Of a DNA stretch of 64,000 nucleotides, positions 1 to 64,000 are shown in pieces (positions within the stretch are counted from its first letter, which is position 1; the number at the start of each line of letters is the position of its first letter). Source of the DNA: Peristeroidobacter agariperforans (GTDB lineage Bacteria; Pseudomonadota; Gammaproteobacteria; Steroidobacterales; Steroidobacteraceae); contig NZ_RYFW01000001.1 in assembly GCF_004138335.1 (NCBI RefSeq), positions 1,984,001 through 2,048,000 of the forward strand, given 5' to 3'. Made by a program: the position numbers and the translations under genes. The notes beneath the pieces were generated by a model. It had not been told where the DNA came from, did not search any database, and saw only the letters and a program-made list of their open reading frames with translations.

Positions 1-991
1 GGACGACGACGACATCTCCGGCGCTGACCGGGCCGTCGATGGTGACGAGGTCGCCGTCGGTCGTGAGTGAGGTGATGGCGACGCGTTCAGCGGTGTTGTC
101 GCGGCGGATGCGCATCAGGTAGTTGCCGCTCTGGCGGACGGCGATGGCGTCGCGCGGGACGACGAGGGCTTCGGTCGCGTCGCGTTCGGGCAGGCCGACT
201 TCGAGGGCGGAGCCGACGTTGAAGGCGCTGTCCGCCAGCAGCATGCGCAGCTCGAACTGCCGCGAGCGTTCCTCGCCGACCGGCACGACCGTCCGCACCG
301 TTGCAGGGACCTGTTTGTTCGCCACCTTGATCGGCAACTCCATGTTCGGCTTCACAGAGCTGAGCAGCGCCAGCGGCGCCTGGACGCGCGCTTCGACGTG
401 AACCGTATCGACGAGTCGCGCGATCGACGCGCCGGTCGCAACGTATTCGCCGCGTTGAGCGAGCCGCTCCGTCACGACACCGGAGAATGGCGCCCGAACT
501 TCCGTCTGCTCCAAATCGTGTTTAGCGGAACGATGACGCACCTCCGCCTGTTGCAGCTGAGCTGTGAGCATCGCGAGCTGCGACCGGACTTCGTCGAGCT
601 GGGTTTGTGAGATGGAGTTGTTCGCCAGTTTCTCGATCCGCTGCAGCTGTCGCTCCGACATCGCGCGCTGCGCCTCGATGCGCATCATCTCCGCCTTCGC
701 ATCTTCGACCTGCAGGCGCACGGCTTCGTCTTCCAGCTTCGCAACGCGCTCGCCGGCGCGAATGCGAGTGCCCACTTCGGCGACATATTCCAACCGGCCC
801 GCGGCGCTGGTCGCGAGCCGCGCATCGTTGCGACTGACGACACTGCCGGGAACCCAGCGTCGCGGCGCCACGCGCGTCACCGAGGCTTGCGCGACTTCGA
901 CCATCACGACCGGCAGCTCGGGTTTCGTTTGCTGAGCGCCGGCACTCGCGGCGCACAGCATCAGCAACCATCCTTTCGTGATTCGCATCAT
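1..991 (-). CDS. RND efflux periplasmic adaptor (HlyD/MFP family), 3' end missing
   Basis: Periplasmic adaptor that links an RND permease to an outer-membrane channel. Only the first 330 codons or so are present; the frame runs off base 1. A signal peptide of about 20 residues (hydrophobic WLLMLCAASAGA, then QQ) precedes a lipoyl-like half (LEYVAEVGTRIRAGERVAKL). A charged helical hairpin follows at roughly residues 85-150, then the second lipoyl half (VRAPFSGVVTERLAQRGEYV). The start overlaps the stop of the upstream permease in an ATGA, so the two are very probably translationally coupled. An in-frame ATG at 988 is an alternative start. The family call is firm; the substrate cannot be read from the sequence. 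Confidence 0.9.
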   Translation of the reverse strand, partial: MMRITKGWLLMLCAASAGAQQTKPELPVVMVEVAQASVTRVAPRRWVPGSVVSRNDARLATSAAGRLEYVAEVGTRIRAGERVAKLEDEAVRLQVEDAKAEMMRIEAQRAMSERQLQRIEKLANNSISQTQLDEVRSQLAMLTAQLQQAEVRHRSAKHDLEQTEVRAPFSGVVTERLAQRGEYVATGASIARLVDTVHVEARVQAPLALLSSVKPNMELPIKVANKQVPATVRTVVPVGEERSRQFELRMLLADSAFNVGSALEVGLPERDATEALVVPRDAIAVRQSGNYLMRIRRDNTAERVAITSLTTDGDLVTIDGPVSAGDVVVV

Positions 992-3900
992 TGCGCAGTC
1001 TCCGTTAACAAACCGGCATCGTGAGTCGCCGCCGCCGGCGCGCGACGCTCGTAGACGAGTCGCATCAAGCTGGGCAGCAGCACGATCGAAAACACCATAC
1101 TCACAATCACGCCTGCGACATTTACAGCCGCGAGGCCGCGATAGATGGTGCTGGCAGGTCCAGGATTGACCACCATGGGCAAGGCGCCAAGCGCACCGGT
1201 CAGCGTGCTCGCAACCATCGCGCGTAGTCGCTGATTGAGCGACATCCGCAGCGCTTCTTCCAGGCTGTGACCGTGATTCATCGCCTCGCGCGTGAGGTCG
1301 ACCAGCAGGATCGCGTGATTGACGATGATGCCGATCATCATGATGAAGCCGATCATGGTGAGCAGGTCGAGCGGCTGGAACGCCACCACGCCCAGCAAAC
1401 GAATGCCGAGCACGCCGCCGGCCAGCGCCAGCGGCACCGTGAGCACGACGACCAGCGCATCGCGCAGCGAATGAAACATCGCCGCCATCAGCATGAACAG
1501 CACCAGCAACGCCAGCAGGAAGTTGCCGCTCATGGTGGCAATGATGGTGTCCAGTCGATCGGCGCTGCCCGCGAGCCGGATATTTGCATCGGCGGGCAGA
1601 TTGGCGCGCAACTGGGGCACGATGTCGCTGTTGATCTTCGCGAGCATGTCTTCCAGCGACAGCGTCGGCGGCGGATCGATGGTGAGCGTCACGGTGCGGT
1701 GATGATCGACGCGTCGGATCTGCTCCGAAACCAGCGTCGTCTCCAGCGTAACCAGTTCGCCGAGCGGCACGACTTCGCCCGAGGGCGTGATCAACGGCGC
1801 CTGCGCGAGATCTTCGGGCGTCTCGCCCAGATTGGTTCGCAGGATCACCGGCAAGCGGGTCTGACCATCGAAGTATTCCCCGAGCCAGGCGCCGTCGCCG
1901 AGCGAGCGGACGACCGTGCCCAACGCTGCGCGATCCCAGCCAACTTCGGCGATGCGTCGATCGTTGGGCTCGGCGCGCAGCTCCAGGACCTGCACGTCCG
2001 TATTGGGGAAGGACTGCACATTTGCGCCGGGGAATGTTTCCTCCAACAGTCGCCGGCCATCCGCAGCGGTTGAGTTCAACGAGGCGGTGTCGGTGGTTTG
2101 CAGATGAATCGCGACCGAGCGCGCCGAGCCGCCGATGCCGCCGAACAACTCGCCTTCATTGACGAACACTCGCGTGTCGGGAATGCCGACGACAATTTCG
2201 TCACGCACGATGCGTTCCAGCTCGCCGATGCGCTCGTCATCGATCACGCGCGCGCCGAGCGTGCCGCCACCAGGCCAGAGCAGCACGTAATAATTCTTGA
2301 GTCGCGGCTCTTTCTCGCCGGTCATGTACGGCTGCATGCGCTCGTGCAGCCTGGTGACGATCTCGCGATCCACCGTCGCCGGGCTCATGCCCGGCGGAAA
2401 ACTGAAGTACGCGTCGATCGCTGCGCGCTTCACCGGCGGCAAGTAGTCGAGCTTTGGCAGGAACGCCCACGACAGCAGCAATGGCGCGACCAACAACACG
2501 AGAACCCACATCACCTGCTGACGCCGGGTGCGCGTCCATTCGATGACCTTGTCGGTCAGTCCGGGCCAGCCTTCGCCATAACCGGATTTCTGCGCAGGCC
2601 CGCTCAGCATGCGCCCGGCAGCGGCCGGCACGAAAGTGATCGCGACCAGGATGGAAAATGCGACGGCGATGGAGATGGTCAACGCCAGGTCGGCAAAGAT
2701 CTGACCTTCGACATCTTTGAGGAACAACACGGGCAGGAACACCGCGATCGTCGTGGTCGTCGATGCGAACAGCGCGGGCACGACCTGGCGCGTGCCGTCA
2801 TGCGCCGCTTGATCGATCGGCATGCCGGTTTCCCGCAAGCGAATGATGTTGCCGGAGACGACGATCGCACCTTCGACGACCATGCCGACGGCGAACGCGA
2901 GTCCGGCGAGCGAGATCACATTGATGCTGCGGCCGGCGAGGTGCAGCGCACAGAACGTCGCAAGCAAACAGATCGGGATGGTGGTCGCGATGATCACGGT
3001 GGCGCGGACGTTCCGCATGAACCACCACACGCACACGAGCGCGAGCAGCGCGCCGACGACCAGATTTTCGATCAGCAGATTGACGGCCCGAGTGATGAAC
3101 ACCGAGGCGTCGAACGATTGCTCGATCCCAAGCCCGCGCTCGCGCAGCGGCCCTTCGCGCAGCTCGGCGACGACGCGCTTGGCTTCCTCGAGCGTAGAGA
3201 GCACGTTCGCGCCTGGCGCTCGCAAGAGTTGCAAGCCGATGGCGGGATTGCCGTTCTGATGCGAATAGAAGAGCTGGTCCGGTGGACGGGCCTCGACCAC
3301 GGCGACGTCAGAGAGTCGCACCGGCTGGCCATCGCGCCACGCCAGCACCAGTTGGCCCAATTGATCCACGTCGTATCGGCCCGCATAGCGCAATGCGTAC
3401 TGCCGTCGGCCCACATCGAGCTGCCCCGCAGAAACATTGTTGGCGCTCGCGGCCAGCCTCGCGATATCGGGAATGCCCACACCGAGCGCGGCGGCTCGCG
3501 GCAGATCGACGGTGATACGGATGTCGTTCGGCGCGCCGCCGTTCACGCGTATGCCGCCCACACCGGGAATCGATTCGAGACGCGGCTGCACGACGTCTTC
3601 GATAAAGCGGCGATAGTTGTCGATCGGACCCGGGGTGCCCGGCAGTAGCTGCACGAAGAACCATGTAAGGCTCTCGTTGGTGTCACCGCCGAGTCCACCC
3701 AACTGGACGATGGGTCGATCGGCGTCGCGCGGCAACGGCGGCAAACGACTCATGCGGCCGATCACATCGACGAGCGCCGCCTTCATGTCGGTGCCGATGG
3801 CGAATGTGATCGTGACATCGGTGCCGCCGCTGTTGGCGTTGCCGGTGATTTCCTCCACGCCCGACAGGCCTTGCAGCACCCGTTCCTGCGGTTCCAGCAG

Positions 3901-4086
3901 TTCCGCCTCGGCCTCCTCGGGGGAGGCGCCCCGCCAGTTGGTCGTGATGCCGATGGTCGGTCGCTCGATATCCGGAAACAGCTGCAGCGGCAGCTCCAGC
4001 AGGCTGAGCGTGCCGAACAGGGCGACGAGCAGCACGGTCACGCCGACAGCGATGGGGTTACGGATGGCAGCGGCAATGACTCGCAT
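988..4086 (-). CDS. RND efflux permease, HAE1-like, with atypical proton-relay residues
   Basis: Inner-membrane proton antiporter of a tripartite efflux pump, 1032 aa, the usual length for the family. TM1 is near residues 12-30 and the large periplasmic loops follow (porter motif SGVEEITGNANSGGTDVTI). A hydrophobic block at 335-470 holds TM2-TM6, and a second half repeats this layout. The TM4 site, normally an Asp pair (VDDAIVV in AcrB), reads VVEGAIVV here (E405, G406). The TM10 lysine position reads VNHAIL (N923). The start ATG has a GGGAG Shine-Dalgarno. The adaptor follows with a 4-base overlap. The inverted repeat at 4116-4137 lies just upstream. Whether it is a drug pump or serves another substrate is unknown. 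Confidence 0.93.
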   Translation of the reverse strand: MRVIAAAIRNPIAVGVTVLLVALFGTLSLLELPLQLFPDIERPTIGITTNWRGASPEEAEAELLEPQERVLQGLSGVEEITGNANSGGTDVTITFAIGTDMKAALVDVIGRMSRLPPLPRDADRPIVQLGGLGGDTNESLTWFFVQLLPGTPGPIDNYRRFIEDVVQPRLESIPGVGGIRVNGGAPNDIRITVDLPRAAALGVGIPDIARLAASANNVSAGQLDVGRRQYALRYAGRYDVDQLGQLVLAWRDGQPVRLSDVAVVEARPPDQLFYSHQNGNPAIGLQLLRAPGANVLSTLEEAKRVVAELREGPLRERGLGIEQSFDASVFITRAVNLLIENLVVGALLALVCVWWFMRNVRATVIIATTIPICLLATFCALHLAGRSINVISLAGLAFAVGMVVEGAIVVSGNIIRLRETGMPIDQAAHDGTRQVVPALFASTTTTIAVFLPVLFLKDVEGQIFADLALTISIAVAFSILVAITFVPAAAGRMLSGPAQKSGYGEGWPGLTDKVIEWTRTRRQQVMWVLVLLVAPLLLSWAFLPKLDYLPPVKRAAIDAYFSFPPGMSPATVDREIVTRLHERMQPYMTGEKEPRLKNYYVLLWPGGGTLGARVIDDERIGELERIVRDEIVVGIPDTRVFVNEGELFGGIGGSARSVAIHLQTTDTASLNSTAADGRRLLEETFPGANVQSFPNTDVQVLELRAEPNDRRIAEVGWDRAALGTVVRSLGDGAWLGEYFDGQTRLPVILRTNLGETPEDLAQAPLITPSGEVVPLGELVTLETTLVSEQIRRVDHHRTVTLTIDPPPTLSLEDMLAKINSDIVPQLRANLPADANIRLAGSADRLDTIIATMSGNFLLALLVLFMLMAAMFHSLRDALVVVLTVPLALAGGVLGIRLLGVVAFQPLDLLTMIGFIMMIGIIVNHAILLVDLTREAMNHGHSLEEALRMSLNQRLRAMVASTLTGALGALPMVVNPGPASTIYRGLAAVNVAGVIVSMVFSIVLLPSLMRLVYERRAPAAATHDAGLLTETAQ

Positions 4087-4115
4087 CGCACGGCTCCCTG
4101 TTATTTACAATGGCC

Positions 4116-4137
4116 AGGTGCGGATTGGACCGCACCT
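4116..4137. promoter_or_regulatory. Inverted repeat, candidate operator between divergent efflux genes
   Basis: Perfect 8-base arms AGGTGCGG and CCGCACCT are separated by 6 bases. The site lies 30 bases upstream of the RND permease start and about 105 bases upstream of the divergent MFS gene. Its position fits a repressor site for the efflux genes. No regulator gene is adjacent, so the cognate protein is unknown. Confidence 0.45.
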
Positions 4138-4241
4138 CGGTCCGCTGGTTTGGGCGCTTGCGACCAGCCGAATTCAAATCACGACAGACCGAACGTTGTG
4201 ATGCGGGGCGGCGGCGGACGGTTTAAGCTCTGCGGCGTTTT

Positions 4242-6291
<2,050 letters not shown>

Positions 6292-6299
<8 letters not shown>

Positions 6300-7533
6300 C
6301 GCGACTACTCCGGCGCCGGCGCGCCGCTCCTTCGCGGCCCTGCGCCACCCGGGCTATCGTGGCTTCTTCCTGAGCTTCGCCGGCGCGATGATGGCGGACA
6401 GCGTCGAGCACGTCATCAGCTACTGGATGATGTTCGAGAAGTTCCAGTCGAATGCGCTCGGTGCGTTCGCGGTGGTGTCGCACTGGCTGCCGTTCCTGCT
6501 GTTGTCCCTGCCGGTCGGCGCGCTGACCGATCATTTCGATCCGCGACGCCTGATTCAAATCGGCATGGTGATATTCATGGGAGTGTCGCTCGCCTGGGGC
6601 GCGCTGTTCCTGACCGATACGCTGGAGGTCTGGCATGCGATGGTGCTGCTGACTCTGCATGGCATCGCCGGCGTGCTGTGGACGCCTACTGCGCAGGTGC
6701 TGCTCCATCACGTCGTGCCAGCGGAGGATCTGCAGAGCGCCGTGCGGCTGAACGCAACGTCGCGGCAACTCGGCTTGCTCGGCGGGCCGGCGATCGGTGG
6801 CGCGCTGTTGATGCTGCTCGGTCCCACGCACGGCATTCTCCTGAATGCATTTTTCTATGTGCCGACGATCCTCTGGTTGTGGAAAGCGCCATATTCGCGG
6901 GCCGCGGCCGGGCAGGGAGCGCCGCGACGCGCATTGCTGTCGTTGAGCGATGTGACATCGACATTGCATCGCATCGGCTCGCACAAGACCTTGCTGTCGA
7001 TGATCCTGCTTTCGGGCGGCGCGTCGTTCTTCATCGGCAATGCTTACCTGCCGCAGATGCCGGACTTCGCGCGCTCGCTGGGTCACTTCAATGCGGATCT
7101 TTCCTACAGCGTATTGTTGGGCGCGGACGCAATTGGAGCGTTGACGGCAGGCTTCATCCTGGAGAGTCGTGGCTGGCTGGCGCCGAATCCGCGCACGGCG
7201 ATGATCCTGGCGATGCTCTGGTGTGCTGCACTGGCCGGCTTCGCCATGTCGTCGTTCTATTCGCTCGCGGTGTTGTTGCTGTTCATCGCCGGTTTCATGG
7301 ACCTGTCCTTCAACTCGATGGCTCAGACGCTCGTGCAATTGAACGCGCCGGCTGACATACGCGGTCGCGTGTTGGGCGTGTTCTCGATGATGGCGCTGGG
7401 GCTGCGAACGTTCAGCGGTGTGACGGTGGGACTGATGGGCGCCGCGATCGGCATTCACACCTCTTTGACCCTCAGCGCGCTGGCGCTGATCGCACTCAGC
7501 GCGCTGTTGCTCGTGCGCAGTTCCAGGTCTTGA
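6292..7533 (+). CDS. 12-helix MFS transporter, EntS/MFS_3-like
   Basis: Major facilitator protein of 413 aa with 12 predicted helices. It begins with a GTG that overlaps the end of the preceding exporter gene by 8 bases, so the two form an operon. Features are the N-terminal phrase FAALRHPGYRGFFLSF, a short loop between TM2 and TM3 with DHFDPRRLIQIG, and a C-half phrase NAPADIRGRVLGVFSMMALG. This last phrase is typical of the enterobactin-exporter-like MFS branch. Pairing two exporters in one transcript suggests a shared or sequential export job. The substrate is unknown. Confidence 0.85.
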
Positions 7534-7557
7534 CTGGAGCTGCGCACGTCGAGCGGC

Positions 7558-7776
7558 CTATTTCTTCTTCGAGCTCTTTTTCTTCCGGCTGCTCTTCTTC
7601 TTCGGCACCTTCGCTCCGGAACGCCGCGCTTCGGACAAGCCGATTGCGATCGCTTGCTTGCGGCTCTTCACCTTCTTGCCGGAGCGACCGCTGCGCAGCG
7701 TGCCTTTCTTGCGTTCGCGCATGGTCTTCTCGACCTTCTTCGACGCCTTCTTGCTGTATTTGCGTTTGGTCGCCAT
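7558..7776 (-). CDS. Small Lys/Arg/Ser-rich protein, DUF6496-like
   Basis: A 72-residue, extremely basic protein with phrases MATKRKYSKKASKKVEKTM, GTLRSGRSGKKV and SRKQAIAIGLSEARRSGAKV, ending in runs of Lys and Ser. This matches the DUF6496 family as I recall it. Composition resembles histone H1-like or nucleoid proteins, so DNA or RNA binding is plausible, but no function is established. The gene stands alone, convergent with the MFS gene on the left and 76 bases before the stop of namZ on the right. No membrane segment or signal peptide is seen. Confidence 0.75.
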   Translation of the reverse strand: MATKRKYSKKASKKVEKTMRERKKGTLRSGRSGKKVKSRKQAIAIGLSEARRSGAKVPKKKSSRKKKSSKKK

Positions 7777-7852
7777 GAATGGCTCCTCGGGTGTCGGGCT
7801 GAATCAGTCCCGACCCACCAACGCCCTGAGTCAGTGCGCTGTTCCGGAAGCC

Positions 7853-9055
7853 TTACCGATAGATCAGGAATGCCTCACGTTCTTGCGCCCACGATTTCTC
7901 ATCGGGCTGCGTCAGTGCATCCAGATCGGCGGGCGTCGACTTCGCGTCGTCGACCCATTCGCGCAGCTGCGGGCCGCCGTTGATGATGTCGATGGCGAGC
8001 CGATCCTTCTCGTATTCATAGTGAAAGTCGCGCCATAGCGGATAGTCGGGATGCAGTCGACGGATGGCTTTGAACGCCAATGTTTGCAGGCGCCACGGCA
8101 GGAACGCGTGGTGATCGTAGCTCGGATCTTCGACGTGAATCTGCAAGCCTGAGCAAAGTTTCCCGACATGTTTGTGAAACGTCGGCTCGAACCAGCAGGG
8201 GCGCAGGCGACAACCTTGCAACCATTGCGGCGCGAGTGAAACCATGGTGGTCAGCACTTGGTTCGCATCGATATCCGGTGCGCCGAACAACTCGAGCGGT
8301 CGCGTCGTGCCGCGTCCTTCGGAGAGCGTTGTTCCCTCAAGCATCACGGTGCCTGCATAAGCGCGCGCCATCCAAAGGTTCGGCGCGTTCGGGCTGGGAT
8401 TGACCCAGGTTCGTTCGCCCAGCGGCCAGCCGTAACCCGGTGCACTGTCCGGCTGCCAGCCTTGCATCTCGATCACGCGGTAATCGACGTTGAGCTCGAG
8501 CGTGCGCACGAACCAATGCGCGAGCTCGCCGAGCGTGAGGCCGTGTCGCATCGGCAGCGGTCCCGCGCCGACGAAACTTTCCCAACCGGCGCGCAGACGC
8601 AGTCCCTCGATCGGCCGTCCAGCGGGATTCGGGCGATCGAGCACCCACACCGACTTGCCATGCTTCGCCGCTGCTTCGAGCACGTAACGCAGCGTGGTGA
8701 TGAACGTATAGATGCGGCAGCCGAGGTCCTGCAGATCGACCAGCAACACATCGAACGGCTGCATCATCTCGTCCGTCGGACGCCGCACTTCGCCGTACAG
8801 ACTGAAGACCGGAATCCCAAGGACCGGGTCGTTGAAGGTCGGTGACTCGACCATGTTGTCTTGCTTGTCGCCGCGCAGGCCGTGTTGCGGACCGAACGCC
8901 GCAGTTAGCTTTACTCCCACGGCGGCAAGCGCATCCAGGGAATGAGTCAGATCCGTCGTGACGGATGCGGGATGGGCGAGCAGCGCGACGCGCTTGCCTT
9001 GTAACTCACGACGCAGCGATGGCTCGTCGAGCAGCCGATCGATACCGAACTTCAT
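7853..9055 (-). CDS. namZ: Exo-beta-N-acetylmuramidase NamZ family (DUF1343)
   Basis: 400 aa protein of the NamZ (DUF1343) family, which removes N-acetylmuramic acid from the non-reducing end of peptidoglycan fragments. Characteristic phrases are GKRVALLAHPASVT, AAFGPQHGLRGDKQDNM, the IPVFSLYGEVRRPTDEM block, LLVDLQDLGCRIYTFITT, LDRPNPAGRP and LEGTTLSEGRGTTRP. Unlike secreted members it shows no signal peptide from this start, so as read it would act in the cytoplasm on imported muropeptides; that location is an inference. It is translationally coupled (4-base overlap) to the DOMON-like gene upstream. An alternative start could not lie far upstream because of that overlap. Confidence 0.9.
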   Translation of the reverse strand: MKFGIDRLLDEPSLRRELQGKRVALLAHPASVTTDLTHSLDALAAVGVKLTAAFGPQHGLRGDKQDNMVESPTFNDPVLGIPVFSLYGEVRRPTDEMMQPFDVLLVDLQDLGCRIYTFITTLRYVLEAAAKHGKSVWVLDRPNPAGRPIEGLRLRAGWESFVGAGPLPMRHGLTLGELAHWFVRTLELNVDYRVIEMQGWQPDSAPGYGWPLGERTWVNPSPNAPNLWMARAYAGTVMLEGTTLSEGRGTTRPLELFGAPDIDANQVLTTMVSLAPQWLQGCRLRPCWFEPTFHKHVGKLCSGLQIHVEDPSYDHHAFLPWRLQTLAFKAIRRLHPDYPLWRDFHYEYEKDRLAIDIINGGPQLREWVDDAKSTPADLDALTQPDEKSWAQEREAFLIYR

Positions 9056-9615
9056 GCAGGATCTCCGGCCAGCCGTAAGGCAAAGCCATCGCGATGGTGA
9101 AAATCAGGCTTGCCCGGCGGATGTGCCAGCGCCCAATAGGAAATAACGCCTTGCTCGCTTTGCATGACCGCCGAGACGGCGAGCCGCATGTTGCGGCCCT
9201 TGATCTCATGGGCGGTCAGTCCCGGAATGGCGCCGAGATGGATGTCCACATCGGCTTCCAGCTCGTCGCCGTGACGACGGACGATCACGCGCGGCGGCGG
9301 CAGCGGGTTCAGCGACGTGACGTTTTGGCGATAGCTGCCGAAGCGGTACACCGCCCATTGGCTGGAGGGCGAGAAGTTGAATTCGAAGTAGGCGTCGCTG
9401 TCATCGAAGCCGATGAACGCTTCCAGGCAGGTCTGCTGCCACAACAGATCCTGGAACTTGCTGGGCGCCTGGGCCGGCAGCTGCAGACGATCGATGTCGC
9501 CGCGGATCCGATAGTCCAGCACCAGCAGATCCGCCGTGAGGGAATCTACTTCGACCGTGATGCCGGAGACGACGTTGTCCGGTGTGGATGGGTGGCATAG
9601 CAGCGGCGTTTGCAT
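9052..9615 (-). CDS. DOMON-like / CBM9-type domain protein
   Basis: 187 aa protein resembling the DOMON-like type 1 family, a beta-sandwich related to carbohydrate-binding module 9. Typical phrases are LDYRIRGDIDRLQLP, the Trp/Glu-rich segment DLLWQQTCLEAFIGF, YFEFNFSPSSQWAVYRF, and the end GKPDFHHRDGFALRL. No signal peptide is visible. It lies directly upstream of and overlaps namZ (ATGA), so the pair is likely one transcript. A role in binding sugar chains for the muramidase is an inference from that pairing only. Confidence 0.8.
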   Translation of the reverse strand: MQTPLLCHPSTPDNVVSGITVEVDSLTADLLVLDYRIRGDIDRLQLPAQAPSKFQDLLWQQTCLEAFIGFDDSDAYFEFNFSPSSQWAVYRFGSYRQNVTSLNPLPPPRVIVRRHGDELEADVDIHLGAIPGLTAHEIKGRNMRLAVSAVMQSEQGVISYWALAHPPGKPDFHHRDGFALRLAGDPA

Positions 9616-9650
9616 GCGCCCATTCTATGCCACTCCGCCGCCCGCGCGCG

Positions 9651-11033
9651 TCAGTGCCAGTTCGCGGTTGCCGCAATCTTTTCCCGGTACAACGGCCGGG
9701 CCAGCCACAGCAGTACCGCGGCGATGCTGCTGCCCGCGACCACGACTATGGCCAGGCCCCAGCGAATCTGCGTCGGATCCTTGAGGAGATAGTCGCTGAT
9801 GAACGGCACCAGCGCCGGGCCGACGCCCATGCCGAGCAAGTTGATCGTGAACAGGTACACCGACGAGATCTGCGCGCGCATCTGGTTGGGCGTGACTTGA
9901 TTGACCGCCATCGGGCCCATGGCCACGTAACCATGGAAGGGCAGGCCGGCAATGCAGATGGCGACGCACGCGATCGCAAACGACGGCATGAACGGTGTGA
10001 GCGAGCTCGTGACCAGCGTCGCCAGCGCCACGACCAGGCAGACTTTGATCGGCGCGTCGGTTTGACCGCGCGACGCCCAGAAGTCGCAGAGTTTCCCGGC
10101 GAGCAGGATGCCGGTGGTGTTGATGAATATGGTGGACAGGCCGATGACGATGCCGACCTGCGCGGGCTGCACTCCGTACGTACGAGCAATGACAGTCGGC
10201 AGCCAGGCGCCCACCGAGTAGCCGATCATGGCCAGCATGGCGAGCGCGATGAAGTGCAAGCTGTAAAAGTTGCCGTGCTTCGCCAGGTACTTCAGCACTT
10301 CGCTGAACGGCACTTTCTGCCCGAAGTCTTCGCCGCTCGCCGATTGAATCTTCATCAGTCCGCGCCGCTCCGGCTCTCGCACCCCAAGGAGCAATAACGG
10401 CAGTAACAATCCCGGCGCGCCGGTGACGATGAAGACGAATTGCCACGCGCGGACCTCGCCGAGTAACGGCAGCGTGAATGTCTTGCCCTCGCCGGAGATG
10501 GCGGCGACGACCAGGCCACCCACCAGCATCGCGACGCCTGCGCCGATCGCGATGCCCATGTTGTAGACGCTGAAGGCGCGGCCCTGTTTCTCTCTCGGAA
10601 ACGCGTCGCTGATCATGGAGTACGCCGCTGGTGAAAGCGCAGCTTCGCCGACGCCAACGCCGGCGCGAGCCAGGCACAGTTGCAGCCAGTTCTTCGCGAG
10701 GCCGCAGAACGTTGCCATCAGCGACCACGCGACGATGCCGGCCGCAACGATGGTTTTGCGGTTCATGCGATCGGCGAGCCGGCCGATGGGAATACCGAAG
10801 AACGTATAAAAGAGCGCGAACGCAAAGCCTTGCAACAGACCGATCTGTGTGTCGGTGACTTGCAGGTCGCGTTTGATGGGCTCGACCAGCAGCGAAATGA
10901 TCTGCCGGTCGATGAACGAGAAGATGTAGAAGAGCAGCAATACGAAGACCAGATACCAGGCTTGCGCCGACGCCGGATACGGCACGGCTCCAGCGAATGC
11001 GGGCGGCGTGGCCGCCGGATCCTGAGTATTCAA
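9651..11033 (-). CDS. MFS transporter, spinster-like
   Basis: 460 aa, 12-helix MFS protein of the spinster type. It has the TM1 motif FIDRQIISLLVEPIKRDL, motif A GIPIGRLADRMNRKTIVA, and the TM4 phrase ARAGVGVGEAALSPAAYSMI. The start is TTG at 11033, preceded by a run of G (GGGGGGA) about 7 bases upstream that serves as Shine-Dalgarno. The gene is divergent from another MFS gene and ends just upstream of the DOMON-like/namZ pair on the same strand, 35 bases away. In alphaproteobacteria and xanthomonads such carriers often sit with catabolic genes. The substrate here is unknown. Confidence 0.85.
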   Translation of the reverse strand: MNTQDPAATPPAFAGAVPYPASAQAWYLVFVLLLFYIFSFIDRQIISLLVEPIKRDLQVTDTQIGLLQGFAFALFYTFFGIPIGRLADRMNRKTIVAAGIVAWSLMATFCGLAKNWLQLCLARAGVGVGEAALSPAAYSMISDAFPREKQGRAFSVYNMGIAIGAGVAMLVGGLVVAAISGEGKTFTLPLLGEVRAWQFVFIVTGAPGLLLPLLLLGVREPERRGLMKIQSASGEDFGQKVPFSEVLKYLAKHGNFYSLHFIALAMLAMIGYSVGAWLPTVIARTYGVQPAQVGIVIGLSTIFINTTGILLAGKLCDFWASRGQTDAPIKVCLVVALATLVTSSLTPFMPSFAIACVAICIAGLPFHGYVAMGPMAVNQVTPNQMRAQISSVYLFTINLLGMGVGPALVPFISDYLLKDPTQIRWGLAIVVVAGSSIAAVLLWLARPLYREKIAATANWH

Positions 11034-11238
11034 TTCTGTTCCCCCCGTGCAGGCGCTCGAATGGATTGAAGCCTTCGCAACTGCATCGCGGTCGCCGCCT
11101 GTCTTCCTGATGGGGCGTACCGAGAATTCAAATCAGTGTAGTCGCAGCAGCGTCCGGCGGCGAGTCCAGCTTGTTGATTTCATAGGGCAGAACAAAGTCG
11201 CTTGTGAGTTGTGCAAGCTTCCGGGCATCCTGCGCGCC

Positions 11239-12504
11239 ATGCATCCACAAGAGCAGCCGGCTTCGGTCGCAGCTGTCGATGACAAACCGCGCGTAGGTTG
11301 GGGATTCATCACGCTCCACGCGCTGGCCTACACAGGCACGTGGCTGGCGTTGCTCACGCCGGTGCTCGTGACCATTGCTTTGCGCGTTCGGAATCTCGCG
11401 CCCGAAACTGCAGCCTCGAGTTTGTCGCTGGTGCTGGGGCTCGGCGCGTTCTTCGCGCTCGTCGGCAATCCTTTGTTCGGTCGATTGAGCGATCGAACCA
11501 CCTCGCGCTTCGGCATGCGCAGGCCCTGGCTGATCGGCGGAGTCATCTGCGGTGCGCTGGCGTTGTTGATGATCGCAACGGCCACCAGCATCGCGATGGT
11601 GCTCATCGGTTGGTGCCTGGCTCAGCTCGCGTTCAATGCGGTGTTGGCGGCCATCATTGCCGTCTTGCCCGACCAGGTTCCCGTGGAACAGCGCGGCACT
11701 GTTGCCGGTGTGATGGGCGTTTGTTTGCCGCTGGGGCAGGTGAGTGGCACGTATCTGGTGCAGTCGGTCGCCACGTCGACGTTGCACACGTTCATGGTGC
11801 CTGCGGCGATCTGTGTGGCGGTCGTGTTGTTGTTTGCTGTGATGTTGCCCGATCGACGCCTCGCGCCAGGCCAGGTTCCGCCGCTGGGCTGGCGCGATGT
11901 GATAGCAATCTATTGGGTCAATCCGCGGCAGTATCCGGACTTCGGCTGGACCTGGCTGAGTCGTTTGTTACTCGTGCTCGGCACGGCGTTCCTGAATACC
12001 TATCAACCGTTCTATCTGATCGACAAGCTCGGTCACGCCGAGGTGGAAATTCCCACACTCATTTTCCAGGGCATCCTGGTGCAGACCGTCGCCATCATCG
12101 CGGTGAGCATCCTCGGTGGGCGGCTATCGGATGCGATCGGCCGTCGCAAGATTTTTGTGGTGATCGGCGGTGCGGTCTATGCGATCGGCTTGTGGGTCAT
12201 CGCCGCCGCGCCAGACTATCCAACCTTCCTCCTCGGCATGACCATCACCGGCATCGGTCATGGTGTTTACTTCGCGGTCGATCTGGCGCTCGTGACCGAT
12301 GTTCTGCCGAACCGATGGCGCGATGCCGCCAAGGATCTCGGCATCTTCAACGTTGCGAATGCTTTGCCTCAAGCCATCGCACCCGCCGTAGCGCCGGTGA
12401 TCCTCGCGCTCACCGGTGGCAATTACACGTGGCTGTTCGCGATTGCAGGCTCGATCGCGCTGATGGCGTCGGTGACCATTCTGCCTGTGAAGAGCGTGCG
12501 CTAG
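11239..12504 (+). CDS. MFS transporter, sugar/drug type
   Basis: 421 aa MFS protein with motif A NPLFGRLSDRTTSRFGMRRP in the N half and a second copy GGRLSDAIGRRKIFVV in the C half. The ATG at 11239 is chosen because the frame upstream of it (back to 11047) is rich in Arg, Cys and Ser and shows no transporter features. Starting there places about 20 residues before TM1 (GWGFITLHALAYTGTWLALL). It is divergent from the spinster-like carrier, with 205 bases between the starts in which I recognise no clear operator. The substrate is unknown. Confidence 0.82.
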   Translation: MHPQEQPASVAAVDDKPRVGWGFITLHALAYTGTWLALLTPVLVTIALRVRNLAPETAASSLSLVLGLGAFFALVGNPLFGRLSDRTTSRFGMRRPWLIGGVICGALALLMIATATSIAMVLIGWCLAQLAFNAVLAAIIAVLPDQVPVEQRGTVAGVMGVCLPLGQVSGTYLVQSVATSTLHTFMVPAAICVAVVLLFAVMLPDRRLAPGQVPPLGWRDVIAIYWVNPRQYPDFGWTWLSRLLLVLGTAFLNTYQPFYLIDKLGHAEVEIPTLIFQGILVQTVAIIAVSILGGRLSDAIGRRKIFVVIGGAVYAIGLWVIAAAPDYPTFLLGMTITGIGHGVYFAVDLALVTDVLPNRWRDAAKDLGIFNVANALPQAIAPAVAPVILALTGGNYTWLFAIAGSIALMASVTILPVKSVR

Positions 12505-12631
12505 CGGGCTTGGCTTAAACGCACAATCCCTCGCTACTCCCCTCCAGCTGTACAGCCCTGGGCCCGCAAGTTGCCAGGCACCAGCATGGATAGCTTTCCC
12601 TCGCGCACAGTTTTCTCGCAAGAATGAACCC

Positions 12632-13495
12632 CTACCGCAGCACCTTGATCAGCGCCGCGTGCTCCTCAGCCCCGTAACCCGCGTCGATCGCGCGTCGGAA
12701 CAAGCTAGCCGCGAACGTCGGAAACTCATCGTTGATGCCGCTTTCGCGCGCGTGTTGCACTAGCCGGATGATGTCTGTGCCGGCCGTCTTGATCGTGCTC
12801 TCCGGGTCGGCGTAGTCGTCGTGCTCGATGACTTCACTCAAGTGTTTCGCCTCAATGCCCAGTAGCGGCGTCAGATCCGCCAGCATCGATCCGAAGGCTG
12901 TCACGCGCACTCCTTCCACCTCGCAAACACGGGCGCCTTGGCACAAACCAATCCAGTGTCCAGCGAGATACGAGAGCATGGCCGAGAACAGCGCGGCCGA
13001 CTTACCGGCGTCATCGCTCAAGAAACTGAGATTGCCCGCAAGCTTCCTCAACTGCGACTCATGTTCCTGATAAACCCCTTCGCGACCGGAAACCACGATC
13101 GACGCCTCGGATGTGCCAATCTGTCTCGGCCACGCGAGGATGGCGCCATCAAGATACTGCGCAGCGCGCGCATGCATCCAACTTTCTAGATCCCGCGCTT
13201 CCCGCGGCGTGCCAGTACTGAGTTGCACGATCGCTCGATCTGAAAGTGCCGCATCGACTCCCGCTGATGCGAGAACCTCGCACGTGGCCGGGTAGTCCGA
13301 CAGGCAGATGACCGTGATGGGACTGGCGCGTACGGCTTCCGCAACATTCGCGGCGAGCGAGGCACCTGCCCGGATCAGTGGCTCTGCTTTGGCGGCCGAA
13401 CGATTCCAAACCGTCACTCGATCGCCACATTTCACAAAGGCACGCGCCAGCGCCGCGCCCATTTCGCCCAAACCGATGACCGTGACTGAACTCAT
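12632..13495 (-). CDS. NAD(P)-dependent oxidoreductase, 6-PGDH/imine-reductase-like
   Basis: 287 aa dehydrogenase with an N-terminal Rossmann fold (VTVIGLGEMGAALARAF, then WNRSAAKAEPL). This is followed by LSTGTPREARDLESWMHARA and an all-helical C-terminal domain. The family joins 3-hydroxyisobutyrate dehydrogenases with imine reductases, and the phrase YLDGAILAWPRQIGTSEASI is closer to the imine-reductase group. The ATG at 13495 is preferred because the frame upstream (to 13573) adds an unrelated 26 residues before the Rossmann strand. It is divergent from an HxlR regulator, with a strong dyad between them, so redox- or ligand-controlled expression is likely. The substrate is not known. Confidence 0.85.
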   Translation of the reverse strand: MSSVTVIGLGEMGAALARAFVKCGDRVTVWNRSAAKAEPLIRAGASLAANVAEAVRASPITVICLSDYPATCEVLASAGVDAALSDRAIVQLSTGTPREARDLESWMHARAAQYLDGAILAWPRQIGTSEASIVVSGREGVYQEHESQLRKLAGNLSFLSDDAGKSAALFSAMLSYLAGHWIGLCQGARVCEVEGVRVTAFGSMLADLTPLLGIEAKHLSEVIEHDDYADPESTIKTAGTDIIRLVQHARESGINDEFPTFAASLFRRAIDAGYGAEEHAALIKVLR

Positions 13496-13575
13496 GTGTA
13501 AGCTGCTCCGGAGATCCATGTACGCGATGGCATCACGAGGTGCGCAGTGTGGCGCGAGCGAATTTATTATCAATT

Positions 13576-13593
13576 ACTTACGTCTTCGTAAGT
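13576..13593. promoter_or_regulatory. Perfect dyad, likely HxlR operator
   Basis: 7-base arms ACTTACG and CGTAAGT flank TCTT, a perfect inverted repeat between the divergent reductase (start 13495) and the HxlR gene (ATG 13610). ACTTAC-type dyads are typical HxlR targets. The right arm touches a potential GTG start at 13592, which supports ATG 13610 as the real start and also suggests autoregulation. Confidence 0.65.
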
Positions 13594-13609
13594 GCGCGAG
13601 TCCGAGGCC

Positions 13610-13966
13610 ATGACGAACACCACCAACGCCGATGAGCAGCAAGCTTGCGGACTGACTGCGGCCTTGAATGTGATCAGCGGCAAATGGAAGCCGACCATCA
13701 TCTGGCACTTGCATGCGCAACCGCTGCGATTCGGCGAGCTGCGGCGGCGTTTGCCTGGAATCAGCGAAAAGATCCTGTCGGAGCAGCTCAAAGAACTGCA
13801 ACTGAGCGGCATCGTGCGCCGTGAAGAGTTCGATGAGGCTCGGTTACGAGTCGAATATTCTTTGACGCCGCCTGGGGCGCTGCTCAATCGAGCGGTGCAC
13901 GCGTTGGCGGAATGGGGCTCAGCTTACGGCAACCCGCCCGCGCCGAACGTGATGTGCCAGCGCTGA
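13610..13966 (+). CDS. HxlR-family winged-helix regulator
   Basis: 118 aa MarR/HxlR-like regulator. Family features run through the whole protein: CGLTAALNVISGKWKPTIIW, LRFGELRRRLPGISEKILS, QLKELQLSGIVRREEF and VEYSLTPPGALL. Cys is present near the N-terminus (position 12, EQQACG) as in thiol-sensing members, though many HxlR proteins carry a Cys there without a proven role. An in-frame GTG at 13592 would add 6 residues but overlaps the operator-like dyad. The divergent reductase is its probable target. Confidence 0.88.
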   Translation: MTNTTNADEQQACGLTAALNVISGKWKPTIIWHLHAQPLRFGELRRRLPGISEKILSEQLKELQLSGIVRREEFDEARLRVEYSLTPPGALLNRAVHALAEWGSAYGNPPAPNVMCQR

Positions 13967-14071
13967 GCGTCGCCCGGTAGCGATACTGAATATCTTTCGA
14001 TCATCAAGACGCGCTATGCCGTTTCGGGTCGAAAGCTGCCCTTAGTGGACGCAGGAAGTTCCGCAGAAGCG

Positions 14072-14115
14072 CTAAACGTTGTTTCTGCAGTGTCGATCCG
14101 AGTCCGCGTGAGGTA
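14072..14115. repeat. Cassette repeat copy A (44 bases)
   Basis: First of four copies of a dispersed repeat confined to 14.0-17.0 kb. It begins CTAAACGTTG and ends GCGTGAGGTA. 24 of 44 columns are identical in all four copies. It lies 46 bases downstream of the 3' end of the NADAR gene. Arms GCAGAA (14063-14068) and TTCTGC (14083-14088) pair around the left part. Confidence 0.7.
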
Positions 14116-14161
14116 GGACGGCAGGCGCTGCCGGCAACACCAGGGCGGGTGTGCTTGATGC

Positions 14162-14719
14162 CTACCGCAACTTCTCAATAGCGTCGCGTGCCTGCATGAG
14201 TGCAAAGTCCAGTAGATTGAGGCCGCGCCACTGGTTCGGATTGTTTACTCTCTCATCGCCCTGGGCGAGACCTATGCCCCAGATCCTATCCATCGGACTT
14301 GCCTCGACTAGGATGCGTGAGCCGGTTTGCTGAAGGAAATGTCTCAGTTCATGGTTCTGCGCAAACTTCGCCACGTTGGCTCGGACTACGATGGAGAACC
14401 GGTTTTCTACCCAGGTGGCCTCATTGAATCCTCGCACTTGGCGTCCGAGTGCCTTGGCGGTACCGGGACTCGCCGCCTGAAGCACTTGCATTCTTGTCTC
14501 GTGATCGCCGAATAGGGCGGCTTTCTCCGCCATCATGAAGTGCTCTGCTGTTGGGTACCGTTGGCCATCAACAGCGAACGGGGCGCTATACCACTGACTG
14601 AAGCAGGAAGCGGTCACGCCGCTCTTCGTGCGTTGATGCCCCCAGAAAAAGACATACTTCAGCTTTTCTCTCGCGTTGAAGCGAGCACGAAGATCTTCGA
14701 GGAATAGCTTGTCGCGCAT
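14162..14719 (-). CDS. NADAR family protein
   Basis: 185 aa NADAR (NAD and ADP-ribose related) domain protein. The family includes riboflavin-pathway N-glycosidases (YbiA) and ADP-ribosyl-guanosine hydrolases linked to phage defence. Diagnostic parts are FFWGHQ, SCFSQWYSAPFAVDGQRYPT, AEHFMMAEKAALFGD, then LGRQVRGFNEATWVENR, and near the C-end PMDRIWGIGLAQGDERVNNP. ATG 14719 is preferred to the GTG at 14731. It has no obvious operon partner. Repeat copy A follows its 3' end. A role in nucleotide-sugar clearance or defence is possible but not shown. Confidence 0.88.
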   Translation of the reverse strand: MRDKLFLEDLRARFNAREKLKYVFFWGHQRTKSGVTASCFSQWYSAPFAVDGQRYPTAEHFMMAEKAALFGDHETRMQVLQAASPGTAKALGRQVRGFNEATWVENRFSIVVRANVAKFAQNHELRHFLQQTGSRILVEASPMDRIWGIGLAQGDERVNNPNQWRGLNLLDFALMQARDAIEKLR

Positions 14720-14810
14720 CGGTATTCTCACAGTACCAGATGTGTCGGCATGGCCCGATGTTCATAGATCTGCCTGCTGGCAGTTATCACCGCGCGTCGG
14801 CGGCTGAGGC

Positions 14811-15383
14811 ATGCTTTCCTTCCTGGCTGCCACTGCAATCCTGAGCAGCGTCCCGGCTTGTCAGGAGCTTCATCCGCAGGCGACCCCTACTGCGGATGGG
14901 GCGACGTACGCTTTGGCGGAAGATGTGCGGCTGGCCTTTGGACGGGATGAGTCGCTCGACACGCAGTCGGACTATGGTCAACGAGCGATGCTATACACTT
15001 CCGAGCGCGGCGTAGCCCGGCGGACGTATTACTCTTCGGGGGCCGAAGATGGCTCCGCCATGACGCCTACCTTTTTCGGTGATTGTGGCCGGCACGAACT
15101 GCTGATTCTTGCCGACGTCGGCAATGAGTCCGCCTGGGGATTCCGAGTGTTCGCCTACGACGGCAAGGTATTGCGCGATCTGGGTGAGATTCCGATCGCA
15201 GTATGGGGCGATGGCAATATGGAATCCGCGATTCCGTTCGTGAAACTGGCTCCGCACGATGAAGTGATCGATCTCACGTTCACTACGGATGTAATCAAGG
15301 ACCCTGAGTCGCGGTCCCAGCAGCCGCTCGCCGCGAAGGATGCTCGCTATCAAATAGGGTTGACGTCGATACGAGCAAAGTAG
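14811..15383 (+). CDS. Secreted or lipoprotein-like protein of unknown function
   Basis: 190 aa. The N-terminus is a short hydrophobic stretch (LSFLAATAILSSVPAC) that could be a lipoprotein signal, although Pro at -2 is unusual for a lipobox. The rest is hydrophilic and contains TYALAEDVRLAFGRDESLD, then an even alpha/beta pattern with SAWGFRVFAYDGKVLRDL. I recognise no family. It is divergent from the NADAR gene (92 bases between starts) and lies between repeat copies A and B, so it travels in the same putative cassette. No promoter is evident. Confidence 0.6.
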   Translation: MLSFLAATAILSSVPACQELHPQATPTADGATYALAEDVRLAFGRDESLDTQSDYGQRAMLYTSERGVARRTYYSSGAEDGSAMTPTFFGDCGRHELLILADVGNESAWGFRVFAYDGKVLRDLGEIPIAVWGDGNMESAIPFVKLAPHDEVIDLTFTTDVIKDPESRSQQPLAAKDARYQIGLTSIRAK

Positions 15384-15510
15384 CGGCGAACTGGTGCCGA
15401 AATCGTGCCGCGCGTCACCATTGGGTCGAATCCTGCGGCTGAGCGCGGCTTAATCCAGCAGACCTCTGCAGCACTCACTGGCCCGCAGTGGAATAGGTCG
15501 CGGCGAAGCG

Positions 15511-15554
15511 CTACACGTTGTTCCGGCTGTCCTCGTCCGAGTTCGGGTGCGATG
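15511..15554. repeat. Cassette repeat copy B (44 bases)
   Basis: Second copy. It begins CTACACGTTG and ends GTTCGGGTGCGATG. Its first three bases, read on the minus strand, are the TAG stop codon of the small gene 15511-15780, so that reading frame runs into the repeat and ends at its last base. Confidence 0.7.
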
Positions 15555-15780
15555 AGCTGGCTCCCAGTATCGGGAGTTTGATCGATCCGTCGGCAGCAAT
15601 CGTGAAGCTGACGACAATGCTTCCAGTCCAGTAGAGGTCATCACGGCGGAAGGTGCGCGGCTCGCTGGGTTGTGCTGCCGGCATGGGGTCGCAGGGTGGC
15701 AGGCTCTCAGCCCCACCGGCAGCGTACACGCATGTCAGTAGTGCCGAGGCTGCAATGAGAGTTGTCGTTCGCATGTCCAT
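15511..15780 (-). CDS. Small exported protein with a short TonB-C-like segment
   Basis: 89 aa. A signal peptide covers about residues 1-24 (TLIAASALLTCVYAAGGA). The mature part has DLYWTGSIVVSFTIAADGSI, which resembles the start of a TonB C-terminal domain (usual pattern G-x-V-x-V-x-F-x-I-x-x-DG). The rest of that domain is missing and the protein ends in a low-complexity tail (SSSHPNSDEDSRNNV) encoded by repeat B. It may be a truncated energy-transducer-like protein. ATG 15774 is an alternative start. No partner genes are nearby. Confidence 0.5.
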   Translation of the reverse strand: MDMRTTTLIAASALLTCVYAAGGAESLPPCDPMPAAQPSEPRTFRRDDLYWTGSIVVSFTIAADGSIKLPILGASSSHPNSDEDSRNNV

Positions 15781-15866
15781 TTTCGCGAATCAGGTTCAAA
15801 CTGCTGCGAGCTTAGCAGGCCATCACTCGAGTATGCCCTGAGCATGCAGGCAATCTCGCAGAACGG

Positions 15867-15910
15867 CTACACGACGTTCCTGCAATCCCTATTCGGATTC
15901 GGGTGAGATA
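15867..15910. repeat. Cassette repeat copy C (44 bases)
   Basis: Third copy. It begins CTACACGACG and ends GGGTGAGATA. It sits 34 bases upstream of the beta-lactamase start. Arms GCAGAACG (15858-15865) and CGTTCCTGC (15875-15883) pair with one bulged base. Confidence 0.7.
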
Positions 15911-15944
15911 GAGCGCAGGCACGAATCACCAGGAGCAGCTATTC

Positions 15945-16835
15945 GTGAGTCAACCGGAGTTTCCATTATCGAGCCGACGATGGTTCATCGGCGCAGCGTC
16001 AGTTGCGCTATACGGCGCTGCGGGTGCGGCGCGCGAGCAGCAGGGCATCGTCGAGCGTCTGACTGCAATCCGTTCGCGCATCGGCGGCCGGCTCGGCGCG
16101 TATGTGCTCGATACCCACACCGGCCGGCGGTTCGGCCTCGACTACGACGAAAGATTCGCCATGGCCTCGACCTTCAAGTGGCTGCTGGCCGCGGCAGTCC
16201 TGGCGAAGGTCGAGCGCGCGGAGCTGCGCCTCGAACAGAGGGTCTCCTTTGCGGAGAAAGATCTTCTGGCGCATGCTCCGGTCACATCGAAGCATCTCAG
16301 GCAAAGTTCGCTGACGTTGCGCGAGCTGTGTGCCGCTGTCGTCGAGGTCAGCGACAATACTGCCGCCAATCTGCTGTTGCGGCTCATCGAAGGCCCGGAA
16401 GGCCTCACAAAGTTCGCGCGCGCGTCGGGTGATGAAATGACGCGGCTGGATCGCACGGAACTGGCGCTGAATTCCAACTTGCCGGGAGACCCGCGCGACA
16501 CTACGACACCGCGGGCGATGGTCGGTAGCATGGAGCGGGTGCTTCTGGGAACCGTTCTCTCCGAGCCTTCGCGCCAGATACTCATTCAGTGGATGATCAA
16601 TTCGTCGACGGGTCTGCAGCGTATTCGTGCAGGATTGCCGGCGCACTGGAAGGTAGGGGACAAGACGGGCACGGGCGCCAGCGGTGCCGTCAATGACCTA
16701 GCGATGGTCTGGCCGCCTGGTCGCAAGCCGATACTGATGGCGGTGTATATGTCCGAGTCGACGGAAACGGTCGAAACGCTGAGTGCCGCGCATGCGCAGG
16801 TCGCAGCGGAGGTGGTTCGCGAGCTGGCCGCGTAG
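15945..16835 (+). CDS. bla: Class A beta-lactamase, Tat-exported
   Basis: 296 aa serine beta-lactamase hydrolysing beta-lactams in the periplasm. All class A motifs are present with normal spacing: S75-T-F-K78 (Ambler S70/K73), S136-D-N (130-132), E172-L-A-L-N (E166 to N170) and K240-T-G (234-236). The N-terminus has a twin-arginine signal (SSRRWFIG, then ASVALYGAAGAA), so it is folded before export. The start is GTG 15945 with AGGAG about 10 bases upstream. No ampR-type LysR regulator is adjacent. It sits between repeat copies C and D in the cassette-like block, on the strand opposite to the TonB-C-like gene. The spectrum cannot be predicted. Confidence 0.95.
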   Translation: MSQPEFPLSSRRWFIGAASVALYGAAGAAREQQGIVERLTAIRSRIGGRLGAYVLDTHTGRRFGLDYDERFAMASTFKWLLAAAVLAKVERAELRLEQRVSFAEKDLLAHAPVTSKHLRQSSLTLRELCAAVVEVSDNTAANLLLRLIEGPEGLTKFARASGDEMTRLDRTELALNSNLPGDPRDTTTPRAMVGSMERVLLGTVLSEPSRQILIQWMINSSTGLQRIRAGLPAHWKVGDKTGTGASGAVNDLAMVWPPGRKPILMAVYMSESTETVETLSAAHAQVAAEVVRELAA

Positions 16836-16896
16836 TGGTAACGGCGCGGTCGAGTTGCGGTGGCGGGGAAGTTTGTCAGAACGCATCGGTGAGCCG

Positions 16897-16940
16897 CTAC
16901 ACGCTGTTCCTGCAGTCTCGGTGCGGGTACGCGTGCGATA
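16897..16940. repeat. Cassette repeat copy D (44 bases)
   Basis: Fourth copy. It begins CTACACGCTG and ends GCGTGCGATA. It lies 61 bases downstream of the beta-lactamase stop. Arms CAGAAC (16878-16883) and GTTCCTG (16906-16912) pair with one bulged base, across a longer loop than in copy C. Confidence 0.7.
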
Positions 16941-17141
16941 ACCGCGAGACGACCCTTTTCGGACACGACCAGCCTTTGGCAGGCACAACCGAACATGGGA
17001 TCTCAGCGTCAATGAGGTCAAGGGCTCGCCGGTTGGGCGGTTGCGCCTGAGATCGAGCCCGTGGACGAGCTGCCATTGAAACCTTTCGAGCGGGTTGCGC
17101 ATCCAAAAACGATAAGTCCGAACCGCCGAGTCGGAACACAT
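16941..17141 (-). pseudogene. Possible remnant of a cassette reading frame
   Basis: In the otherwise gene-free 350 bases between bla and the peptidase, the minus strand is open from ATG 17141 and reads VRTYRFWMRNPLERFQWQL and so on. This looks like the 'RNPLHNFTF' motif of short hypothetical proteins often found in mobile arrays. The frame then continues through repeat D without its own stop and overlaps bla, so the 3' boundary given is only the edge of repeat D. It could be a decayed gene or chance. Confidence 0.22.
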
Positions 17142-17186
17142 GTCTTTCGACCGCTCGGGCGAGCACCCGTCGAAGCTGAACACTGG

Positions 17187-18410
17187 ATGTGCTTTGTGAA
17201 GAAACTGTTCTGCATCCTGCTCCTTGCTGCCAACTTTGCTCATGGTGAAGCTTCGCTTCCGGATTTGACTGCCGAACAGTGGCGACAGGATCTCGAGTTC
17301 TTCGCCAACGAGATCACGACGAAACACCGGGATCCTTTTCACTTCACCAGCAAGACCGAATTCGACCTGGCGGTGTCCGGCCTGCGCCAGCGGATCCCCT
17401 CGATGAAAGACTACGAAGTTGTCGTTGGCTTGCAGCACCTGGCGGCCCTCATTGGCGACGGGCATTCGTTTCTGGACACATCAGGCTTGTATGAGAGGTT
17501 TCCGCTGGAGGCCTTCTGGTTTGGCAACGATCTGAGGGTAATCCGTGCGGCTCCTGAATACCGGGAAGCACTGGGATCCAGGATTGTCTCGATCGGATCC
17601 GTATCCATTGAGGAAGTGCAGAAGAGGATTCAACAGTTCGTTCCGCAAGCTGAGAACCAGTGGTACGTGCTGAACAGCAGCGCACAGCAGCTCATGAACG
17701 TCGAGCCGCTGGCCGCCTTGGGCGTCCTTCCGGGTCCGGGTTCCGCTGATTTCACCTTCGAAGATGATTCGGGTCGTCGCTTCACGCTGCGGATTCGGCC
17801 AGTCCCTGCAGGAGCCAGCAAGTCAGGGGAGGTCGCTATCGAACCCGTGCCATTGCCCTTTCAGCACCCGGAGGAAGCGCTTTGGTTTACGTACCTGGCT
17901 GACTCCAAAACGGTTTATGTGAATTTCCGCTCGTACCGAGACCTGGAGACGCAGTCCGCACGGCTTTGGGAATACGTCGGCAGGCATCCGGTAAGACGCC
18001 TGATAGTCGATATGCGCTGGAACCAAGGTGGAAACTTCACCAAGGGGAGGGAATATCTCATCTACAAGCTGATATTCATGCCCGCCTTAAACCGTGCCGG
18101 ACATCTTTTCGTGATTACGGGCCGCGGCGCATTTTCAGCTGGCATGACCAACATCACCGATTTTCGCAGAGAGACGGAAGCAATCCTGGTCGGCGAGCCC
18201 ACGGGTGCGCGCCCCAACGGATACCAGGAGAACCATTTGTTTACGCTTCCACTCTCAAAGCTGCGTGTCTCTTGTTCGATGCTCAGGTACAGATTTCAGC
18301 CGGACTCAGAGACTGACGCTGTATTCCCCGATCAGCGAATCGACCCTGATTGGCCGTTGTTCAGGGCGGGAAAAGATGCAGCACTGCAGTGGATTTTGGC
18401 AAGGCCATAG
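17187..18410 (+). CDS. S41-family (tail-specific type) peptidase, exported
   Basis: 407 aa from ATG 17187 (GTG 17196 is equally possible). A signal peptide is seen (VKKLFCILLLAANFAHG, cleavage near GEA). The body has an S41 N-terminal helical part (LEFFANEITTKHRDPFHF) and a stretch in the position of a PDZ-like region. The C-terminal core has LIVDMRWNQGGNF and ITGRGAFSAGMTNITDF, in which the Ser of FSAG is the expected nucleophile. It also has EPTGARPNGYQENHLFTLP. Related exported S41 enzymes often act on peptides of unknown identity. It follows repeat D; no repeat copy was found after its stop. Confidence 0.85.
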   Translation: MCFVKKLFCILLLAANFAHGEASLPDLTAEQWRQDLEFFANEITTKHRDPFHFTSKTEFDLAVSGLRQRIPSMKDYEVVVGLQHLAALIGDGHSFLDTSGLYERFPLEAFWFGNDLRVIRAAPEYREALGSRIVSIGSVSIEEVQKRIQQFVPQAENQWYVLNSSAQQLMNVEPLAALGVLPGPGSADFTFEDDSGRRFTLRIRPVPAGASKSGEVAIEPVPLPFQHPEEALWFTYLADSKTVYVNFRSYRDLETQSARLWEYVGRHPVRRLIVDMRWNQGGNFTKGREYLIYKLIFMPALNRAGHLFVITGRGAFSAGMTNITDFRRETEAILVGEPTGARPNGYQENHLFTLPLSKLRVSCSMLRYRFQPDSETDAVFPDQRIDPDWPLFRAGKDAALQWILARP

Positions 18411-18704
18411 CTAACCATTGTGCCGCCCATAGCCGACATTCGTGATTGACCGGTACGGGTCGCAACCTGCCGCCCGCAGCGCTCCCGAGCGCTCTGTAGC
18501 TTTCCGTGAATGGAGGTAATTCCGAAGAAGGGATTTGAACCTGCAACCATCTCGCTGAACAGATGAGCTGGCTAGCGCAGCGTCGCAGTCTATCGAAAGC
18601 CAGGGCGGTTCTGACATGCATCTCGGACGATCGTCGGCATCCGCACGCGTTTGAAGCTCGTCCGGGGTTGCTGATGTGCTGATCGCCGCAGCTCGGTCGA
18701 TAGC
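18411..18704. other. Gene-free stretch at the right edge of the accessory block, with a tRNA-like fragment
   Basis: 294 bases between two convergent genes. The minus strand at 18541-18531 reads GGTTCAAATCC, a canonical T-loop core, and upstream of it at 18571-18551 there is a D-arm-like stretch (GCTCATCTGTTCAGCGAG). No anticodon arm or matching acceptor stem can be drawn, so this is not a tRNA gene. It could be the remnant of an att site or a chance match. Nothing else is recognisable. Confidence 0.3.
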
Positions 18705-21419
18705 TCACATCGCGATGGCACGTTTGGCGCGAATGGTTTGGGGATGATCCGGGCCGAGCTGGGACTCCAGAGTGACAACCGATTGTTCGATCAGCTGCCT
18801 CCCTTCTGCCTTTCCGGTGGCGACGTTTGCTTCACCCAGCCGGGCGCGGGCTTCGGCGAGTTCCCAGCTTTGTTCCCACATTACTTGCTCGCGAAGCTTC
18901 ACTGCTTCTTCGAGCAGCGGTGCAGCGTCGGCGGCGCGATGGTTTTGCAGCAGCAGTTCGCCTTGTGTGATCAGTGCCTGGCCTAACGCGAGTTGCGCGG
19001 CTGGGCCGCCGGCGCGCAATTTGGCGATGACATTCGCGAGTTCGGCGTTCGCTTTCTCGAAGGGCTGATGATTGGCGGTGAGCCTGGCTTTGGCCAGTCG
19101 TGCGCGTTGGGCAAAGAAGTGATCGTCACCAAACTGCTTGCGCGCCAGTGCGAAAGATTCGTCAGCGAGTTGAGCCGCGTGCTGGCTTCGCCCGGCCGCG
19201 GCATGCGCTTCGGCGAGAAACGTTTGGTTCTGCACGTGCAGACCGCTGCCTCGCGCAGTGAACTTCTCGGCCATGCGCGAAGCTTCTTCGAGAATGGGAA
19301 TGGCTAGATCCGGTCGGCCCAGCGCCGTCTGTAACGAGCCGTACTGGCCCATTGACGCAGCGACCGCCGCCGAATCGCCCGAGATCGCGCGCTGGCCTTC
19401 AAAAGCGTGTTTCAGCTCGCGCTCCGCATCGGCGATGCGGCCGACGCGATACGACAGCGTGCCGACGTTCGCGCGCATCACTAACGCGGGCACGTCTTCG
19501 CCAGAGCCCAGCGCGTCATGAATGGCCAGTGCCTTCCGGTAAGCTGCCGTCGCCTCCTGCAGCCGATTGGCATTCATCAGCGCGATGCCGAGCGAGTTGT
19601 AAAGGATCGCCGTCTCGCTGTGGTTCTCTCCGGAGAGCGCGATGCGCTCGGCAATCGCCTGCTCATTGGTCGCGATGGAGCCGGCCAAGTCGCCTTGCGC
19701 GCGGAGCACTCTCGCTTTGACTGTGACCCATTCGAGGTGCTGCTCGGCGTAGCGCTTGCGGTCGGTGTTCCAGAATTGTTCGGCCGGCCGCAGCAGTTCC
19801 TCGGCGCGTTGCAGGTTCCCTCGAGCGAGCTCGGCGTGCGCGAGCTTCTGCCTGACGAGCGCCACCGTCTCCGGGTTGGCTTCTGGGCCGGCTTGATTCA
19901 AATAGCCCTCGAGCAACGGCACCTGTCCGGCCACATCCTCGAGCGCGCCATACAAATCCGCGAGCGTCTCGACGACTTTGCCGGCGAGATAAGGGTCGTC
20001 GCGATATTCCTGCAAGACTCGCTCGGCGCTGCGATCGAGCATGGCCTTCGCAGTCGTTGGACCGGAGTCATCCGTTGTCACGGAGTTGCGGAACATGCGC
20101 GTCAGATACATGCGGACGGCTTCTTCCCGCGCCGCGGCTCTGCGAGCAATGTCGCGTTCGACGGCGGTGCGCGCCGCCTGTTCGCGAGCCTCGCGAGCTT
20201 GCCAGATTGCAACGCTGGCGCCACCGAGTAAAGCGATCAGGACGGCGGCCGCTGCGGCGGTCCCAACCCGGTTGCGACTAACGAACTTGCTGAAGCGATA
20301 CCACGCGCTATCGGGCCGCGCTTGAATGGGGCGGCCTTGCAGATGATGTTCGATATCCAGGGCGAAGGCGTCAGCGCTCGCATAACGCTGCGTGGGATCT
20401 TTCTTCAGCGCACGATTCAAAATTGCGTCGATGTCGCCGCGCAAACGCCGGCCGCGTTGCTGATCTTGAGTGGTCGTGCTCGCAAGCGACGCATCGATCT
20501 CGGTGATCGCGCGTTCGAGCTGCCCGCCGCCGGTGTGCTTCGGCGAGTAAGGCAGTGCGCCCGTCAGCAACTGGTAACTCACGACGCCCAGCGAATAGAC
20601 GTCGGTGGCCGTGCTGATCGGCTCGCCTTTGATCTGCTCCGGCGCGGCGTACTCAGGTGTGAAGGCACGCACGGCGAACTGCGTCTGCTCGCCGGGCTGA
20701 TTCTCCAGCAGCTTGGCAACGCCGAAGTCCAGCAATCGAACGGAGCCATCGGCCGTCACGAGAACATTGCTGGGCTTCAGGTCGCGATGGACGACGAGCC
20801 GCGCGTGCGCATGAGCGACGGCGCGCGCCACTTGCAGGACCAGCTGCAATATTTGTTCGACGGTCGGAGAGCGCTCCGAGCAGTAGCGGTCGATCGTCAC
20901 GCCTTCCACATATTCCATGGCCATGAATGGCCGGCCCAGATCGTCCACGCCGGCGTCGTACAGTCGCGCGATGTTGGGATGTTCGAGCGTGGCGAGAATG
21001 TCCCGCTCACGCGCCATGCGTTCGGCCAAGCCGCCGATCCAGGTGACGTGCGGCAGCTTGAGCGCAACGTTTCGTTTGAAGGTGCCGTCGTCGCGTTCGG
21101 CGAGCCACACGCTGCCCATGCCGCCGCGGCCCAGTTCCCGCACCAGACGGTATGGGCCGACGTGATTTCCGGGCGAAGGCGTGCTCAGCGGAGAGGTATT
21201 GATGCCGGTCAGGCTCGTGAACTGCGGCATGTCGCGCAGGAACTCATCGCTGTCGCGGGTCGCATGCTTCGCCAGTAACTCGCGAAGTGCGGGTTTGAGT
21301 CTTTCGTAGTCCCCGGACAGCGAGTCGAGCCAGGTGTCGCGTTCGGTCGGCGGCAGGTCGAGCGCCGTATCGAGCAGCTCGAACATCTGTTTCCAGTCTT
21401 CGGGCCCGATTCTTTGCAT
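18705..21419 (-). CDS. Membrane Ser/Thr protein kinase with C-terminal TPR repeats
   Basis: 904 aa Hanks-type kinase. Catalytic features are the glycine loop LGRGGMGSVWLAE (96-108), VALK (K121), HRDLKPSN (D213), DFG (231-233) and APEQ (259-262). One transmembrane helix lies near 387-405, followed by a coiled region. About 450 further residues hold tetratricopeptide repeats (for example NSLGIALMNANRLQEATAAY). The kinase is cytoplasmic and the TPR part probably lies on the other side of the membrane. It is encoded 4 bases after the ECF sigma gene, a common pairing in which the kinase acts with the sigma factor. The substrates are unknown. Confidence 0.93.
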   Translation of the reverse strand: MQRIGPEDWKQMFELLDTALDLPPTERDTWLDSLSGDYERLKPALRELLAKHATRDSDEFLRDMPQFTSLTGINTSPLSTPSPGNHVGPYRLVRELGRGGMGSVWLAERDDGTFKRNVALKLPHVTWIGGLAERMARERDILATLEHPNIARLYDAGVDDLGRPFMAMEYVEGVTIDRYCSERSPTVEQILQLVLQVARAVAHAHARLVVHRDLKPSNVLVTADGSVRLLDFGVAKLLENQPGEQTQFAVRAFTPEYAAPEQIKGEPISTATDVYSLGVVSYQLLTGALPYSPKHTGGGQLERAITEIDASLASTTTQDQQRGRRLRGDIDAILNRALKKDPTQRYASADAFALDIEHHLQGRPIQARPDSAWYRFSKFVSRNRVGTAAAAAVLIALLGGASVAIWQAREAREQAARTAVERDIARRAAAREEAVRMYLTRMFRNSVTTDDSGPTTAKAMLDRSAERVLQEYRDDPYLAGKVVETLADLYGALEDVAGQVPLLEGYLNQAGPEANPETVALVRQKLAHAELARGNLQRAEELLRPAEQFWNTDRKRYAEQHLEWVTVKARVLRAQGDLAGSIATNEQAIAERIALSGENHSETAILYNSLGIALMNANRLQEATAAYRKALAIHDALGSGEDVPALVMRANVGTLSYRVGRIADAERELKHAFEGQRAISGDSAAVAASMGQYGSLQTALGRPDLAIPILEEASRMAEKFTARGSGLHVQNQTFLAEAHAAAGRSQHAAQLADESFALARKQFGDDHFFAQRARLAKARLTANHQPFEKANAELANVIAKLRAGGPAAQLALGQALITQGELLLQNHRAADAAPLLEEAVKLREQVMWEQSWELAEARARLGEANVATGKAEGRQLIEQSVVTLESQLGPDHPQTIRAKRAIAM

Positions 21420-21423
21420 GGGG

Positions 21424-21978
21424 CTACTGTGCCAGAGTCGTGGCCAGGAACAATCGCGCCTTCTCCCAATCGCGGGCCACCGAGCGCACGCTGCGATCTA
21501 GCGCGTCGGCGACTTCTTCCTCGGTCATGCCGGCGAAGTAACGCATCTCCACGACCTTCACCAGTCGCGGGTCGATCTTCGCCAGTTCCTGTAGCGCTTC
21601 GTGGATCTGGATCACTTCGCGCTCACGCGGATCGGTGATGTGCGCGGCTGCCACGTCGATGTCGACATGGATGACATCGCCGCCGCGGCGATCCGCAGAA
21701 CGACGACGCACGAAGTCCACGACGATGGACCGCATGACCTGCGCGGCATAACCCATGAAGTGGCCGCGATCGTTCGCTTCGATGGCGCCGGCCTTGAACA
21801 GCCGCAGGTAGGATTCGTGGACCAGCGCGGTCGTGTCGAGCAGCGTGAACTGGCCACTGCGGCGCAGCCTGGCGTGGGCCAGCTGTCGCAGGTCGTTATA
21901 GAGCAGATCGAATAGCTGCTCGACGGCGCCGGCATCGCCCCGCCGTGATGCGTCGAGCAGTAAAGTGACTTGCGACAT
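21424..21978 (-). CDS. ECF sigma factor of the kinase-linked group
   Basis: 184 aa. Region 2 is seen as the segment EQLFDLLYNDLRQLAHARL and the -10 binding VHESYLRLF. Region 4 is a helix-turn-helix with MRYFAGMTEEEVADALDRSV. The overall pattern fits the ECF sub-group (TIGR02999-like) that is typically encoded beside a Ser/Thr kinase instead of a classical anti-sigma factor. No anti-sigma gene is present here. A perfect 18-base palindrome sits 47-64 bases upstream of the start, so autoregulation or outside control is likely. Confidence 0.92.
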   Translation of the reverse strand: MSQVTLLLDASRRGDAGAVEQLFDLLYNDLRQLAHARLRRSGQFTLLDTTALVHESYLRLFKAGAIEANDRGHFMGYAAQVMRSIVVDFVRRRSADRRGGDVIHVDIDVAAAHITDPREREVIQIHEALQELAKIDPRLVKVVEMRYFAGMTEEEVADALDRSVRSVARDWEKARLFLATTLAQ

Positions 21979-22024
21979 GGACGTCCGTCGACCCTGACGA
22001 TAGCCCGAAATTTAGCATATAGCG

Positions 22025-22042
22025 CCGTCACGGCCGTGACGG
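22025..22042. promoter_or_regulatory. Perfect 18-base palindrome upstream of the ECF sigma gene
   Basis: CCGTCACGGCCGTGACGG is fully self-complementary. It lies in the 152-base gap between the ends of uup and the sigma start, in a good position for an operator of the sigma-kinase operon. No -35/-10 pair could be assigned with confidence. Confidence 0.45.
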
Positions 22043-22130
22043 GCAGCAAGCTCCTGCGCGTTGGCCCGCCGGCCAGCAGCTCCGCAGCAGTAGATCCTGC
22101 ACGTCCGTGTGCCGTCATCGGTTCGGGCGT

Positions 22131-23939
22131 TCAGCTTTTCGACGCAGCTTCCGACTTTGCTTCGAGCGTCGACCAGCGTTCGAACTTCTCCGCCATCTCC
22201 AGTTCCAGGTCTTCGGCCAGCTTGCGATCCGCCTTGATCTGATCGGCGCCCTGTTTGTGATAATCGGCCGAGCTCATGCGCCCCGTCAGCTCCTGCTGCC
22301 GCTGTTCGAGCGCTTCGATCTCTGCAGGCAGTTGCGCCAGCTCGCGCGTCTCTTTGTAGCTCAGCTTTACCGCTGCAGGCGCACGAGCAGGCGCTTTGTT
22401 TTCTTGCTTCGGCTTCGACGGGGCTGCGGTCAACGGGGCAGGGCGCTGTGCGAGCCAGTCGCTGTAACCGCCGACATATTCCTGCCATCGGCCATTGCCC
22501 TGCGCGACCAGCGTCTGCGTAACCACGTTGTCGAGGAAGGTTCGATCGTGGCTGACGAGCAGCAACGTGCCGGGATAGGTCTGCAAGGTGTCTTCCAGCA
22601 GCTCGAGCGAATCGATGTCGAGATCGTTGGTCGGCTCGTCCATCACGAGCACATTCGCGGGCCGCGCGAACAATCGCGCCAGCAACAAGCGATTGCGCTC
22701 GCCGCCGGACAGCGCCTTCACCGGCGAGTTGGCGCGCTGTGACGAGAACAGGAAGTCGCCTAGATATGTCATTACGTGCTTGCGCTCGGTGCCGATCTCG
22801 ACCCAATCCGACCCCGGGCTGATGGTCTCGACGACGGATTTCTCCGGATCGAGCTGTTCGCGCAATTGATCGAAGTACGCCACGGCAATGTTGGTGCCGA
22901 GGCGGACACTTCCGCTGTCCGGCTCGAGCTTGCCAAGAATCAGTTTGATGAGCGTCGATTTGCCTGCGCCGTTAGGCCCGATCAGGCCGAGGCGATCCCC
23001 GCGCATGATGCGCATGGAAAGATCGCGAACGATCGGGCGATCGCCGAACGATTTCGCGACATCGGTCAACTCCGCGACCAGCTTGCCGGAGCGCTCACCC
23101 GAATCCAGGGTGAGTTTCACACTACCCATCTGTTCGCGACGCGCGGCGCGCTGATTACGCAGCGCTTCGAGCCTGCGCACGCGGCCTTCATTGCGAGTCC
23201 GACGAGCTTCGACGCCTTTGCGGATCCAGACTTCTTCCTGCGCCCAGAACTTGTCGAACTTGCGATTCATCACTTCTTCGGCAGCGAGCTGTTCGCTCTT
23301 GCGCGTTTCGTAAGCGGCGAAGTTGCCGGGATACGAGCGCAGCAGCCCGCGGTCGAGCTCGATGATGCGTGTGACGACGCGGTCCAGAAACGAGCGGTCG
23401 TGAGTGACGACGATGGACGCCGGGCCTTTGATCAACAGTTCTTCCAGCGCGGTGATGCCGTCGATGTCCAGGTGGTTGGTCGGCTCATCGAGCAGCAGCA
23501 GGTCCGGCTCCAGCGCCAGCGCCAGCGCGAGCGCGGCGCGTTTGCGTTCGCCGCCCGAAGTGGTGTCGGGGGCGCGCTCGGCGGCCACGCCGAGGCGCTG
23601 TAAGAATTCGCTGAGACGCGCTTCGAGCCGCCAGCGTTCGCGCTCGTCATGGATTGTTTCGAGCTTGCCGCGCAGGACCAGGCTGTCACGCACAGTCTCG
23701 GCCGGCGGCAACACAGGCTCCTGCTCGACCAGCACGACCTTGAGCCCGTCCAGCCGCGACACCTCGCCGTCATCCAAAGGCGCAAGGCCCGTGATGACTT
23801 TCAGTAGCGAGGATTTGCCGGTGCCGTTGCGGCCGATGAGGCCGACGCGCTCGCGCTCGTCGATGGCGAAATTGGCCTTGTCCAGGAGCGGGTGCAGGCC
23901 ATAGGCGAGTTCGGCATTACGCAGCGTGAGCAGGGGCAT
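22131..23939 (-). CDS. uup: ABC-F ATPase Uup
   Basis: 602 aa soluble ABC-F protein with two nucleotide-binding domains. NBD1 has GRNGTGKSSLLKV (Walker A), SGGERKRAAL and LLLLDEPTNHLD. NBD2 has GPNGAGKSTLIKL, LSGGERNRLLLARL and VLVMDEPTNDLD. The linker between them is charged. The C-terminal extension (LPAEIEALEQRQQELTGRM and so on) is the coiled-coil domain that marks Uup. Uup acts on ribosomes or replication intermediates, depending on the study. ATG 23939 is chosen because the 48 residues upstream are unrelated. It is convergent with nothing and divergent from a small membrane protein gene. Confidence 0.92.
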   Translation of the reverse strand: MPLLTLRNAELAYGLHPLLDKANFAIDERERVGLIGRNGTGKSSLLKVITGLAPLDDGEVSRLDGLKVVLVEQEPVLPPAETVRDSLVLRGKLETIHDERERWRLEARLSEFLQRLGVAAERAPDTTSGGERKRAALALALALEPDLLLLDEPTNHLDIDGITALEELLIKGPASIVVTHDRSFLDRVVTRIIELDRGLLRSYPGNFAAYETRKSEQLAAEEVMNRKFDKFWAQEEVWIRKGVEARRTRNEGRVRRLEALRNQRAARREQMGSVKLTLDSGERSGKLVAELTDVAKSFGDRPIVRDLSMRIMRGDRLGLIGPNGAGKSTLIKLILGKLEPDSGSVRLGTNIAVAYFDQLREQLDPEKSVVETISPGSDWVEIGTERKHVMTYLGDFLFSSQRANSPVKALSGGERNRLLLARLFARPANVLVMDEPTNDLDIDSLELLEDTLQTYPGTLLLVSHDRTFLDNVVTQTLVAQGNGRWQEYVGGYSDWLAQRPAPLTAAPSKPKQENKAPARAPAAVKLSYKETRELAQLPAEIEALEQRQQELTGRMSSADYHKQGADQIKADRKLAEDLELEMAEKFERWSTLEAKSEAASKS

Positions 23940-24019
23940 CGGAGGGCGGCGAGGCAAGTCGGGGGGCGAATGATACCGGTGCCGGCAAATTCCAGGGCTG
24001 GAAATCGCCCGTCCGGCCC

Positions 24020-24025
24020 TACAAT
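24020..24025 (+). promoter_or_regulatory. -10-like TACAAT immediately before an ATG
   Basis: TACAAT ends 6 bases before the ATG at 24032, and no Shine-Dalgarno is visible. If used, transcription would start at or next to the ATG, giving a leaderless message. Confidence 0.35.
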
Positions 24026-24031
24026 AGCGGC

Positions 24032-24271
24032 ATGCGCATCGCCAAACCCCTGCTGTTAGTGACCACGCCCATCGGGCTGGCAATCGGACTGTACGAGGGC
24101 TGGCGCCTGGCCGGCGGCCTGGTTTTCATCATGGGCGCACTGATGCTGGTCATTGCCGCGGCGTTCGGCAGCGTGGTCTGGACGATCCGCAAGGAGCGTC
24201 GCGAAGAAGAAGAGCGGAAGAGGGCGCAGGCGAGCGAATCGCCAGCGCCGCCACCCAGCGCCGAATCCTAG
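24032..24271 (+). CDS. Small membrane protein, function unknown
   Basis: 79 aa with two predicted helices (residues 5-22 and 26-50), a basic/acidic linker (RKERREEEERKRAQ) and a Pro/Ser-rich end. I recognise no family. The start lacks a Shine-Dalgarno but is preceded closely by a -10-like box. It is divergent from uup (92 bases between starts) and ends 2 bases before the convergent thioesterase stop. Coding is supported by its helical pattern and its compact fit between neighbours. Confidence 0.55.
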   Translation: MRIAKPLLLVTTPIGLAIGLYEGWRLAGGLVFIMGALMLVIAAAFGSVVWTIRKERREEEERKRAQASESPAPPPSAES

Positions 24272-24273
24272 TT

Positions 24274-25056
24274 CTACTTCGGGCGTCGCTCGATCACCAG
24301 GCTCTGGATGGCGCGGCCGAAATAGCCGCGCTCGTCGCCGAGTTTCGCGAACGCGAGCCCCGCGCCGTGATCCCCCAGCCAGGTCTGCGCATCCAGCAGA
24401 ATCCATTCGCCGACCGGCATGCGCGACAGGCTGATCGTCAGGTCGGCGTTGATGAAGATCCACTCGTTGAAGTCGAGCACCGCCGAGACGCCATTACAGA
24501 AATCCCCGGTCATGGCGGCGCGCATCAGCGGTGTGATCGGCTCGCCTTCAATGATCTGGCGATGCGCACGAAACCACACCGCGCCCGGGCCCAACTCGCC
24601 GAATGAGCCGCGCACGGAGCGCAACGTGACGCCGCCGGCGAACTGCTCGTAATCGGTGAAGCGGATCCTGGACTCGCGACCCTGCTCCGGGCCGGGCAAT
24701 GTCACTTGTTCGTCGATCACGAGGTCGGGCAGTTCCGTTTCTGCCTGTCGAATCTTGAGAACCGTGGCGCGCACGCAGGCGACGCCCTCGTGCAACAAAG
24801 TCACATTGCAGACCTGGATCTTGCGGCCGTCCCGTTGCACGTCGATTTTGATTTCCAGCGGCGCGACCGGAACGGGTCGTATCAAATCCAACGTCATGCG
24901 CGCGACGTGCATCGGCTCCCGCATCGGCATGCGCTCGACCGCCCAGGCAATCAGCGACGCGGGGGCGCCGCCGTGCTGCATGCTGGGATCCCAAGGCCCG
25001 GCGGCGCAAGCTTGGGCGTGGGCGATTGAACCATCGACTCGGTAGACGTAACTCAT
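24274..25056 (-). CDS. Acyl-CoA thioesterase, TesB-like double hotdog
   Basis: 260 aa. The N-terminal hotdog has a segment ending MQHGGAPASLIAWAVERM and the C-terminal half has MRAAMTGDFCNGVSAVLDF and FINADLTISLSRMPVGEWIL. This is the double-hotdog layout of TesB-like proteins. The phrase LDAQTWLGDHGAGLAFAKLGD is typical of the 'thioesterase family protein' group in proteobacteria. It would hydrolyse acyl-CoA to fatty acid and CoA in the cytoplasm. It overlaps the XRE regulator upstream by an ATGA, so the two are co-translated and the regulator may control it. Confidence 0.85.
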   Translation of the reverse strand: MSYVYRVDGSIAHAQACAAGPWDPSMQHGGAPASLIAWAVERMPMREPMHVARMTLDLIRPVPVAPLEIKIDVQRDGRKIQVCNVTLLHEGVACVRATVLKIRQAETELPDLVIDEQVTLPGPEQGRESRIRFTDYEQFAGGVTLRSVRGSFGELGPGAVWFRAHRQIIEGEPITPLMRAAMTGDFCNGVSAVLDFNEWIFINADLTISLSRMPVGEWILLDAQTWLGDHGAGLAFAKLGDERGYFGRAIQSLVIERRPK

Positions 25057-25871
25057 AACGGCATCTGTCGGAGTGCGGCCGCGGTGGCCGCATCGGCGGG
25101 AAAGAAGGATTCCAGCGCCAATTCTGACAGAGTTACATCGATGGGAGTGCCAAAGACGGTGGTGGTGCTGATGAAACTGAGCACGCCCATCGGTGTCGCG
25201 AGCCGCATGGGCACGACGAAGGCGTTCGTGATTTCGCTGCCATTGCCGCGGCCATTGCCGCGGCCATTGCCATGGCCGTGCTCCGGCGCGGGATAGGCAA
25301 TCAGCTCTTCCAGCAGCGTGGTCAAAATCGGGTCGGCCGAGATTTCAATCTGCCGGCGCAGGCGCGCAAAGATGTGCGCTCGCCATTGTCCGAGATTGAC
25401 GATCCGCGGCGCCAGGCCATCGGGATGGAGGCTCGCGCGCAGTACATTCATTGGCGGGGCCAGCAACTCTGTTTTGATACCGGTCAGCATCGGCGCAACG
25501 GCGCGATTGGCAGCGAGCAAAGTCCAGTGCCGGTCGACCGCGATGGCGGGATAGGGCTCGTGACCCTTGAGCACGATTTCCATCGCGTCGCGCGCGGCCT
25601 GCAACGACGGATCGTCCAACTTGCGTTCGGAGAACAGAGGTGCGAATCCCGCTGAGATGAGCAACGTATTACGTTCGCGCAGCGGCACTTCGAGCAGCTC
25701 GGCGAGCTTCAACAACATCTCGCGACTGGGACGCGAGCGGCCGGTCTCCAGAAAGCTCAAATGTTTGGAGGAAATCTCGGCTTCCACGGAAAAGTCGAGC
25801 TGGCTCAGGCGCCGCCGCTGGCGCCATTCGCGCAGCAGGTCGCCGACGGGTCGGAGGGCAGTTGCGTTCAT
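25053..25871 (-). CDS. XRE-type regulator with MmyB-like ligand domain
   Basis: 272 aa. A helix-turn-helix covers residues 10-65 (LREWRQRRRLSQLDFSVEAE, ISSKHLSFLETGRSRPS), followed by a MmyB-like domain (LNVLR-type region seen as PPMNVLRASLHPDGLAPRIV). MmyB-like domains bind fatty acid-like ligands in several studies, which fits the overlapping thioesterase. A tract of Gly, Asn, Arg and His (HGHGNGRGNGRGNGSE) at about 199-214 comes from a 12-base tandem repeat. The ATTACC-type dyad 36-52 bases upstream is its likely operator. Confidence 0.88.
   Translation of the reverse strand: MNATALRPVGDLLREWRQRRRLSQLDFSVEAEISSKHLSFLETGRSRPSREMLLKLAELLEVPLRERNTLLISAGFAPLFSERKLDDPSLQAARDAMEIVLKGHEPYPAIAVDRHWTLLAANRAVAPMLTGIKTELLAPPMNVLRASLHPDGLAPRIVNLGQWRAHIFARLRRQIEISADPILTTLLEELIAYPAPEHGHGNGRGNGRGNGSEITNAFVVPMRLATPMGVLSFISTTTVFGTPIDVTLSELALESFFPADAATAAALRQMPL
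25240..25275. repeat. 12-base tandem repeat within the XRE gene
   Basis: Three in-frame copies of CCATTGCCGCGG (the third has two changes) encode the Gly-Asn-Gly-Arg tract, so the copy number could vary without a frameshift. Confidence 0.75.
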
Positions 25872-25906
25872 GGGGCAGACGATAACGCAGCCTCGGTGGT
25901 CACTCC

Positions 25907-25923
25907 ATTACCTGTCGGGTAAT
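25907..25923. promoter_or_regulatory. Dyad, likely operator of the XRE/MmyB regulator
   Basis: Arms ATTACC and GGTAAT flank TGTCG between the divergent regulator (start 25871) and the small membrane protein (start 25985). Similar ATTACCT-type dyads occur upstream of many MmyB-like regulator genes, as I recall. This one probably serves both directions. Confidence 0.55.
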
Positions 25924-25984
25924 CGACGCCGCGCCGTGATCGCGGTCATGCTGAGCCCCGTCAACACACACGAGGACCGAAGTC

Positions 25985-26395
25985 ATGAGCCAGATCGAAA
26001 CGTCCACTTTTCTGCGTCGGATCCTGTTGCTGGACGCCGTCAGCTGCGCGGGCCTGGGATTGCTATTGGTGACATTCGGCGGCGGGCTGTCCGGCGTCTT
26101 GAACTTGCCGGTGGAGCTGCTTCAACAGGCCAGCATGGTGCTGTTGCCGTTCGCACTAGTGCTGGCGTTCCTGAGCTCGCGGGCGCGGTTGCCGCGAGCG
26201 GCGGTGTGGGCCGTGATCGTGGGCAACGCGATCTGGGCCATCGATAGCATCGTGCTGTTGTTCACCGGTTGGGTGCAGCCGAGCTTGCTGGGATATGTGT
26301 TCGTTGCGGGTCAGGCCGCGTTCGTCGCGGTGATGGTGGAGCTGGAATATATCGGCCTGCGCAAGTCGGCCGTCGTTGCTCCCCTGCACGCGTGA
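25985..26395 (+). CDS. Four-helix membrane protein, function unknown
   Basis: 136 aa, almost all in four hydrophobic helices (about 12-34, 42-62, 68-90, 98-121) with short loops. Its best-known neighbours are the XRE regulator and thioesterase on the other strand. The likely shared dyad makes it a second probable target of that regulator. No enzyme motif is visible. The start ATG follows a region with GAGGACCG, a weak Shine-Dalgarno. I do not recognise the family. Confidence 0.65.
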   Translation: MSQIETSTFLRRILLLDAVSCAGLGLLLVTFGGGLSGVLNLPVELLQQASMVLLPFALVLAFLSSRARLPRAAVWAVIVGNAIWAIDSIVLLFTGWVQPSLLGYVFVAGQAAFVAVMVELEYIGLRKSAVVAPLHA

Positions 26396-26436
26396 ACTGG
26401 CGCTGAATATGTCGCCTGTCGACGACTGGCCGCCGC

Positions 26437-26458
26437 GAAAAAAGCATCGAATGATGCT
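26437..26458 (-). terminator. Hairpin plus T-run on the minus strand, purpose unclear
   Basis: Minus-strand AGCATC-ATTC-GATGCT is followed by six T, the form of an intrinsic terminator. No minus-strand gene is known upstream of it, since the outer-membrane gene at 26598 reads the other way. Confidence 0.3.
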
Positions 26459-26597
26459 GCGGCGGCCCGTCGCCGAAGCAACGAACCTGCATCTGACCCG
26501 CACCCGGCTGCGATATGCTGAGATACGCCGTTTCCATTCCGGGGCTTGAAGCGGCGGCCCGACAATTTCGGTAAAGTCAGGTCCCCAACGTCGCAGC

Positions 26598-27314
26598 ATG
26601 GGTGATCGCTTGGCAAATCAAAAACGAGTCTTCGCTGCCGCCATTGCGGCGGTCGCACTCGCCGCGGCCGCAGTGCTGCCAACCGCTGAGGCTGCGCAGC
26701 CCGGCTTCTACGTCGGCGGCTTCTATGGCCAGAGCGACAAGGACAGCGACATCCAGGACTACAGCGTGTACGCCGCCACGCGGATCTTTCCCAGTCCGGC
26801 GGTGCAGCTCACGGTGGAGTCGATCGATGAGACGCTGGACACGAAGGACTCGTCCTTTGGCTTTCTCGCCGGCTATCGTTTCAATACGCACTTCGCGGTC
26901 GAGGGCGGCTACATCGATCTGGGTCGCGTGTCCTACCGGGCGCAGGTTCAAGGCAACATTACCGGCATTCCGACCGATGCCACGCTCAATTTCGATAGCG
27001 AGACCGCGGGTCTCACGGTGGCGGCAGTGGGCGTCTGGCCGCTGAGTTATCGCTGGGAAGTGTACGGGCGCGCCGGCGCGCTGTTTTCCAGCAACGATTT
27101 CAGCATTTATTACATCGACGTCGAGCAGACCCCCAAGCGCGACCGCTTTGCCGACAGCGACGTCGACTTCCTCGGCGCCGTCGGCACCAGCTTCAACTTC
27201 CTCGAGATCTACGATGTGCGCCTGGAGTATCAGCGCATCATCGATGCCGGCGACAAGAACACCGATGAAGCCGATGCCGATGTGATTTCGATCGGCATCA
27301 CCGTGGTGTTCTAG
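26598..27314 (+). CDS. Outer-membrane beta-barrel protein, OmpA-TM/OmpW-like
   Basis: 238 aa. A signal peptide ends near TAEAAQ. The mature part begins PGFYVGGFYGQSDKDSDIQDY and alternates about eight amphipathic strands. It ends in ISIGITVVF, with the terminal Phe that the Bam machinery reads. The repeated GYRFNTHFAVEGGYIDLG is the common phrase of OmpA-like barrel (OMP_b-brl) proteins. The function is unknown. The start could also be TTG 26610. It is convergent with hutI; the stop codons overlap by 4 bases. Confidence 0.82.
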   Translation: MGDRLANQKRVFAAAIAAVALAAAAVLPTAEAAQPGFYVGGFYGQSDKDSDIQDYSVYAATRIFPSPAVQLTVESIDETLDTKDSSFGFLAGYRFNTHFAVEGGYIDLGRVSYRAQVQGNITGIPTDATLNFDSETAGLTVAAVGVWPLSYRWEVYGRAGALFSSNDFSIYYIDVEQTPKRDRFADSDVDFLGAVGTSFNFLEIYDVRLEYQRIIDAGDKNTDEADADVISIGITVVF

Positions 27315-28585
27315 GTCCGCGACGATTTGGTCGCGAGCACGATCTCGACCGGGCGGTGCACGCCCACTTCGGCGCACAGTTGCTCGGGATGACGTAACCG
27401 CCAGATCGCCAGGTCCGCTCTTGCTCCCACTTCGAGCGCGCCGCGATCCTTCGCCAGCCCCAGCGCCCTGGCGGCATGGACGGTGACGCCACGCAGCGTC
27501 TCGGCTGCCGTCAAACGAAACACCACGCAAGCCATATTCATCGCCGTGAGCAGCGACGCGATCGGTGAGGTGCCGGGATTGCAGTCGGTCGAGACTGCCA
27601 TCGGAACATTCAACTCACGCAGCCGCTCGATGGGCGGCAGCCTGGTCTCGCGCAAATAGTAAAACGCGCCCGGCAGAAGCCCAGCGACGACGCCGCGCTC
27701 GGCCATGCGTTGCAGGGAGCGCTCGCTGGCATATTCGAGATGATCGGCGGAAAGTGCGCCGCAGTCGGCGGCGATCTCGCCGCCATTACCATCGCTCAGT
27801 TGATCGGCGTGCAGTCGCGCGGGCAGTCCAAGCTCGCGAGCGCGTTCGAAGATGCGACGCGTTTGCTCTTCTGTGAACGCGATGCGCTCACAGAAAACGT
27901 CGACGGCGTCGGCGAGCTTCGCCGTCGCGGCCGCGGGCAACATGTCGTCGCACACGTGCCGCACATAATCTTCTTGCCGGCCCGTGAACTCAGGCGGCAG
28001 TGCGTGGGCGCCCAGAAATGTTTTGATCACGGTGAGGCCGGTGACTTCGCCGATGCGTCGCGCCACTCGCAGCATCTTCAGTTCGTTGTCGAGATCGAGG
28101 CCGTAGCCGGATTTGATTTCCAGCGTCGTGACGCCTTCCGCGGCGAGCGCCAGGGCTCGAGGCAGCGATTGTTCGAACAACTGATCTTCGCTCGCGGTGC
28201 GCGTTGCTCGCATCGTCGCAACGATGCCGCCGCCGGCGCGCGATATTTCCTCATACGTGGCGCCTCGCAGGCGTGCGGCGAACTCGTTGCTCCGGTCGCC
28301 GCCATACACCAGATGCGTGTGGCATTCGACGAGCCCGGGCGTGATCCACAGGCCTTCGGCCAAAGTCACGTTGGCGGCCGACCATTGCACGCTGGCGAGT
28401 TGCTGGCGGCTGCCGACCCAGGCGATGCGCCCGTCCTTGATCGCGAGCGCGGCGTCTCGCAGCTCACCCAAGCTTCCCGTCGGGTCTTGTCCGTCATTGT
28501 ATGCAGGGCCGCCTGTCATCGTGGCCAGGTTGACGCCCAGCCACACGCGGTCCCAGGCAAGCGTATTTGCGGTCGAAGATTTCAT
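27311..28585 (-). CDS. hutI: Imidazolonepropionase
   Basis: Third step of histidine degradation: hydrolyses 4-imidazolone-5-propionate to N-formimino-L-glutamate. 424 aa metal-dependent amidohydrolase with HTH (ECHTHLVYGGDRSNEFAARL), the ligand region TLEIKSGYGLDLDNELKML, LHADQLSDGNGG, and STDCNPGTSPI, the last being specific for HutI. It starts at ATG 28585. It is transcribed away from hutFUG, with only 26 bases between the two starts, so the promoters must overlap. No cofactor other than a bound Zn/Fe is expected. Confidence 0.95.
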   Translation of the reverse strand: MKSSTANTLAWDRVWLGVNLATMTGGPAYNDGQDPTGSLGELRDAALAIKDGRIAWVGSRQQLASVQWSAANVTLAEGLWITPGLVECHTHLVYGGDRSNEFAARLRGATYEEISRAGGGIVATMRATRTASEDQLFEQSLPRALALAAEGVTTLEIKSGYGLDLDNELKMLRVARRIGEVTGLTVIKTFLGAHALPPEFTGRQEDYVRHVCDDMLPAAATAKLADAVDVFCERIAFTEEQTRRIFERARELGLPARLHADQLSDGNGGEIAADCGALSADHLEYASERSLQRMAERGVVAGLLPGAFYYLRETRLPPIERLRELNVPMAVSTDCNPGTSPIASLLTAMNMACVVFRLTAAETLRGVTVHAARALGLAKDRGALEVGARADLAIWRLRHPEQLCAEVGVHRPVEIVLATKSSRT

Positions 28586-28596
28586 GGCGGCTCAGT

Positions 28597-28604
28597 CTTA
28601 TACT
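28597..28604. promoter_or_regulatory. Overlapping divergent -10 boxes between hutI and hutF
   Basis: TATACT (28599-28604, plus strand) and TATAAG (28602-28597, minus strand) share four bases. The plus box ends 7 bases before the hutF ATG. The minus box ends 11 bases before the hutI ATG. Matching -35 elements are weak and would lie inside the opposite coding regions. Confidence 0.4.
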
Positions 28605-28611
28605 CGGCCGC

Positions 28612-30003
28612 ATGTCCATGCAATCCCGCTATCGCTTCACCTGCGCGTGGCTGGCCGACGGTTGGCATCGCAATGTGGTGATCTCGGTCGATCCTGGAGG
28701 CGACATCGTCGATGTCTCCGCGGACGACACTGTTACGGCAGCCAGGATGATCAACGGCGCGGCGATCGCCGGTATGCCAAATATCCACAGTCATGCGTTC
28801 CAGCGCGCCATGGCCGGCCTGGTCGAGCAGCGCGGCGGCAAGGACGACAGTTTCTGGACCTGGCGCGAGACCATGTACGACGTGGCCAGCCGCATCACAC
28901 CGGACTGTCTGAATGGCGTGGCCGCCCAGTTGTATGCAGACATGGTCAAAGCGGGCTACACGTCGGTGTGCGAGTTCCACTACTTGCACAGCCCCGGCGA
29001 CGCGTCTGGCGCCCATTCGCACGAGCAGCGACTGGCCATGAGTCAGGCTTTGGTGGATGCGGCCTCGACGGCCGGCATCGGGCTGACGCTGCTGCCGACG
29101 CTCTATCAAACATCCGACTTTGGCGGTGCACCGCCGACCGAGCGTCAACGGCAGTTCGCCATGGAGACGCGCGAGTACCTGGATCTGCTCGATGCACTCC
29201 GACAGCCGTCGCAGCGCTCGGCGCAGCTCGAAGTGGGCGTGGCATTGCACAGCCTGCGAGCCGTACCGCCGGAGTCGTTGCGGGCGGTGCTCGACTCGCA
29301 GCGGAACGGGCAGGCGATTCACATCCACATCGCCGAGCAGGAGCGCGAAGTCCAGGCGTGCCTGGAACGCACCGGTAAGCGGCCCATCGAATGGCTGCTC
29401 GACAACGCGTCGGTTGACCGACGCTGGTGCCTGATCCATGCGACGCACGCCACAGCGGCCGAGTTGCAGGGTATTGCCGCAGCCGGCGCGGTGGTCGGCT
29501 TGTGCCCCACGACTGAAGCGAATCTGGGTGACGGCATTTTTCCGATGGAAACGTTGCTGGAGGCGGGCGGCGCATTTGCCATCGGCTCGGACAGTCACAT
29601 CTCGCTGTCGCCCATCGAGGAGTTGCGCTGGCTCGAATATCAAGCGCGTCTGGTGCGTCGTCAACGCAGCGTGCTGACCGACGGTAATCTGTCGGGCGGT
29701 GCGTTGCTCTGGCAGAAGGCGTGCACAGCGGGTGCGCGCGTGTCGGGTCGGCCGATCGGTGAGCTCGCGGCGGGTAAGCGCGCCGACGTGGTCGTGCTGG
29801 ATATCAACTCGCCCCTGTTCGCGGCGCGCAGTGACAGCTCGATCATCGATACGTTTGTTTTCTCCGGCACCAATGAATCGGTGCGCGATGTCATGGTGGG
29901 CGGACGCTGGCTGGTCCAGGATCGACGCCACTTCGCCGAGACCGCAGTGGCCGCGGGTTACAAGCGCGCCCTGCAAAAGATGTTCAAGAGGGATCGATTA
30001 TGA
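28612..30003 (+). CDS. hutF: Formimidoylglutamate deiminase
   Basis: 463 aa amidohydrolase that converts N-formimino-L-glutamate to N-formyl-L-glutamate and ammonia. It is the signature of the five-step (HutF/HutG) histidine pathway. Key parts are [15 protein letters not shown] (metal ligands), [35 protein letters not shown], and [23 protein letters not shown] 28612 or ATG 28618 may be used; neither has a Shine-Dalgarno. hutU overlaps the end by ATGA. Confidence 0.95.
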
Positions 30004-31694
30004 GTGCATTGACCATCCCGACCCTGGATCGTCGCCAGGGCGCTCGTAAAGTGCGGGCGCCGCGCGGCGCGCAGCTGACGGCGAAGAACTGGCTCACCGA
30101 AGCGCCGCTGCGCATGCTGATGAACAATCTCGATCCCGAAGTGGCCGAGAATCCCGACGAGCTGGTCGTGTACGGCGGCATCGGCCGGGCGGCGCGCAAC
30201 TGGGAATGTTTCGATCGCATCGTCGAGACCTTGCGCGCCCTGCAAGCCGATGAAACATTGCTGATCCAGTCGGGCAAGCCGGTGGGTGTGTTCCGCACGC
30301 ACGAGGACGCGCCGCGCGTCCTGATCGCGAATTCCAACCTGGTGCCGAAATGGTCCACCTGGGAGCATTTCAACGAGCTGGATCGTCGCGGCCTGATGAT
30401 GTTCGGACAGATGACCGCCGGTTCCTGGATCTACATCGGCAGCCAGGGCATCGTGCAGGGCACGCACGAAACATTCGTCGAAATGGGACGGCGCCATTTC
30501 GGCGGTCAGCTGCAAGGCAAGTGGATTCTGACTGCCGGCCTGGGCGGCATGGGCGGTGCGCAGCCGTTGGCGGCGACCATGGCGGGTGCGAGCATTCTTT
30601 GTATCGAATGTCAGCAGAGCCGGATTCAAAAGCGTCTCGATACGCGTTACGTCGATGTGCAGGCGCCGTCAATCGACGCGGGCCTGCAGATGATTGCCAA
30701 CGCAACCGCCAGTGGCCGCGCGATCTCGGTAGCTGTGTTGGGTAACGCGGCGGAGATCTTGCCGGAGCTCGTGGCCCGTGGCGTACGCCCGGATGCGGTG
30801 ACGGATCAAACCTCTGCACACGACCTGGTGAACGGCTATCTGCCGATCGGCTGGAGCGTCGAGAAATGGCTCGAGATGCGCACGCGCGATCCGGCGACCG
30901 TTGTAAAAGAAGCGCAGCGCTCGGCCGCGATCCATGTCGAAGCCATGCTCGCGTATCACGGTATCGGCGTTCCCGTGTTCGACTACGGCAATAACATTCG
31001 CCAGGTGGCGTTCGATGAAGGCGTCAAGAACGCGTTCGATTTCCCAGGGTTCGTGCCGGCCTACATCCGACCGTTGTTCTGCCGAGGGATCGGGCCGTTC
31101 CGATGGGTGGCCCTGTCCGGCGATCCCGAAGACATCTACCGCACCGACGCGAAAGTGAAAGAACTCATTCCGGACGATCCGCACTTGCACCGCTGGTTGG
31201 ATATGGCGCGCGAGCGCATCAGCTTTCAAGGATTGCCGGCGCGCATCTGCTGGGTCGGCCTCGGGCAGCGGCATCGACTCGGCCTGGCGTTCAACGAAAT
31301 GGTCGCGTCGGGCGAACTGAAAGGACCGATCGTCATCGGTCGTGATCATCTCGATTCAGGCTCGGTCGCAAGTCCCAATCGCGAGACCGAAGCGATGCAG
31401 GACGGCTCCGATGCGGTGTCCGATTGGCCGCTGTTGAATGCGTTGCTCAACACGGCGAGCGGCGCGACTTGGGTGTCGCTGCATCATGGCGGAGGCGTCG
31501 GCATGGGATATTCGCAACACGCTGGCGTCGTGATCGTTTGCGACGGCACCGATGCCGCGGCCAAGCGCATCGCGCGTGTGCTGTGGAACGATCCGGGCAG
31601 CGGAGTGATGCGTCACGCCGATGCCGGGTATCCCGAAGCAATCCAGTGCGCTCGGGAGAACAAGCTGCACCTGCCGATGCTGGAGCGTCCATGA
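30000..31694 (+). CDS. hutU: Urocanate hydratase
   Basis: 564 aa NAD+-dependent urocanase, which converts urocanate to imidazolone propionate. Conserved parts are [92 protein letters not shown], and near the C-end [17 protein letters not shown]. Full-length for the family. It overlaps hutF (ATGA) and hutG (ATGA), so the three are co-translated. hutH, which would make urocanate, is not in the window. Confidence 0.97.
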
Positions 31695-32479
31695 ACGTTT
31701 ATGACTTTCACCAGGGCACGCTGCCGCTGCTGATCAGCATTCCGCACGCGGGCACGTTCGTGCCGGAGCCGATCGCGCAACGATTCACGCTGGCGGGCGG
31801 TCACCTGGCCGATACCGACTGGCACGTCGATAAGCTCTATGGCTTCGCACGCGAGCTGGGGGCGTCGATCCTGAAGGCGAACTACTCGCGCTACGTGGTC
31901 GACTTGAACCGTTCGCCGGATTCCGCGTCGCTGTATGTCGGTAATCCCACATCGCCGGTGTGCCCGCTGCTCACATTCAAAGATGAGCCGATCTACGCAC
32001 CCGGCCGCGAGGTCACCGCAACGGAGATCGATGCGCGCATCGAGCAGTTCTGGCAGCCGTATCACCAGCGTCTGGTTGCCGAGTTGAAGACCATTCGCCA
32101 GCGTCACGGCTATGCACTGCTGTGGGACGCCCATTCGATCGCGAGCGAGGTGCCGTCGTTATTTATCGGCGTGCTGCCGGAGTTCAACTTCGGTACGCGT
32201 GACGGTGCGAGCTGTCCACGTGCGGTCGCCGACCAGCTGCTCGACCTCGTGACCGCCGACGGCAAGTTCGGGGCAGTGCTGAATGGCCGCTTCAAAGGCG
32301 GCTATATCACGATGAAGTACGGTCAGCCGCACGAAGGCGTTTACGCGGTGCAATTGGAGCTGTCCCGGCGCGTGTACATGGATGAAGCCGCTGGCACCGG
32401 CTGGAATCCGGAGCGGGCGAAATCAGCGCAGACACTTATTGCCCAGCTGCTGACTCGCTATCTGAAAGCGCGCGACTAA
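31691..32479 (+). CDS. hutG: N-formylglutamate deformylase
   Basis: 262 aa. Last step of the pathway: splits N-formyl-L-glutamate to glutamate and formate. Metal-binding segments are [54 protein letters not shown] and [12 protein letters not shown]. The ATG at 31691 overlaps the hutU stop, which makes it more likely than the longer frame from 31424. Its stop overlaps the convergent single-domain receiver gene by 4 bases. No terminator fits between them. Confidence 0.95.
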
Positions 32480-32859
32480 CAAGAGTTCGAGTCGACAGCG
32501 ATAGCCGCAGCCCGCACTGCGGCGATGACTTCGGCCGCCAGAAACGGCTTGCCGATGAATCCCAGCGGCCGCAGGTCAGCCACTCGCTGGCGGACATCTT
32601 CGTTGATGTTTGCACTCACGAACAAGCATCGGATGCGATGCTCCTCGTACAACTGCCGGGCGACGTCGATGCCGCTCGCGCCGTGTGCGAGTCGGATATC
32701 CATGATGGCTATCGTCGGACGATGGTTGGCGGCCGCCGCGAGCGCACTGACGCCATCGTGCGCGATTGCGGCGACTCGATGCCCCGCCTCCTCCACGAGG
32801 TCCTGCAGGTGGATGGCGATCAGCATCTGATCTTCGACGATTAGGACTTCGAGTCCCAT
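32476..32859 (-). CDS. Single-domain response regulator receiver
   Basis: 127 aa CheY-like receiver with VLIVEDQMLIAIHL (acid pocket), AIMDIRLAHGASGIDVAR (the Asp is phosphorylated), LFVSANINEDVRQRV and FIGKPFLAAEV (conserved Lys). No output domain, so it likely acts as a phosphate shuttle or by protein contact. It is the last gene of the minus-strand signalling run and overlaps the upstream REC/HisKA_2 kinase by 19 bases, which argues that the two are partners. Confidence 0.9.
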   Translation of the reverse strand: MGLEVLIVEDQMLIAIHLQDLVEEAGHRVAAIAHDGVSALAAAANHRPTIAIMDIRLAHGASGIDVARQLYEEHRIRCLFVSANINEDVRQRVADLRPLGFIGKPFLAAEVIAAVRAAAIAVDSNSC

Positions 32860-33896
32860 GGCGCCGCGGCTTGCACCGGGAAAGTGATGTGGGCGGCGTA
32901 GCCGTCGGCGTGCTCGATGCGCAGCTCTCCGTTCAATTGCCGCACCAGCATGTTGATGAGCCGTGAGCCCAGGCCGCCGGCTGGCTTCTCCGCGCCGCCG
33001 GCCCGATCCACGGCGATGCCGGGGCCGTTGTCGGCGATGGTCAGTCGCGCGTGGCCGGCATCGAGCCTGCGCAGGCTGACGTTGATGATTGCGGATCGCT
33101 CGCTCGGCCGGCCATGTTTCAAGGCATTCATCACCAGCTCGTTGACGATCAGCGCCAGCGATACGCCGTTTTCCGTCGGCAGTCGCAGCGACTCGATGTC
33201 GGTGCGCAGGTCGGCATGACGCTCATCGCCGATGCCGGCACGCGCCAGCTCCGCGCACAGGCCGGTGAGATAAGTCTGCATATCGATCGAGAGCGGATCC
33301 GTATCCTGATACAGGCGCTCGTGGATCGACGCGATGGCGGTGACGCGAGCAATGGCTTTGGCAAATATCTCCCTGGCGCCGGCCTCGCGGAATTCGCCGC
33401 CTTGCAGGCTGAGCATGCTGAGCACCAGCTGCAGGCTGTTCTTTACGCGATGGTTCACTTCACGCAGCAACATCTCGCGTTCGGCCAGCGAGCGGCGCAA
33501 CTCCGCCTCGACGCGATGCAGACGCAGCAGCGCACGGGCGACTGCTTCCAGTTCTTCGGGCTCCATCGGCTCGACCAGGAAGCTGTCCGCGCCTGCAGAG
33601 AGCGAACTGACCCGATCGAGCACGGCGATGTTGGTGGCCGAGACCTGCAACACCATGATGCCGGCGGTCGCCGGGTCGGTCTTCAACTGCCGGCAGACAT
33701 CGATGCCGCTCATATCGGGCAGGTTTACGTCCAGTACGACGAGCTGCGGCGAGGCGCTGCGCGCGAGACGCAATGCTTCCTTGCCGGTGCCTGCTTCGAG
33801 TACCTGAAAACCGGCGCGGTTGAGAATGCGCGTGGTCGCGTATCGACCCGGTTCGTTGTCGTCGACGTTGAGGATGATTTCAGGCAGGACGGGCAT
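32841..33896 (-). CDS. Receiver plus HisKA_2-type sensor kinase, soluble
   Basis: 351 aa. The N-terminal receiver (ILNVDDNEPGRYATTRIL, VVLDVNLPDMSGIDV) ends near residue 120 and a short linker follows. A HisKA_2 dimerisation region (REVNHRVKNSLQLV, phospho-accepting His) comes next, then an ATPase domain with VNELVMNALKHG (N box), DNGPGI (G1) and GGLGSRLINML (G2). No membrane segment or PAS domain, so input probably comes through the receiver. It is the partner of the downstream receiver and overlaps the RsbT-kinase hybrid upstream by 17 bases. Confidence 0.92.
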   Translation of the reverse strand: MPVLPEIILNVDDNEPGRYATTRILNRAGFQVLEAGTGKEALRLARSASPQLVVLDVNLPDMSGIDVCRQLKTDPATAGIMVLQVSATNIAVLDRVSSLSAGADSFLVEPMEPEELEAVARALLRLHRVEAELRRSLAEREMLLREVNHRVKNSLQLVLSMLSLQGGEFREAGAREIFAKAIARVTAIASIHERLYQDTDPLSIDMQTYLTGLCAELARAGIGDERHADLRTDIESLRLPTENGVSLALIVNELVMNALKHGRPSERSAIINVSLRRLDAGHARLTIADNGPGIAVDRAGGAEKPAGGLGSRLINMLVRQLNGELRIEHADGYAAHITFPVQAAAPWDSKS

Positions 33897-35670
33897 GATG
33901 GGTCTCTCCCGAGCCGCTAGCGCGCCGGATGACGGCTGCGACAGACTCGCGTGACAACTCGCTTTTCAATAATAGTTCGCTCGCGGCGGCGGCTTGCTCT
34001 TCGCCGATGTCGTCGGGCCGCTGCGAGGTGAACAGGACGACCGGAATGTGCCGGGTCTCATCGATGGCCTTGAGCATCTTCAGGACTTCCAGGCCGTGCA
34101 CGTCGGGCATGGCCAGGTCGAGAAAGATCAGGTCGGGGTGCGACTGGCGCGCGAGGCGCAGACCATCGTAGCCGCCGTTGGCTTCGATCACTTCGAACGT
34201 GCTGCTAGGCAGGAACTGGCGCAGGGCATAGCGCTCGACCTCGCTGTCATCGACGATCAGCACGCGTTGTGCGGTTCTGGCCGTGGGAGCCACGGGTACA
34301 CCCGGCGGGGCCGACGACTCGAGGCGCATCGGAATCGCGAGCGACAACACCGAGCCTTTGCCCAGCTCGCTCGCGATATCAATGCTGCCGCCCAGCAAGC
34401 CGGCCAGGCGCTGCGACAGCGGCAAGCCCAGGCCCGTGCCTTTCACGCTCGTTTGCAGCGGATTCTCGACCTGCGTGAACTCGTCGAAAATGCGCCGGTG
34501 ATTTTCCGGAGCGATGCCGATGCCAGTATCGGCGACGGAGAACACGATCATGTCGGTGTCGGCCGCGAGCCTCGCGGTGACGCGCACCGAGCCCGCCTCG
34601 GTGAACTTCAACGCATTGGAAATCAGATTGCGCAGGATCTGCGACACCTTGCCCTGATCGGTGTGCAGCTCGGGCAACGCGCCGATTTCCTCGAAGCTCA
34701 ACGAGACTGCATCCTTGATGCTGAGCGGCTTGAACATGCCGCGCAGCCCGCCGAACAGATCGGTGACGTTGAAAGTTTCGACGCGCAGCTGCAGCTTGCC
34801 CGACTCGACTTTGCGCAGGTCGAGCAGGTCATCCACCATGGTGGAGAGTTGTTCTGCCGCCTGGCGAATGTAAGTCACCTGTTTTTCCTGTTCGGTCGAC
34901 AGCTCGCCGTCGAGCCGGTGCAACAGGATCTTGGACAGCGCCAGGATGGAGTTCACCGGCGTGCGGAATTCATGGCTGACTGCCGACAGGAAGCGCGTCT
35001 TGGTCTCGTCGGCGAGGCGCAGATGGGCAGCGCGCTCTTCCAGCTCCGCATACAACGCCATCACGCCGCGATTCGTGTCCTCGAGCTCCGCGTTGAGGCG
35101 CGCCAGCTCCTCCTTGCGCAGGCGCAGTTCTTCCAGGCTGCGCAACAGCTCGCGATTCTGTTGCTGAATCTCGGCGGTGGGATCGTCCGTGCCGTGGGCC
35201 GAAAGTTGATCGGCGATCGTCGCGGCACGCGCAGCCGAGAAGCTGTCGGTCCGGCGCGGCAGAAACTTGCCGAGCGTGATGGTCGTGCCGCGGCCCTTGC
35301 CGGAATAAACATCGAAGGTGTCCATCAGCCGGCGCGCGGCGACCAGGCCGAGCTTGAGTTCGCCGATGCCCGAGTCGGCGATCGCATCGTCCAGATTGGA
35401 GATGCCTGGCCCGTGGTCGCTGATGATGATTTGCAGTATTGGATTGGCCTGCGGAGCGCCACGCGAGGGCGCAGCCGTTAGCATGAATTCGATCGTGCCG
35501 CCGCCGGCATGACGGATGGCGTTACGCGCCAGCTCGGATACGGCGGTGGCAATGCGAACCTGATCTTGCGAATCGAAACCGAGCAGGGCACTGACCTGAC
35601 GTGCGCGCTGCCTGGCCGCGACGATGTCGCGATCCTGCGCGAGATCCAGGCGTAGTAATGAGCGATTCAT
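33880..35670 (-). CDS. RsbT-like ATPase fused to histidine kinase and receiver
   Basis: 596 aa, an unusual fusion. Residues 1-137 form an RsbT-type GHKL ATPase (VSELARNAIRHAGGG, DHGPGISNLDDAIADSG, LKLGLVAARRLMDTFDVYSG). A coiled coil covers about 165-225. Then come a HisKA domain (SAVSHEFRTPVNS, H233), an HATPase (LRNLISNALKFTEAGSV, ADTGIGI, GTGLGLPLSQRLAGLLGG) and a C-terminal receiver (VLIVDDSEVER, LIFLDLAMPD, D518). No transmembrane segment. The ATG at 35670 is chosen because it overlaps the upstream stop and starts the RsbT domain. The likely job is to bring RsbT-like input into phosphotransfer. Confidence 0.9.
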   Translation of the reverse strand: MNRSLLRLDLAQDRDIVAARQRARQVSALLGFDSQDQVRIATAVSELARNAIRHAGGGTIEFMLTAAPSRGAPQANPILQIIISDHGPGISNLDDAIADSGIGELKLGLVAARRLMDTFDVYSGKGRGTTITLGKFLPRRTDSFSAARAATIADQLSAHGTDDPTAEIQQQNRELLRSLEELRLRKEELARLNAELEDTNRGVMALYAELEERAAHLRLADETKTRFLSAVSHEFRTPVNSILALSKILLHRLDGELSTEQEKQVTYIRQAAEQLSTMVDDLLDLRKVESGKLQLRVETFNVTDLFGGLRGMFKPLSIKDAVSLSFEEIGALPELHTDQGKVSQILRNLISNALKFTEAGSVRVTARLAADTDMIVFSVADTGIGIAPENHRRIFDEFTQVENPLQTSVKGTGLGLPLSQRLAGLLGGSIDIASELGKGSVLSLAIPMRLESSAPPGVPVAPTARTAQRVLIVDDSEVERYALRQFLPSSTFEVIEANGGYDGLRLARQSHPDLIFLDLAMPDVHGLEVLKMLKAIDETRHIPVVLFTSQRPDDIGEEQAAAASELLLKSELSRESVAAVIRRASGSGETHHARPA

Positions 35671-36662
35671 GGCCGTGTGCGTCGAATGACAACAATCAGG
35701 GAATCGTCGCGGCCGCGCCGGCAGTCCCGATATAACACGCCGGCAATCAGCGCGGGGTGATGTTGCATCAGTCCGGGATAGCGATCGGCCTGCCAGCTGG
35801 CAGTCAGGCCGTCCGAGTGCAATACCAGCACGGTGTCTGCCTGACACGAATGCGTCAGCTCGCGTGGCCGCGACATCACGTGGCCGACGATGCCGTTGTC
35901 GGTGGCGATGCGCTTGGTCTCGGCGCCGTTGATCAATGCCGCTGCGACGTTGCCGACGCCGACACTGGTAACGCGGCCTGCATCCCAATCGACTTCCAGC
36001 AGCGTGACAGCCGCGCCGCGAGTCGGGCGCAGAGCCTCGTGCATCATCTGCAGTAGTCGCAGCGCTGGCCGATGTTTCTCGGCGTCGAAAGTCCGGCAGG
36101 CCTCGGTGGCGGCGTGCTCGGCCCCGAGCCCATGACCCAGGCCATCGACGCCGGCGACCAGCAGTCCCTCGACGCGCTCGTGATAGCACCAGCGATCGCC
36201 GCAAACGACTTCGCCTGGCTTCGGCACGACCAGCGCGCCAAGCTCCGTGCGCCCGGGCGACGGCTCACGCGAGTCTGGCCACAGTTGCGCGAGCACCGCG
36301 GTGCCCCACCCGGGCCGCGAATAAATCTCGAAGCGCTGCGACAAACGTTCCATCGCGCCGAGTCCGGTGCCGGGGCTGCTGCCGGTGGAATAACCGTCGC
36401 GCAAACATCGGGCAACATCGTCCATGCCGGGCCCCTTGTCGAGGCCGAGCAATTCCACGCCGACGCGGTTGTCACGCGAGATCTTCTGCGCGATCAGCTC
36501 GCCGCCATTGCCATGCTTCACCAGGTTCGTGCCGATCTCGGTTGCGACCAGCGCGGCGCGACCCGCATCTTCGGCATCGAAGCCCAGTTCGGCGGCAAGT
36601 GTGTTGACCCCGCGCCGGGCCGACGCGACGGCACTTGAATCGCCGATCTGAAACTGTTGCAT
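35667..36662 (-). CDS. RsbT-like ATPase fused to SpoIIE/PP2C phosphatase (RsbX-like)
   Basis: 331 aa. The N-terminal ATPase (residues 1-135) has VATEIGTNLVKHGNGG, DKGPGMDDVARCLRDGY and GTGLGAMERLSQRFEIYS. The C-terminal PP2C/SpoIIE phosphatase (150-331) has VVCGDRWCYHERVEGLLVAG, VDGLGHGLGAEHAA, VLHSDGLTASW and GRDDSLIVVIR, with Asp ligands for Mn/Mg in place. In stressosomes RsbX removes phosphate from RsbS and RsbR, and this protein fits that role. The start ATG lies directly after the rsbT stop with no gap. Confidence 0.92.
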   Translation of the reverse strand: MQQFQIGDSSAVASARRGVNTLAAELGFDAEDAGRAALVATEIGTNLVKHGNGGELIAQKISRDNRVGVELLGLDKGPGMDDVARCLRDGYSTGSSPGTGLGAMERLSQRFEIYSRPGWGTAVLAQLWPDSREPSPGRTELGALVVPKPGEVVCGDRWCYHERVEGLLVAGVDGLGHGLGAEHAATEACRTFDAEKHRPALRLLQMMHEALRPTRGAAVTLLEVDWDAGRVTSVGVGNVAAALINGAETKRIATDNGIVGHVMSRPRELTHSCQADTVLVLHSDGLTASWQADRYPGLMQHHPALIAGVLYRDCRRGRDDSLIVVIRRTRP

Positions 36663-37067
36663 TTACTTCCAGCGAGTAATGGTCACGCGAGTGCCGACGC
36701 CGGGCTGCGACCAGATATCGAATTCGTGTGAAAGCTTCCGTGCGCCATTCAGTCCCAGACCCAGGCCATTGCCGGTGGTAAAGCCATCGGTCAACGCCAG
36801 GTCGATGTTGCTGATGCCTGGGCCGCGGTCCTCGAAGGTGAGGCGCACACCGGCGCGCTTCGGGCCGTCGTTCAGGCGCTCGATGCGCACTTCGCCGCCG
36901 CCGCCGTAAGTCAGCGTGTTACGCGCCAGCTCGCTGGCCGCGGTGATGACTTTGGTTTGATCGACCAGGCTGAAGCCGAGATCCATGGCGAGGGTACGCA
37001 CGGCTTGACGCACTCTGACCACGTCTTCGCCGGAACGCACGGGCAGCGTAGTCGGTTCAATCGACAT
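36663..37067 (-). CDS. rsbT: Stressosome serine/threonine kinase RsbT
   Basis: 134 aa GHKL kinase that phosphorylates RsbS and RsbR and is released on stress. Features are VITAASELARNTLTYGGGG (N box), FEDRGPGISNIDLALTDGF (G1) and NGLGLGLNGARKLSHEF (G2), closing at GTRVTITRW. Length matches RsbT (about 133). The ATG at 37067 overlaps the rsbS end by 11 bases; the longer frame upstream has no family match. Target specificity is inferred from gene order. Confidence 0.95.
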   Translation of the reverse strand: MSIEPTTLPVRSGEDVVRVRQAVRTLAMDLGFSLVDQTKVITAASELARNTLTYGGGGEVRIERLNDGPKRAGVRLTFEDRGPGISNIDLALTDGFTTGNGLGLGLNGARKLSHEFDIWSQPGVGTRVTITRWK

Positions 37068-37440
37068 AGCTGCCTTCACCGCTCCGGTCGAGCACCTTGC
37101 GCAGCAAGGCCAGGCCGGCGTCGACATTCAAAGCGGTGCGGATGCCAGGCAGCGACAATCCGAGCTCAACCAGAGTGATGGCAACTGCGGGCTGCATGCC
37201 CACGACTACGGTCTGCGCATCCAGGATGCGTGACATCGCCGCGATGTTGCCGAGCATGCGGCCGATGAAGGAATCCACCATTTCCAGTGCAGAAATGTCG
37301 ATGAGTACGCCGCGGGCCTTGGTCGCGACGATCTTGTTGGTGAGATCGTCCTGCAAGGTCATCGCCAGCTCGTCGTGCATGTCGACCTGGACCGTGACCA
37401 GTAGACAATCGCCCAGACGCAGAATCGGGACGCGGTCCAC
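37057..37440 (-). CDS. rsbS: Stressosome scaffold RsbS (STAS domain)
   Basis: 127 aa single STAS domain. The segment DISALEMVDSFIGRMLGNI places the phosphorylated Ser at position 57 (Ser59 in Bacillus subtilis RsbS). GMQPAVAITLVELGLSL is the second conserved element. The start is GTG 37440, 4 bases after the rsbR stop. RsbS forms the core of the stressosome with RsbR and holds RsbT. Confidence 0.95.
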   Translation of the reverse strand: MDRVPILRLGDCLLVTVQVDMHDELAMTLQDDLTNKIVATKARGVLIDISALEMVDSFIGRMLGNIAAMSRILDAQTVVVGMQPAVAITLVELGLSLPGIRTALNVDAGLALLRKVLDRSGEGSYVD

Positions 37441-37444
37441 GGCC

Positions 37445-38320
37445 TTATCCTCGCGCGGCGCCGGTGGCGGAGCCGGTCACCGTCAGGCCACGGCGCTTCA
37501 ACGCGAGGGCGAAGGCGTCGGACAAACTGGCTTTGGTCGCAACCGCCGACAGGTCGATGCCGAGGTGCACGATGGTCTGGGCGATCTGCGGACGGATGCC
37601 GCTGATGATGCAATCCGCGCCCATCAACTGCGCGGCGGAGACCGTCTTGAGCAAATGCTGGGCGACCAGCGTATCGACGGTCGGCACGCCGGTGATGTCG
37701 ATGACCGCAATGCTCGAGCCGGTGGCGACCAGTCGTTGCAGCAGGGTTTCCATGACAACCTGCGTGCGCTCGCTGTCCAGAGTGCCGATCAGCGGCAGCG
37801 CCAGGATCCCGGGCCACAGCTCCACGACCGGCGTCGACAGTTCGATCAACTCTTCCTGCTGGCGGGCGATCACCGATTCACGCGCCTGCTGATACACCTC
37901 GGTCGTGTACAGGCCGAGCGAATCGAGCAGCAAGGTCGTTTCCCACATTCCGTCGGCAAGCGCCTCAGGCTCATTGAGCAGACTGGTGCGCAGCCGGGTG
38001 AAGATGGGCTGTTTCAGCGAGAACACGAACGTAGCGACCTGCGACGGCGAGAAGCCCTGGGTGGCGCGGCTGCGTGACAGGTCGGCCAGGAATTCACGGA
38101 TCTCGGACCATTGCGAGTTGCGGGCATCGAACTGCATACCCTTGTGGATATTGCTCACCAACAGTGCGAGAAAACGCTGCGACTCATCGCGCAGCTGCGA
38201 TTCCTGTAAGCGCCCGGCGCGCCACGAGCCCGATTCCAGCTGCAGTCTGACCCACTCGGTGAGGATTTCTTGTTGATGCTGCTCGACAATGGCCGGCAGT
38301 CGACTTGCCAGTCGGTTCAT
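37445..38320 (-). CDS. rsbR: Stressosome sensor RsbR
   Basis: 291 aa. An N-terminal helical sensor (about 1-155, RsbRD-like: LPAIVEQHQQEILTEWVRLQ, QFLALLVSNIHKG-type region) has no haem or flavin motif I can name. The C-terminal STAS domain has VIDITGVPTVDTLVAQHLL and ISGIRPQIAQTIVHLGID. T217 and T249 correspond to the phosphorylated Thr171 and Thr205 of B. subtilis RsbRA. It is the first gene of the stressosome operon. The signal sensed cannot be told from sequence. Confidence 0.95.
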   Translation of the reverse strand: MNRLASRLPAIVEQHQQEILTEWVRLQLESGSWRAGRLQESQLRDESQRFLALLVSNIHKGMQFDARNSQWSEIREFLADLSRSRATQGFSPSQVATFVFSLKQPIFTRLRTSLLNEPEALADGMWETTLLLDSLGLYTTEVYQQARESVIARQQEELIELSTPVVELWPGILALPLIGTLDSERTQVVMETLLQRLVATGSSIAVIDITGVPTVDTLVAQHLLKTVSAAQLMGADCIISGIRPQIAQTIVHLGIDLSAVATKASLSDAFALALKRRGLTVTGSATGAARG

Positions 38321-38516
38321 CGCAACTCCTGTGTACAGCCTTGGCGAAGGCCAGGAAATAAGGCGCTGGTCAATGGCTAGGAATGACTCGCTTACGGAGC
38401 CTTCGTGTTGCCGTCTAGAGGATGCCGGCGCCCACCCGCGAATGACGCTCGACCGTCCGTTACGCGCGACAGGGCGCGACGGTTCCCATTTTTGAAATTT
38501 TTTCTAGCGGCGCCGG
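38321..38516. other. Leader of the stressosome operon
   Basis: 196 bases between the GGDEF-EAL stop (38517) and the rsbR start. It contains an AT-rich tract at 38487-38507 just after the GGDEF-EAL gene, but no convincing terminator hairpin or promoter could be assigned. Confidence 0.4.
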
Positions 38517-40091
38517 TCAGGCGCTGACGACTTTCAGCAGGTCGGTGTCGTCGTGCAGGCCGAGCGACCGGCCGTTCAAGAAATCGCGGCACTTACTTGC
38601 GGGCGCGGGCTCGGCGAACAGATAGCCTTGCGCGTACCGGCAGCCGAGCTTGCGAAGCATGTCCAGCTGCGACCAGCCTTCCACGCCCTCGGCGATCACT
38701 TTGATCTTCAGGTGCTCGGCCATCGCGATGATGGCGCCGACGATGGCGTGATCGTTGGCGTCCGTGCCCAGGTCGCGGATGAAGCTTCGGTCGATTTTCA
38801 GGTAGTCGACCCGCCAGCGCTTGAGGTAGCTGAGCGAGGAATAGCCCGTGCCGAAGTCATCGATGGCGATCCGTACGCCGAGGGCGCGCAGATCGTTGAT
38901 AGCGTCGACACCGGCTTCACTCGCAGGCGAGCCATGGCGCGCTTCGACCTGATCGAACATCGCGCCTTCGGTCAGCTCGATCTGGAGCATCGCCGGACTG
39001 ATCGAATTGGCCTGGGTCAGCTCGGCGATCCGCTGGCGCAGATCGCAGCGGGCCAGCTGGCCGGGCGAGACATTGATTGCGACCGGCACCAGCACGGTGT
39101 TGCCGGCTTTGCGCCATTGAACCATGTCGTCGATGACCCGCTTGATCACGAAGTCGCCGAGCCCCGCGATCAGGCCGGTTTCCTCGGCGATGGGGATGAA
39201 GCGCGTCGGCGACACATAGCCGTCGGTGGGATGTTTCCAGCGCACCAACGCTTCCAGGGTCACGACGCGTCGGGTCTCGATATCGACCAGCGGCTGGTAG
39301 TGCACGTCGAGCTGACTCTGCGACTCGAGTGCAGCGCGCAGGCGCTCCTCGATGGCGACGCGTTCCTTCAGCTGACGATCCATCACCGGGCTGAACACCT
39401 GGAAGTTGTTCCGGCCACGGTCCTTGGCCTGATACATCGCCGTGTCGGAATGGCGGAGCAGGGCGCCAACATCTTCGCCGTCCCGCGGGAACATGCTCAC
39501 ACCGACGCTCGCCGTCGTTACCAGCGGCTTGCCATCGATTTCCAATGGCGCGGCCAGCGCGGTGGTGATGCGGGAAGCGGTTTCTTGAACTTGATTGCTG
39601 CTCCTCACGATGTTGAGGACCACCACGAACTCGTCGCCGCCCATGCGCACTACGATGTCTTCGCCGCGCACGGCGTCCTTGATCCGTTGTGAGACCGCTT
39701 GCAGCAGTTTGTCGCCGGTCTCGTGACCGTGCGTATCGTTGACGTGCTTGAAGCGATCGAGGTCGATGAACAGCACTGCGAGCGCCGCTTTCTTGCGGCG
39801 GGCTTCTTCGATGGCCGCAGGCAGATGGGCTGCAAGGAACAGCCGGTTGGGCAGGCCGGTCAACTGATCGTGATGGGCGAGACGATCCAGCCGCTGCTGT
39901 TTCTCCAGCAACTGGGCTTCGATCTTGCGACGGACCATGCCGCCGTGCTCCACCTGCTCGATGAACTGGCGATGCCGCGACTCGGCTTCCACGACGCGCT
40001 CGTCCAGCTTGCGCATGCGCAGTTGCAGCCAGCCCGCCCAAGCTGTAACGGCGATCAGGGCGACGATGGCGCAAACGGCAAGGTAGAACAT
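38517..40091 (-). CDS. GGDEF-EAL cyclic-di-GMP protein
   Basis: 524 aa with one N-terminal membrane helix (2-24). The GGDEF domain has an intact active site (RMGGDEFVVVL, 151-155) and an inhibitory site RGED (142-145) five residues before it. The EAL domain is also intact by motif (TLEALVRWKHP, IELTEGAMFD, IDDFGTGYSSLSYL, EGVEGWSQL). It could make c-di-GMP, degrade it, or both; sequence does not decide. A coiled coil links the helix to GGDEF. There is no clear sensor domain. Upstream, in the same direction, lie the phytochrome genes. Confidence 0.93.
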   Translation of the reverse strand: MFYLAVCAIVALIAVTAWAGWLQLRMRKLDERVVEAESRHRQFIEQVEHGGMVRRKIEAQLLEKQQRLDRLAHHDQLTGLPNRLFLAAHLPAAIEEARRKKAALAVLFIDLDRFKHVNDTHGHETGDKLLQAVSQRIKDAVRGEDIVVRMGGDEFVVVLNIVRSSNQVQETASRITTALAAPLEIDGKPLVTTASVGVSMFPRDGEDVGALLRHSDTAMYQAKDRGRNNFQVFSPVMDRQLKERVAIEERLRAALESQSQLDVHYQPLVDIETRRVVTLEALVRWKHPTDGYVSPTRFIPIAEETGLIAGLGDFVIKRVIDDMVQWRKAGNTVLVPVAINVSPGQLARCDLRQRIAELTQANSISPAMLQIELTEGAMFDQVEARHGSPASEAGVDAINDLRALGVRIAIDDFGTGYSSLSYLKRWRVDYLKIDRSFIRDLGTDANDHAIVGAIIAMAEHLKIKVIAEGVEGWSQLDMLRKLGCRYAQGYLFAEPAPASKCRDFLNGRSLGLHDDTDLLKVVSA

Positions 40092-40235
40092 TGTGGCGCG
40101 TTGTTATTTCGACGCCCACAGTGTCGCGAAATGACGTCAACGCCCGCCGGATATGGCGCACAGTTTCGGGCCGCCCTCCTTGGCGGGCAGCCAAAACTTC
40201 GACGCAGGACCGGTTTGTGACTTAACAGTTGGCAG

Positions 40236-40874
40236 TTAGGCCGCGGGCGCAGTCCGCAACTGCAGGTCGCTGGCCGCCTGGCTGAAAGACCGGATGAACA
40301 TGGTGAAGGCGTAGACCGCGCCAGACACAGTCTGAGTCTGATCGTCCGCCGCCTCGTGGGTTTCCAGATGCTCGAGGAAGCTGCGCCACAGGTTGCTGCC
40401 TTCACCGGGCTGGCCATGGCTGAGATAGGTCGATGCGTTACGAACGTTCTCATCGGTGCTGGCGAGCACCTGATCCAGCTGCACGCGCGCCCCGAGGCGG
40501 GAGCCTTCCAATACATACAAGATGCCGAATACTTCGGACGGCGTCGGCGCTGTACGGCGTAGCGCAAGCGGTTGCACGTCCGACTGCAGGCTTTGCAGGT
40601 CCGCGAGAATCGCCGCCCGACGCGAACGCTCGCGCCAGTCGGGCAACAGCTGTTCGACGCCGGCTGTCTCGAGCAACTGTTCGATCGCGATCAGCGTCGC
40701 GGCGTTCGCTTGCAGGAAGCGCCGATAGTGAGTCGCATCGCCCAGGTTGAAACCGGCGGCGATTCGATCGAGGTCGCGGTGCAAATGATCGGTCGCGCCG
40801 CGCAACGAGTTGCGTCGGTTCAATTTGATGCTGGAAGTGGCGGGGCTGGACGCTGGCGTTTCATCAATTTGCAT
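40236..40874 (-). CDS. bphO: Biliverdin-producing heme oxygenase
   Basis: 212 aa BphO/HemO-type enzyme that opens heme to biliverdin, the chromophore of bacteriophytochromes. Family phrases are LRGATDHLHRDLD (His is the proximal heme ligand by alignment), SEVFGILYVLEGSRLGARV and AVYAFTMFIRSFSQ. The ATG at 40874 overlaps the hybrid-kinase gene upstream by 11 bases. It belongs to the phytochrome operon, where it supplies chromophore; the donor of electrons is not encoded here. Confidence 0.9.
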   Translation of the reverse strand: MQIDETPASSPATSSIKLNRRNSLRGATDHLHRDLDRIAAGFNLGDATHYRRFLQANAATLIAIEQLLETAGVEQLLPDWRERSRRAAILADLQSLQSDVQPLALRRTAPTPSEVFGILYVLEGSRLGARVQLDQVLASTDENVRNASTYLSHGQPGEGSNLWRSFLEHLETHEAADDQTQTVSGAVYAFTMFIRSFSQAASDLQLRTAPAA

Positions 40875-43266
40875 GTCGAGCGAAATCCTGACCGTCGAGC
40901 ACGCTACGGATACGCGCTGCCAGGTCATCGAAAGCGAAAGGTTTGGTGATCAGTTGCACGCCCGGGTCGAGCCTTCCGTGATGCACGATTACATCGCGGG
41001 CGTAGCCGGTCGCGAACAGTACTTTCAAACGTGGATGGAGGACGACGGCCTGCTGGGCCAGTTGCTGGCCGTTCATGCCTCCCGGCAACACTACGTCGCT
41101 GAACAGCAGGTCGATGTCGCCGGGAGGCGTCTGGCGTAGCAGGCTGAGTGCGTTGACGCCATCGCGCGCTTCGAGGACATCGTAGCCAAGCTCGCGAATC
41201 GTCTCGACGGTAAAAGCGCGTACGTCGGGATCGTCTTCCACCACCAGAATCGTTTCGCGCCTGGCGGCGAGCGACGCTTCGCATTGATTGTCAGCTTCGG
41301 GGACTTGCGCATCGGGACGAGCGGCCGGCAAATGAATCCGGATCGAGGTGCCGGCGCCATCCGCCGAAGTGATGCGCACGTGGCCGCCGGACTGGCGCAC
41401 GAAACCATAGACCTGCGACAAGCCGAGGCCGGTGCCCTGGCCGACACTCTTGGTCGTGAAGAAAGGTTCGAAGGCTCTCGCCAGCACTTCAGGCGACATG
41501 CCCGTGCCGGTATCGCGAACGTTGATCACGACGTACTCGCCTCGCGGCAGATTTTCCGCCGTACAGTGAGGCGCGTCGCGCAGATCCAGATTGAATGTTT
41601 CGATGCTGAGCGTGCCGCCATGAGGCATGGCGTCGCGCGCATTGACCGCGAGATTCAGCAGCGCGATCTCGAGTTGATTGCCGTCGATCTCCACGTGCCG
41701 CAAGTTCGGCGAGAGCGTGGTCTCGACCACGATCAATTCGCCGAGCGTCCGTTGAATCATCTCGGACATGCCGGCCACCAGCCGGTTGACCGCCACCGGT
41801 CGCGGATTGAGCGGCTGCTTGCGTGAGAACGCCAGCAGGTGCTGCGTGAGATTCGCCGCACGCTGGGCGCCAGCCATGGCGTGATCCGCCGCACGCCGCA
41901 AGCGCTCCTGGTTCGGCGGCAGCTTGCGTTGCAATGTTTCGATGTTGCCGACCACGACCTGCAGCAGATTGTTGAAGTCGTGCGCCAGGCCGCCGGTGAG
42001 CTGGCCGACGGCTTCCATCTTCTGCGCCTGACGAAGCGCTTCCTGCGCTTGCTCGAGCTGAGATTGCGCCGCCTTGTCTTCGGTGATGTCGCGACCGACG
42101 GCATAGATGTAGCCGTGCCCGAGCGCGGTCGACCAGGAAATCCAACGTGTCTCGCCGCCCCGGCAAACGAATCTGCACTCGAACGGGCGCTGATTCTCGA
42201 GCACTGCTTGCGCCATGGCTTGCTGGACGACGGCAGCGTCATCGGGATGAGCAAACTTTGCGAGATGCTCGCCGACCACTTCGCTGGTGCCGTGGCCAAG
42301 CGCCGCCTGCCACGCCGGGTTGACTTCGATGAGCGCGCCAACCGGTGTCATCACTGCCATCAGGTCTTTCGACAGCTGCCACAGGTGATCGCGCTCGGCG
42401 GTCTTGTGAGCGACTCGCAAAGTCAGCGTCTGATTCAAATCCTGCAGGGCGGCCTCGGCCTGCTTGCGCTCGGTGATGTCGTTGACGATGCCGATCAGGC
42501 GAGTGCACGCGCCGCCGTCCTGGAACGAGCGGCCCGACAGCGAGATCCAGCGCTCCTGCGCATCGCCGGAGCGGATGATGCGAAACTCGGCGGCTACGTT
42601 GCTGGCGGTAGCCGCCTCGATCGTTTCGTTCAAGATAGCTTCGATGCGCGGCCGATCACCGCTGTGGCAGCCCTTCAGAAATGTTTCGTGATTGGCAACG
42701 GCGTCCGGTCCGAGCCCGAACAGCTCACGACAGCGAGCATCCACATCGAAAGTGCCGGTCGCCGGGTCGAATTCCCACCGGCCCAGGCCCGCAGTCTCGA
42801 TCGCCAGCTGCGCGCTGGTCTCGCTGATGCGCAGTGCCTGTTCGGCCCGCACACGATCCTGGCGCTCGCGTGCTTCGGCGACGGCACGATCGACGGCAGC
42901 CGGCAAACGGCTCAAGCCGCGCTTCATCACGTAGTCGGTTGCGCCCCGGCGCAATGCATTGATCGCGAACTCCTCGCCGACCACGCCAGAGACAAAGATA
43001 AAAGGCATATCGGGATGGCGCTCGCGCACGATGTCCAGCGCCGTCAGGCCGTCGAAGTCCGGCAAGGAATAATCCGCGAGCACCACGTCGTAGCCGCCGT
43101 TGCCGATTTCCCGCATGAAGTCTTCGCGAGTCGCGACACGCTGCACCCTGCTCGCGCTGTCTGCTTTCGTCAGATGAGTGATGGCGAGCTCGGCATCGAT
43201 CTCGCTGTCTTCCAGCAGGAGGATGCGGGTCTGCGAGTGGGGGCGAGAGGCGAGCTCGGCGGCCAT
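40864..43266 (-). CDS. Hybrid histidine kinase REC-PAS-PAS-HisKA-HATPase-REC
   Basis: 800 aa. An N-terminal receiver (ILLLEDSEIDAELAI, VLADYSLPDFDGL) is followed by PAS domains near residues 160-290 and 300-430, a coiled coil, and a HisKA domain (GGLAHDFNNLLQVV with phospho-accepting His). An ATPase domain (LALLNLAVNARDAM-like seen as IALLNLAVNARDAMPHG, RDTGTGM, GTGLGLSQVYGFV) and a C-terminal receiver (ETILVVEDDPDVRA, LLFSDVVLPGGMNG) complete it. The ATG at 43266 is chosen over a longer frame (43656) that carries no domain. It lies between a receiver gene and bphO, all on the minus strand. Confidence 0.93.
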   Translation of the reverse strand: MAAELASRPHSQTRILLLEDSEIDAELAITHLTKADSASRVQRVATREDFMREIGNGGYDVVLADYSLPDFDGLTALDIVRERHPDMPFIFVSGVVGEEFAINALRRGATDYVMKRGLSRLPAAVDRAVAEARERQDRVRAEQALRISETSAQLAIETAGLGRWEFDPATGTFDVDARCRELFGLGPDAVANHETFLKGCHSGDRPRIEAILNETIEAATASNVAAEFRIIRSGDAQERWISLSGRSFQDGGACTRLIGIVNDITERKQAEAALQDLNQTLTLRVAHKTAERDHLWQLSKDLMAVMTPVGALIEVNPAWQAALGHGTSEVVGEHLAKFAHPDDAAVVQQAMAQAVLENQRPFECRFVCRGGETRWISWSTALGHGYIYAVGRDITEDKAAQSQLEQAQEALRQAQKMEAVGQLTGGLAHDFNNLLQVVVGNIETLQRKLPPNQERLRRAADHAMAGAQRAANLTQHLLAFSRKQPLNPRPVAVNRLVAGMSEMIQRTLGELIVVETTLSPNLRHVEIDGNQLEIALLNLAVNARDAMPHGGTLSIETFNLDLRDAPHCTAENLPRGEYVVINVRDTGTGMSPEVLARAFEPFFTTKSVGQGTGLGLSQVYGFVRQSGGHVRITSADGAGTSIRIHLPAARPDAQVPEADNQCEASLAARRETILVVEDDPDVRAFTVETIRELGYDVLEARDGVNALSLLRQTPPGDIDLLFSDVVLPGGMNGQQLAQQAVVLHPRLKVLFATGYARDVIVHHGRLDPGVQLITKPFAFDDLAARIRSVLDGQDFARHAN

Positions 43267-43268
43267 GG

Positions 43269-43733
43269 TTACTTCTTGTTGATGCCGGGCGCCGCCATGC
43301 GCGGCGGCGTTTCGTTGAGGACGCCCCAGAACATGCCTAGATCCTGGATCGCTTCGAAGAACGCGTTGAAGTCCACCGGCTTCACCACGAAGGCATTCAC
43401 GCCGAGCTCGTAGCTGCGCACCAGGTCGCTTTCCTCGCGCGATGACGTAAGCATCACGACCGGCACCGAGCGGGTCAGGCCGTCGGATTTGATCTTTGCG
43501 AGCACTTCCAGGCCATCCACCTTCGGCAGCTTCAGATCGAGCAACACCACCGCCGGATCGCCGGGCTGGCGATCCTTGTACTGGCCGCGGCTGTACAGAT
43601 AGTCCAGCGCTTCGGCGCCATCGCGGGCCACGACGATGTCGTTTGCCAGCTGGCACTTGGCCAGTGCGGCGAGCGTGAGCTCGATATCTTTCAGGTTGTC
43701 TTCGACCAACAGGATGGGCCGCAGATCAGCCAT
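43269..43733 (-). CDS. Response regulator receiver, phytochrome-associated
   Basis: 154 aa Rcp1-like receiver with PILLVEDNLKDIELTLAAL, VVLLDLKLPKVDGLEVL (phospho-Asp), VVMLTSSREESDLVRSYEL, and VVKPVDFNAFFEAI. Such receivers take phosphate from bacteriophytochromes. It starts at ATG 43733 and overlaps the phytochrome by 8 bases. The long C-terminal tail (GVLNETPPRMAAPGINKK) is usual for this group. The hybrid-kinase gene starts 3 bases after the stop. Confidence 0.92.
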   Translation of the reverse strand: MADLRPILLVEDNLKDIELTLAALAKCQLANDIVVARDGAEALDYLYSRGQYKDRQPGDPAVVLLDLKLPKVDGLEVLAKIKSDGLTRSVPVVMLTSSREESDLVRSYELGVNAFVVKPVDFNAFFEAIQDLGMFWGVLNETPPRMAAPGINKK

Positions 43734-45957
43734 CGACGCTTGCTCCTTTGCGGGGTATGCCAAAACGGAATTCCGCACCTCGGTCGACGGCGCCCTGCGC
43801 CTCGATCCACCCGCCGTGACGCTCGATGATCCGGTGTGTCAATGCCAGGCCGATGCCGGTACCCGGGAAATCTTCCATGCGGTGCAGCCGTTGGAACACG
43901 CCAAACAGTTTGTGCGCATAGGCCATGTCGAAGCCGACGCCGTTGTCGCGCACTGTGTAAACGCATTCCGACGCAAGTTGTTCACCGCTTATCTCGATGA
44001 TTGCGGGGGCGCGGTCGCGGCTGTACTTGAGGGCGTTGTCCACCAGGTTATACAAAGCCTGGCGTAACAGCGCCGCGTCGCCATTGGTTGGCGGCAGCGG
44101 CTGAATGCGCCATTCGATTTGCCGGTCGCGGGTGTCAGGCCCGACCGAGCGGATGATCTCCTGCACGACTTTCTGCATATCGACTGGCGCGACCGAGAGC
44201 GCCGTGCGGCCGAGCTGAGAAAAGTTCAGCAGATCGTCGACCAGCTGACCGGCTGACGCGGCGGCCTCATTGATGCTGTCCAGATAGTGCTGCGACTGAG
44301 CGCTCAGAGATTGCTCGCGATCGCGCAGCAGCTGGGTGTAACCGACGATGTGCCGGAACGGTGCGCGCAGATCGTGGCTCACCGAATAGGAGAACGACTC
44401 CAGCTCGCGGTTCGAGCGTTGCAGCTGGCTGGTGAGCTCGGCCCGCTCCTCGGCGCGACGAAGCACGAAATTGACGATGGCGGTTCGGAAATCCACCGCA
44501 CTGTCGATTTCGGCCTCCGACCACGGCAGGGCGCGGCCTTTCACCAGCTCTTTCCAACTGGCGAACGAATTGCGCGGCGTCAGGCGCTCGTTTTGCACTT
44601 GTTTGGCTTCACGTGGATCGCCCGCCCACAGCACGGTTCGCTCCACTTCGGGGCGGAACCAGAGGATGTAGCTGGAGTGCAGTTGTGAGATCGAAATTGC
44701 CAGCACGCCGCTTGCGACATCGACGATATCGGCAAAGTCGGGCCATTGCTGGCCGAGGCTGTCGGTCACGAAGGAATCGGCGCCCTGCTGGTGCAGCTTT
44801 TCGGTCAGCGCACGCACCCGATCGAGCGGCGGCGTAACGCCGGCGGTGAACAACAGATCGTCGTGCAAAACCGCTGCGCCGCTTGCGTTGGCGATCTTCA
44901 ACCAGGTGTCCGTGTGGTTGCCGAGCCCGCTCTGGAATGAGTCGCTGCCCGCGATCTTCGTCAGCAGCTCGCTTTCCACCCGCTTGAGCTCGATACGCCG
45001 GGCGGCATAAACGCCGCGCTGGCGCGCACCGATGTGTTGGGAGAGTACTTTGCCCAACAGATCGCACGCAGTGCGCGCTTGTGCATTGACTCGGCGAGGC
45101 GTGGCATTGTGAGCGGACACCAAGCCCCACAGCCGACCGTCCACTAGCACCGAAATGGACATGGATGCGAGCGTGCCCATGTTTCGCATGTATTGGAGGT
45201 GCACCGGCGAGACGCTGCGTAGGGCGGCGAAGCTCAGATCCAGAGGCGTGCCGCCTTTATCCAGCGGCGGCTCGATCGGCACGGGCGTGTAGTTCGCGTC
45301 CGGAATCACGCGCAGCCGGTTGAGTCGATACAGCTCACGCGCCTGAGGAGGAATGTCCGTCGCGGGAAAGCGCAGGCCGGCATAGGACGGCAGCACACCG
45401 TCGCCGTCTTCGGCCAGCACTTCGCCGTTCCATTGCTCGTCGAAACGATAGATCAGGATGCGATTGAAGCCGCTGATCTGCCGGAACTCGCGAGCGGCGG
45501 CTGCGCACAGGGAAGCCATGTCCTCGTGCGCCGGCAGGTCTTCCATGAAGCGGCCGATCCGTGGGTAATAGGCTTCGAGCGTTTCGCCTTCGGTTTCGGG
45601 CGGCTGCTCGAACTCGAGAATGATCCCCTGAGCCGTCTGATGGCCGAGCACCTGCAGGCGCTGGCCATTGATGTCCAATGTTCTCAAATAACTGCTGTCG
45701 GGGTTGGCCAGCCAGCTATTGATCTGGCGCTCGGCGGATTCACCGATCAGCTGGTTCAGCGAAAGGCCGAGCACGGTCGAGCCGCGTCTGCCGAGCAATG
45801 CCGTTGCATTGGCACTGGCCTGCACGATTCGCCTGCTGCCGGGATCTACAACCACAAGCGTCCCATGCGGCTGAATGCTGCCCGGAATCCGGATAGGTTC
45901 TTGCGCGCACAGGTCGAGGTCGAGGTTGAGATCGGATGTTGAGACCGCTGACACCAT
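43726..45957 (-). CDS. bphP: Bacteriophytochrome histidine kinase
   Basis: 743 aa photoreceptor. C17 near the N-terminus (LDLCAQEPIRIPGSIQPHG) is the biliverdin attachment site. A PAS-GAF-PHY core follows: LRFPATDIPPQARELY (the PASDIP-type motif), VSPVHLQYMRNMG (chromophore-lining His), and the PHY tongue PRNSFASWKELVKGRALPW. Next come HisKA (SYSVSHDLRAPFRHI), HATPase (LVDNALKYSR, RDNGVGFDM, TGIGLALTHRII) and the end. All parts for red/far-red sensing are present. It leads the operon with receiver, hybrid kinase and bphO. Confidence 0.96.
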   Translation of the reverse strand: MVSAVSTSDLNLDLDLCAQEPIRIPGSIQPHGTLVVVDPGSRRIVQASANATALLGRRGSTVLGLSLNQLIGESAERQINSWLANPDSSYLRTLDINGQRLQVLGHQTAQGIILEFEQPPETEGETLEAYYPRIGRFMEDLPAHEDMASLCAAAAREFRQISGFNRILIYRFDEQWNGEVLAEDGDGVLPSYAGLRFPATDIPPQARELYRLNRLRVIPDANYTPVPIEPPLDKGGTPLDLSFAALRSVSPVHLQYMRNMGTLASMSISVLVDGRLWGLVSAHNATPRRVNAQARTACDLLGKVLSQHIGARQRGVYAARRIELKRVESELLTKIAGSDSFQSGLGNHTDTWLKIANASGAAVLHDDLLFTAGVTPPLDRVRALTEKLHQQGADSFVTDSLGQQWPDFADIVDVASGVLAISISQLHSSYILWFRPEVERTVLWAGDPREAKQVQNERLTPRNSFASWKELVKGRALPWSEAEIDSAVDFRTAIVNFVLRRAEERAELTSQLQRSNRELESFSYSVSHDLRAPFRHIVGYTQLLRDREQSLSAQSQHYLDSINEAAASAGQLVDDLLNFSQLGRTALSVAPVDMQKVVQEIIRSVGPDTRDRQIEWRIQPLPPTNGDAALLRQALYNLVDNALKYSRDRAPAIIEISGEQLASECVYTVRDNGVGFDMAYAHKLFGVFQRLHRMEDFPGTGIGLALTHRIIERHGGWIEAQGAVDRGAEFRFGIPRKGASVDG

Positions 45958-46046
45958 CCGCCGCTCGTCGAGCTTGATTTTCTGCGCGACTCAATGCCTG
46001 GAAACAGCAGAAAGTTCCGATCATGGGAAACGGCAATGCCGTTCTA

Positions 46047-46496
46047 TCAAGAACGGCGGCGGAACTGCAGAAACGGAGTGAGATAGCCGATCTGGTTGTA
46101 CAGAATCTGCGCTCGTGCGTTGGTATTTTCGGTATGCCAATAGACGCGGGTGCTGCCGCGCTCGTCGGCTGCCTTGTAGACAGCTTCGATCAGCGAGCGA
46201 CCCACGTGCCGGCCGCGCCCCTGCGGATCGACAAACAGATCTTCCAGGTAGCAATAGCCGACGGGCGACCAGGTCGAGAGATGGAAATGATAATGAGCGA
46301 AGCCGACCATCCGTCCGCTGTCATCGAGTCCGGCGAAGCCCCACAGCTCACGACCTTCCATGAGCCGGCGCCAGGTCAAGTCGGTGGTCGACTGCGGCAG
46401 GGTCTGTTCATAGAACTGCAGGTAGCCAGCCCACAGCTCATCCCATCGAGCGCGATCATCGGCTTGCAACGGGCGCACACGCGAACTTGACGTCAT
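46047..46496 (-). CDS. GNAT-family N-acetyltransferase
   Basis: 149 aa. The acetyl-CoA binding loop is DPQGRGRHVGRSLIEAV (Q/R-x-x-G-x-G/A type), preceded by CYLEDLFVD and followed by YWHTENTNARAQILYNQIGY. The last segment is the typical end of this subgroup (aminoglycoside-type, YhaO/Ard1-like). The substrate is unknown. Upstream of it lies a hairpin that also covers a -10-like box (46501-46538). It is between the phytochrome operon and the DUF2934 gene, same strand. Confidence 0.88.
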   Translation of the reverse strand: MTSSSRVRPLQADDRARWDELWAGYLQFYEQTLPQSTTDLTWRRLMEGRELWGFAGLDDSGRMVGFAHYHFHLSTWSPVGYCYLEDLFVDPQGRGRHVGRSLIEAVYKAADERGSTRVYWHTENTNARAQILYNQIGYLTPFLQFRRRS

Positions 46497-46500
46497 ACCG

Positions 46501-46538
46501 GTCCCCAGGCTTCCATTTTGAATGGAAGTATAAGGGAC
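46501..46538. promoter_or_regulatory. Long inverted repeat over a -10-like box before the acetyltransferase
   Basis: Perfect arms CTTCCATT (46510-46517) and AATGGAAG (46521-46528) with loop TTG, inside outer arms GTCCC and GGGAC. On the minus strand TATACT (46532-46527) overlaps the inner arm and lies 30 bases before the start codon. Could be an operator or a hairpin in the 5' leader. Confidence 0.45.
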
Positions 46539-46547
46539 CTTGCCAAA

Positions 46548-46898
46548 CTACTCCCGGCGATCGTTCTGCTCGTCGATCTCTTTTTCAGCGCTCAACCAAT
46601 CGTCCAGCTCGCTGCCCGGCGCGAAGCCGCGGCGCTCGGCGCGCCAGTACGCTGCTTCAGCAATCCTCGCTTCCCGATTTCCGGAAAGCGACGGGAGTTC
46701 GCGCTGTTGCAGATTGCTTTTGGTGATCTCCAGATCGTGAGTTGCGGCTTCGCCGACCACACCATCGGCAGCGCGATTCTCGACGGCGTCGGCATCGGCG
46801 AGCTTTTGCTCCTCGTTAGTCACAGTCGTTACCGGCGGCAGCGTGCGTGTCGATCCTTTTTTAGAGCGGGGGTTCGTACCTGAGGGGCGGCTCGCCAT
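46548..46898 (-). CDS. DUF2934 domain protein
   Basis: 116 aa, charged and mostly disordered in the first half. The C-terminal third REARIAEAAYWRAERRGFAP, then GSELDDWLSAEKEI, is the DUF2934 motif; the 'WxxAExxG' phrase is diagnostic. These proteins are often encoded near stress genes, as here (hemerythrin upstream), but have no known function. The ATG at 46898 is chosen because the extra 16 residues upstream lack the family pattern. Confidence 0.8.
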   Translation of the reverse strand: MASRPSGTNPRSKKGSTRTLPPVTTVTNEEQKLADADAVENRAADGVVGEAATHDLEITKSNLQQRELPSLSGNREARIAEAAYWRAERRGFAPGSELDDWLSAEKEIDEQNDRRE

Positions 46899-47020
46899 GA
46901 TGATCTCCGATCGGCGGTTATGTTCAGTGCTCGATTCAAACGTCATCGACCGACAAAGGTTCCAAGAACTACACGCTCACGACGAGGCTGCGCTCATTCT
47001 TCCGACCGCACTAAAGAAAA

Positions 47021-47048
47021 CGGCGGCGACTCGTTGGAGTCGCCGCCG
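47021..47048 (-). terminator. Intrinsic terminator of the hemerythrin gene
   Basis: Perfect 12-base stem CGGCGGCGACTC with loop GTTG. On the minus strand it is followed by TTTTCTTT (47020-47013), 30 bases after the hemerythrin stop. A strong rho-independent form. Confidence 0.85.
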
Positions 47049-47078
47049 CGTTCGGTGCGGTCACAAGCAAGTCACATC

Positions 47079-47693
47079 TCAATGACGTGCGCGGCTCCCC
47101 GAGCTGCGCGCCGATTTGCTACGACTGCCGGCGCGCGCCTGGCGGCGTTTGGCAGCTGACGTGCGCGATCCCGTCGAGCGCTTGCGCCGAGGCGCCGGTG
47201 CTTCTTCGGCTTCGATGCCCATCTGTTCCATCAACTGCATCTTTCGCTGTGCAAGCTCGCTGCCCAGTTCTTTGAGATCCAGCTCGGTTTCCTTGAGCGC
47301 GGGGAACAGCTCCTTCTCCTCTTCCTTGACGTGATGTTTCACGTATTCGCTCAGCACTTTGACCAGCGCCTTGAACTCCGGATCCTCCGGCGTGCCGGCT
47401 TCGATCTTGGCAATCAGCTCCTTGGCGGAGCCGTGCTCGATCTCGGCCTCGTACACCATTTCGTCCTCTTCCTCGCCGAAGGCTTCCTTGGCCTGGGGAT
47501 ACAGCAGCTCTTCCTCGATCTGCGTGTGCACCGTCAACATCTGAACGATGCGAGTCGCGAGCTCGGACTGCTCGCTTTCGTCGGCTTCCTCGAATTCGGC
47601 AAACAGCGCCTCCACTGCACGATGATCTTGCTTGAGTAGAGCAATTGCATCTCGCGGTGCGTCCGTCGAACTTGTGTGTGTGGCTCGTGCCAT
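47079..47693 (-). CDS. Hemerythrin HHE-domain protein with basic tail
   Basis: 204 aa. The four-helix hemerythrin bundle has the di-iron ligands in order: LKQDHRAVEALFAEFEEA (His), MLTVHTQIEEELLYP (His, Glu), EIEHGSAKELIA (His) and YVKHHVKEEEKELFP (His, Glu). It probably binds O2, NO or iron and belongs to the stress-linked type. After residue 165 it ends in a Lys/Arg/Ser tail that suggests DNA or polyanion binding. The ATG at 47693 has a GGAG Shine-Dalgarno. A terminator follows the stop. Confidence 0.88.
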   Translation of the reverse strand: MARATHTSSTDAPRDAIALLKQDHRAVEALFAEFEEADESEQSELATRIVQMLTVHTQIEEELLYPQAKEAFGEEEDEMVYEAEIEHGSAKELIAKIEAGTPEDPEFKALVKVLSEYVKHHVKEEEKELFPALKETELDLKELGSELAQRKMQLMEQMGIEAEEAPAPRRKRSTGSRTSAAKRRQARAGSRSKSARSSGSRARH

Positions 47694-47806
47694 GGCTTGC
47701 TCCTCGAATTGAATACGTAAGCGAGAGTGGCTGGCTCGCAGGAGCAATGAACTCGTCATCGGCGAAGTTCCTGAGCAGGAACCGTGAGAGCAGAGCGCGG
47801 ACAACG

Positions 47807-47829
47807 ACCACTCGCCGGAGGCGAGTGGT
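47807..47829 (-). terminator. Hairpin downstream of opgH
   Basis: Arms ACCACTCGCC and GGCGAGTGGT with a 3-base loop, 15 bases after the opgH stop on the minus strand. No T-run follows, so termination may be partial or need other factors. Confidence 0.6.
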
Positions 47830-47843
47830 TATCAAATGTTAGT

Positions 47844-49976
47844 TCAGCTCTGGGGCAACTCGGCGAGACGCTCGAGCATGCGAGGATCGCCTGCTACGTG
47901 CACTTTCTCAGCGGGGCCGAGCCACGAGAGCGCCTCGTTGAGATTGCTGGCGTCACGCACCTTTTGTTCTGCAGTAAGGCGATGCGGATCCGGGTGACCG
48001 CGTGACTCGGGGGGGCGGGGCAAGTTTCCGGTGATATGTGCGTAACGCGCCTGACGATCAGCTGCGAGCAGGCGCAGACCGTCGCGTGCCGGCTCTTTGG
48101 CTTCGGCAAGCAATTCGTCGCGACGCTTGATGACTGGCGGCGCATGTTTCTCTTCGGGCGTCCGCAGCAGACCCAATGAGTGCATCACCCGACCGGCCAG
48201 CACGCTGCCGCTCATCTTGGACAGCGGAATGGACAGCAACAAACCGGCCAGCGTCGGCGCAAGCCATGCCAGCAATGTAGGCGATATGAGATAGGCGACG
48301 ATGCCGGTGACCACACCGATCACGACGTGCACCCAATGGATGCGCGCAGATTCGCTCCACGCGGTGGAGTCAGTGCGTCGGCGCTGCGCATTCCAGCCCG
48401 AGTCGCGGCCCGTGAAGATTTCAATTACATGCTGGGTCTGCACCAGCATCATGATCGGAGCATACAGCGCAGACAGCAGCGTCTCGAACACGGTGCTGAG
48501 GATGACACCCAGGAAGCCGCCGCAGCCTTTGCGGATCTTGCTGTCGAACAACGAGCGCAGCATGCCCAGCACTTTGGGAATGAACAGCACGATCATGGTA
48601 AAGACGAACAGCTGCATCATGCGTTCGGCGTCGAACTTCGGCCAGTCGGGGAACAACTGGAAGCTGCGACTGAAATATTCGGGACGGATCAGCGTCGCCT
48701 GCAAGGTCAGCGCGAAGCCCACGACCAGCAGCATCAGCCACAGCGGCGAGGACAGATAGCTCATGATGCCGATGCAGAAATGACCGCGGCTGATGGTCGA
48801 CAAGCCATCGGCGCCGACGATCTTGGAGTGTTGCAGATTGCCCTGCGCCCAGCGCCGGTCGCGCACCGCCACGTCGATCAACGACGGCGGGCTTTCTTCC
48901 CAGGAGCCGTCGAGATCCGGCGCCATGCGAACCTTCCAGCCGGCCCTGCGCATCAGGGCGGCTTCGACGAAATCGTGCGACATCACGTGACCGCCGAACG
49001 GCTTGCGCCCGGGCAGCTGCGGCATGCCGCAGGCTTCGGCGAAGGCCTGAACTCGAATGATGGCGTTGTGGCCCCAGTAATTGCCTTCGTTGCCCGACCA
49101 TGTCGCGACACCGCGCGCGATGATGCCGCCATAAACGCGACCCGCGAACTGCTGGATGCGTGAAAACAAACTGTAATGACCGTGCAACATCGGCACGGTC
49201 TGCAGGATGCCGAGGTGCGCATCGCCCTGCATGCGACGAACCAGCTCGACCATGGTTTCCGCCGACATCAGACTGTCGGCGTCGAGCACGATCATGTAGT
49301 CGTAACGTCCGCCCCAGCGTTTGACGAACTCTTCCACGTTACCGGCCTTGCGGCCGGTGTTGTGCCAGCGGCGGCGATACCACACCGGCATGACATTGCG
49401 CAGCTCGCGTCGCAGCCGGTCGACGGCGATGGATTCATTGATCCACGGATCGACCTGCGTAGAGTCGGAGATGATGACGATCTCGAAGTGCTGAGCCGCA
49501 CCGGCCTGCGCGAGCGCTTCGGCCATGGCCTGCAGCGCCGAAGTCGTGGCCGTCGGATCCTCGTTATATATAGGCATCAGCAGCGCGGTGCGCGAGCCGG
49601 CCAGATTCGCCTGGGTCTTCGGGATGTGAATGGGCACCAGCAGGCCGGCGATGGCCGAGGCGGCGGAGAACGCGATCCAGCCGAACGTGATGGTGAAGAA
49701 GAAAATCATCACGCCTTGCAATACCGTCATCTTCGAGAACTCGACGATGCCCAGCATTTCGAACAGCGCGTAACCTGTCAGGCCCAGGGTGCCAAGAATC
49801 ACGATGGTACGTGCAAATATTGCCCGGACCGGCGCCGGTCCAAGCGCACGCACGACCTGCGGGCTCTGCCGCAGATCCTGCACCGGCATGTCGATCGGAC
49901 GCTCGAAAGGCATACCACCGCGAACTACGTCGCGGCCTTCGGTAGGAGAGGTCGGAGATTTCAGCTGGCCGTCCAT
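47844..49976 (-). CDS. opgH: Periplasmic glucan glucosyltransferase OpgH
   Basis: 710 aa inner-membrane GT2-type enzyme that builds the backbone of osmoregulated periplasmic glucans from UDP-glucose. Features are TALLMPIYNEDPTATTSALQ, IIISDSTQVDPW, YMIVLDADSLMSAETMVEL, and RDRRWAQGNLQH (the QxxRW-type motif). About seven helices: two before the catalytic domain (ARTIVILGTLGLTGYALF) and the rest after it. Acts with OpgG, whose gene lies upstream with a 16-base overlap. It is shorter at the N-terminus than the E. coli enzyme (about 847 aa). The C-tail phrase VTNARS-like is absent. Confidence 0.95.
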   Translation of the reverse strand: MDGQLKSPTSPTEGRDVVRGGMPFERPIDMPVQDLRQSPQVVRALGPAPVRAIFARTIVILGTLGLTGYALFEMLGIVEFSKMTVLQGVMIFFFTITFGWIAFSAASAIAGLLVPIHIPKTQANLAGSRTALLMPIYNEDPTATTSALQAMAEALAQAGAAQHFEIVIISDSTQVDPWINESIAVDRLRRELRNVMPVWYRRRWHNTGRKAGNVEEFVKRWGGRYDYMIVLDADSLMSAETMVELVRRMQGDAHLGILQTVPMLHGHYSLFSRIQQFAGRVYGGIIARGVATWSGNEGNYWGHNAIIRVQAFAEACGMPQLPGRKPFGGHVMSHDFVEAALMRRAGWKVRMAPDLDGSWEESPPSLIDVAVRDRRWAQGNLQHSKIVGADGLSTISRGHFCIGIMSYLSSPLWLMLLVVGFALTLQATLIRPEYFSRSFQLFPDWPKFDAERMMQLFVFTMIVLFIPKVLGMLRSLFDSKIRKGCGGFLGVILSTVFETLLSALYAPIMMLVQTQHVIEIFTGRDSGWNAQRRRTDSTAWSESARIHWVHVVIGVVTGIVAYLISPTLLAWLAPTLAGLLLSIPLSKMSGSVLAGRVMHSLGLLRTPEEKHAPPVIKRRDELLAEAKEPARDGLRLLAADRQARYAHITGNLPRPPESRGHPDPHRLTAEQKVRDASNLNEALSWLGPAEKVHVAGDPRMLERLAELPQS

Positions 49977-51481
49977 CGATAAAGCCAGGTTTCAGTAATG
50001 GGACGATTGGCGCGCAGCAGGCGCAATCGCAACTCGACCAGGCTGCTGCCCGCGGGATCCAGCTCGAAGCTGGCGCGGACGCCCTTGGTCAACGGGTTCT
50101 GTTGCAACGTCGGGTGCGACAGCTTGCCCGCGGAGGCGCCAACGTCGAGCTTGAGGTCCTCGATGTTACGCCCCGCGCCGGCGAAGTCGATCACGAAGAT
50201 ACGGCGCTTGCCGTCGATCGTCGGACCGGTGCGCGTAGCAGTGGCGCGACCCAATGACGGCGTGATGCGCGGCGTGTTGTTCCAACGCAGGCGATACGAA
50301 ATGTGCCAGGGCTTGCCCGCCGGCACCGCGTAGTGCGGTCGGAAGAACGCGACGATGTTGTCGTTGGTCTCGTTCTCGGTGGGAATCTCGACCAGGTCGA
50401 CCGAGCCCTTGCCCCAGTCGGAGGTGGGCTCGATCCAGGCGCTCGGACGCGTCTCGTATTTGGCTTCGAAGTCGCGATAGTCACTGATGCGCCGTGAACG
50501 CTGCACCAGTCCGAACGCGCGCGGCGCTTCGGCGGTGAAGGCCGACACTTGCAGCTCTGTCGGATTGCGCAGTGGCCGCCACAAACGTTCGCCCGAAGCT
50601 GTGACCACCTGCAGACCGTCCGAATCGTGCACCTCATCGCGGAAGTCGTCGATGCGCGTGCGCTCGGATTCATCGAACAGAAACATCGATGTGAGCGGCG
50701 CGAGACCGATGTTGTCCAGGTCAACGCGCGGGAACAGCGTCACGTCCACATCCATGACGGTCTCGGTGCCGGGCTGGATGGAGAACCGATACGCGCCGGT
50801 CGTGGACGGGCTGTCCAATAACGCGTGCACGACGATTCCAGACGAATTCGCCCCTGGGCGTTCAATCCAGAACTGAGTGAAGGCCGGAAACTCTTCGCCT
50901 GCCGGATGCGCGGTGCGGATAGCCAGGCCACGGGCCGACAAACCGTACTGCCCGGCGCGAGGCACGGCGCGAAAGTAGGAGGCCCCTTGGAACACCACGA
51001 ATTCATCCCACACCGAGCGGGAATTGAGCAGCGTGCGCACGCGAAAGCCCGACAGCGGCAGGGTCTGATTGGCGAGCTGCTTCGCGACGTGCGGGCCGAG
51101 CGCAAACATATTGGGTGTGCCAGTCAAATCGCTGGCCATGCCGCTTTCGACCGCCGACACCTTCACCGGTGTTTGGAACAGGAACCCGGCGGGCAACAGC
51201 TCGACGCGGAACGGCACCTGCTCGTTACGCCACAGCGCCATTTCCGGCCTGAAGCGAATGTCGCGATATTGATCGTAGCTGAGCTGCTGGAGCGCAGAGT
51301 TGCCTTCCAGGCGGCGCGGTACGTAGGCGGATGCGGCGGTTCGTTTGGCCAGATCCAGGACCGTGCTCGGAGTGAACTTGTAACGCGCGGCCCGTCCGCC
51401 CTCGGCCGCCGGCTTCACCGACGCGGCGCCTGCCACACAAGAAAAAGTGATGGCGAGCATCACCAGCCAGTAACGGCGCAT
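49961..51481 (-). CDS. opgG: Periplasmic glucans biosynthesis protein OpgG
   Basis: 506 aa from ATG 51481, with a Sec signal peptide (MRRYWLVMLAITFSCVAGAA). The body matches OpgG/OpgD throughout: FRPEMALWRNEQVPFRVELL, GASYFRAVPRAGQYGLSARG, GEEFPAFTQFWIERPGA, LDSPSTTGAYRFSIQPG, LTSMFLFDESERTR, GKGSVDLVEIPTENETNDNI. It modifies or finishes the glucan backbone in the periplasm. In-frame ATG 51580 and TTG 51604 upstream add a Pro-rich segment; the position of the signal peptide argues for ATG 51481. opgH follows with overlap. Confidence 0.95.
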   Translation of the reverse strand: MRRYWLVMLAITFSCVAGAASVKPAAEGGRAARYKFTPSTVLDLAKRTAASAYVPRRLEGNSALQQLSYDQYRDIRFRPEMALWRNEQVPFRVELLPAGFLFQTPVKVSAVESGMASDLTGTPNMFALGPHVAKQLANQTLPLSGFRVRTLLNSRSVWDEFVVFQGASYFRAVPRAGQYGLSARGLAIRTAHPAGEEFPAFTQFWIERPGANSSGIVVHALLDSPSTTGAYRFSIQPGTETVMDVDVTLFPRVDLDNIGLAPLTSMFLFDESERTRIDDFRDEVHDSDGLQVVTASGERLWRPLRNPTELQVSAFTAEAPRAFGLVQRSRRISDYRDFEAKYETRPSAWIEPTSDWGKGSVDLVEIPTENETNDNIVAFFRPHYAVPAGKPWHISYRLRWNNTPRITPSLGRATATRTGPTIDGKRRIFVIDFAGAGRNIEDLKLDVGASAGKLSHPTLQQNPLTKGVRASFELDPAGSSLVELRLRLLRANRPITETWLYRWTAS

Positions 51482-51798
51482 GACTGTCTGCGCCGCCCGC
51501 TGCGGAGGCAGGGGAGGACGTGTGCGCGGAGTGGGCGGGGCGCCCGGGCCCCGAGAATTTGCTGACTCGCCTGAATTCATCCGAATCGATCGTTCCTGGT
51601 TCAAAGGCCGCGGCGCGAGCAGCGTTCACTCAAAGGTCTACGCATGTCTCGTTATCACGGTTCCAGATTTCATCACTGTCGCGGAACTGCGTCGGTTCGC
51701 CGCGTATTAAACGCAGCGATGTTCGCTCGTGGCATTGCTACCACATCGTCACTTTACCAGCCTATTCCTTTCGTACTGCATTCTTCTCGGAGACCAGC
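51482..51798. other. Region between opgG and the divergent nucleotidyltransferase gene
   Basis: 317 bases. The first 123 could be an N-terminal extension of opgG if a start further upstream is used. The rest (51605-51798) separates two divergent genes and should hold both promoters. I see no repeat, no hairpin and no convincing -35/-10 pair. Confidence 0.4.
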
Positions 51799-52809
51799 AT
51801 GACTGACACGTTGCGCAGCCAGCCACATCGATGGGCGTTGGTTCTGGCGGCAGGCGAAGGCAGTCGGCTACGTGCGTTGACCACTCAGCCCTGCGGTACG
51901 CCGGTCCCCAAACAGTATTGCTCCCTGAGCGGTGGCCCGTCGCTCGTGGAAGATGCCCTGGCTCGTGCCCGAACGCAGGTCGCTGCCGAACGGGTCTGCG
52001 CCATCGTCGCTCAACAGCATCATCGCTGGTGGTCGAACATCCCGGCGCTGTGCACGCTGACGCAACCGAACCTGATCGTTCAGCCGAGCAACCGGGGGAC
52101 GGCCATCGGCATCCTCTACTCGCTGGTGCACATTTTAAGCCAGGATCCGGAGGCGCAGGTGCTGATGTTGCCGTCGGACCACTACGTGGCGCACGAATCC
52201 ATCCTGCAGCGCTCGCTTGCAGCCGCAATGGAACATGTCTCGCGCTGTCCTGATCAGCCGGTCCTGCTGGGGCTGCACCCCGAGGAGCCGGACAGCGAGC
52301 TGGGCTACATCGTGCCGGGCGAGTCCAGCCCGTTCGGCGCCCAAACTGTGGCGCGGTTCGTGGAAAAACCCGAGTTGCCTGTGGCAGCCCAGATCGTTCG
52401 CAAGGGCGGCTTGTGGAACACATTTATTATTGCCGCCTCGGCCCGCGCGCTGTTGGATCTATACCTGCCGCGCTTCGCTCCAACCGTCATGGAGATGCAG
52501 GTCATCGTCAGCAGCGCGCTTCAACACAAATCGGCGGGCGGCTGGCCGGCCATTGTCGATATGTACACGCGGATGCCAGATCTGGATTTCTCGCGCGACC
52601 TGCTGGAAGGACGCGAAGGCTCGCTGTGTGTGCTGCCAGTGCCGGCCTGTGGCTGGAGCGATCTGGGGACGCCGCACCGCGTCGGTGAGACGCTGCGCAA
52701 ATTGGCCGGCGAACGGGCGGCGAGACGTGCGGCGGCGGATTCGGGTTATATCAATCTGGCTGCACGGCACGCGAACTTCGAGCGCTCGATGGCGGGTGCA
52801 TCCCTGTAA
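51799..52809 (+). CDS. Sugar-phosphate nucleotidyltransferase, ManC-like
   Basis: 336 aa. The nucleotide loop is WALVLAAGEGSRLRALTTQP. The sugar-site segments are LMLPSDHYVA, VLLGLHPEEPDSELGYIVPG, ARFVEKPELPVA, LWNTFIIAASARALLDLY and GWSDLGTPHRVGETL. It resembles mannose-1-phosphate guanylyltransferases without the C-terminal isomerase domain. The product is a nucleotide sugar; GDP-mannose is the best guess, not certain. ATG 51799 has GGAG 8 bases upstream. treZ-treY follow within 55 bases, so it may share their transcript. Confidence 0.85.
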   Translation: MTDTLRSQPHRWALVLAAGEGSRLRALTTQPCGTPVPKQYCSLSGGPSLVEDALARARTQVAAERVCAIVAQQHHRWWSNIPALCTLTQPNLIVQPSNRGTAIGILYSLVHILSQDPEAQVLMLPSDHYVAHESILQRSLAAAMEHVSRCPDQPVLLGLHPEEPDSELGYIVPGESSPFGAQTVARFVEKPELPVAAQIVRKGGLWNTFIIAASARALLDLYLPRFAPTVMEMQVIVSSALQHKSAGGWPAIVDMYTRMPDLDFSRDLLEGREGSLCVLPVPACGWSDLGTPHRVGETLRKLAGERAARRAAADSGYINLAARHANFERSMAGASL

Positions 52810-52863
52810 ATTCTCCGGCTGCGTTTGCCAACGGACGGTGAGTCAGCGCGATGGGGTGTTGTT

Positions 52864-54693
52864 GTGAGCCGATCCGTCTCATTTAACTTCGGCCCCGAGC
52901 TCGGCGCCGACGGCACGACGTTTCGTTTCTGGGCTCCCGGCGCGCAGCGCGTCGACCTGTTGCTGGAACCCAGCAAAGGCGCGCCATTACGGCAGCAATT
53001 CACGGCCTCGAGCGACGGCTGGTTTGAAACATTGGTGCGCGGCGTCGGCGCTGGCGACCGATATCGCTTCCGCATCGACGATGAGCTCGACGTGCCCGAC
53101 CCGGCGTCGCGCTTCCAGCCGGAGGGCGTGACCGGCCCCGGCCAAATTCTCGATCCTCACTCCTTTCAATGGCGCGACCTGCGCTGGCAAGGCCGCCCCT
53201 GGCACGAGGCGGTGTTGTATGAATTGCACGTTGGCACGTTTACTCGCGAGGGCACTTATCGGGCAGCGATAAGACGCCTGGACGATCTCGCCCGAGTCGG
53301 TATCACCGCGATCGAGCTATTGCCGCTGAACACGTTTCCCGGTCGGCGCGGCTGGGGTTACGACGGTGTGCTGTTGTATGCGCCGCAGCCAAATTATGGC
53401 CATCCGGATGAATTGAAACATTTCGTGCAGGCGGCCCATGAGCGCGGACTGATGGTGCTGATCGACGTGGTGTACAACCACTTCGGACCGGAAGGAAATT
53501 ATGTGCACCGATATGCCGAGGATTTCTTCACGTCGGCGCACCACACTCCCTGGGGCAGCGCTATCAATTTCGCGCATCCCATCGTTCGGCAGTTCTTCAT
53601 CCAGAATGCGTTGTACTGGTTGAACGAATACCGCTTCGACGGATTGCGGGTCGACGCCGTGCACGCCATGTTCGACGACGGCGATACGCATTTCATCGAC
53701 GAACTGGTGGACAGCGTGCAGCGCGGACCGGGCAGCGAGCGGCGCGTGCACGTCGTGTTGGAAAACCATCACAACGAGGCGCGCCGGCTGGGTCGGAAAG
53801 ATCGCTCGATGGTCGCGCAGTGGAACGATGACTTCCATCACCCGATGCACATCCTGCTGACCGGCGAGAGCGATGGCTACTATCGCAACTACGCCGATCG
53901 GCCGATCGAACATCTGGGTCGTGTGCTCGCCGAGGGGTTCGCCTATCAGGGCGAGGTTTACCAGACAGAAGGTCATGCTCGCGGCGAGCGCAGTTCCTCG
54001 CTGCCGTCCACCGCGTTCGTGAGTTTCATCCAGAACCACGATCAAATCGGCAATCGCGCTTTCGGCGAGCGGCTGACAAAGCTCGCGCCACCCGAAAAAC
54101 TGCGCGCCGGCCTGGCAGTTCTTTTGCTGGCTCCGCAGGTCCCGATGCTCTTCATGGGAGAAGAATACGGGGCGGTTCAGCCGTTTCTATACTTTTGCGA
54201 CTACCAAGGGGACCTGGCCAAGGCGATTAGCGACGGTCGGCGCAACGAGTTCGCATCGTTCGGTGCGTTCGCCGACGAACATCGGCGCGAGCAGATCCCC
54301 GATCCCAATGCCGAGCAGACTTATCTGGCCAGTCAACTCGACGACGAGGATCGGGCCGAGCCGCGGCATCGCGAATGGTTGGCGTACACGCAGGAACTGC
54401 TGGCGGTACGAGCTGAGAAGGTTGTGCCGGTGATTCCGGAGATCGTTGCTGGGGCCGCTCGATATGAGGTGAGCAGCAGCATGCTCACCGTGACATGGCC
54501 GTTGAGCCGCGGTCGCACCTTAGTAATGCAAGCAAACTTCGGTGACCTTCCCGCGCCGGCTCTTGGCCTTCAGGAGGGGGGGGGTCTTCCGGCTTCATCA
54601 GCGCGCGAACAGTATTTTTCCACGGCCGGCGCATCGGCGCGGGATGAGGAACTAGCCCCCTGGGAAGTCAGACTGTCGCTGGGAGCGCCATGA
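52864..54693 (+). CDS. treZ: Malto-oligosyltrehalose trehalohydrolase
   Basis: 609 aa GH13 enzyme that releases trehalose from maltooligosyl-trehalose. An N-terminal beta domain (FGPELGADGTTFRFWAPGAQ) precedes the (beta/alpha)8 barrel. The barrel has VLYELHVGTFTREGTYRAAI, LPLNTFPGRRGWGYDGVLLYAP, FDGLRVDAVHAMFDDG (nucleophile Asp), VVLENHHNEAR (acid Glu) and FIQNHDQIGNRAFGERL. GTG 52864 is chosen because it aligns with the family start; TTG 52825 is possible. Partner treY overlaps its stop by ATGA. Confidence 0.95.
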   Translation: MSRSVSFNFGPELGADGTTFRFWAPGAQRVDLLLEPSKGAPLRQQFTASSDGWFETLVRGVGAGDRYRFRIDDELDVPDPASRFQPEGVTGPGQILDPHSFQWRDLRWQGRPWHEAVLYELHVGTFTREGTYRAAIRRLDDLARVGITAIELLPLNTFPGRRGWGYDGVLLYAPQPNYGHPDELKHFVQAAHERGLMVLIDVVYNHFGPEGNYVHRYAEDFFTSAHHTPWGSAINFAHPIVRQFFIQNALYWLNEYRFDGLRVDAVHAMFDDGDTHFIDELVDSVQRGPGSERRVHVVLENHHNEARRLGRKDRSMVAQWNDDFHHPMHILLTGESDGYYRNYADRPIEHLGRVLAEGFAYQGEVYQTEGHARGERSSSLPSTAFVSFIQNHDQIGNRAFGERLTKLAPPEKLRAGLAVLLLAPQVPMLFMGEEYGAVQPFLYFCDYQGDLAKAISDGRRNEFASFGAFADEHRREQIPDPNAEQTYLASQLDDEDRAEPRHREWLAYTQELLAVRAEKVVPVIPEIVAGAARYEVSSSMLTVTWPLSRGRTLVMQANFGDLPAPALGLQEGGGLPASSAREQYFSTAGASARDEELAPWEVRLSLGAP

Positions 54694-57563
54694 GCGCACT
54701 GGTGCCAACCGAACCTGGCGCGCGATTCAACATCCCTCGCGCCACGTATCGTCTCCAGTTCAACCATCGATTCACATTCAACGACGCGGCGCGAATCGTG
54801 CCTTACCTGGCGCGGCTCGGCATCAGTCATGTCTACGCGTCGCCAATCCTCAAGGCGCGGCCTGGCAGCATGCATGGCTACGACGTGGTCGATCACTCGC
54901 AGCTCAATCCCGAGCTCGGCACGCGTGAGGATTTCGATCGCTTCGTGCAGCAGTTGCACGAGCACGGGCTGGGGTTGATCGTCGACATCGTGCCCAATCA
55001 TCTCGGCGTGATGGGCAATGACAACGGGTGGTGGCTGGATGTCCTGGAGAACGGGCCTGCCGCGCGCTGTGCATTTCACTTCGACATCGATTGGCGGCCG
55101 AACCGCGGTTCGATGCGCGATCGCATCCTCGTGCCGATCCTGGGCGATGCGTATGGAATAGTGCTCGAGCGTGGCGAGTTGCAGATCGAATTCGATGCCA
55201 CGGCCGGCAGCTTCTCGGTGCGCTACTACGATCACCGCATGCCGATTGATCCGCGTGAGTATCCGAGAGTTTTCCCGCAGCCCATTCCAGAGGAACTACT
55301 GCCGCAGGACGATGCGCATCGCGCCGACTTCGAGAGCTTGCTCAACAGCTTCAGCAACCTGCCGCCGCGTGATGATACGTCCACGGACGCGGTGGCGGTG
55401 CGCTACCGCGATAAGGAAGCTCATAAACGACGCCTCGCGCGTTTGATCGAGCGCAGTCCCGAAATCCTGCGCTACATCAATGAGAGCGTCACCCGGATCA
55501 ACGGCACGCCCGGACAGGCGGAAAGCTTCGATGCACTCGATGCGCTGCTGGAGGCGCAGGCTTATCGCCTGTCCTACTGGCGAGTTGCCGTCGACGAGAT
55601 CAACTATCGCCGCTTCTTCGACGTGAACGATCTGGCGGCGCTGCGCATGAACGAGCGCAGCGTATTCGATGCGACCCATCAGCTGATCTTCGAACTGATC
55701 GATGCGGGTAGCATCGACGGCTTGCGCATCGATCACTCCGATGGCTTGTACGACCCCGAGGAATATTTCCTGCGCTTGCAGGAGCGCTTCGGCGGCGGGC
55801 CGGAGCGCCGACCGCTGTATGTGCTCACGGAGAAAATCCTTGCCGCGCACGAACGCCTGCCGGAGTCGTGGCTGGTTCACGGCACGACTGGCTATGACTA
55901 CGCGGCGTTGCAGACGACGTGGCTGGTGTGCGGGGACGAAGAAACGCGCATGACCCGCCGCTATCGAACCTTCACCGAGAACGAGGCGTCGTTCGAAGCG
56001 ATCGCCTACGAGAGCAAGCGATTGGTGATGCGCTCATCGCTCGCCGCCGAAGTCGAAGTGCTCGCGACTCAGCTGGATCGTATCGCTCACATGGATCGGC
56101 ATACAGCGGACTTCACGCGGGCTGCGCTGCGCGAGGCGATCAGAGAAGTGATCGCGTGCTTCCCGGTGTATCGCACCTATATATCTCCGCGCGGCATTGG
56201 CGAAGAAGATCAGAGGATCATTTATTGGGCGACGGGGCTGGCGCGGCGACGGAGTGCCGGCGCTGAAGTGAGTGTCTTCGACTTCGTCCGCGACGTGTTG
56301 TTGGGCACGGCCGCGGGAGGGAGCCTCCCGTCGCACCGTCAGGCCATGCTGGAGTTCGCCATGAAGTTCCAGCAGGTGACGGCGCCGGTGACGGCTAAGG
56401 GCGTGGAGGACACAGCCTTCTATCGCTTCAATCGCCTCATCTGCCTCAATGAAGTAGGTGGCGAACCGAGTCGTTTCGGTGTGTCTTCGACCGCCTTGCA
56501 CCAGGCCAATCTGGAGCGTTGCAAACATTGGCCGCACTCAATGCTCGCGACTTCCACGCATGACACGAAGCGCAGCGAGGATGTGCGAGCCCGGATTGCC
56601 GTGCTGAGCGAGCTGCCGGACTTGTGGAAGCAGCATCTGTCGCGCTGGTCCCAGTTGAATCGAAACAAGCGACGTCAAGTGGACGACGCGCCAGCGCCGG
56701 ATCGCGAGGACGAGTACCTGCTGTATCAGACGCTGGCGGGTCTTTGGTCGCCCGAGCTTCCGACCGAGCAATTGATCGAGCGATTGCAGGCGTACATGAC
56801 GAAGGCCGGGCGCGAGGCCAAGCGCTCGACGTCGTGGATCAATCCCAATGCCGACTACGAAGCGGCGGTGAACGACTTCATCGTGCAACTGCTGAACAAT
56901 CCAGAGCGCAATGCTTTTATGCGCGACTTCACTTCGTTCGTCGGCACGATTGCGTTCTTCGGTCGAATCAATTCGTTGGTGACAACGGTGTTGAAGATTA
57001 CTTCGCCGGGCGTGCCTGATTTCTATCAGGGCACCGAACTGCCGGCGTTCACGCTCGTCGATCCGGATAATCGTGCGCCGGTAGATTTCGATGCGGCCGC
57101 TTCGCAGCTGGCATCGCTGTCGGAAGTTTCGGATGTGCGCGCGCTGTTTGAGGACTCGGATAGTGCGCAAGCGAAGTTGTATGTAACGGCGAAGCTTCTG
57201 CAGTTTCGTGCTGCCGACGCTGCGCTGTTCGCGTTGGGCAGCTATCTGCCTTTGCAGGTTGAAGGCGAGAAGAAAGATCATGTCTTTGCGTTCTCGCGAA
57301 CTCATGAAGGCCGCACCTGCGTGGTCATCGTTCCTCGGTGGTCGGCGCGGTTGATGGGCGGGGAGATGCGGCTGCCTGTGGGCGAAATTTGGGGTGATAC
57401 GCGAGTTTTGCTCGGTGATGCCGCCGACGGGGATTTACGCGATGTACTCACGGAACAGGTTGCACGGGCGACCGGCGATGATGGCGCGCTTCGTCTCGCA
57501 GATGTTCTCTCCACGGTCCCGCTCGCAGTGCTGAGTTCCGCAGCGACTTCCCGCGGCGCGTAA
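54690..57563 (+). CDS. treY: Malto-oligosyltrehalose synthase
   Basis: 957 aa GH13 enzyme that turns the reducing end of maltodextrins into a trehalose unit, which TreZ then splits off. Diagnostic parts are IPRATYRLQFNHRFTFNDAA, HVYASPILKARPGSMHGYDV, LGLIVDIVPNHLGVMGNDN, IDGLRIDHSDGLYDP (nucleophile Asp), YVLTEKILAAHERLPE (acid Glu) and STHDTKRSEDVRARIAV. It overlaps treZ. Together the two make trehalose, an osmo- and desiccation protectant, from storage glucan. No treX/glgX or glycogen synthesis gene is in the window. Confidence 0.96.
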   Translation: MSALVPTEPGARFNIPRATYRLQFNHRFTFNDAARIVPYLARLGISHVYASPILKARPGSMHGYDVVDHSQLNPELGTREDFDRFVQQLHEHGLGLIVDIVPNHLGVMGNDNGWWLDVLENGPAARCAFHFDIDWRPNRGSMRDRILVPILGDAYGIVLERGELQIEFDATAGSFSVRYYDHRMPIDPREYPRVFPQPIPEELLPQDDAHRADFESLLNSFSNLPPRDDTSTDAVAVRYRDKEAHKRRLARLIERSPEILRYINESVTRINGTPGQAESFDALDALLEAQAYRLSYWRVAVDEINYRRFFDVNDLAALRMNERSVFDATHQLIFELIDAGSIDGLRIDHSDGLYDPEEYFLRLQERFGGGPERRPLYVLTEKILAAHERLPESWLVHGTTGYDYAALQTTWLVCGDEETRMTRRYRTFTENEASFEAIAYESKRLVMRSSLAAEVEVLATQLDRIAHMDRHTADFTRAALREAIREVIACFPVYRTYISPRGIGEEDQRIIYWATGLARRRSAGAEVSVFDFVRDVLLGTAAGGSLPSHRQAMLEFAMKFQQVTAPVTAKGVEDTAFYRFNRLICLNEVGGEPSRFGVSSTALHQANLERCKHWPHSMLATSTHDTKRSEDVRARIAVLSELPDLWKQHLSRWSQLNRNKRRQVDDAPAPDREDEYLLYQTLAGLWSPELPTEQLIERLQAYMTKAGREAKRSTSWINPNADYEAAVNDFIVQLLNNPERNAFMRDFTSFVGTIAFFGRINSLVTTVLKITSPGVPDFYQGTELPAFTLVDPDNRAPVDFDAAASQLASLSEVSDVRALFEDSDSAQAKLYVTAKLLQFRAADAALFALGSYLPLQVEGEKKDHVFAFSRTHEGRTCVVIVPRWSARLMGGEMRLPVGEIWGDTRVLLGDAADGDLRDVLTEQVARATGDDGALRLADVLSTVPLAVLSSAATSRGA

Positions 57564-57676
57564 CGCGCGCGTAAATCAGGGCCGCAAAACGTAAACACCG
57601 GCAATTCAATCGCTGTTGCTGCGCCTGGCCGATCGTTTGGTTGCAAACAACGACGCGCAACTTGAACAGATCGTCG

Positions 57677-58909
57677 TTACCGCAATGCGCCGGTCGGAAA
57701 CGGGTGACTGACAGGTGCTCTGGTCATCAGCCCCGCTACGAGGTTGGCTGCGGCAGAGGCAAGAATCGGCCACAAATAGCTCGACGTCATGTCGAAGAGA
57801 ACGCCCGCGGTCGCCGGTCCGATCAGCGTTCCGACTGCGACGCTGGTATACAGCACTCCGATGATGGCGCTCACATTGCGCCGGCCGAAAAGGTCCGTGA
57901 CGACGGCCGGCAGTACGGCCACCCAAGCGCCATAGAAAAGACCGAGCAGAACGGCGAATGCGACCAGCCCTGGCAGCGAACCCGATACCGCCCAGAGGAG
58001 CATCGCGAGCATCATCCCGAGGTACGTGATCCGCAGAAACTGCGGACGACCCATACGATCCGCAGCGCCGCCGAGGAAAAATCGTCCGACCGTGCTACCT
58101 GCGCCGATCGCTCCAATCAGTGCGGCCGCTGGTCCTCTATCGATGCCGAGATCCTGAGCGTACGGAACGAGATGTACGAAAGGAACGAATGCTCCCAACG
58201 AGCCCATGAAACAGCCAATATAAAGTTGGGTGAATGCCCGAGACCTTACCGCCTCGAGGAGTGAGACACCGTCTGCAGCTGGCGCGTGCTCAGGCGAGCG
58301 CGAGATTCCATCTGGGTGTAATCCACGTTCACGTGGATCGCTCACAATCAAGCTGGCAACAGCAATCCCCAGCACCGCCGCGCCCAGGCCGATAGTCAAG
58401 TATGCCGCCCTCCAGCCAATCAGCTCGACCAGCGTTGCAGCGAGGGGCGGCATCACCAGCGTCCCCACGCCGATGCCCGCGACAGCGAGTCCGGAAGCGA
58501 GGCCTCGCTGTCGATCGAACCAGCGCTGCACTGCGCCGAGCACCGGAACGTAAGCACAACCGATGCCCAATCCGACTCCCAACCCATACGCGAGATACAC
58601 TTCGAACAACGTGCGCGCCAGGCTGGCTAGCGCAAGACCGCTGCCGACGAGAAGCATGCCAAGCATTGCGAGCGGGCGTGCACCCCAGCGGTCGGCCAGG
58701 CGCCCACTGACGAGTCCGAAGCCGAAGTACACGAACCCTGATAAGGAAAAGGCGAGTGCAACCGAGCCGCGGGACGCATCGAAATCACGCTGCAGTGGTT
58801 GGACGAACGCACTGAATGTATAGGCGCAACCGAATCCGATGAACGTGACGGCAAATGCGGCCGCGACCACAATCCATCCATAGAACAGACGTGCTTGCAT
58901 CGGTTTCAT
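57677..58909 (-). CDS. MFS transporter, oxalate:formate/monocarboxylate type
   Basis: 410 aa, 12 helices. The OFA-like N-terminus is YGWIVVAAAFAVTFIGFGCAY. Motif A (LVSGRLADRWGARPLAML), ALASLARTLFEVYLAYGLG, FDRQRGLASGLAVAGIGVGT, and the C-half FLGGAADRMGRPQFLRITYL complete the picture. It starts right after the amidase stop (zero gap), so it is in the same operon and probably imports an amide or the acid made by that enzyme. The specific substrate is unknown. Confidence 0.87.
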   Translation of the reverse strand: MKPMQARLFYGWIVVAAAFAVTFIGFGCAYTFSAFVQPLQRDFDASRGSVALAFSLSGFVYFGFGLVSGRLADRWGARPLAMLGMLLVGSGLALASLARTLFEVYLAYGLGVGLGIGCAYVPVLGAVQRWFDRQRGLASGLAVAGIGVGTLVMPPLAATLVELIGWRAAYLTIGLGAAVLGIAVASLIVSDPRERGLHPDGISRSPEHAPAADGVSLLEAVRSRAFTQLYIGCFMGSLGAFVPFVHLVPYAQDLGIDRGPAAALIGAIGAGSTVGRFFLGGAADRMGRPQFLRITYLGMMLAMLLWAVSGSLPGLVAFAVLLGLFYGAWVAVLPAVVTDLFGRRNVSAIIGVLYTSVAVGTLIGPATAGVLFDMTSSYLWPILASAAANLVAGLMTRAPVSHPFPTGALR

Positions 58910-60313
58910 TTACGCACAAGGATGCCGGCGGTGCCAGCGTGTGGTGGACTGGAACGCAGCGCCGGCGCGCACCAGCATTTCCTCGCGAAACCCGGCGCCT
59001 ATCAGCTGGAGAGCCATTGGCATGCCTGCCTCGGACGCTCCGGCTGGAAGCGTGATGGAAGGATGGCCGCTCATGTTGAATGGACACGTATATCGCTGCA
59101 GTTTCGCGATCAGTTGCGGCTGCGTGCCCAGTGTTTGAATCGCAGCAAGCGTCAGCGGCGGCAACGGCTGCACTGGTGTGAGCAACAAGTCGATGTGACT
59201 GAACAGCGCGTCGACGCGGCCTCGGAACTCCATCCTACGCAACAAGATGCGCTGATACTCGATCGCGGTCGTGGTTTGCCCGTGCTCGATCACCGACGCG
59301 AGCACAGAGCCATAGTCGTTACGACGCTGAGCGAAGGTTTCCGTATGCGCCGTCGCCGCTTCGATCGCGCAATTCGTCACCCAATCGTGAATGATTCGTT
59401 CCGAATTCGGCACGCGGATGTCTACGATCTCCGCTCCAAGCGCTCGAAACGCATCGAGTGCGGCAGTCATCATCTGTGCGACCTCCGCATCGACATCCGC
59501 GCTGTTCCATGTTGTATCGATACCGATGCGAATGCCGCACAGCCCGTCGTTTGCCGAGCTCAAATAGTTGGGCACAGCGACGGTCGCCGTCGTCGGATCG
59601 AGTGGATCGACGCCTGCGATCGCTTGCAACAGAAGGGCCGCGTCAATGGCAGAGCGCGCGATCGTTCCAATATGGTCGAGTGATGCCGCCAGCTCGAAAA
59701 CCCCATGGCGACTGACTCGTCCCCACGTCGGTTTGATCCCTGTCGTGCCGTTCGCGGCGCATGGCCAGCGAATCGATCCGCCCGTATCGGATGCCACGCC
59801 GCCGAAACACAATCCTGCAGCAGTGGCGGCTGCCGCGCCGCTGGAGGAGATGCCGGGCCAGTAGTCTGAGTTCCACGGGTTTTTGGGCGGCTCGATCGAT
59901 GGGTGATAGTCAGAGTATGCGCCCTCCGTGAGTTGCGTCTTTCCAAGAATCACCGCGCCGGCGGCGCGCAGGCGGCTGACCACGGTGGCATCCTGATCGG
60001 GCAGGAACTGTTTATGAACCTGCATGCCCGAGGAGGTCGGGTGATTCTTGGTCCAGCAGATGTCCTTGATTGCGATTGGCACTCCATGCAGAGGTCCGCG
60101 CAGTCCTCCAGACGCTATTTCCCGATCGGCGCGCTCTGCATCCTCGAGAGCTCGCTCCCGCATGGTGGATGCATAGCTGTTGAGCGTTCGATCTACCGAG
60201 GCGATGCGCTCCAACTGCATGAGCGTGATCTCACGCGAAGAAAGTTCTCTGGATCCGATCAATACCGCCAGCTCGGAAATATCGAGGTAATGAAGGTCTG
60301 AATGATGCGGCAT
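58910..60313 (-). CDS. Amidase signature family hydrolase
   Basis: 467 aa. The catalytic triad of the family is seen: Lys in GVPIAIKDICWTKNHPTSS, cis-Ser and nucleophile Ser in ISSSGAAAATAAGLCFGGVA and SDTGGSIRWPCAANGTTG. The rest agrees with GatA/AtzF-type amidases (GHPSITLPAGASEAGMPMAL). It hydrolyses an amide or urea-like bond; the substrate is not predictable. The ATG at 60313 is chosen since the longer frame upstream lacks family sequence. An MFS gene follows directly. The gene is divergent from a CGNR regulator. Confidence 0.9.
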   Translation of the reverse strand: MPHHSDLHYLDISELAVLIGSRELSSREITLMQLERIASVDRTLNSYASTMRERALEDAERADREIASGGLRGPLHGVPIAIKDICWTKNHPTSSGMQVHKQFLPDQDATVVSRLRAAGAVILGKTQLTEGAYSDYHPSIEPPKNPWNSDYWPGISSSGAAAATAAGLCFGGVASDTGGSIRWPCAANGTTGIKPTWGRVSRHGVFELAASLDHIGTIARSAIDAALLLQAIAGVDPLDPTTATVAVPNYLSSANDGLCGIRIGIDTTWNSADVDAEVAQMMTAALDAFRALGAEIVDIRVPNSERIIHDWVTNCAIEAATAHTETFAQRRNDYGSVLASVIEHGQTTTAIEYQRILLRRMEFRGRVDALFSHIDLLLTPVQPLPPLTLAAIQTLGTQPQLIAKLQRYTCPFNMSGHPSITLPAGASEAGMPMALQLIGAGFREEMLVRAGAAFQSTTRWHRRHPCA

Positions 60314-60343
60314 GGCCGAGATCCTTGGTGTGGGCACTAGCAA

Positions 60344-60373
60344 AAGGTAATTGCTGGTGTTCGATGGTGTCAA
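60344..60373 (-). promoter_or_regulatory. Probable amidase-MFS promoter
   Basis: TTGACA (60373-60368) and TACCTT (60349-60344) with 18 bases between, 31 bases before the amidase start. The -35 overlaps the dyad at 60365-60379. Confidence 0.45.
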
Positions 60374-60379
60374 CCACCA
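60365..60379. promoter_or_regulatory. Dyad in the amidase/CGNR intergenic region
   Basis: Arms TGGTG and CACCA flank TCAAC. Further half-sites TGGTGT occur at 60355 and 60392. The dyad overlaps the -35 of the amidase promoter and lies upstream of a TATACT (60387-60392) before the CGNR gene, so both genes may be under its control. Confidence 0.45.
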
Positions 60380-60400
60380 AATGAGCTATACTGGTGTCGC

Positions 60401-60961
60401 ATGAGACTTTCAGACAAATTTCTCGTTCCCCGAGAGCTGGCGTTGCTTTATGACTTCGTCAACTCGATCGATCTGCGCACCTATGTTGAAGCGGGGGCCG
60501 CGCACGAGCCGAAAGACGAGCTGCAGACCGTCTCACAGCTGGCGTCGTGGATGCGCGCCCATGAGTTGAGTGGCAGCGGGCCGGCGCCGCTGGGGCAAGT
60601 GCTTCGATTGCGAGAAGCATTGCGCGCCTATCTCGCAATCCCAGCGGAAGAGCGTGCGACCGCAAGCGCTGAGATCAGCGCGTTGAATTCAGCGAGCGGA
60701 TCGTTTCCTCTGGTTGCAAATGTGGCAGGTGGCATGGTGGAGCTGCGCCCGGCGAAGGGATCCGAGCTTGGGCGCGTGCTCGCAGAGCTGCAGATGTTGT
60801 CGGCCACCGGGCAGTTGGGCCGGCTCAAGATGTGCCAGTCGCCGGAATGCGGCTGGGTATTTTTCGATCGCTCCAAACCGGCGAACCGCCGCTGGTGCTC
60901 ATCGGCGAAATGTGGGAACCGCGAGAAAACTCGCTCCTATAGACGCCGCCAGCGAGCCTGA
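60401..60961 (+). CDS. CGNR zinc-finger regulator (ABATE domain)
   Basis: 186 aa. The N-terminal ABATE-like domain (LALLYDFVNSIDLRTYVE, SQLASWMRAHELSGSG) is followed by the zinc finger KMCQSPECGWVFFDRSKPAN, then RRWCSSAKCGNREKTRSY. The Cys ligands and the CGNR signature are intact. These are probable transcription regulators of stress or catabolic genes. ATG 60401 follows TATACT by 8 bases, so the message may be leaderless. It is divergent from the amidase operon, its likely target. Confidence 0.88.
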   Translation: MRLSDKFLVPRELALLYDFVNSIDLRTYVEAGAAHEPKDELQTVSQLASWMRAHELSGSGPAPLGQVLRLREALRAYLAIPAEERATASAEISALNSASGSFPLVANVAGGMVELRPAKGSELGRVLAELQMLSATGQLGRLKMCQSPECGWVFFDRSKPANRRWCSSAKCGNREKTRSYRRRQRA

Positions 60962-60979
60962 GCGCGTGCGCGCCTGTTT

Positions 60980-60997
60980 GCGCGGCATGCGCCGCGC
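60980..60997 (+). terminator. GC-rich hairpin after the CGNR gene
   Basis: Arms GCGCGGC and GCCGCGC with loop ATGC, 19 bases after the CGNR stop. No T-run follows, so a terminator role is tentative. Confidence 0.4.
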
Positions 60998-61129
60998 GTT
61001 GGCGCGCGCAACGCGAGCAAAAATTCGATAGCGGCAGCGGACAATCCAGGCTGGTTATATATACAGCCGTAAACTGCCCGCGTATGATCGACTCACTCAA
61101 CCGAGCTCGACCCACCGCAGGAGAATCTC

Positions 61130-61552
61130 ATGTCTCACACAGCCTTGTCCGAGCTGATCGAGCACGAGCGCATCGAGCTCATGCAGGTGCACGCCATGGT
61201 CCGATGTTTGAACGACGTGCTGCTGTATTCGGACGACGATGACTCATCGATGCACGCCGACGTAGCGCTGGTGATTGCGCGTTTGTTGAATGAATCCGTC
61301 GGCCGGTTGGAGATGGTCCGCGTGCGTGTCGCGGAGCTGGAACAGGCTGCGGTAGCGCCGCCGAATCAGGTTCGCGAGCTGCGTGGGTCCTATTGGGTCA
61401 GTCCGCGACGGAGCGATTGTGGTGAACTCGACGACGGAGCCGCGCAGCGATGGGATGTTTCGGAACCTTGGCTGATGGTGCGCGATTGCGTGGATGATGC
61501 GCGCACAGGAGATTATTCATGCAAGCCGAGTTCGAGAAATTGGGTGAGCTGA
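61130..61552 (+). CDS. Hypothetical helical protein
   Basis: 140 aa. The first half forms likely amphipathic helices (ELIEHERIELMQVHAMVRCL, LVIARLLNESVGRLEMVRVR) with an acidic spot YSDDDDSSMH. The second half is loosely structured. I do not recognise a family. AGGAG lies 8 bases before ATG 61130, a strong start. It overlaps the PPOX gene by 34 bases, which suggests one transcript. Its C-terminal tail after about residue 110 is poor in structure. Confidence 0.7.
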   Translation: MSHTALSELIEHERIELMQVHAMVRCLNDVLLYSDDDDSSMHADVALVIARLLNESVGRLEMVRVRVAELEQAAVAPPNQVRELRGSYWVSPRRSDCGELDDGAAQRWDVSEPWLMVRDCVDDARTGDYSCKPSSRNWVS

Positions 61553-61998
61553 TCAAAGATATCCGCGTCGCCATGGTGACCACCGTGGAGCCGGATGGAA
61601 CGTTGCACACGCGGCCGCTGGCTTCATTGGCGTACGAGAATGATGGTCAGTTGTGGTTCTATACCGCGATCGATTCGGCGAAGGTCGACGAAGTCATGCA
61701 CGACGTGCGCACGAGCGTGGCGTTTGCCGACACGGGCAAGGATGCATACGTCGCGGCATCCGGCACAGCGGACATCGTCAACGATCGCCGGCGCATCCAC
61801 GAGCTGTGGACGCCGTTCGCCAAGCCCTGGTTTCCGGACGGGCCGGACGATCCGAAGCTCGCGCTGTTACGCGTGCACGTCGAGCGAGCGGAGTATTGGA
61901 CGTCGGCCGGCAAGGCGGCTTATCTGTTGGGCGTCGCCACGGCGGCGGTAACCGGCAAGCGCACTCACTTAGGCGATAACCGCAAGCTGACTATGTAA
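61519..61998 (+). CDS. PPOX-type flavin-binding protein (general stress protein 26-like)
   Basis: 159 aa split-barrel fold. The family pattern is LIKDIRVAMVTTVEPDGTLH, RPLASLAYENDGQLWFYT, SAKVDEVMHDVRTSVAF and YVAASGTADIVNDRRRI. Such proteins bind FMN or a related cofactor and are often under stress control, but the reaction is mostly unknown. AGGAG lies 8 bases before the ATG. The preceding hypothetical gene overlaps. A convergent ABM-like gene ends 2 bases after the stop. Confidence 0.87.
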   Translation: MQAEFEKLGELIKDIRVAMVTTVEPDGTLHTRPLASLAYENDGQLWFYTAIDSAKVDEVMHDVRTSVAFADTGKDAYVAASGTADIVNDRRRIHELWTPFAKPWFPDGPDDPKLALLRVHVERAEYWTSAGKAAYLLGVATAAVTGKRTHLGDNRKLTM

Positions 61999-62000
61999 GT

Positions 62001-62330
62001 TCAACCACGCCCCGGCGCTGCATCGCCATGGCATTCGTAGTGCTGCACTGTCCGGGGCCGTTCCAATAGATATTTGTCATCCAGCGGGTAATAGCGCGCT
62101 AGTTCGATATCGTCACCGGCGAAAGCGCGGATCGAGTCGAACGACTCCCACCAGCTCAGCGTAATCACTTCGGTGCGCTTATCGTCCAGGTCGCGTACGG
62201 CGATGGCGGCGCCCCGATTTCCCGGCGTCGCCCGGTAGTCGTCCAGGCCTGTGCCTTTTATATAGTTCACGTACTCGTCCCGGTGCTCGCGGCGGATCAC
62301 GCCTCGCCATTCACGCAAGATGCTGCTCAT
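62001..62330 (-). CDS. Antibiotic biosynthesis monooxygenase-like (ABM/dimeric alpha-beta barrel) protein
   Basis: 109 aa. ILREWRGVIRREHRDEYVNY begins the ferredoxin-like fold, and TEVITLSWWESFDSIRAFAG with LARYYPLDDKYLLER ends it. Proteins like this include antibiotic-biosynthesis-type monooxygenases and heme-degrading IsdG relatives, but a catalytic role cannot be confirmed here. GGGGA lies close before ATG 62330. It is divergent from the YihY gene, 65 bases apart, and convergent with the PPOX gene. Confidence 0.75.
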   Translation of the reverse strand: MSSILREWRGVIRREHRDEYVNYIKGTGLDDYRATPGNRGAAIAVRDLDDKRTEVITLSWWESFDSIRAFAGDDIELARYYPLDDKYLLERPRTVQHYECHGDAAPGRG

Positions 62331-62395
62331 TGCTGTCCCCTTGAATCCTTCGGGTCGGGCCGAGCGTTCGAGCCTATGGGCAGGAGCGGCGGCGG

Positions 62396-63268
62396 ATGAA
62401 CGTGGCGGCAAAAATCTGGAACTTGGCCAAGTGCGCGGTGACCAATTGGATCACGGATCGGTCCTCGGCAGCCGGCGCGGCGCTCGCATTCTACTGCGCC
62501 TTCTCGCTGGCCCCGCTGCTGATCATCCTGCTCACCGTCGCTGGTTGGATCGTAGGCGCGGAGGCGGCTTACGGGCAACTCAGTGGCACGTTGACGCAAC
62601 TGTTCGGACGCGCCACCGCCGAGGTCCTGCTGGAGGCGATGAAACAGTCGCAGGAGTCGGAAGGGCTCGCCGCGGCCGCAATCAGCATCGTCAGTTTGAT
62701 TATCGGCGCCACTACGGTGTTCGCGGCGCTCGAGGAAGCGCTCGATAACATCTGGCACGCGCAGGCGCTTGCGCCGAAGGGCGTCTGGGGATGGCTGAGG
62801 GTGCGGATCCTTTCGTTCGGCGTGATCCTGGCGGTGGGTTTTCTGCTGTTGGTTTCGTTGTCGGTAACGGCGGCGCTCGCGGCGTTACGTTCCATCATCG
62901 CCGCGCGCTTCACGGAGCTCGTCGTGGTGGCGGCCATACTGGATTTCGTGATTTCGCTGTCGTTGGTCGCGGGGCTGATCGCGATCATCTATCGCTATCT
63001 GCCGTCGAAGCGGCTGCCCTGGCGCCCGGTCCTGATCGGCGCCGTGGTCACTGCGCTGTTGTTTCATCTGGGCCGCTGGCTGATAGGCTTGTATCTGGCG
63101 AACTCGACGCAGCCGTCGGCGTTCGGTGCGGCGGCATCGTTCGCCGCCATGTTGCTGTGGCTGTATTACTCGGCGCAGATATTTTTGTTGGGTGCGGAGT
63201 TCACCGCCTGTGCGGGCGGCGTGAAAGAAGAAAAGCGGCCCGATCCTGAATCAGTGAAGCAACGCTGA
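62396..63268 (+). CDS. YihY/BrkB-family inner-membrane protein
   Basis: 290 aa with six predicted helices. Family signature phrases are SSAAGAALAFYCAFSLAPLL near the N-end, YGQLSGTLTQLFGRATAEVL, ATTVFAALEEALDNIWHA, YRYLPSKRLPWRPVLIGA and FGAAASFAAMLLWLYYSAQI. Function is unknown although the family was once called RNase BN by mistake. A Shine-Dalgarno GGAG lies about 10 bases before ATG 62396. Its end overlaps the convergent AtaL-like gene by 18 bases. Confidence 0.92.
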   Translation: MNVAAKIWNLAKCAVTNWITDRSSAAGAALAFYCAFSLAPLLIILLTVAGWIVGAEAAYGQLSGTLTQLFGRATAEVLLEAMKQSQESEGLAAAAISIVSLIIGATTVFAALEEALDNIWHAQALAPKGVWGWLRVRILSFGVILAVGFLLLVSLSVTAALAALRSIIAARFTELVVVAAILDFVISLSLVAGLIAIIYRYLPSKRLPWRPVLIGAVVTALLFHLGRWLIGLYLANSTQPSAFGAAASFAAMLLWLYYSAQIFLLGAEFTACAGGVKEEKRPDPESVKQR

Positions 63269-63718
63269 GAATCTGCGAGCCTGTCGGATCCTTTCGATGT
63301 CGGCGGCCTGATAGGCCGAGCGACGCGCCTGATCTTCGTCCTGGTTGCGCCAGGCTTCCAGGCCCTGAATCTCATAAGTGAAGCGAACGAACAGTGCTTC
63401 CGGCGCCGGCTCTTCGATGCGGATGGTCAAGGTGCTGCCGGCGAAGGAGCCTTGGCAGTCAGCGCGGATGATCACGGCATCTCCTGGCGCCAGCTCGACC
63501 TCATCGGCCAGGCAATACGCGCCGCGGTGGATCTCACGCCGCAGCCGGCCAGGCGCGATCTCACATACATTGGCGGTGTCGATGGAATCGTCGACGGTTT
63601 GAGGTGCGACGATAGTGTGGTGCAGGCCGCGCCACAGCTGTTCACGCGTCAACCACGGGCTCACGATGTTGTCGGGATCGTTGATCCGGACGAGGTGTTC
63701 GTGGTGCAGAGTGGTCAT
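63251..63718 (-). CDS. AtaL-like SRPBCC protein (DUF1857)
   Basis: 155 aa. START-like fold seen in HHEHLVRINDPDNIVSPWLT, REQLWRGLHHTIVAPQTV, EIAPGRLRREIHRGAYCLAD and VRFTYEIQGLEAWRNQDED. It agrees with the DUF1857/AtaL group, which may bind a hydrophobic ligand. ATG 63718 was chosen because the longer frame to 63757 adds residues without the family pattern. The gene overlaps the end of the YihY gene by 18 bases, tail to tail. Confidence 0.78.
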   Translation of the reverse strand: MTTLHHEHLVRINDPDNIVSPWLTREQLWRGLHHTIVAPQTVDDSIDTANVCEIAPGRLRREIHRGAYCLADEVELAPGDAVIIRADCQGSFAGSTLTIRIEEPAPEALFVRFTYEIQGLEAWRNQDEDQARRSAYQAADIERIRQARRFSALLH

Positions 63719-63766
63719 GGCGACCGCCAGAGTGACGGCCGCCGTCGATTCGTTCAAGAGGCGCGC

Positions 63767-64000
63767 TCAGGGCAGATCGCGCGTGATGGTTTCTCTGTCA
63801 TCGACATCCACATTGACGACACTGCGGAACAGCAGGTCCTCGTCGGTCAACGGCTCGTCATCGTTGCCGATGCAGGTGACCGCCATCGTATAACTGCCCG
63901 CCGGCAGATATCGCAATGCATAAAAGAACCCGGCGCCGACGGTGCTGGTGAAAATGGGCGCGGTGGCGAACGGCTCGACGCCCGCGCCGTCGATGTCGTC
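63767..64000 (-). CDS. C-terminal end of an unidentified protein, 5' end missing
   Basis: The last 77 codons of a gene that enters from beyond base 64000 and stops at TGA 63767-63769. The peptide DDIDGAGVEPFATAPIF, then FFYALRYLPAGSYTMAVTC, and VVNVDVDDRETITRDLP looks like the last part of an exported, beta-sandwich or carboxypeptidase-regulatory-like protein (DUF4382-type proteins end this way). Too little is present to name it. Confidence 0.6.
   Translation of the reverse strand, partial: DDIDGAGVEPFATAPIFTSTVGAGFFYALRYLPAGSYTMAVTCIGNDDEPLTDEDLLFRSVVNVDVDDRETITRDLP

Follow-up and report, generated by a model that had tools for sequence, protein, structure and literature searches.

The direct repeats that separate unrelated genes in a 64,000-nucleotide stretch of the Peristeroidobacter agariperforans genome (hereafter the window) are, with a probability that we put at roughly 70%, hybrid attachment sites of a large serine recombinase (LSR) system that targets tRNA-Pro genes at their 3' end (T-loop) or 3'-half fragments of this tRNA. 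Most likely, the array grew by accretion and corresponds, for a serine recombinase, to the cassette array of an integron. This explanation is founded on the clustering and common orientation of the sites, the half sites terminating the arrays, LSR genes that end in tRNAs, the match between a Steroidobacter gossypii element arm and the repeat, the recurrence of the same cassette in different surroundings and the uninterrupted locus of relatives. Because the repeat resembles a site at which a serine integrase targeting tRNA genes would dock, the host may possess, in addition to an ordinary integron, another system for collecting cassettes. The organism is a soil bacterium, and a classical integron is present in its genome.

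An earlier note had reported four direct copies of 44 nt in one orientation, with 24 of the 44 columns invariant. Our repeat search agrees: full copies start at 14072, 15511, 15867 and 16897, all on the + strand, share 30 to 34 of 44 positions in pairwise comparisons, and are followed by a best remaining ungapped match of 26/44 in the window on either strand. The accompanying statement that no other copy exists in the window is true of full copies only, since a half copy forming a fifth site at the array end had been missed (Table 1). Matches to R1, the site model used for the profile search (genome matches counted at E<=1e-3), extend the conserved unit beyond 44 nt, to lengths of up to about 93-106 nt. 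A full site joins a left half resembling a tRNA 3' end to a constant right half, here called D, and the layout of a cassette unit is D - gene - left half. At array ends, a tRNA T-loop sequence occupies the place where D would stand.

Table 1. Parts of the cassette array in the window (positions in nt).
Feature	Position	Strand	Evidence
Whole variable region	12507..18703	.	comparison with relatives
Site 1: tRNA-3'-end-like left half + right half D	14026..14118	+	R1 71.4 bits; holds the 14072 copy
Cassette interval, two genes (NADAR; 190-aa)	14119..15463	.	ORF list
NADAR gene	14162-14731	-	Pfam 1.8e-52
190-aa gene	14811-15383	+	ORF; no Pfam family
Site 2	15464..15559	+	R1 62.6 bits
Short cassette interval	15560..15825	-	89-aa ORF, no Pfam family; ORF 15511-15780 (-) extends into site 2
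Site 3	15826..15912	+	R1 56.5 bits
Cassette interval, class A beta-lactamase	15913..16856	+	gene 15945-16835; Pfam 1.8e-46; NCBIfam NF033103 321 bits (cut-off 200)
Site 4	16857..16946	+	R1 60.6 bits
Cassette interval, S41-peptidase-like gene	16947..18479	+	gene 17061-18410
Terminal half site: left half, then T-loop-like GGGATTTGAACCTGC replacing D	18480..18544	+	R1 positions 3-58 only; exact pattern

No recognisable integrase had been noted for these repeats. On sequence grounds, the recombinase family of the sites can now be named as large serine recombinases whose genes end inside tRNA genes, as the arm of an S. gossypii element matches D. This intact 10,884-bp element lies in tRNA-Pro and encodes an LSR; its flanks correspond to the uninterrupted tRNA-Pro locus of the present genome on the left (77% over 199 bp) and on the right (87% over 429 bp), and the tRNA itself is 100% identical over 87 bp. 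Comparison of the element with the 14 array D sequences gave its left arm as the best of 29,949 51-mers (25.1/51), with none of 5,000 shuffles as good. Shifting the start by one base reduced the score to 11.5/51, against 13.3 for the shuffles, 3,811 of 5,000 being at least as good. An intact relative of the S. gossypii recombinase is encoded on contig C12 (5223-7103) and, together with two relatives, exceeds the Pfam cut-offs for the Resolvase, Recombinase and Zn ribbon domains. Within C12:1-20000, neither R1 nor a motif search found a D-type site that would mark the opposite end of this LSR element, and no intact LSR with a longer, D-encoded C-terminus occurs among the loci examined. Among nine relatives inspected, the gene ends in a tRNA-Pro or tRNA-Met called by ARAGORN in six cases, in sequence resembling a tRNA-Pro 3' half in two and in neither in one. 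The relatives found in plasmids and phages (268 and 591 records) are all below 60% identity. An assignment of the C12 enzyme to the Ccr recombinases was rejected, its scores being 100.7, 58 and 38.4 bits for CcrB, CcrC and CcrA, for which the cut-offs are 900, 900 and 700 bits.

The exact pattern GGGATTTGAACCTGC is common to the terminal site of the window, the end of the array on contig C11 and the end of the C12 recombinase gene. Seven T-loop-like half sites were found (in the window and at C11:182738, G003:C3:1310530, G001:C1:949069, L137:18742, L140:3005 and L143:9692), and the right halves at the three L loci are tRNA-Pro sequence extending to the anticodon. A putative anchor is represented by the tRNA-Pro(tgg) at C11:54916, at whose 3' end synteny with S. 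agaridevorans begins exactly, and by tRNA-Pro 3' halves in three relatives; in the window it is degenerate, and ARAGORN found no tRNA there.

Sites are clustered and co-oriented. The genome holds 23 R1 matches (16 on C11, five in the window and two elsewhere on C9), and all sites share one orientation on C11 (16/16, + strand), in the window (5/5), on contig C3 of genome G003 (7/7) and on contig C39 of genome G144 (5/5). Array units are bounded by direct-repeat sites, with a median spacing of 956 bp (range 266-3010, 32 intervals). Individual cassettes recur in other surroundings. The toxin-antitoxin cassette at C11:179951-180696 is also present in five other genomes (94, 92, 82, 76 and 73% identity), and sites adjoin it in four of the six; in G003, G001 and G009 its neighbours on one or both sides are sites, and homology runs from right after D to before the next left half. 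The S41 cassette (17052-18545 of the window) is 90% identical to G001:C13:67793-69261 in S. agaridevorans, where the left half is the same and the right half different. The region is also variable, gene order not being kept in relatives: it is missing at the corresponding place in G003 (gap of 22 bp) and in S. gossypii (gap of 36 bp), and other DNA stands there in S. agaridevorans.

In the proposed mechanism, each cassette would be a unit made of D, a gene and a tRNA-3'-end-like half. The terminal site (left half/T-loop) would receive the integration and become left half/D, the same event setting a new left half/T-loop at the array end. As integration would rebuild the terminal half site, single-gene units would stack in one orientation, the newest adjoining the tRNA sequence. 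The LSR would act in trans on cassettes in the form of circles, so that single cassettes could be mobilised by an enzyme encoded elsewhere, the sites would still be active, and tRNA-directed transcription may aid expression of co-directional cassettes. We suggest only tentatively the fuller version, in which single-gene cassettes are captured and stacked by a serine recombinase anchored at tRNA-Pro, the newest beside the strongly transcribed tRNA, and the gene of this enzyme contains the site. The circular and integrated forms would then encode different C-termini, ...ICAVPAVSVRVRVR-stop in the circle and ...GI-stop, supplied by the tRNA T-loop, after integration.

Several observations count against this explanation. 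There is no LSR in or near the window array, and the only one within an array is a truncated remnant (C11:178.3-179.3k), out of frame with the D found there. Three of the seven genus genomes that have sites lack a PF07508 match, and two of the six that have the LSR domain lack sites. D retains an LSR-like coding pattern that would be superfluous for a bare site. A short or degenerate T-loop half is seen at the window end and at C11:182738, and the 142 bp to the right of the terminal site of the window are also missing in relatives, so that the insertion extends beyond this site. Lastly, for further genes of the window array there are relatives that show no detectable sites (L092, L093 and L028), and two of the five genes run opposite to the sites, the mixed orientation remarked on before.

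The coding pattern of D and the LSR remnant in the C11 array would also fit a passive origin, in which full-size LSR elements (IMEs, of which the S. gossypii element is an example) inserted serially in tRNA-Pro and shrank by deletion, the units never having been mobile by themselves. Tandem accretion of whole islands is a known mode, as described for Dehalococcoides (PMC3146451). We nevertheless consider such an origin unlikely, because compact toxin-antitoxin and S41 units with ends at sites occur in several species and in different neighbourhoods, and the intervals between sites are short and regular (n=32, median as above).

The T-loops of tRNAs are the usual targets of tyrosine integrases, and tyrosine recombinase genes adjoin the C12 site and lie near a related site on C9. 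Action of such an enzyme on the sites, instead of an LSR, is however improbable, given that the site is the LSR gene end itself in 8 of the 9 relatives inspected and that no tyrosine recombinase was found among four further genes scanned in the S. gossypii element (a subset of its ORFs).

The integron-like reading of the earlier note holds as regards unrelated genes placed between direct recombination repeats in a variable region, and fails as regards attC sites. A paired-core scan (RYYYAAC/GTTRRRY) detected six pairs at C12:280001-287300, a positive control beside IntI, and none on either strand in window positions 12500-19000 or in C11 172-183k, in agreement with the noted lack of classical cores. 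The inverted repeat described at the left end is no conserved feature, 18 copies giving five weak consensus pairs (-2.34 kcal/mol), and attC identity was rejected. Thus, despite the cassette layout and the presence of a complete IntI (C12:287372-288313, the sole one over the TIGR02249 cut-off) and a broken one on C2, a degenerate integron array (CALIN) that lost its attC cores is very improbable: no IntI was found adjoining the arrays, and R1 matches the C12 attC region no better than E=0.33. A REP- or MITE-like dispersed repeat devoid of recombination function, which the short, multicopy and intergenic nature of the repeat might evoke, is just as improbable in view of the one-strand clustering, which contradicts an even, REP-like scatter, the hybrid half sites at array ends and the match to the element's arm.

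Integrons are the textbook route for stacking single-gene cassettes. The arrays described here resemble theirs in having co-oriented single-gene or toxin-antitoxin cassettes of about 1 kb added beside a fixed anchor, and differ in the lack of attC cores, fold and nearby IntI and in a recombinase from another family. If the proposal is correct, cassette collection arose in more than one recombinase family, programs based on attC or IntI overlook such arrays, and there is a naturally occurring LSR that targets a tRNA, possibly with a built-in C-terminus change on integration. SCC/SCCmec elements likewise combine large serine recombinases (Ccr), att sites in a gene 3' end and composite tandem islands, but their target is rlmH and not a tRNA, and the C12 LSR falls far below the CcrB cut-off. 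In phage integration-dependent immunity, a gene overlapping attP receives another 3' end upon integration, which alters the repressor; the exchange proposed here is similar, except that the C-terminus of the integrase would change. The dif modules rest on Xer/dif sites and are found on plasmids, whereas the present sites are of LSR/tRNA type and chromosomal. Acinetobacter plasmid dif modules consist of one or a few genes between short recombination sites and are shuffled among replicons (PMC13141974), a likeness in small gene modules. The Dehalococcoides ssrA islands (DsiB) are tandem units with direct repeats downstream of an RNA gene and a serine recombinase; they include 15 islands without integration module, termed possible cis-mobilizable elements (PMC3146451). 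Here, by comparison, the proposed target is tRNA-Pro or its 3' half, most units measure about 1 kb and carry a single gene or a single toxin-antitoxin pair, and the 3' end of the recombinase gene overlaps with the att site. Of the published papers listed in a literature search, none was seen to describe serine-recombinase arrays of single-gene cassettes at tRNA-Pro.

As for the contents of the window, no RNA family matched at the Rfam gathering score, and a single CRISPR-DR16 match obtained with a lax threshold in positions 12000-20000 (E=2.4) was dismissed as due to chance. Pfam backs the NADAR, class A beta-lactamase and HxlR gene calls; for the genes previously labelled TonB-C-like and lipoprotein-like there is no Pfam match at E<=0.001, and the S41 gene is slightly under the cut-off (23.8 vs 24 bits). 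Among 10 proteins submitted to PADLOC, NADAR was the sole match, to the candidate model PDC-M42C.

The four 44-base copies that the earlier note had placed in the window are borne out in position, with 24 of 44 columns invariant; their supposed confinement to four holds in that nothing else there exceeds 26/44 against any copy, but a half copy is also present. A profile model of the sites (R1), built from these four and 14 copies of contig C11, puts the site length at about 93-106 nt; at E<=1e-3 it gave 23 matches in the genome. Most of these E-values are partly circular, since the same copies went into the model; the C11 copies were already matched by the first, single-sequence search (6e-12 and less extreme).

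In a full site, a left half is joined to a right half called D (TTTGCGCTGTTCCTGCAG...). Left halves like TGGTCGGGGTGA are the complement of the tRNA-Pro 3' end, CCA included, and in those like AGTGGATGCAGGCAATTCCGAAGAAG no tRNA-Pro 3' end is recognisable. Seven array ends (window, C11, genus genome G003, contig C1 of Steroidobacter agaridevorans and three relatives in another genus) keep the left half followed by the T-loop-like GATTTGAACCTGC or close variants. The other-genus ends carry tRNA-Pro up to the anticodon, from the CCA end in two of three, with unrelated DNA beyond; the L143 end has the other left half, unlike the two remaining ones. Such tRNA-Pro 3' halves ending at or near the anticodon are seen at these three ends and at the recombinase gene end of locus L112. 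As a guess from the Islander logic, the truncated halves that serve as anchors may be displaced fragments that tyrosine-integrase islands left behind.

On contig C12, the gene of a 626-aa large serine recombinase (LSR) has TGGTCGGGGTGAAGGGATTTGA-ACCTGC at its end, a sequence identical to the terminal half-site core. Among nine related LSR genes, this one included, six terminate within predicted tRNA genes, either tRNA-Pro (S. agaridevorans LSR2, S. gossypii) or tRNA-Met (Povalibacter uvarum, a Steroidobacter MAG, two other MAGs), and two (C12, L112) in tRNA-Pro 3'-half-like sequence; S. agaridevorans LSR1 does neither. Six of the nine genes use the T-loop TGA as their stop codon. By eye, the LSR end on viral contig L147 is tRNA-Met-like and that on L148 is not; the L149 sequence is cut. 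In S. agaridevorans, two LSR genes stand in tandem ahead of tRNA-Pro(tgg); the first of them shares 95% identity with the C12 LSR.

D itself is coding-like, judging by its codon pattern. Over 27 ungapped sites (those with indels or poor alignment excluded; pairs not independent), 63% of single-difference codon pairs were synonymous in one plus-strand frame; the two remaining plus frames gave 20% and 15%, the minus strand 20, 53 and 15%, and column shuffling 28% (sd 7), never reaching 63% in 500 trials. Translation of the 63% frame gives EALHAVPAVSVRVRVR-stop, and through the shared core this frame keeps the phase of the LSR frame. The attP would thus lie inside the LSR gene and integration would swap the LSR C-terminus: in S. 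gossypii, the LSR would end in ...GRGDSICRVPAVPLDARLK-stop in the circular form and in ...GRGDRI-stop after integration. Among the loci examined, none was found to encode an intact LSR with the longer C-terminus.

The S. gossypii LSR element (10,884 bp) extends from its left site to tRNA-Pro(cgg), and its flanks match an uninterrupted tRNA-Pro locus of our genome. With its relaxase, NikA-like protein, IS3-type transposase and large HD-CE/HATPase protein, the element resembles an integrative mobilizable element. Against 14 array D sequences, its left arm scored highest among all 29,949 51-mers of the 30-kb S. gossypii stretch, a score reached by none of 5,000 letter shuffles; this links the repeat of the arrays with the LSR independently of R1. 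A left-type site on C11 with the same arm is apparently a remnant.

Neighbouring sites in seven genomes lie a median of 956 bp apart (32 intervals, weak sites included). The C11 array encodes a membrane protein, BlaI/BlaR1-type regulators, a PIN/PrlF-MazE pair, hypothetical proteins, an LSR remnant, a Phd/PIN-like pair (PIN partner named by eye) and a HEAT protein. The NADAR protein of the window also matches the PADLOC candidate defence model PDC-M42C (4.5e-42). Five other genomes have the Phd/PIN-like cassette: G003 (94%), S. agaridevorans (92%), G009 (82%), G004 (76%) and S. gossypii (73%). In the first three, where surroundings were aligned, homology runs from directly after D to before the next left half and the neighbours differ; on its left, D is reduced to its tail in S. 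agaridevorans and G003. No R1 sites are listed at the G004 and S. gossypii places (E<=1e-3). The S41 stretch is 90% identical to one on S. agaridevorans contig C13, where the same left half precedes TTCCTGCAG instead of AACCTGC. The surrounding variable region is absent from G003 and S. gossypii, and S. agaridevorans has 6.3 kb of other DNA in its place, with a D-like tail, seen by eye and without R1 score, at the left junction. C11 synteny with S. agaridevorans starts at the tRNA-Pro(tgg) 3' end. Of the cassette of an 89-aa ORF, a 90-bp part recurs on C10 at 99% identity, 1.7 kb from a tRNA-Pro-3'-like sequence and without an R1 site.

Among 20 hand-picked units of three arrays, 15 lie opposite to the site strand (C11 7/9, G003 6/6, window 2/5), the direction to be expected of a putative tRNA anchor. 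The order and orientation of units are explained by a mode known from Dehalococcoides, in which a serine recombinase adds units in tandem at a T-loop (PMC3146451, as far as the accessible part of that paper goes); unusual are the size and gene-by-gene make-up of the units, their recurrence in different species and the location of a site within the recombinase gene. Sites occur in 7 of 14 genus genomes (E<=1e-3) and, under stricter filters (E<=1e-5), in 11 of 296 genomes and 4 of 68 genera of the order sample, all in one family. The LSR domain PF07508 is found in 6 of the 14, together with sites in four; three have sites without it.

The integron part of the reading in the earlier note is rejected, as the paired-core scan, which detects at least six attC-like cores in 7.3 kb before the complete integron integrase (IntI; 489 bits, cut-off 265) of a classical integron on C12, finds none in window 12500-19000 or the C11 array, and the 18 site copies share no convincing fold. 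C2 carries a broken IntI that is spread over two frames and contains a TAG; its locus, L032, also has an sRNA-Xcc1 match (66.6 bits).

Coordinates of the features (C2 and C9-C12, contigs of the Peristeroidobacter agariperforans genome; the window lies on C9)
Feature	Location	Strand
Copies of the earlier note	window 14072, 15511, 15867, 16897	+
Half copy	window 18480-18535 (R1), core reaching 18544	+
R1 matches, window (5)		+
R1 matches, C11 (16)		+
R1 matches, remainder of C9	C9:2466990; C9:6394	+; -
Variable region	window 12507-18703	
NADAR gene	window 14162-14731	
90-bp part of the 89-aa ORF cassette; C10 match	window 15578-15667; C10:1444511-1444600 (L028)	
S41 stretch	window 17052-18545	
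C11 array genes	C11:172.6-182.7k	
C11 array end	C11:182738	
Other-genus array ends	L137:18742; L140:3005; L143:9692	
L112 LSR gene end	L112:8480	
LSR gene	C12:5223-7103	
S. agaridevorans tandem LSR genes	L082:11911-16263	
S. gossypii element	G011:C31:10047 to 20931 (L085:48-10931)	
Uninterrupted tRNA-Pro locus	C9:2517610	
Left-type site	C11:69213 (L019)	
Classical integron	C12:280001-288313 (L030)	
Broken IntI	C2:9750-10195 (L032)	
sRNA-Xcc1 match	L032:8742-8829
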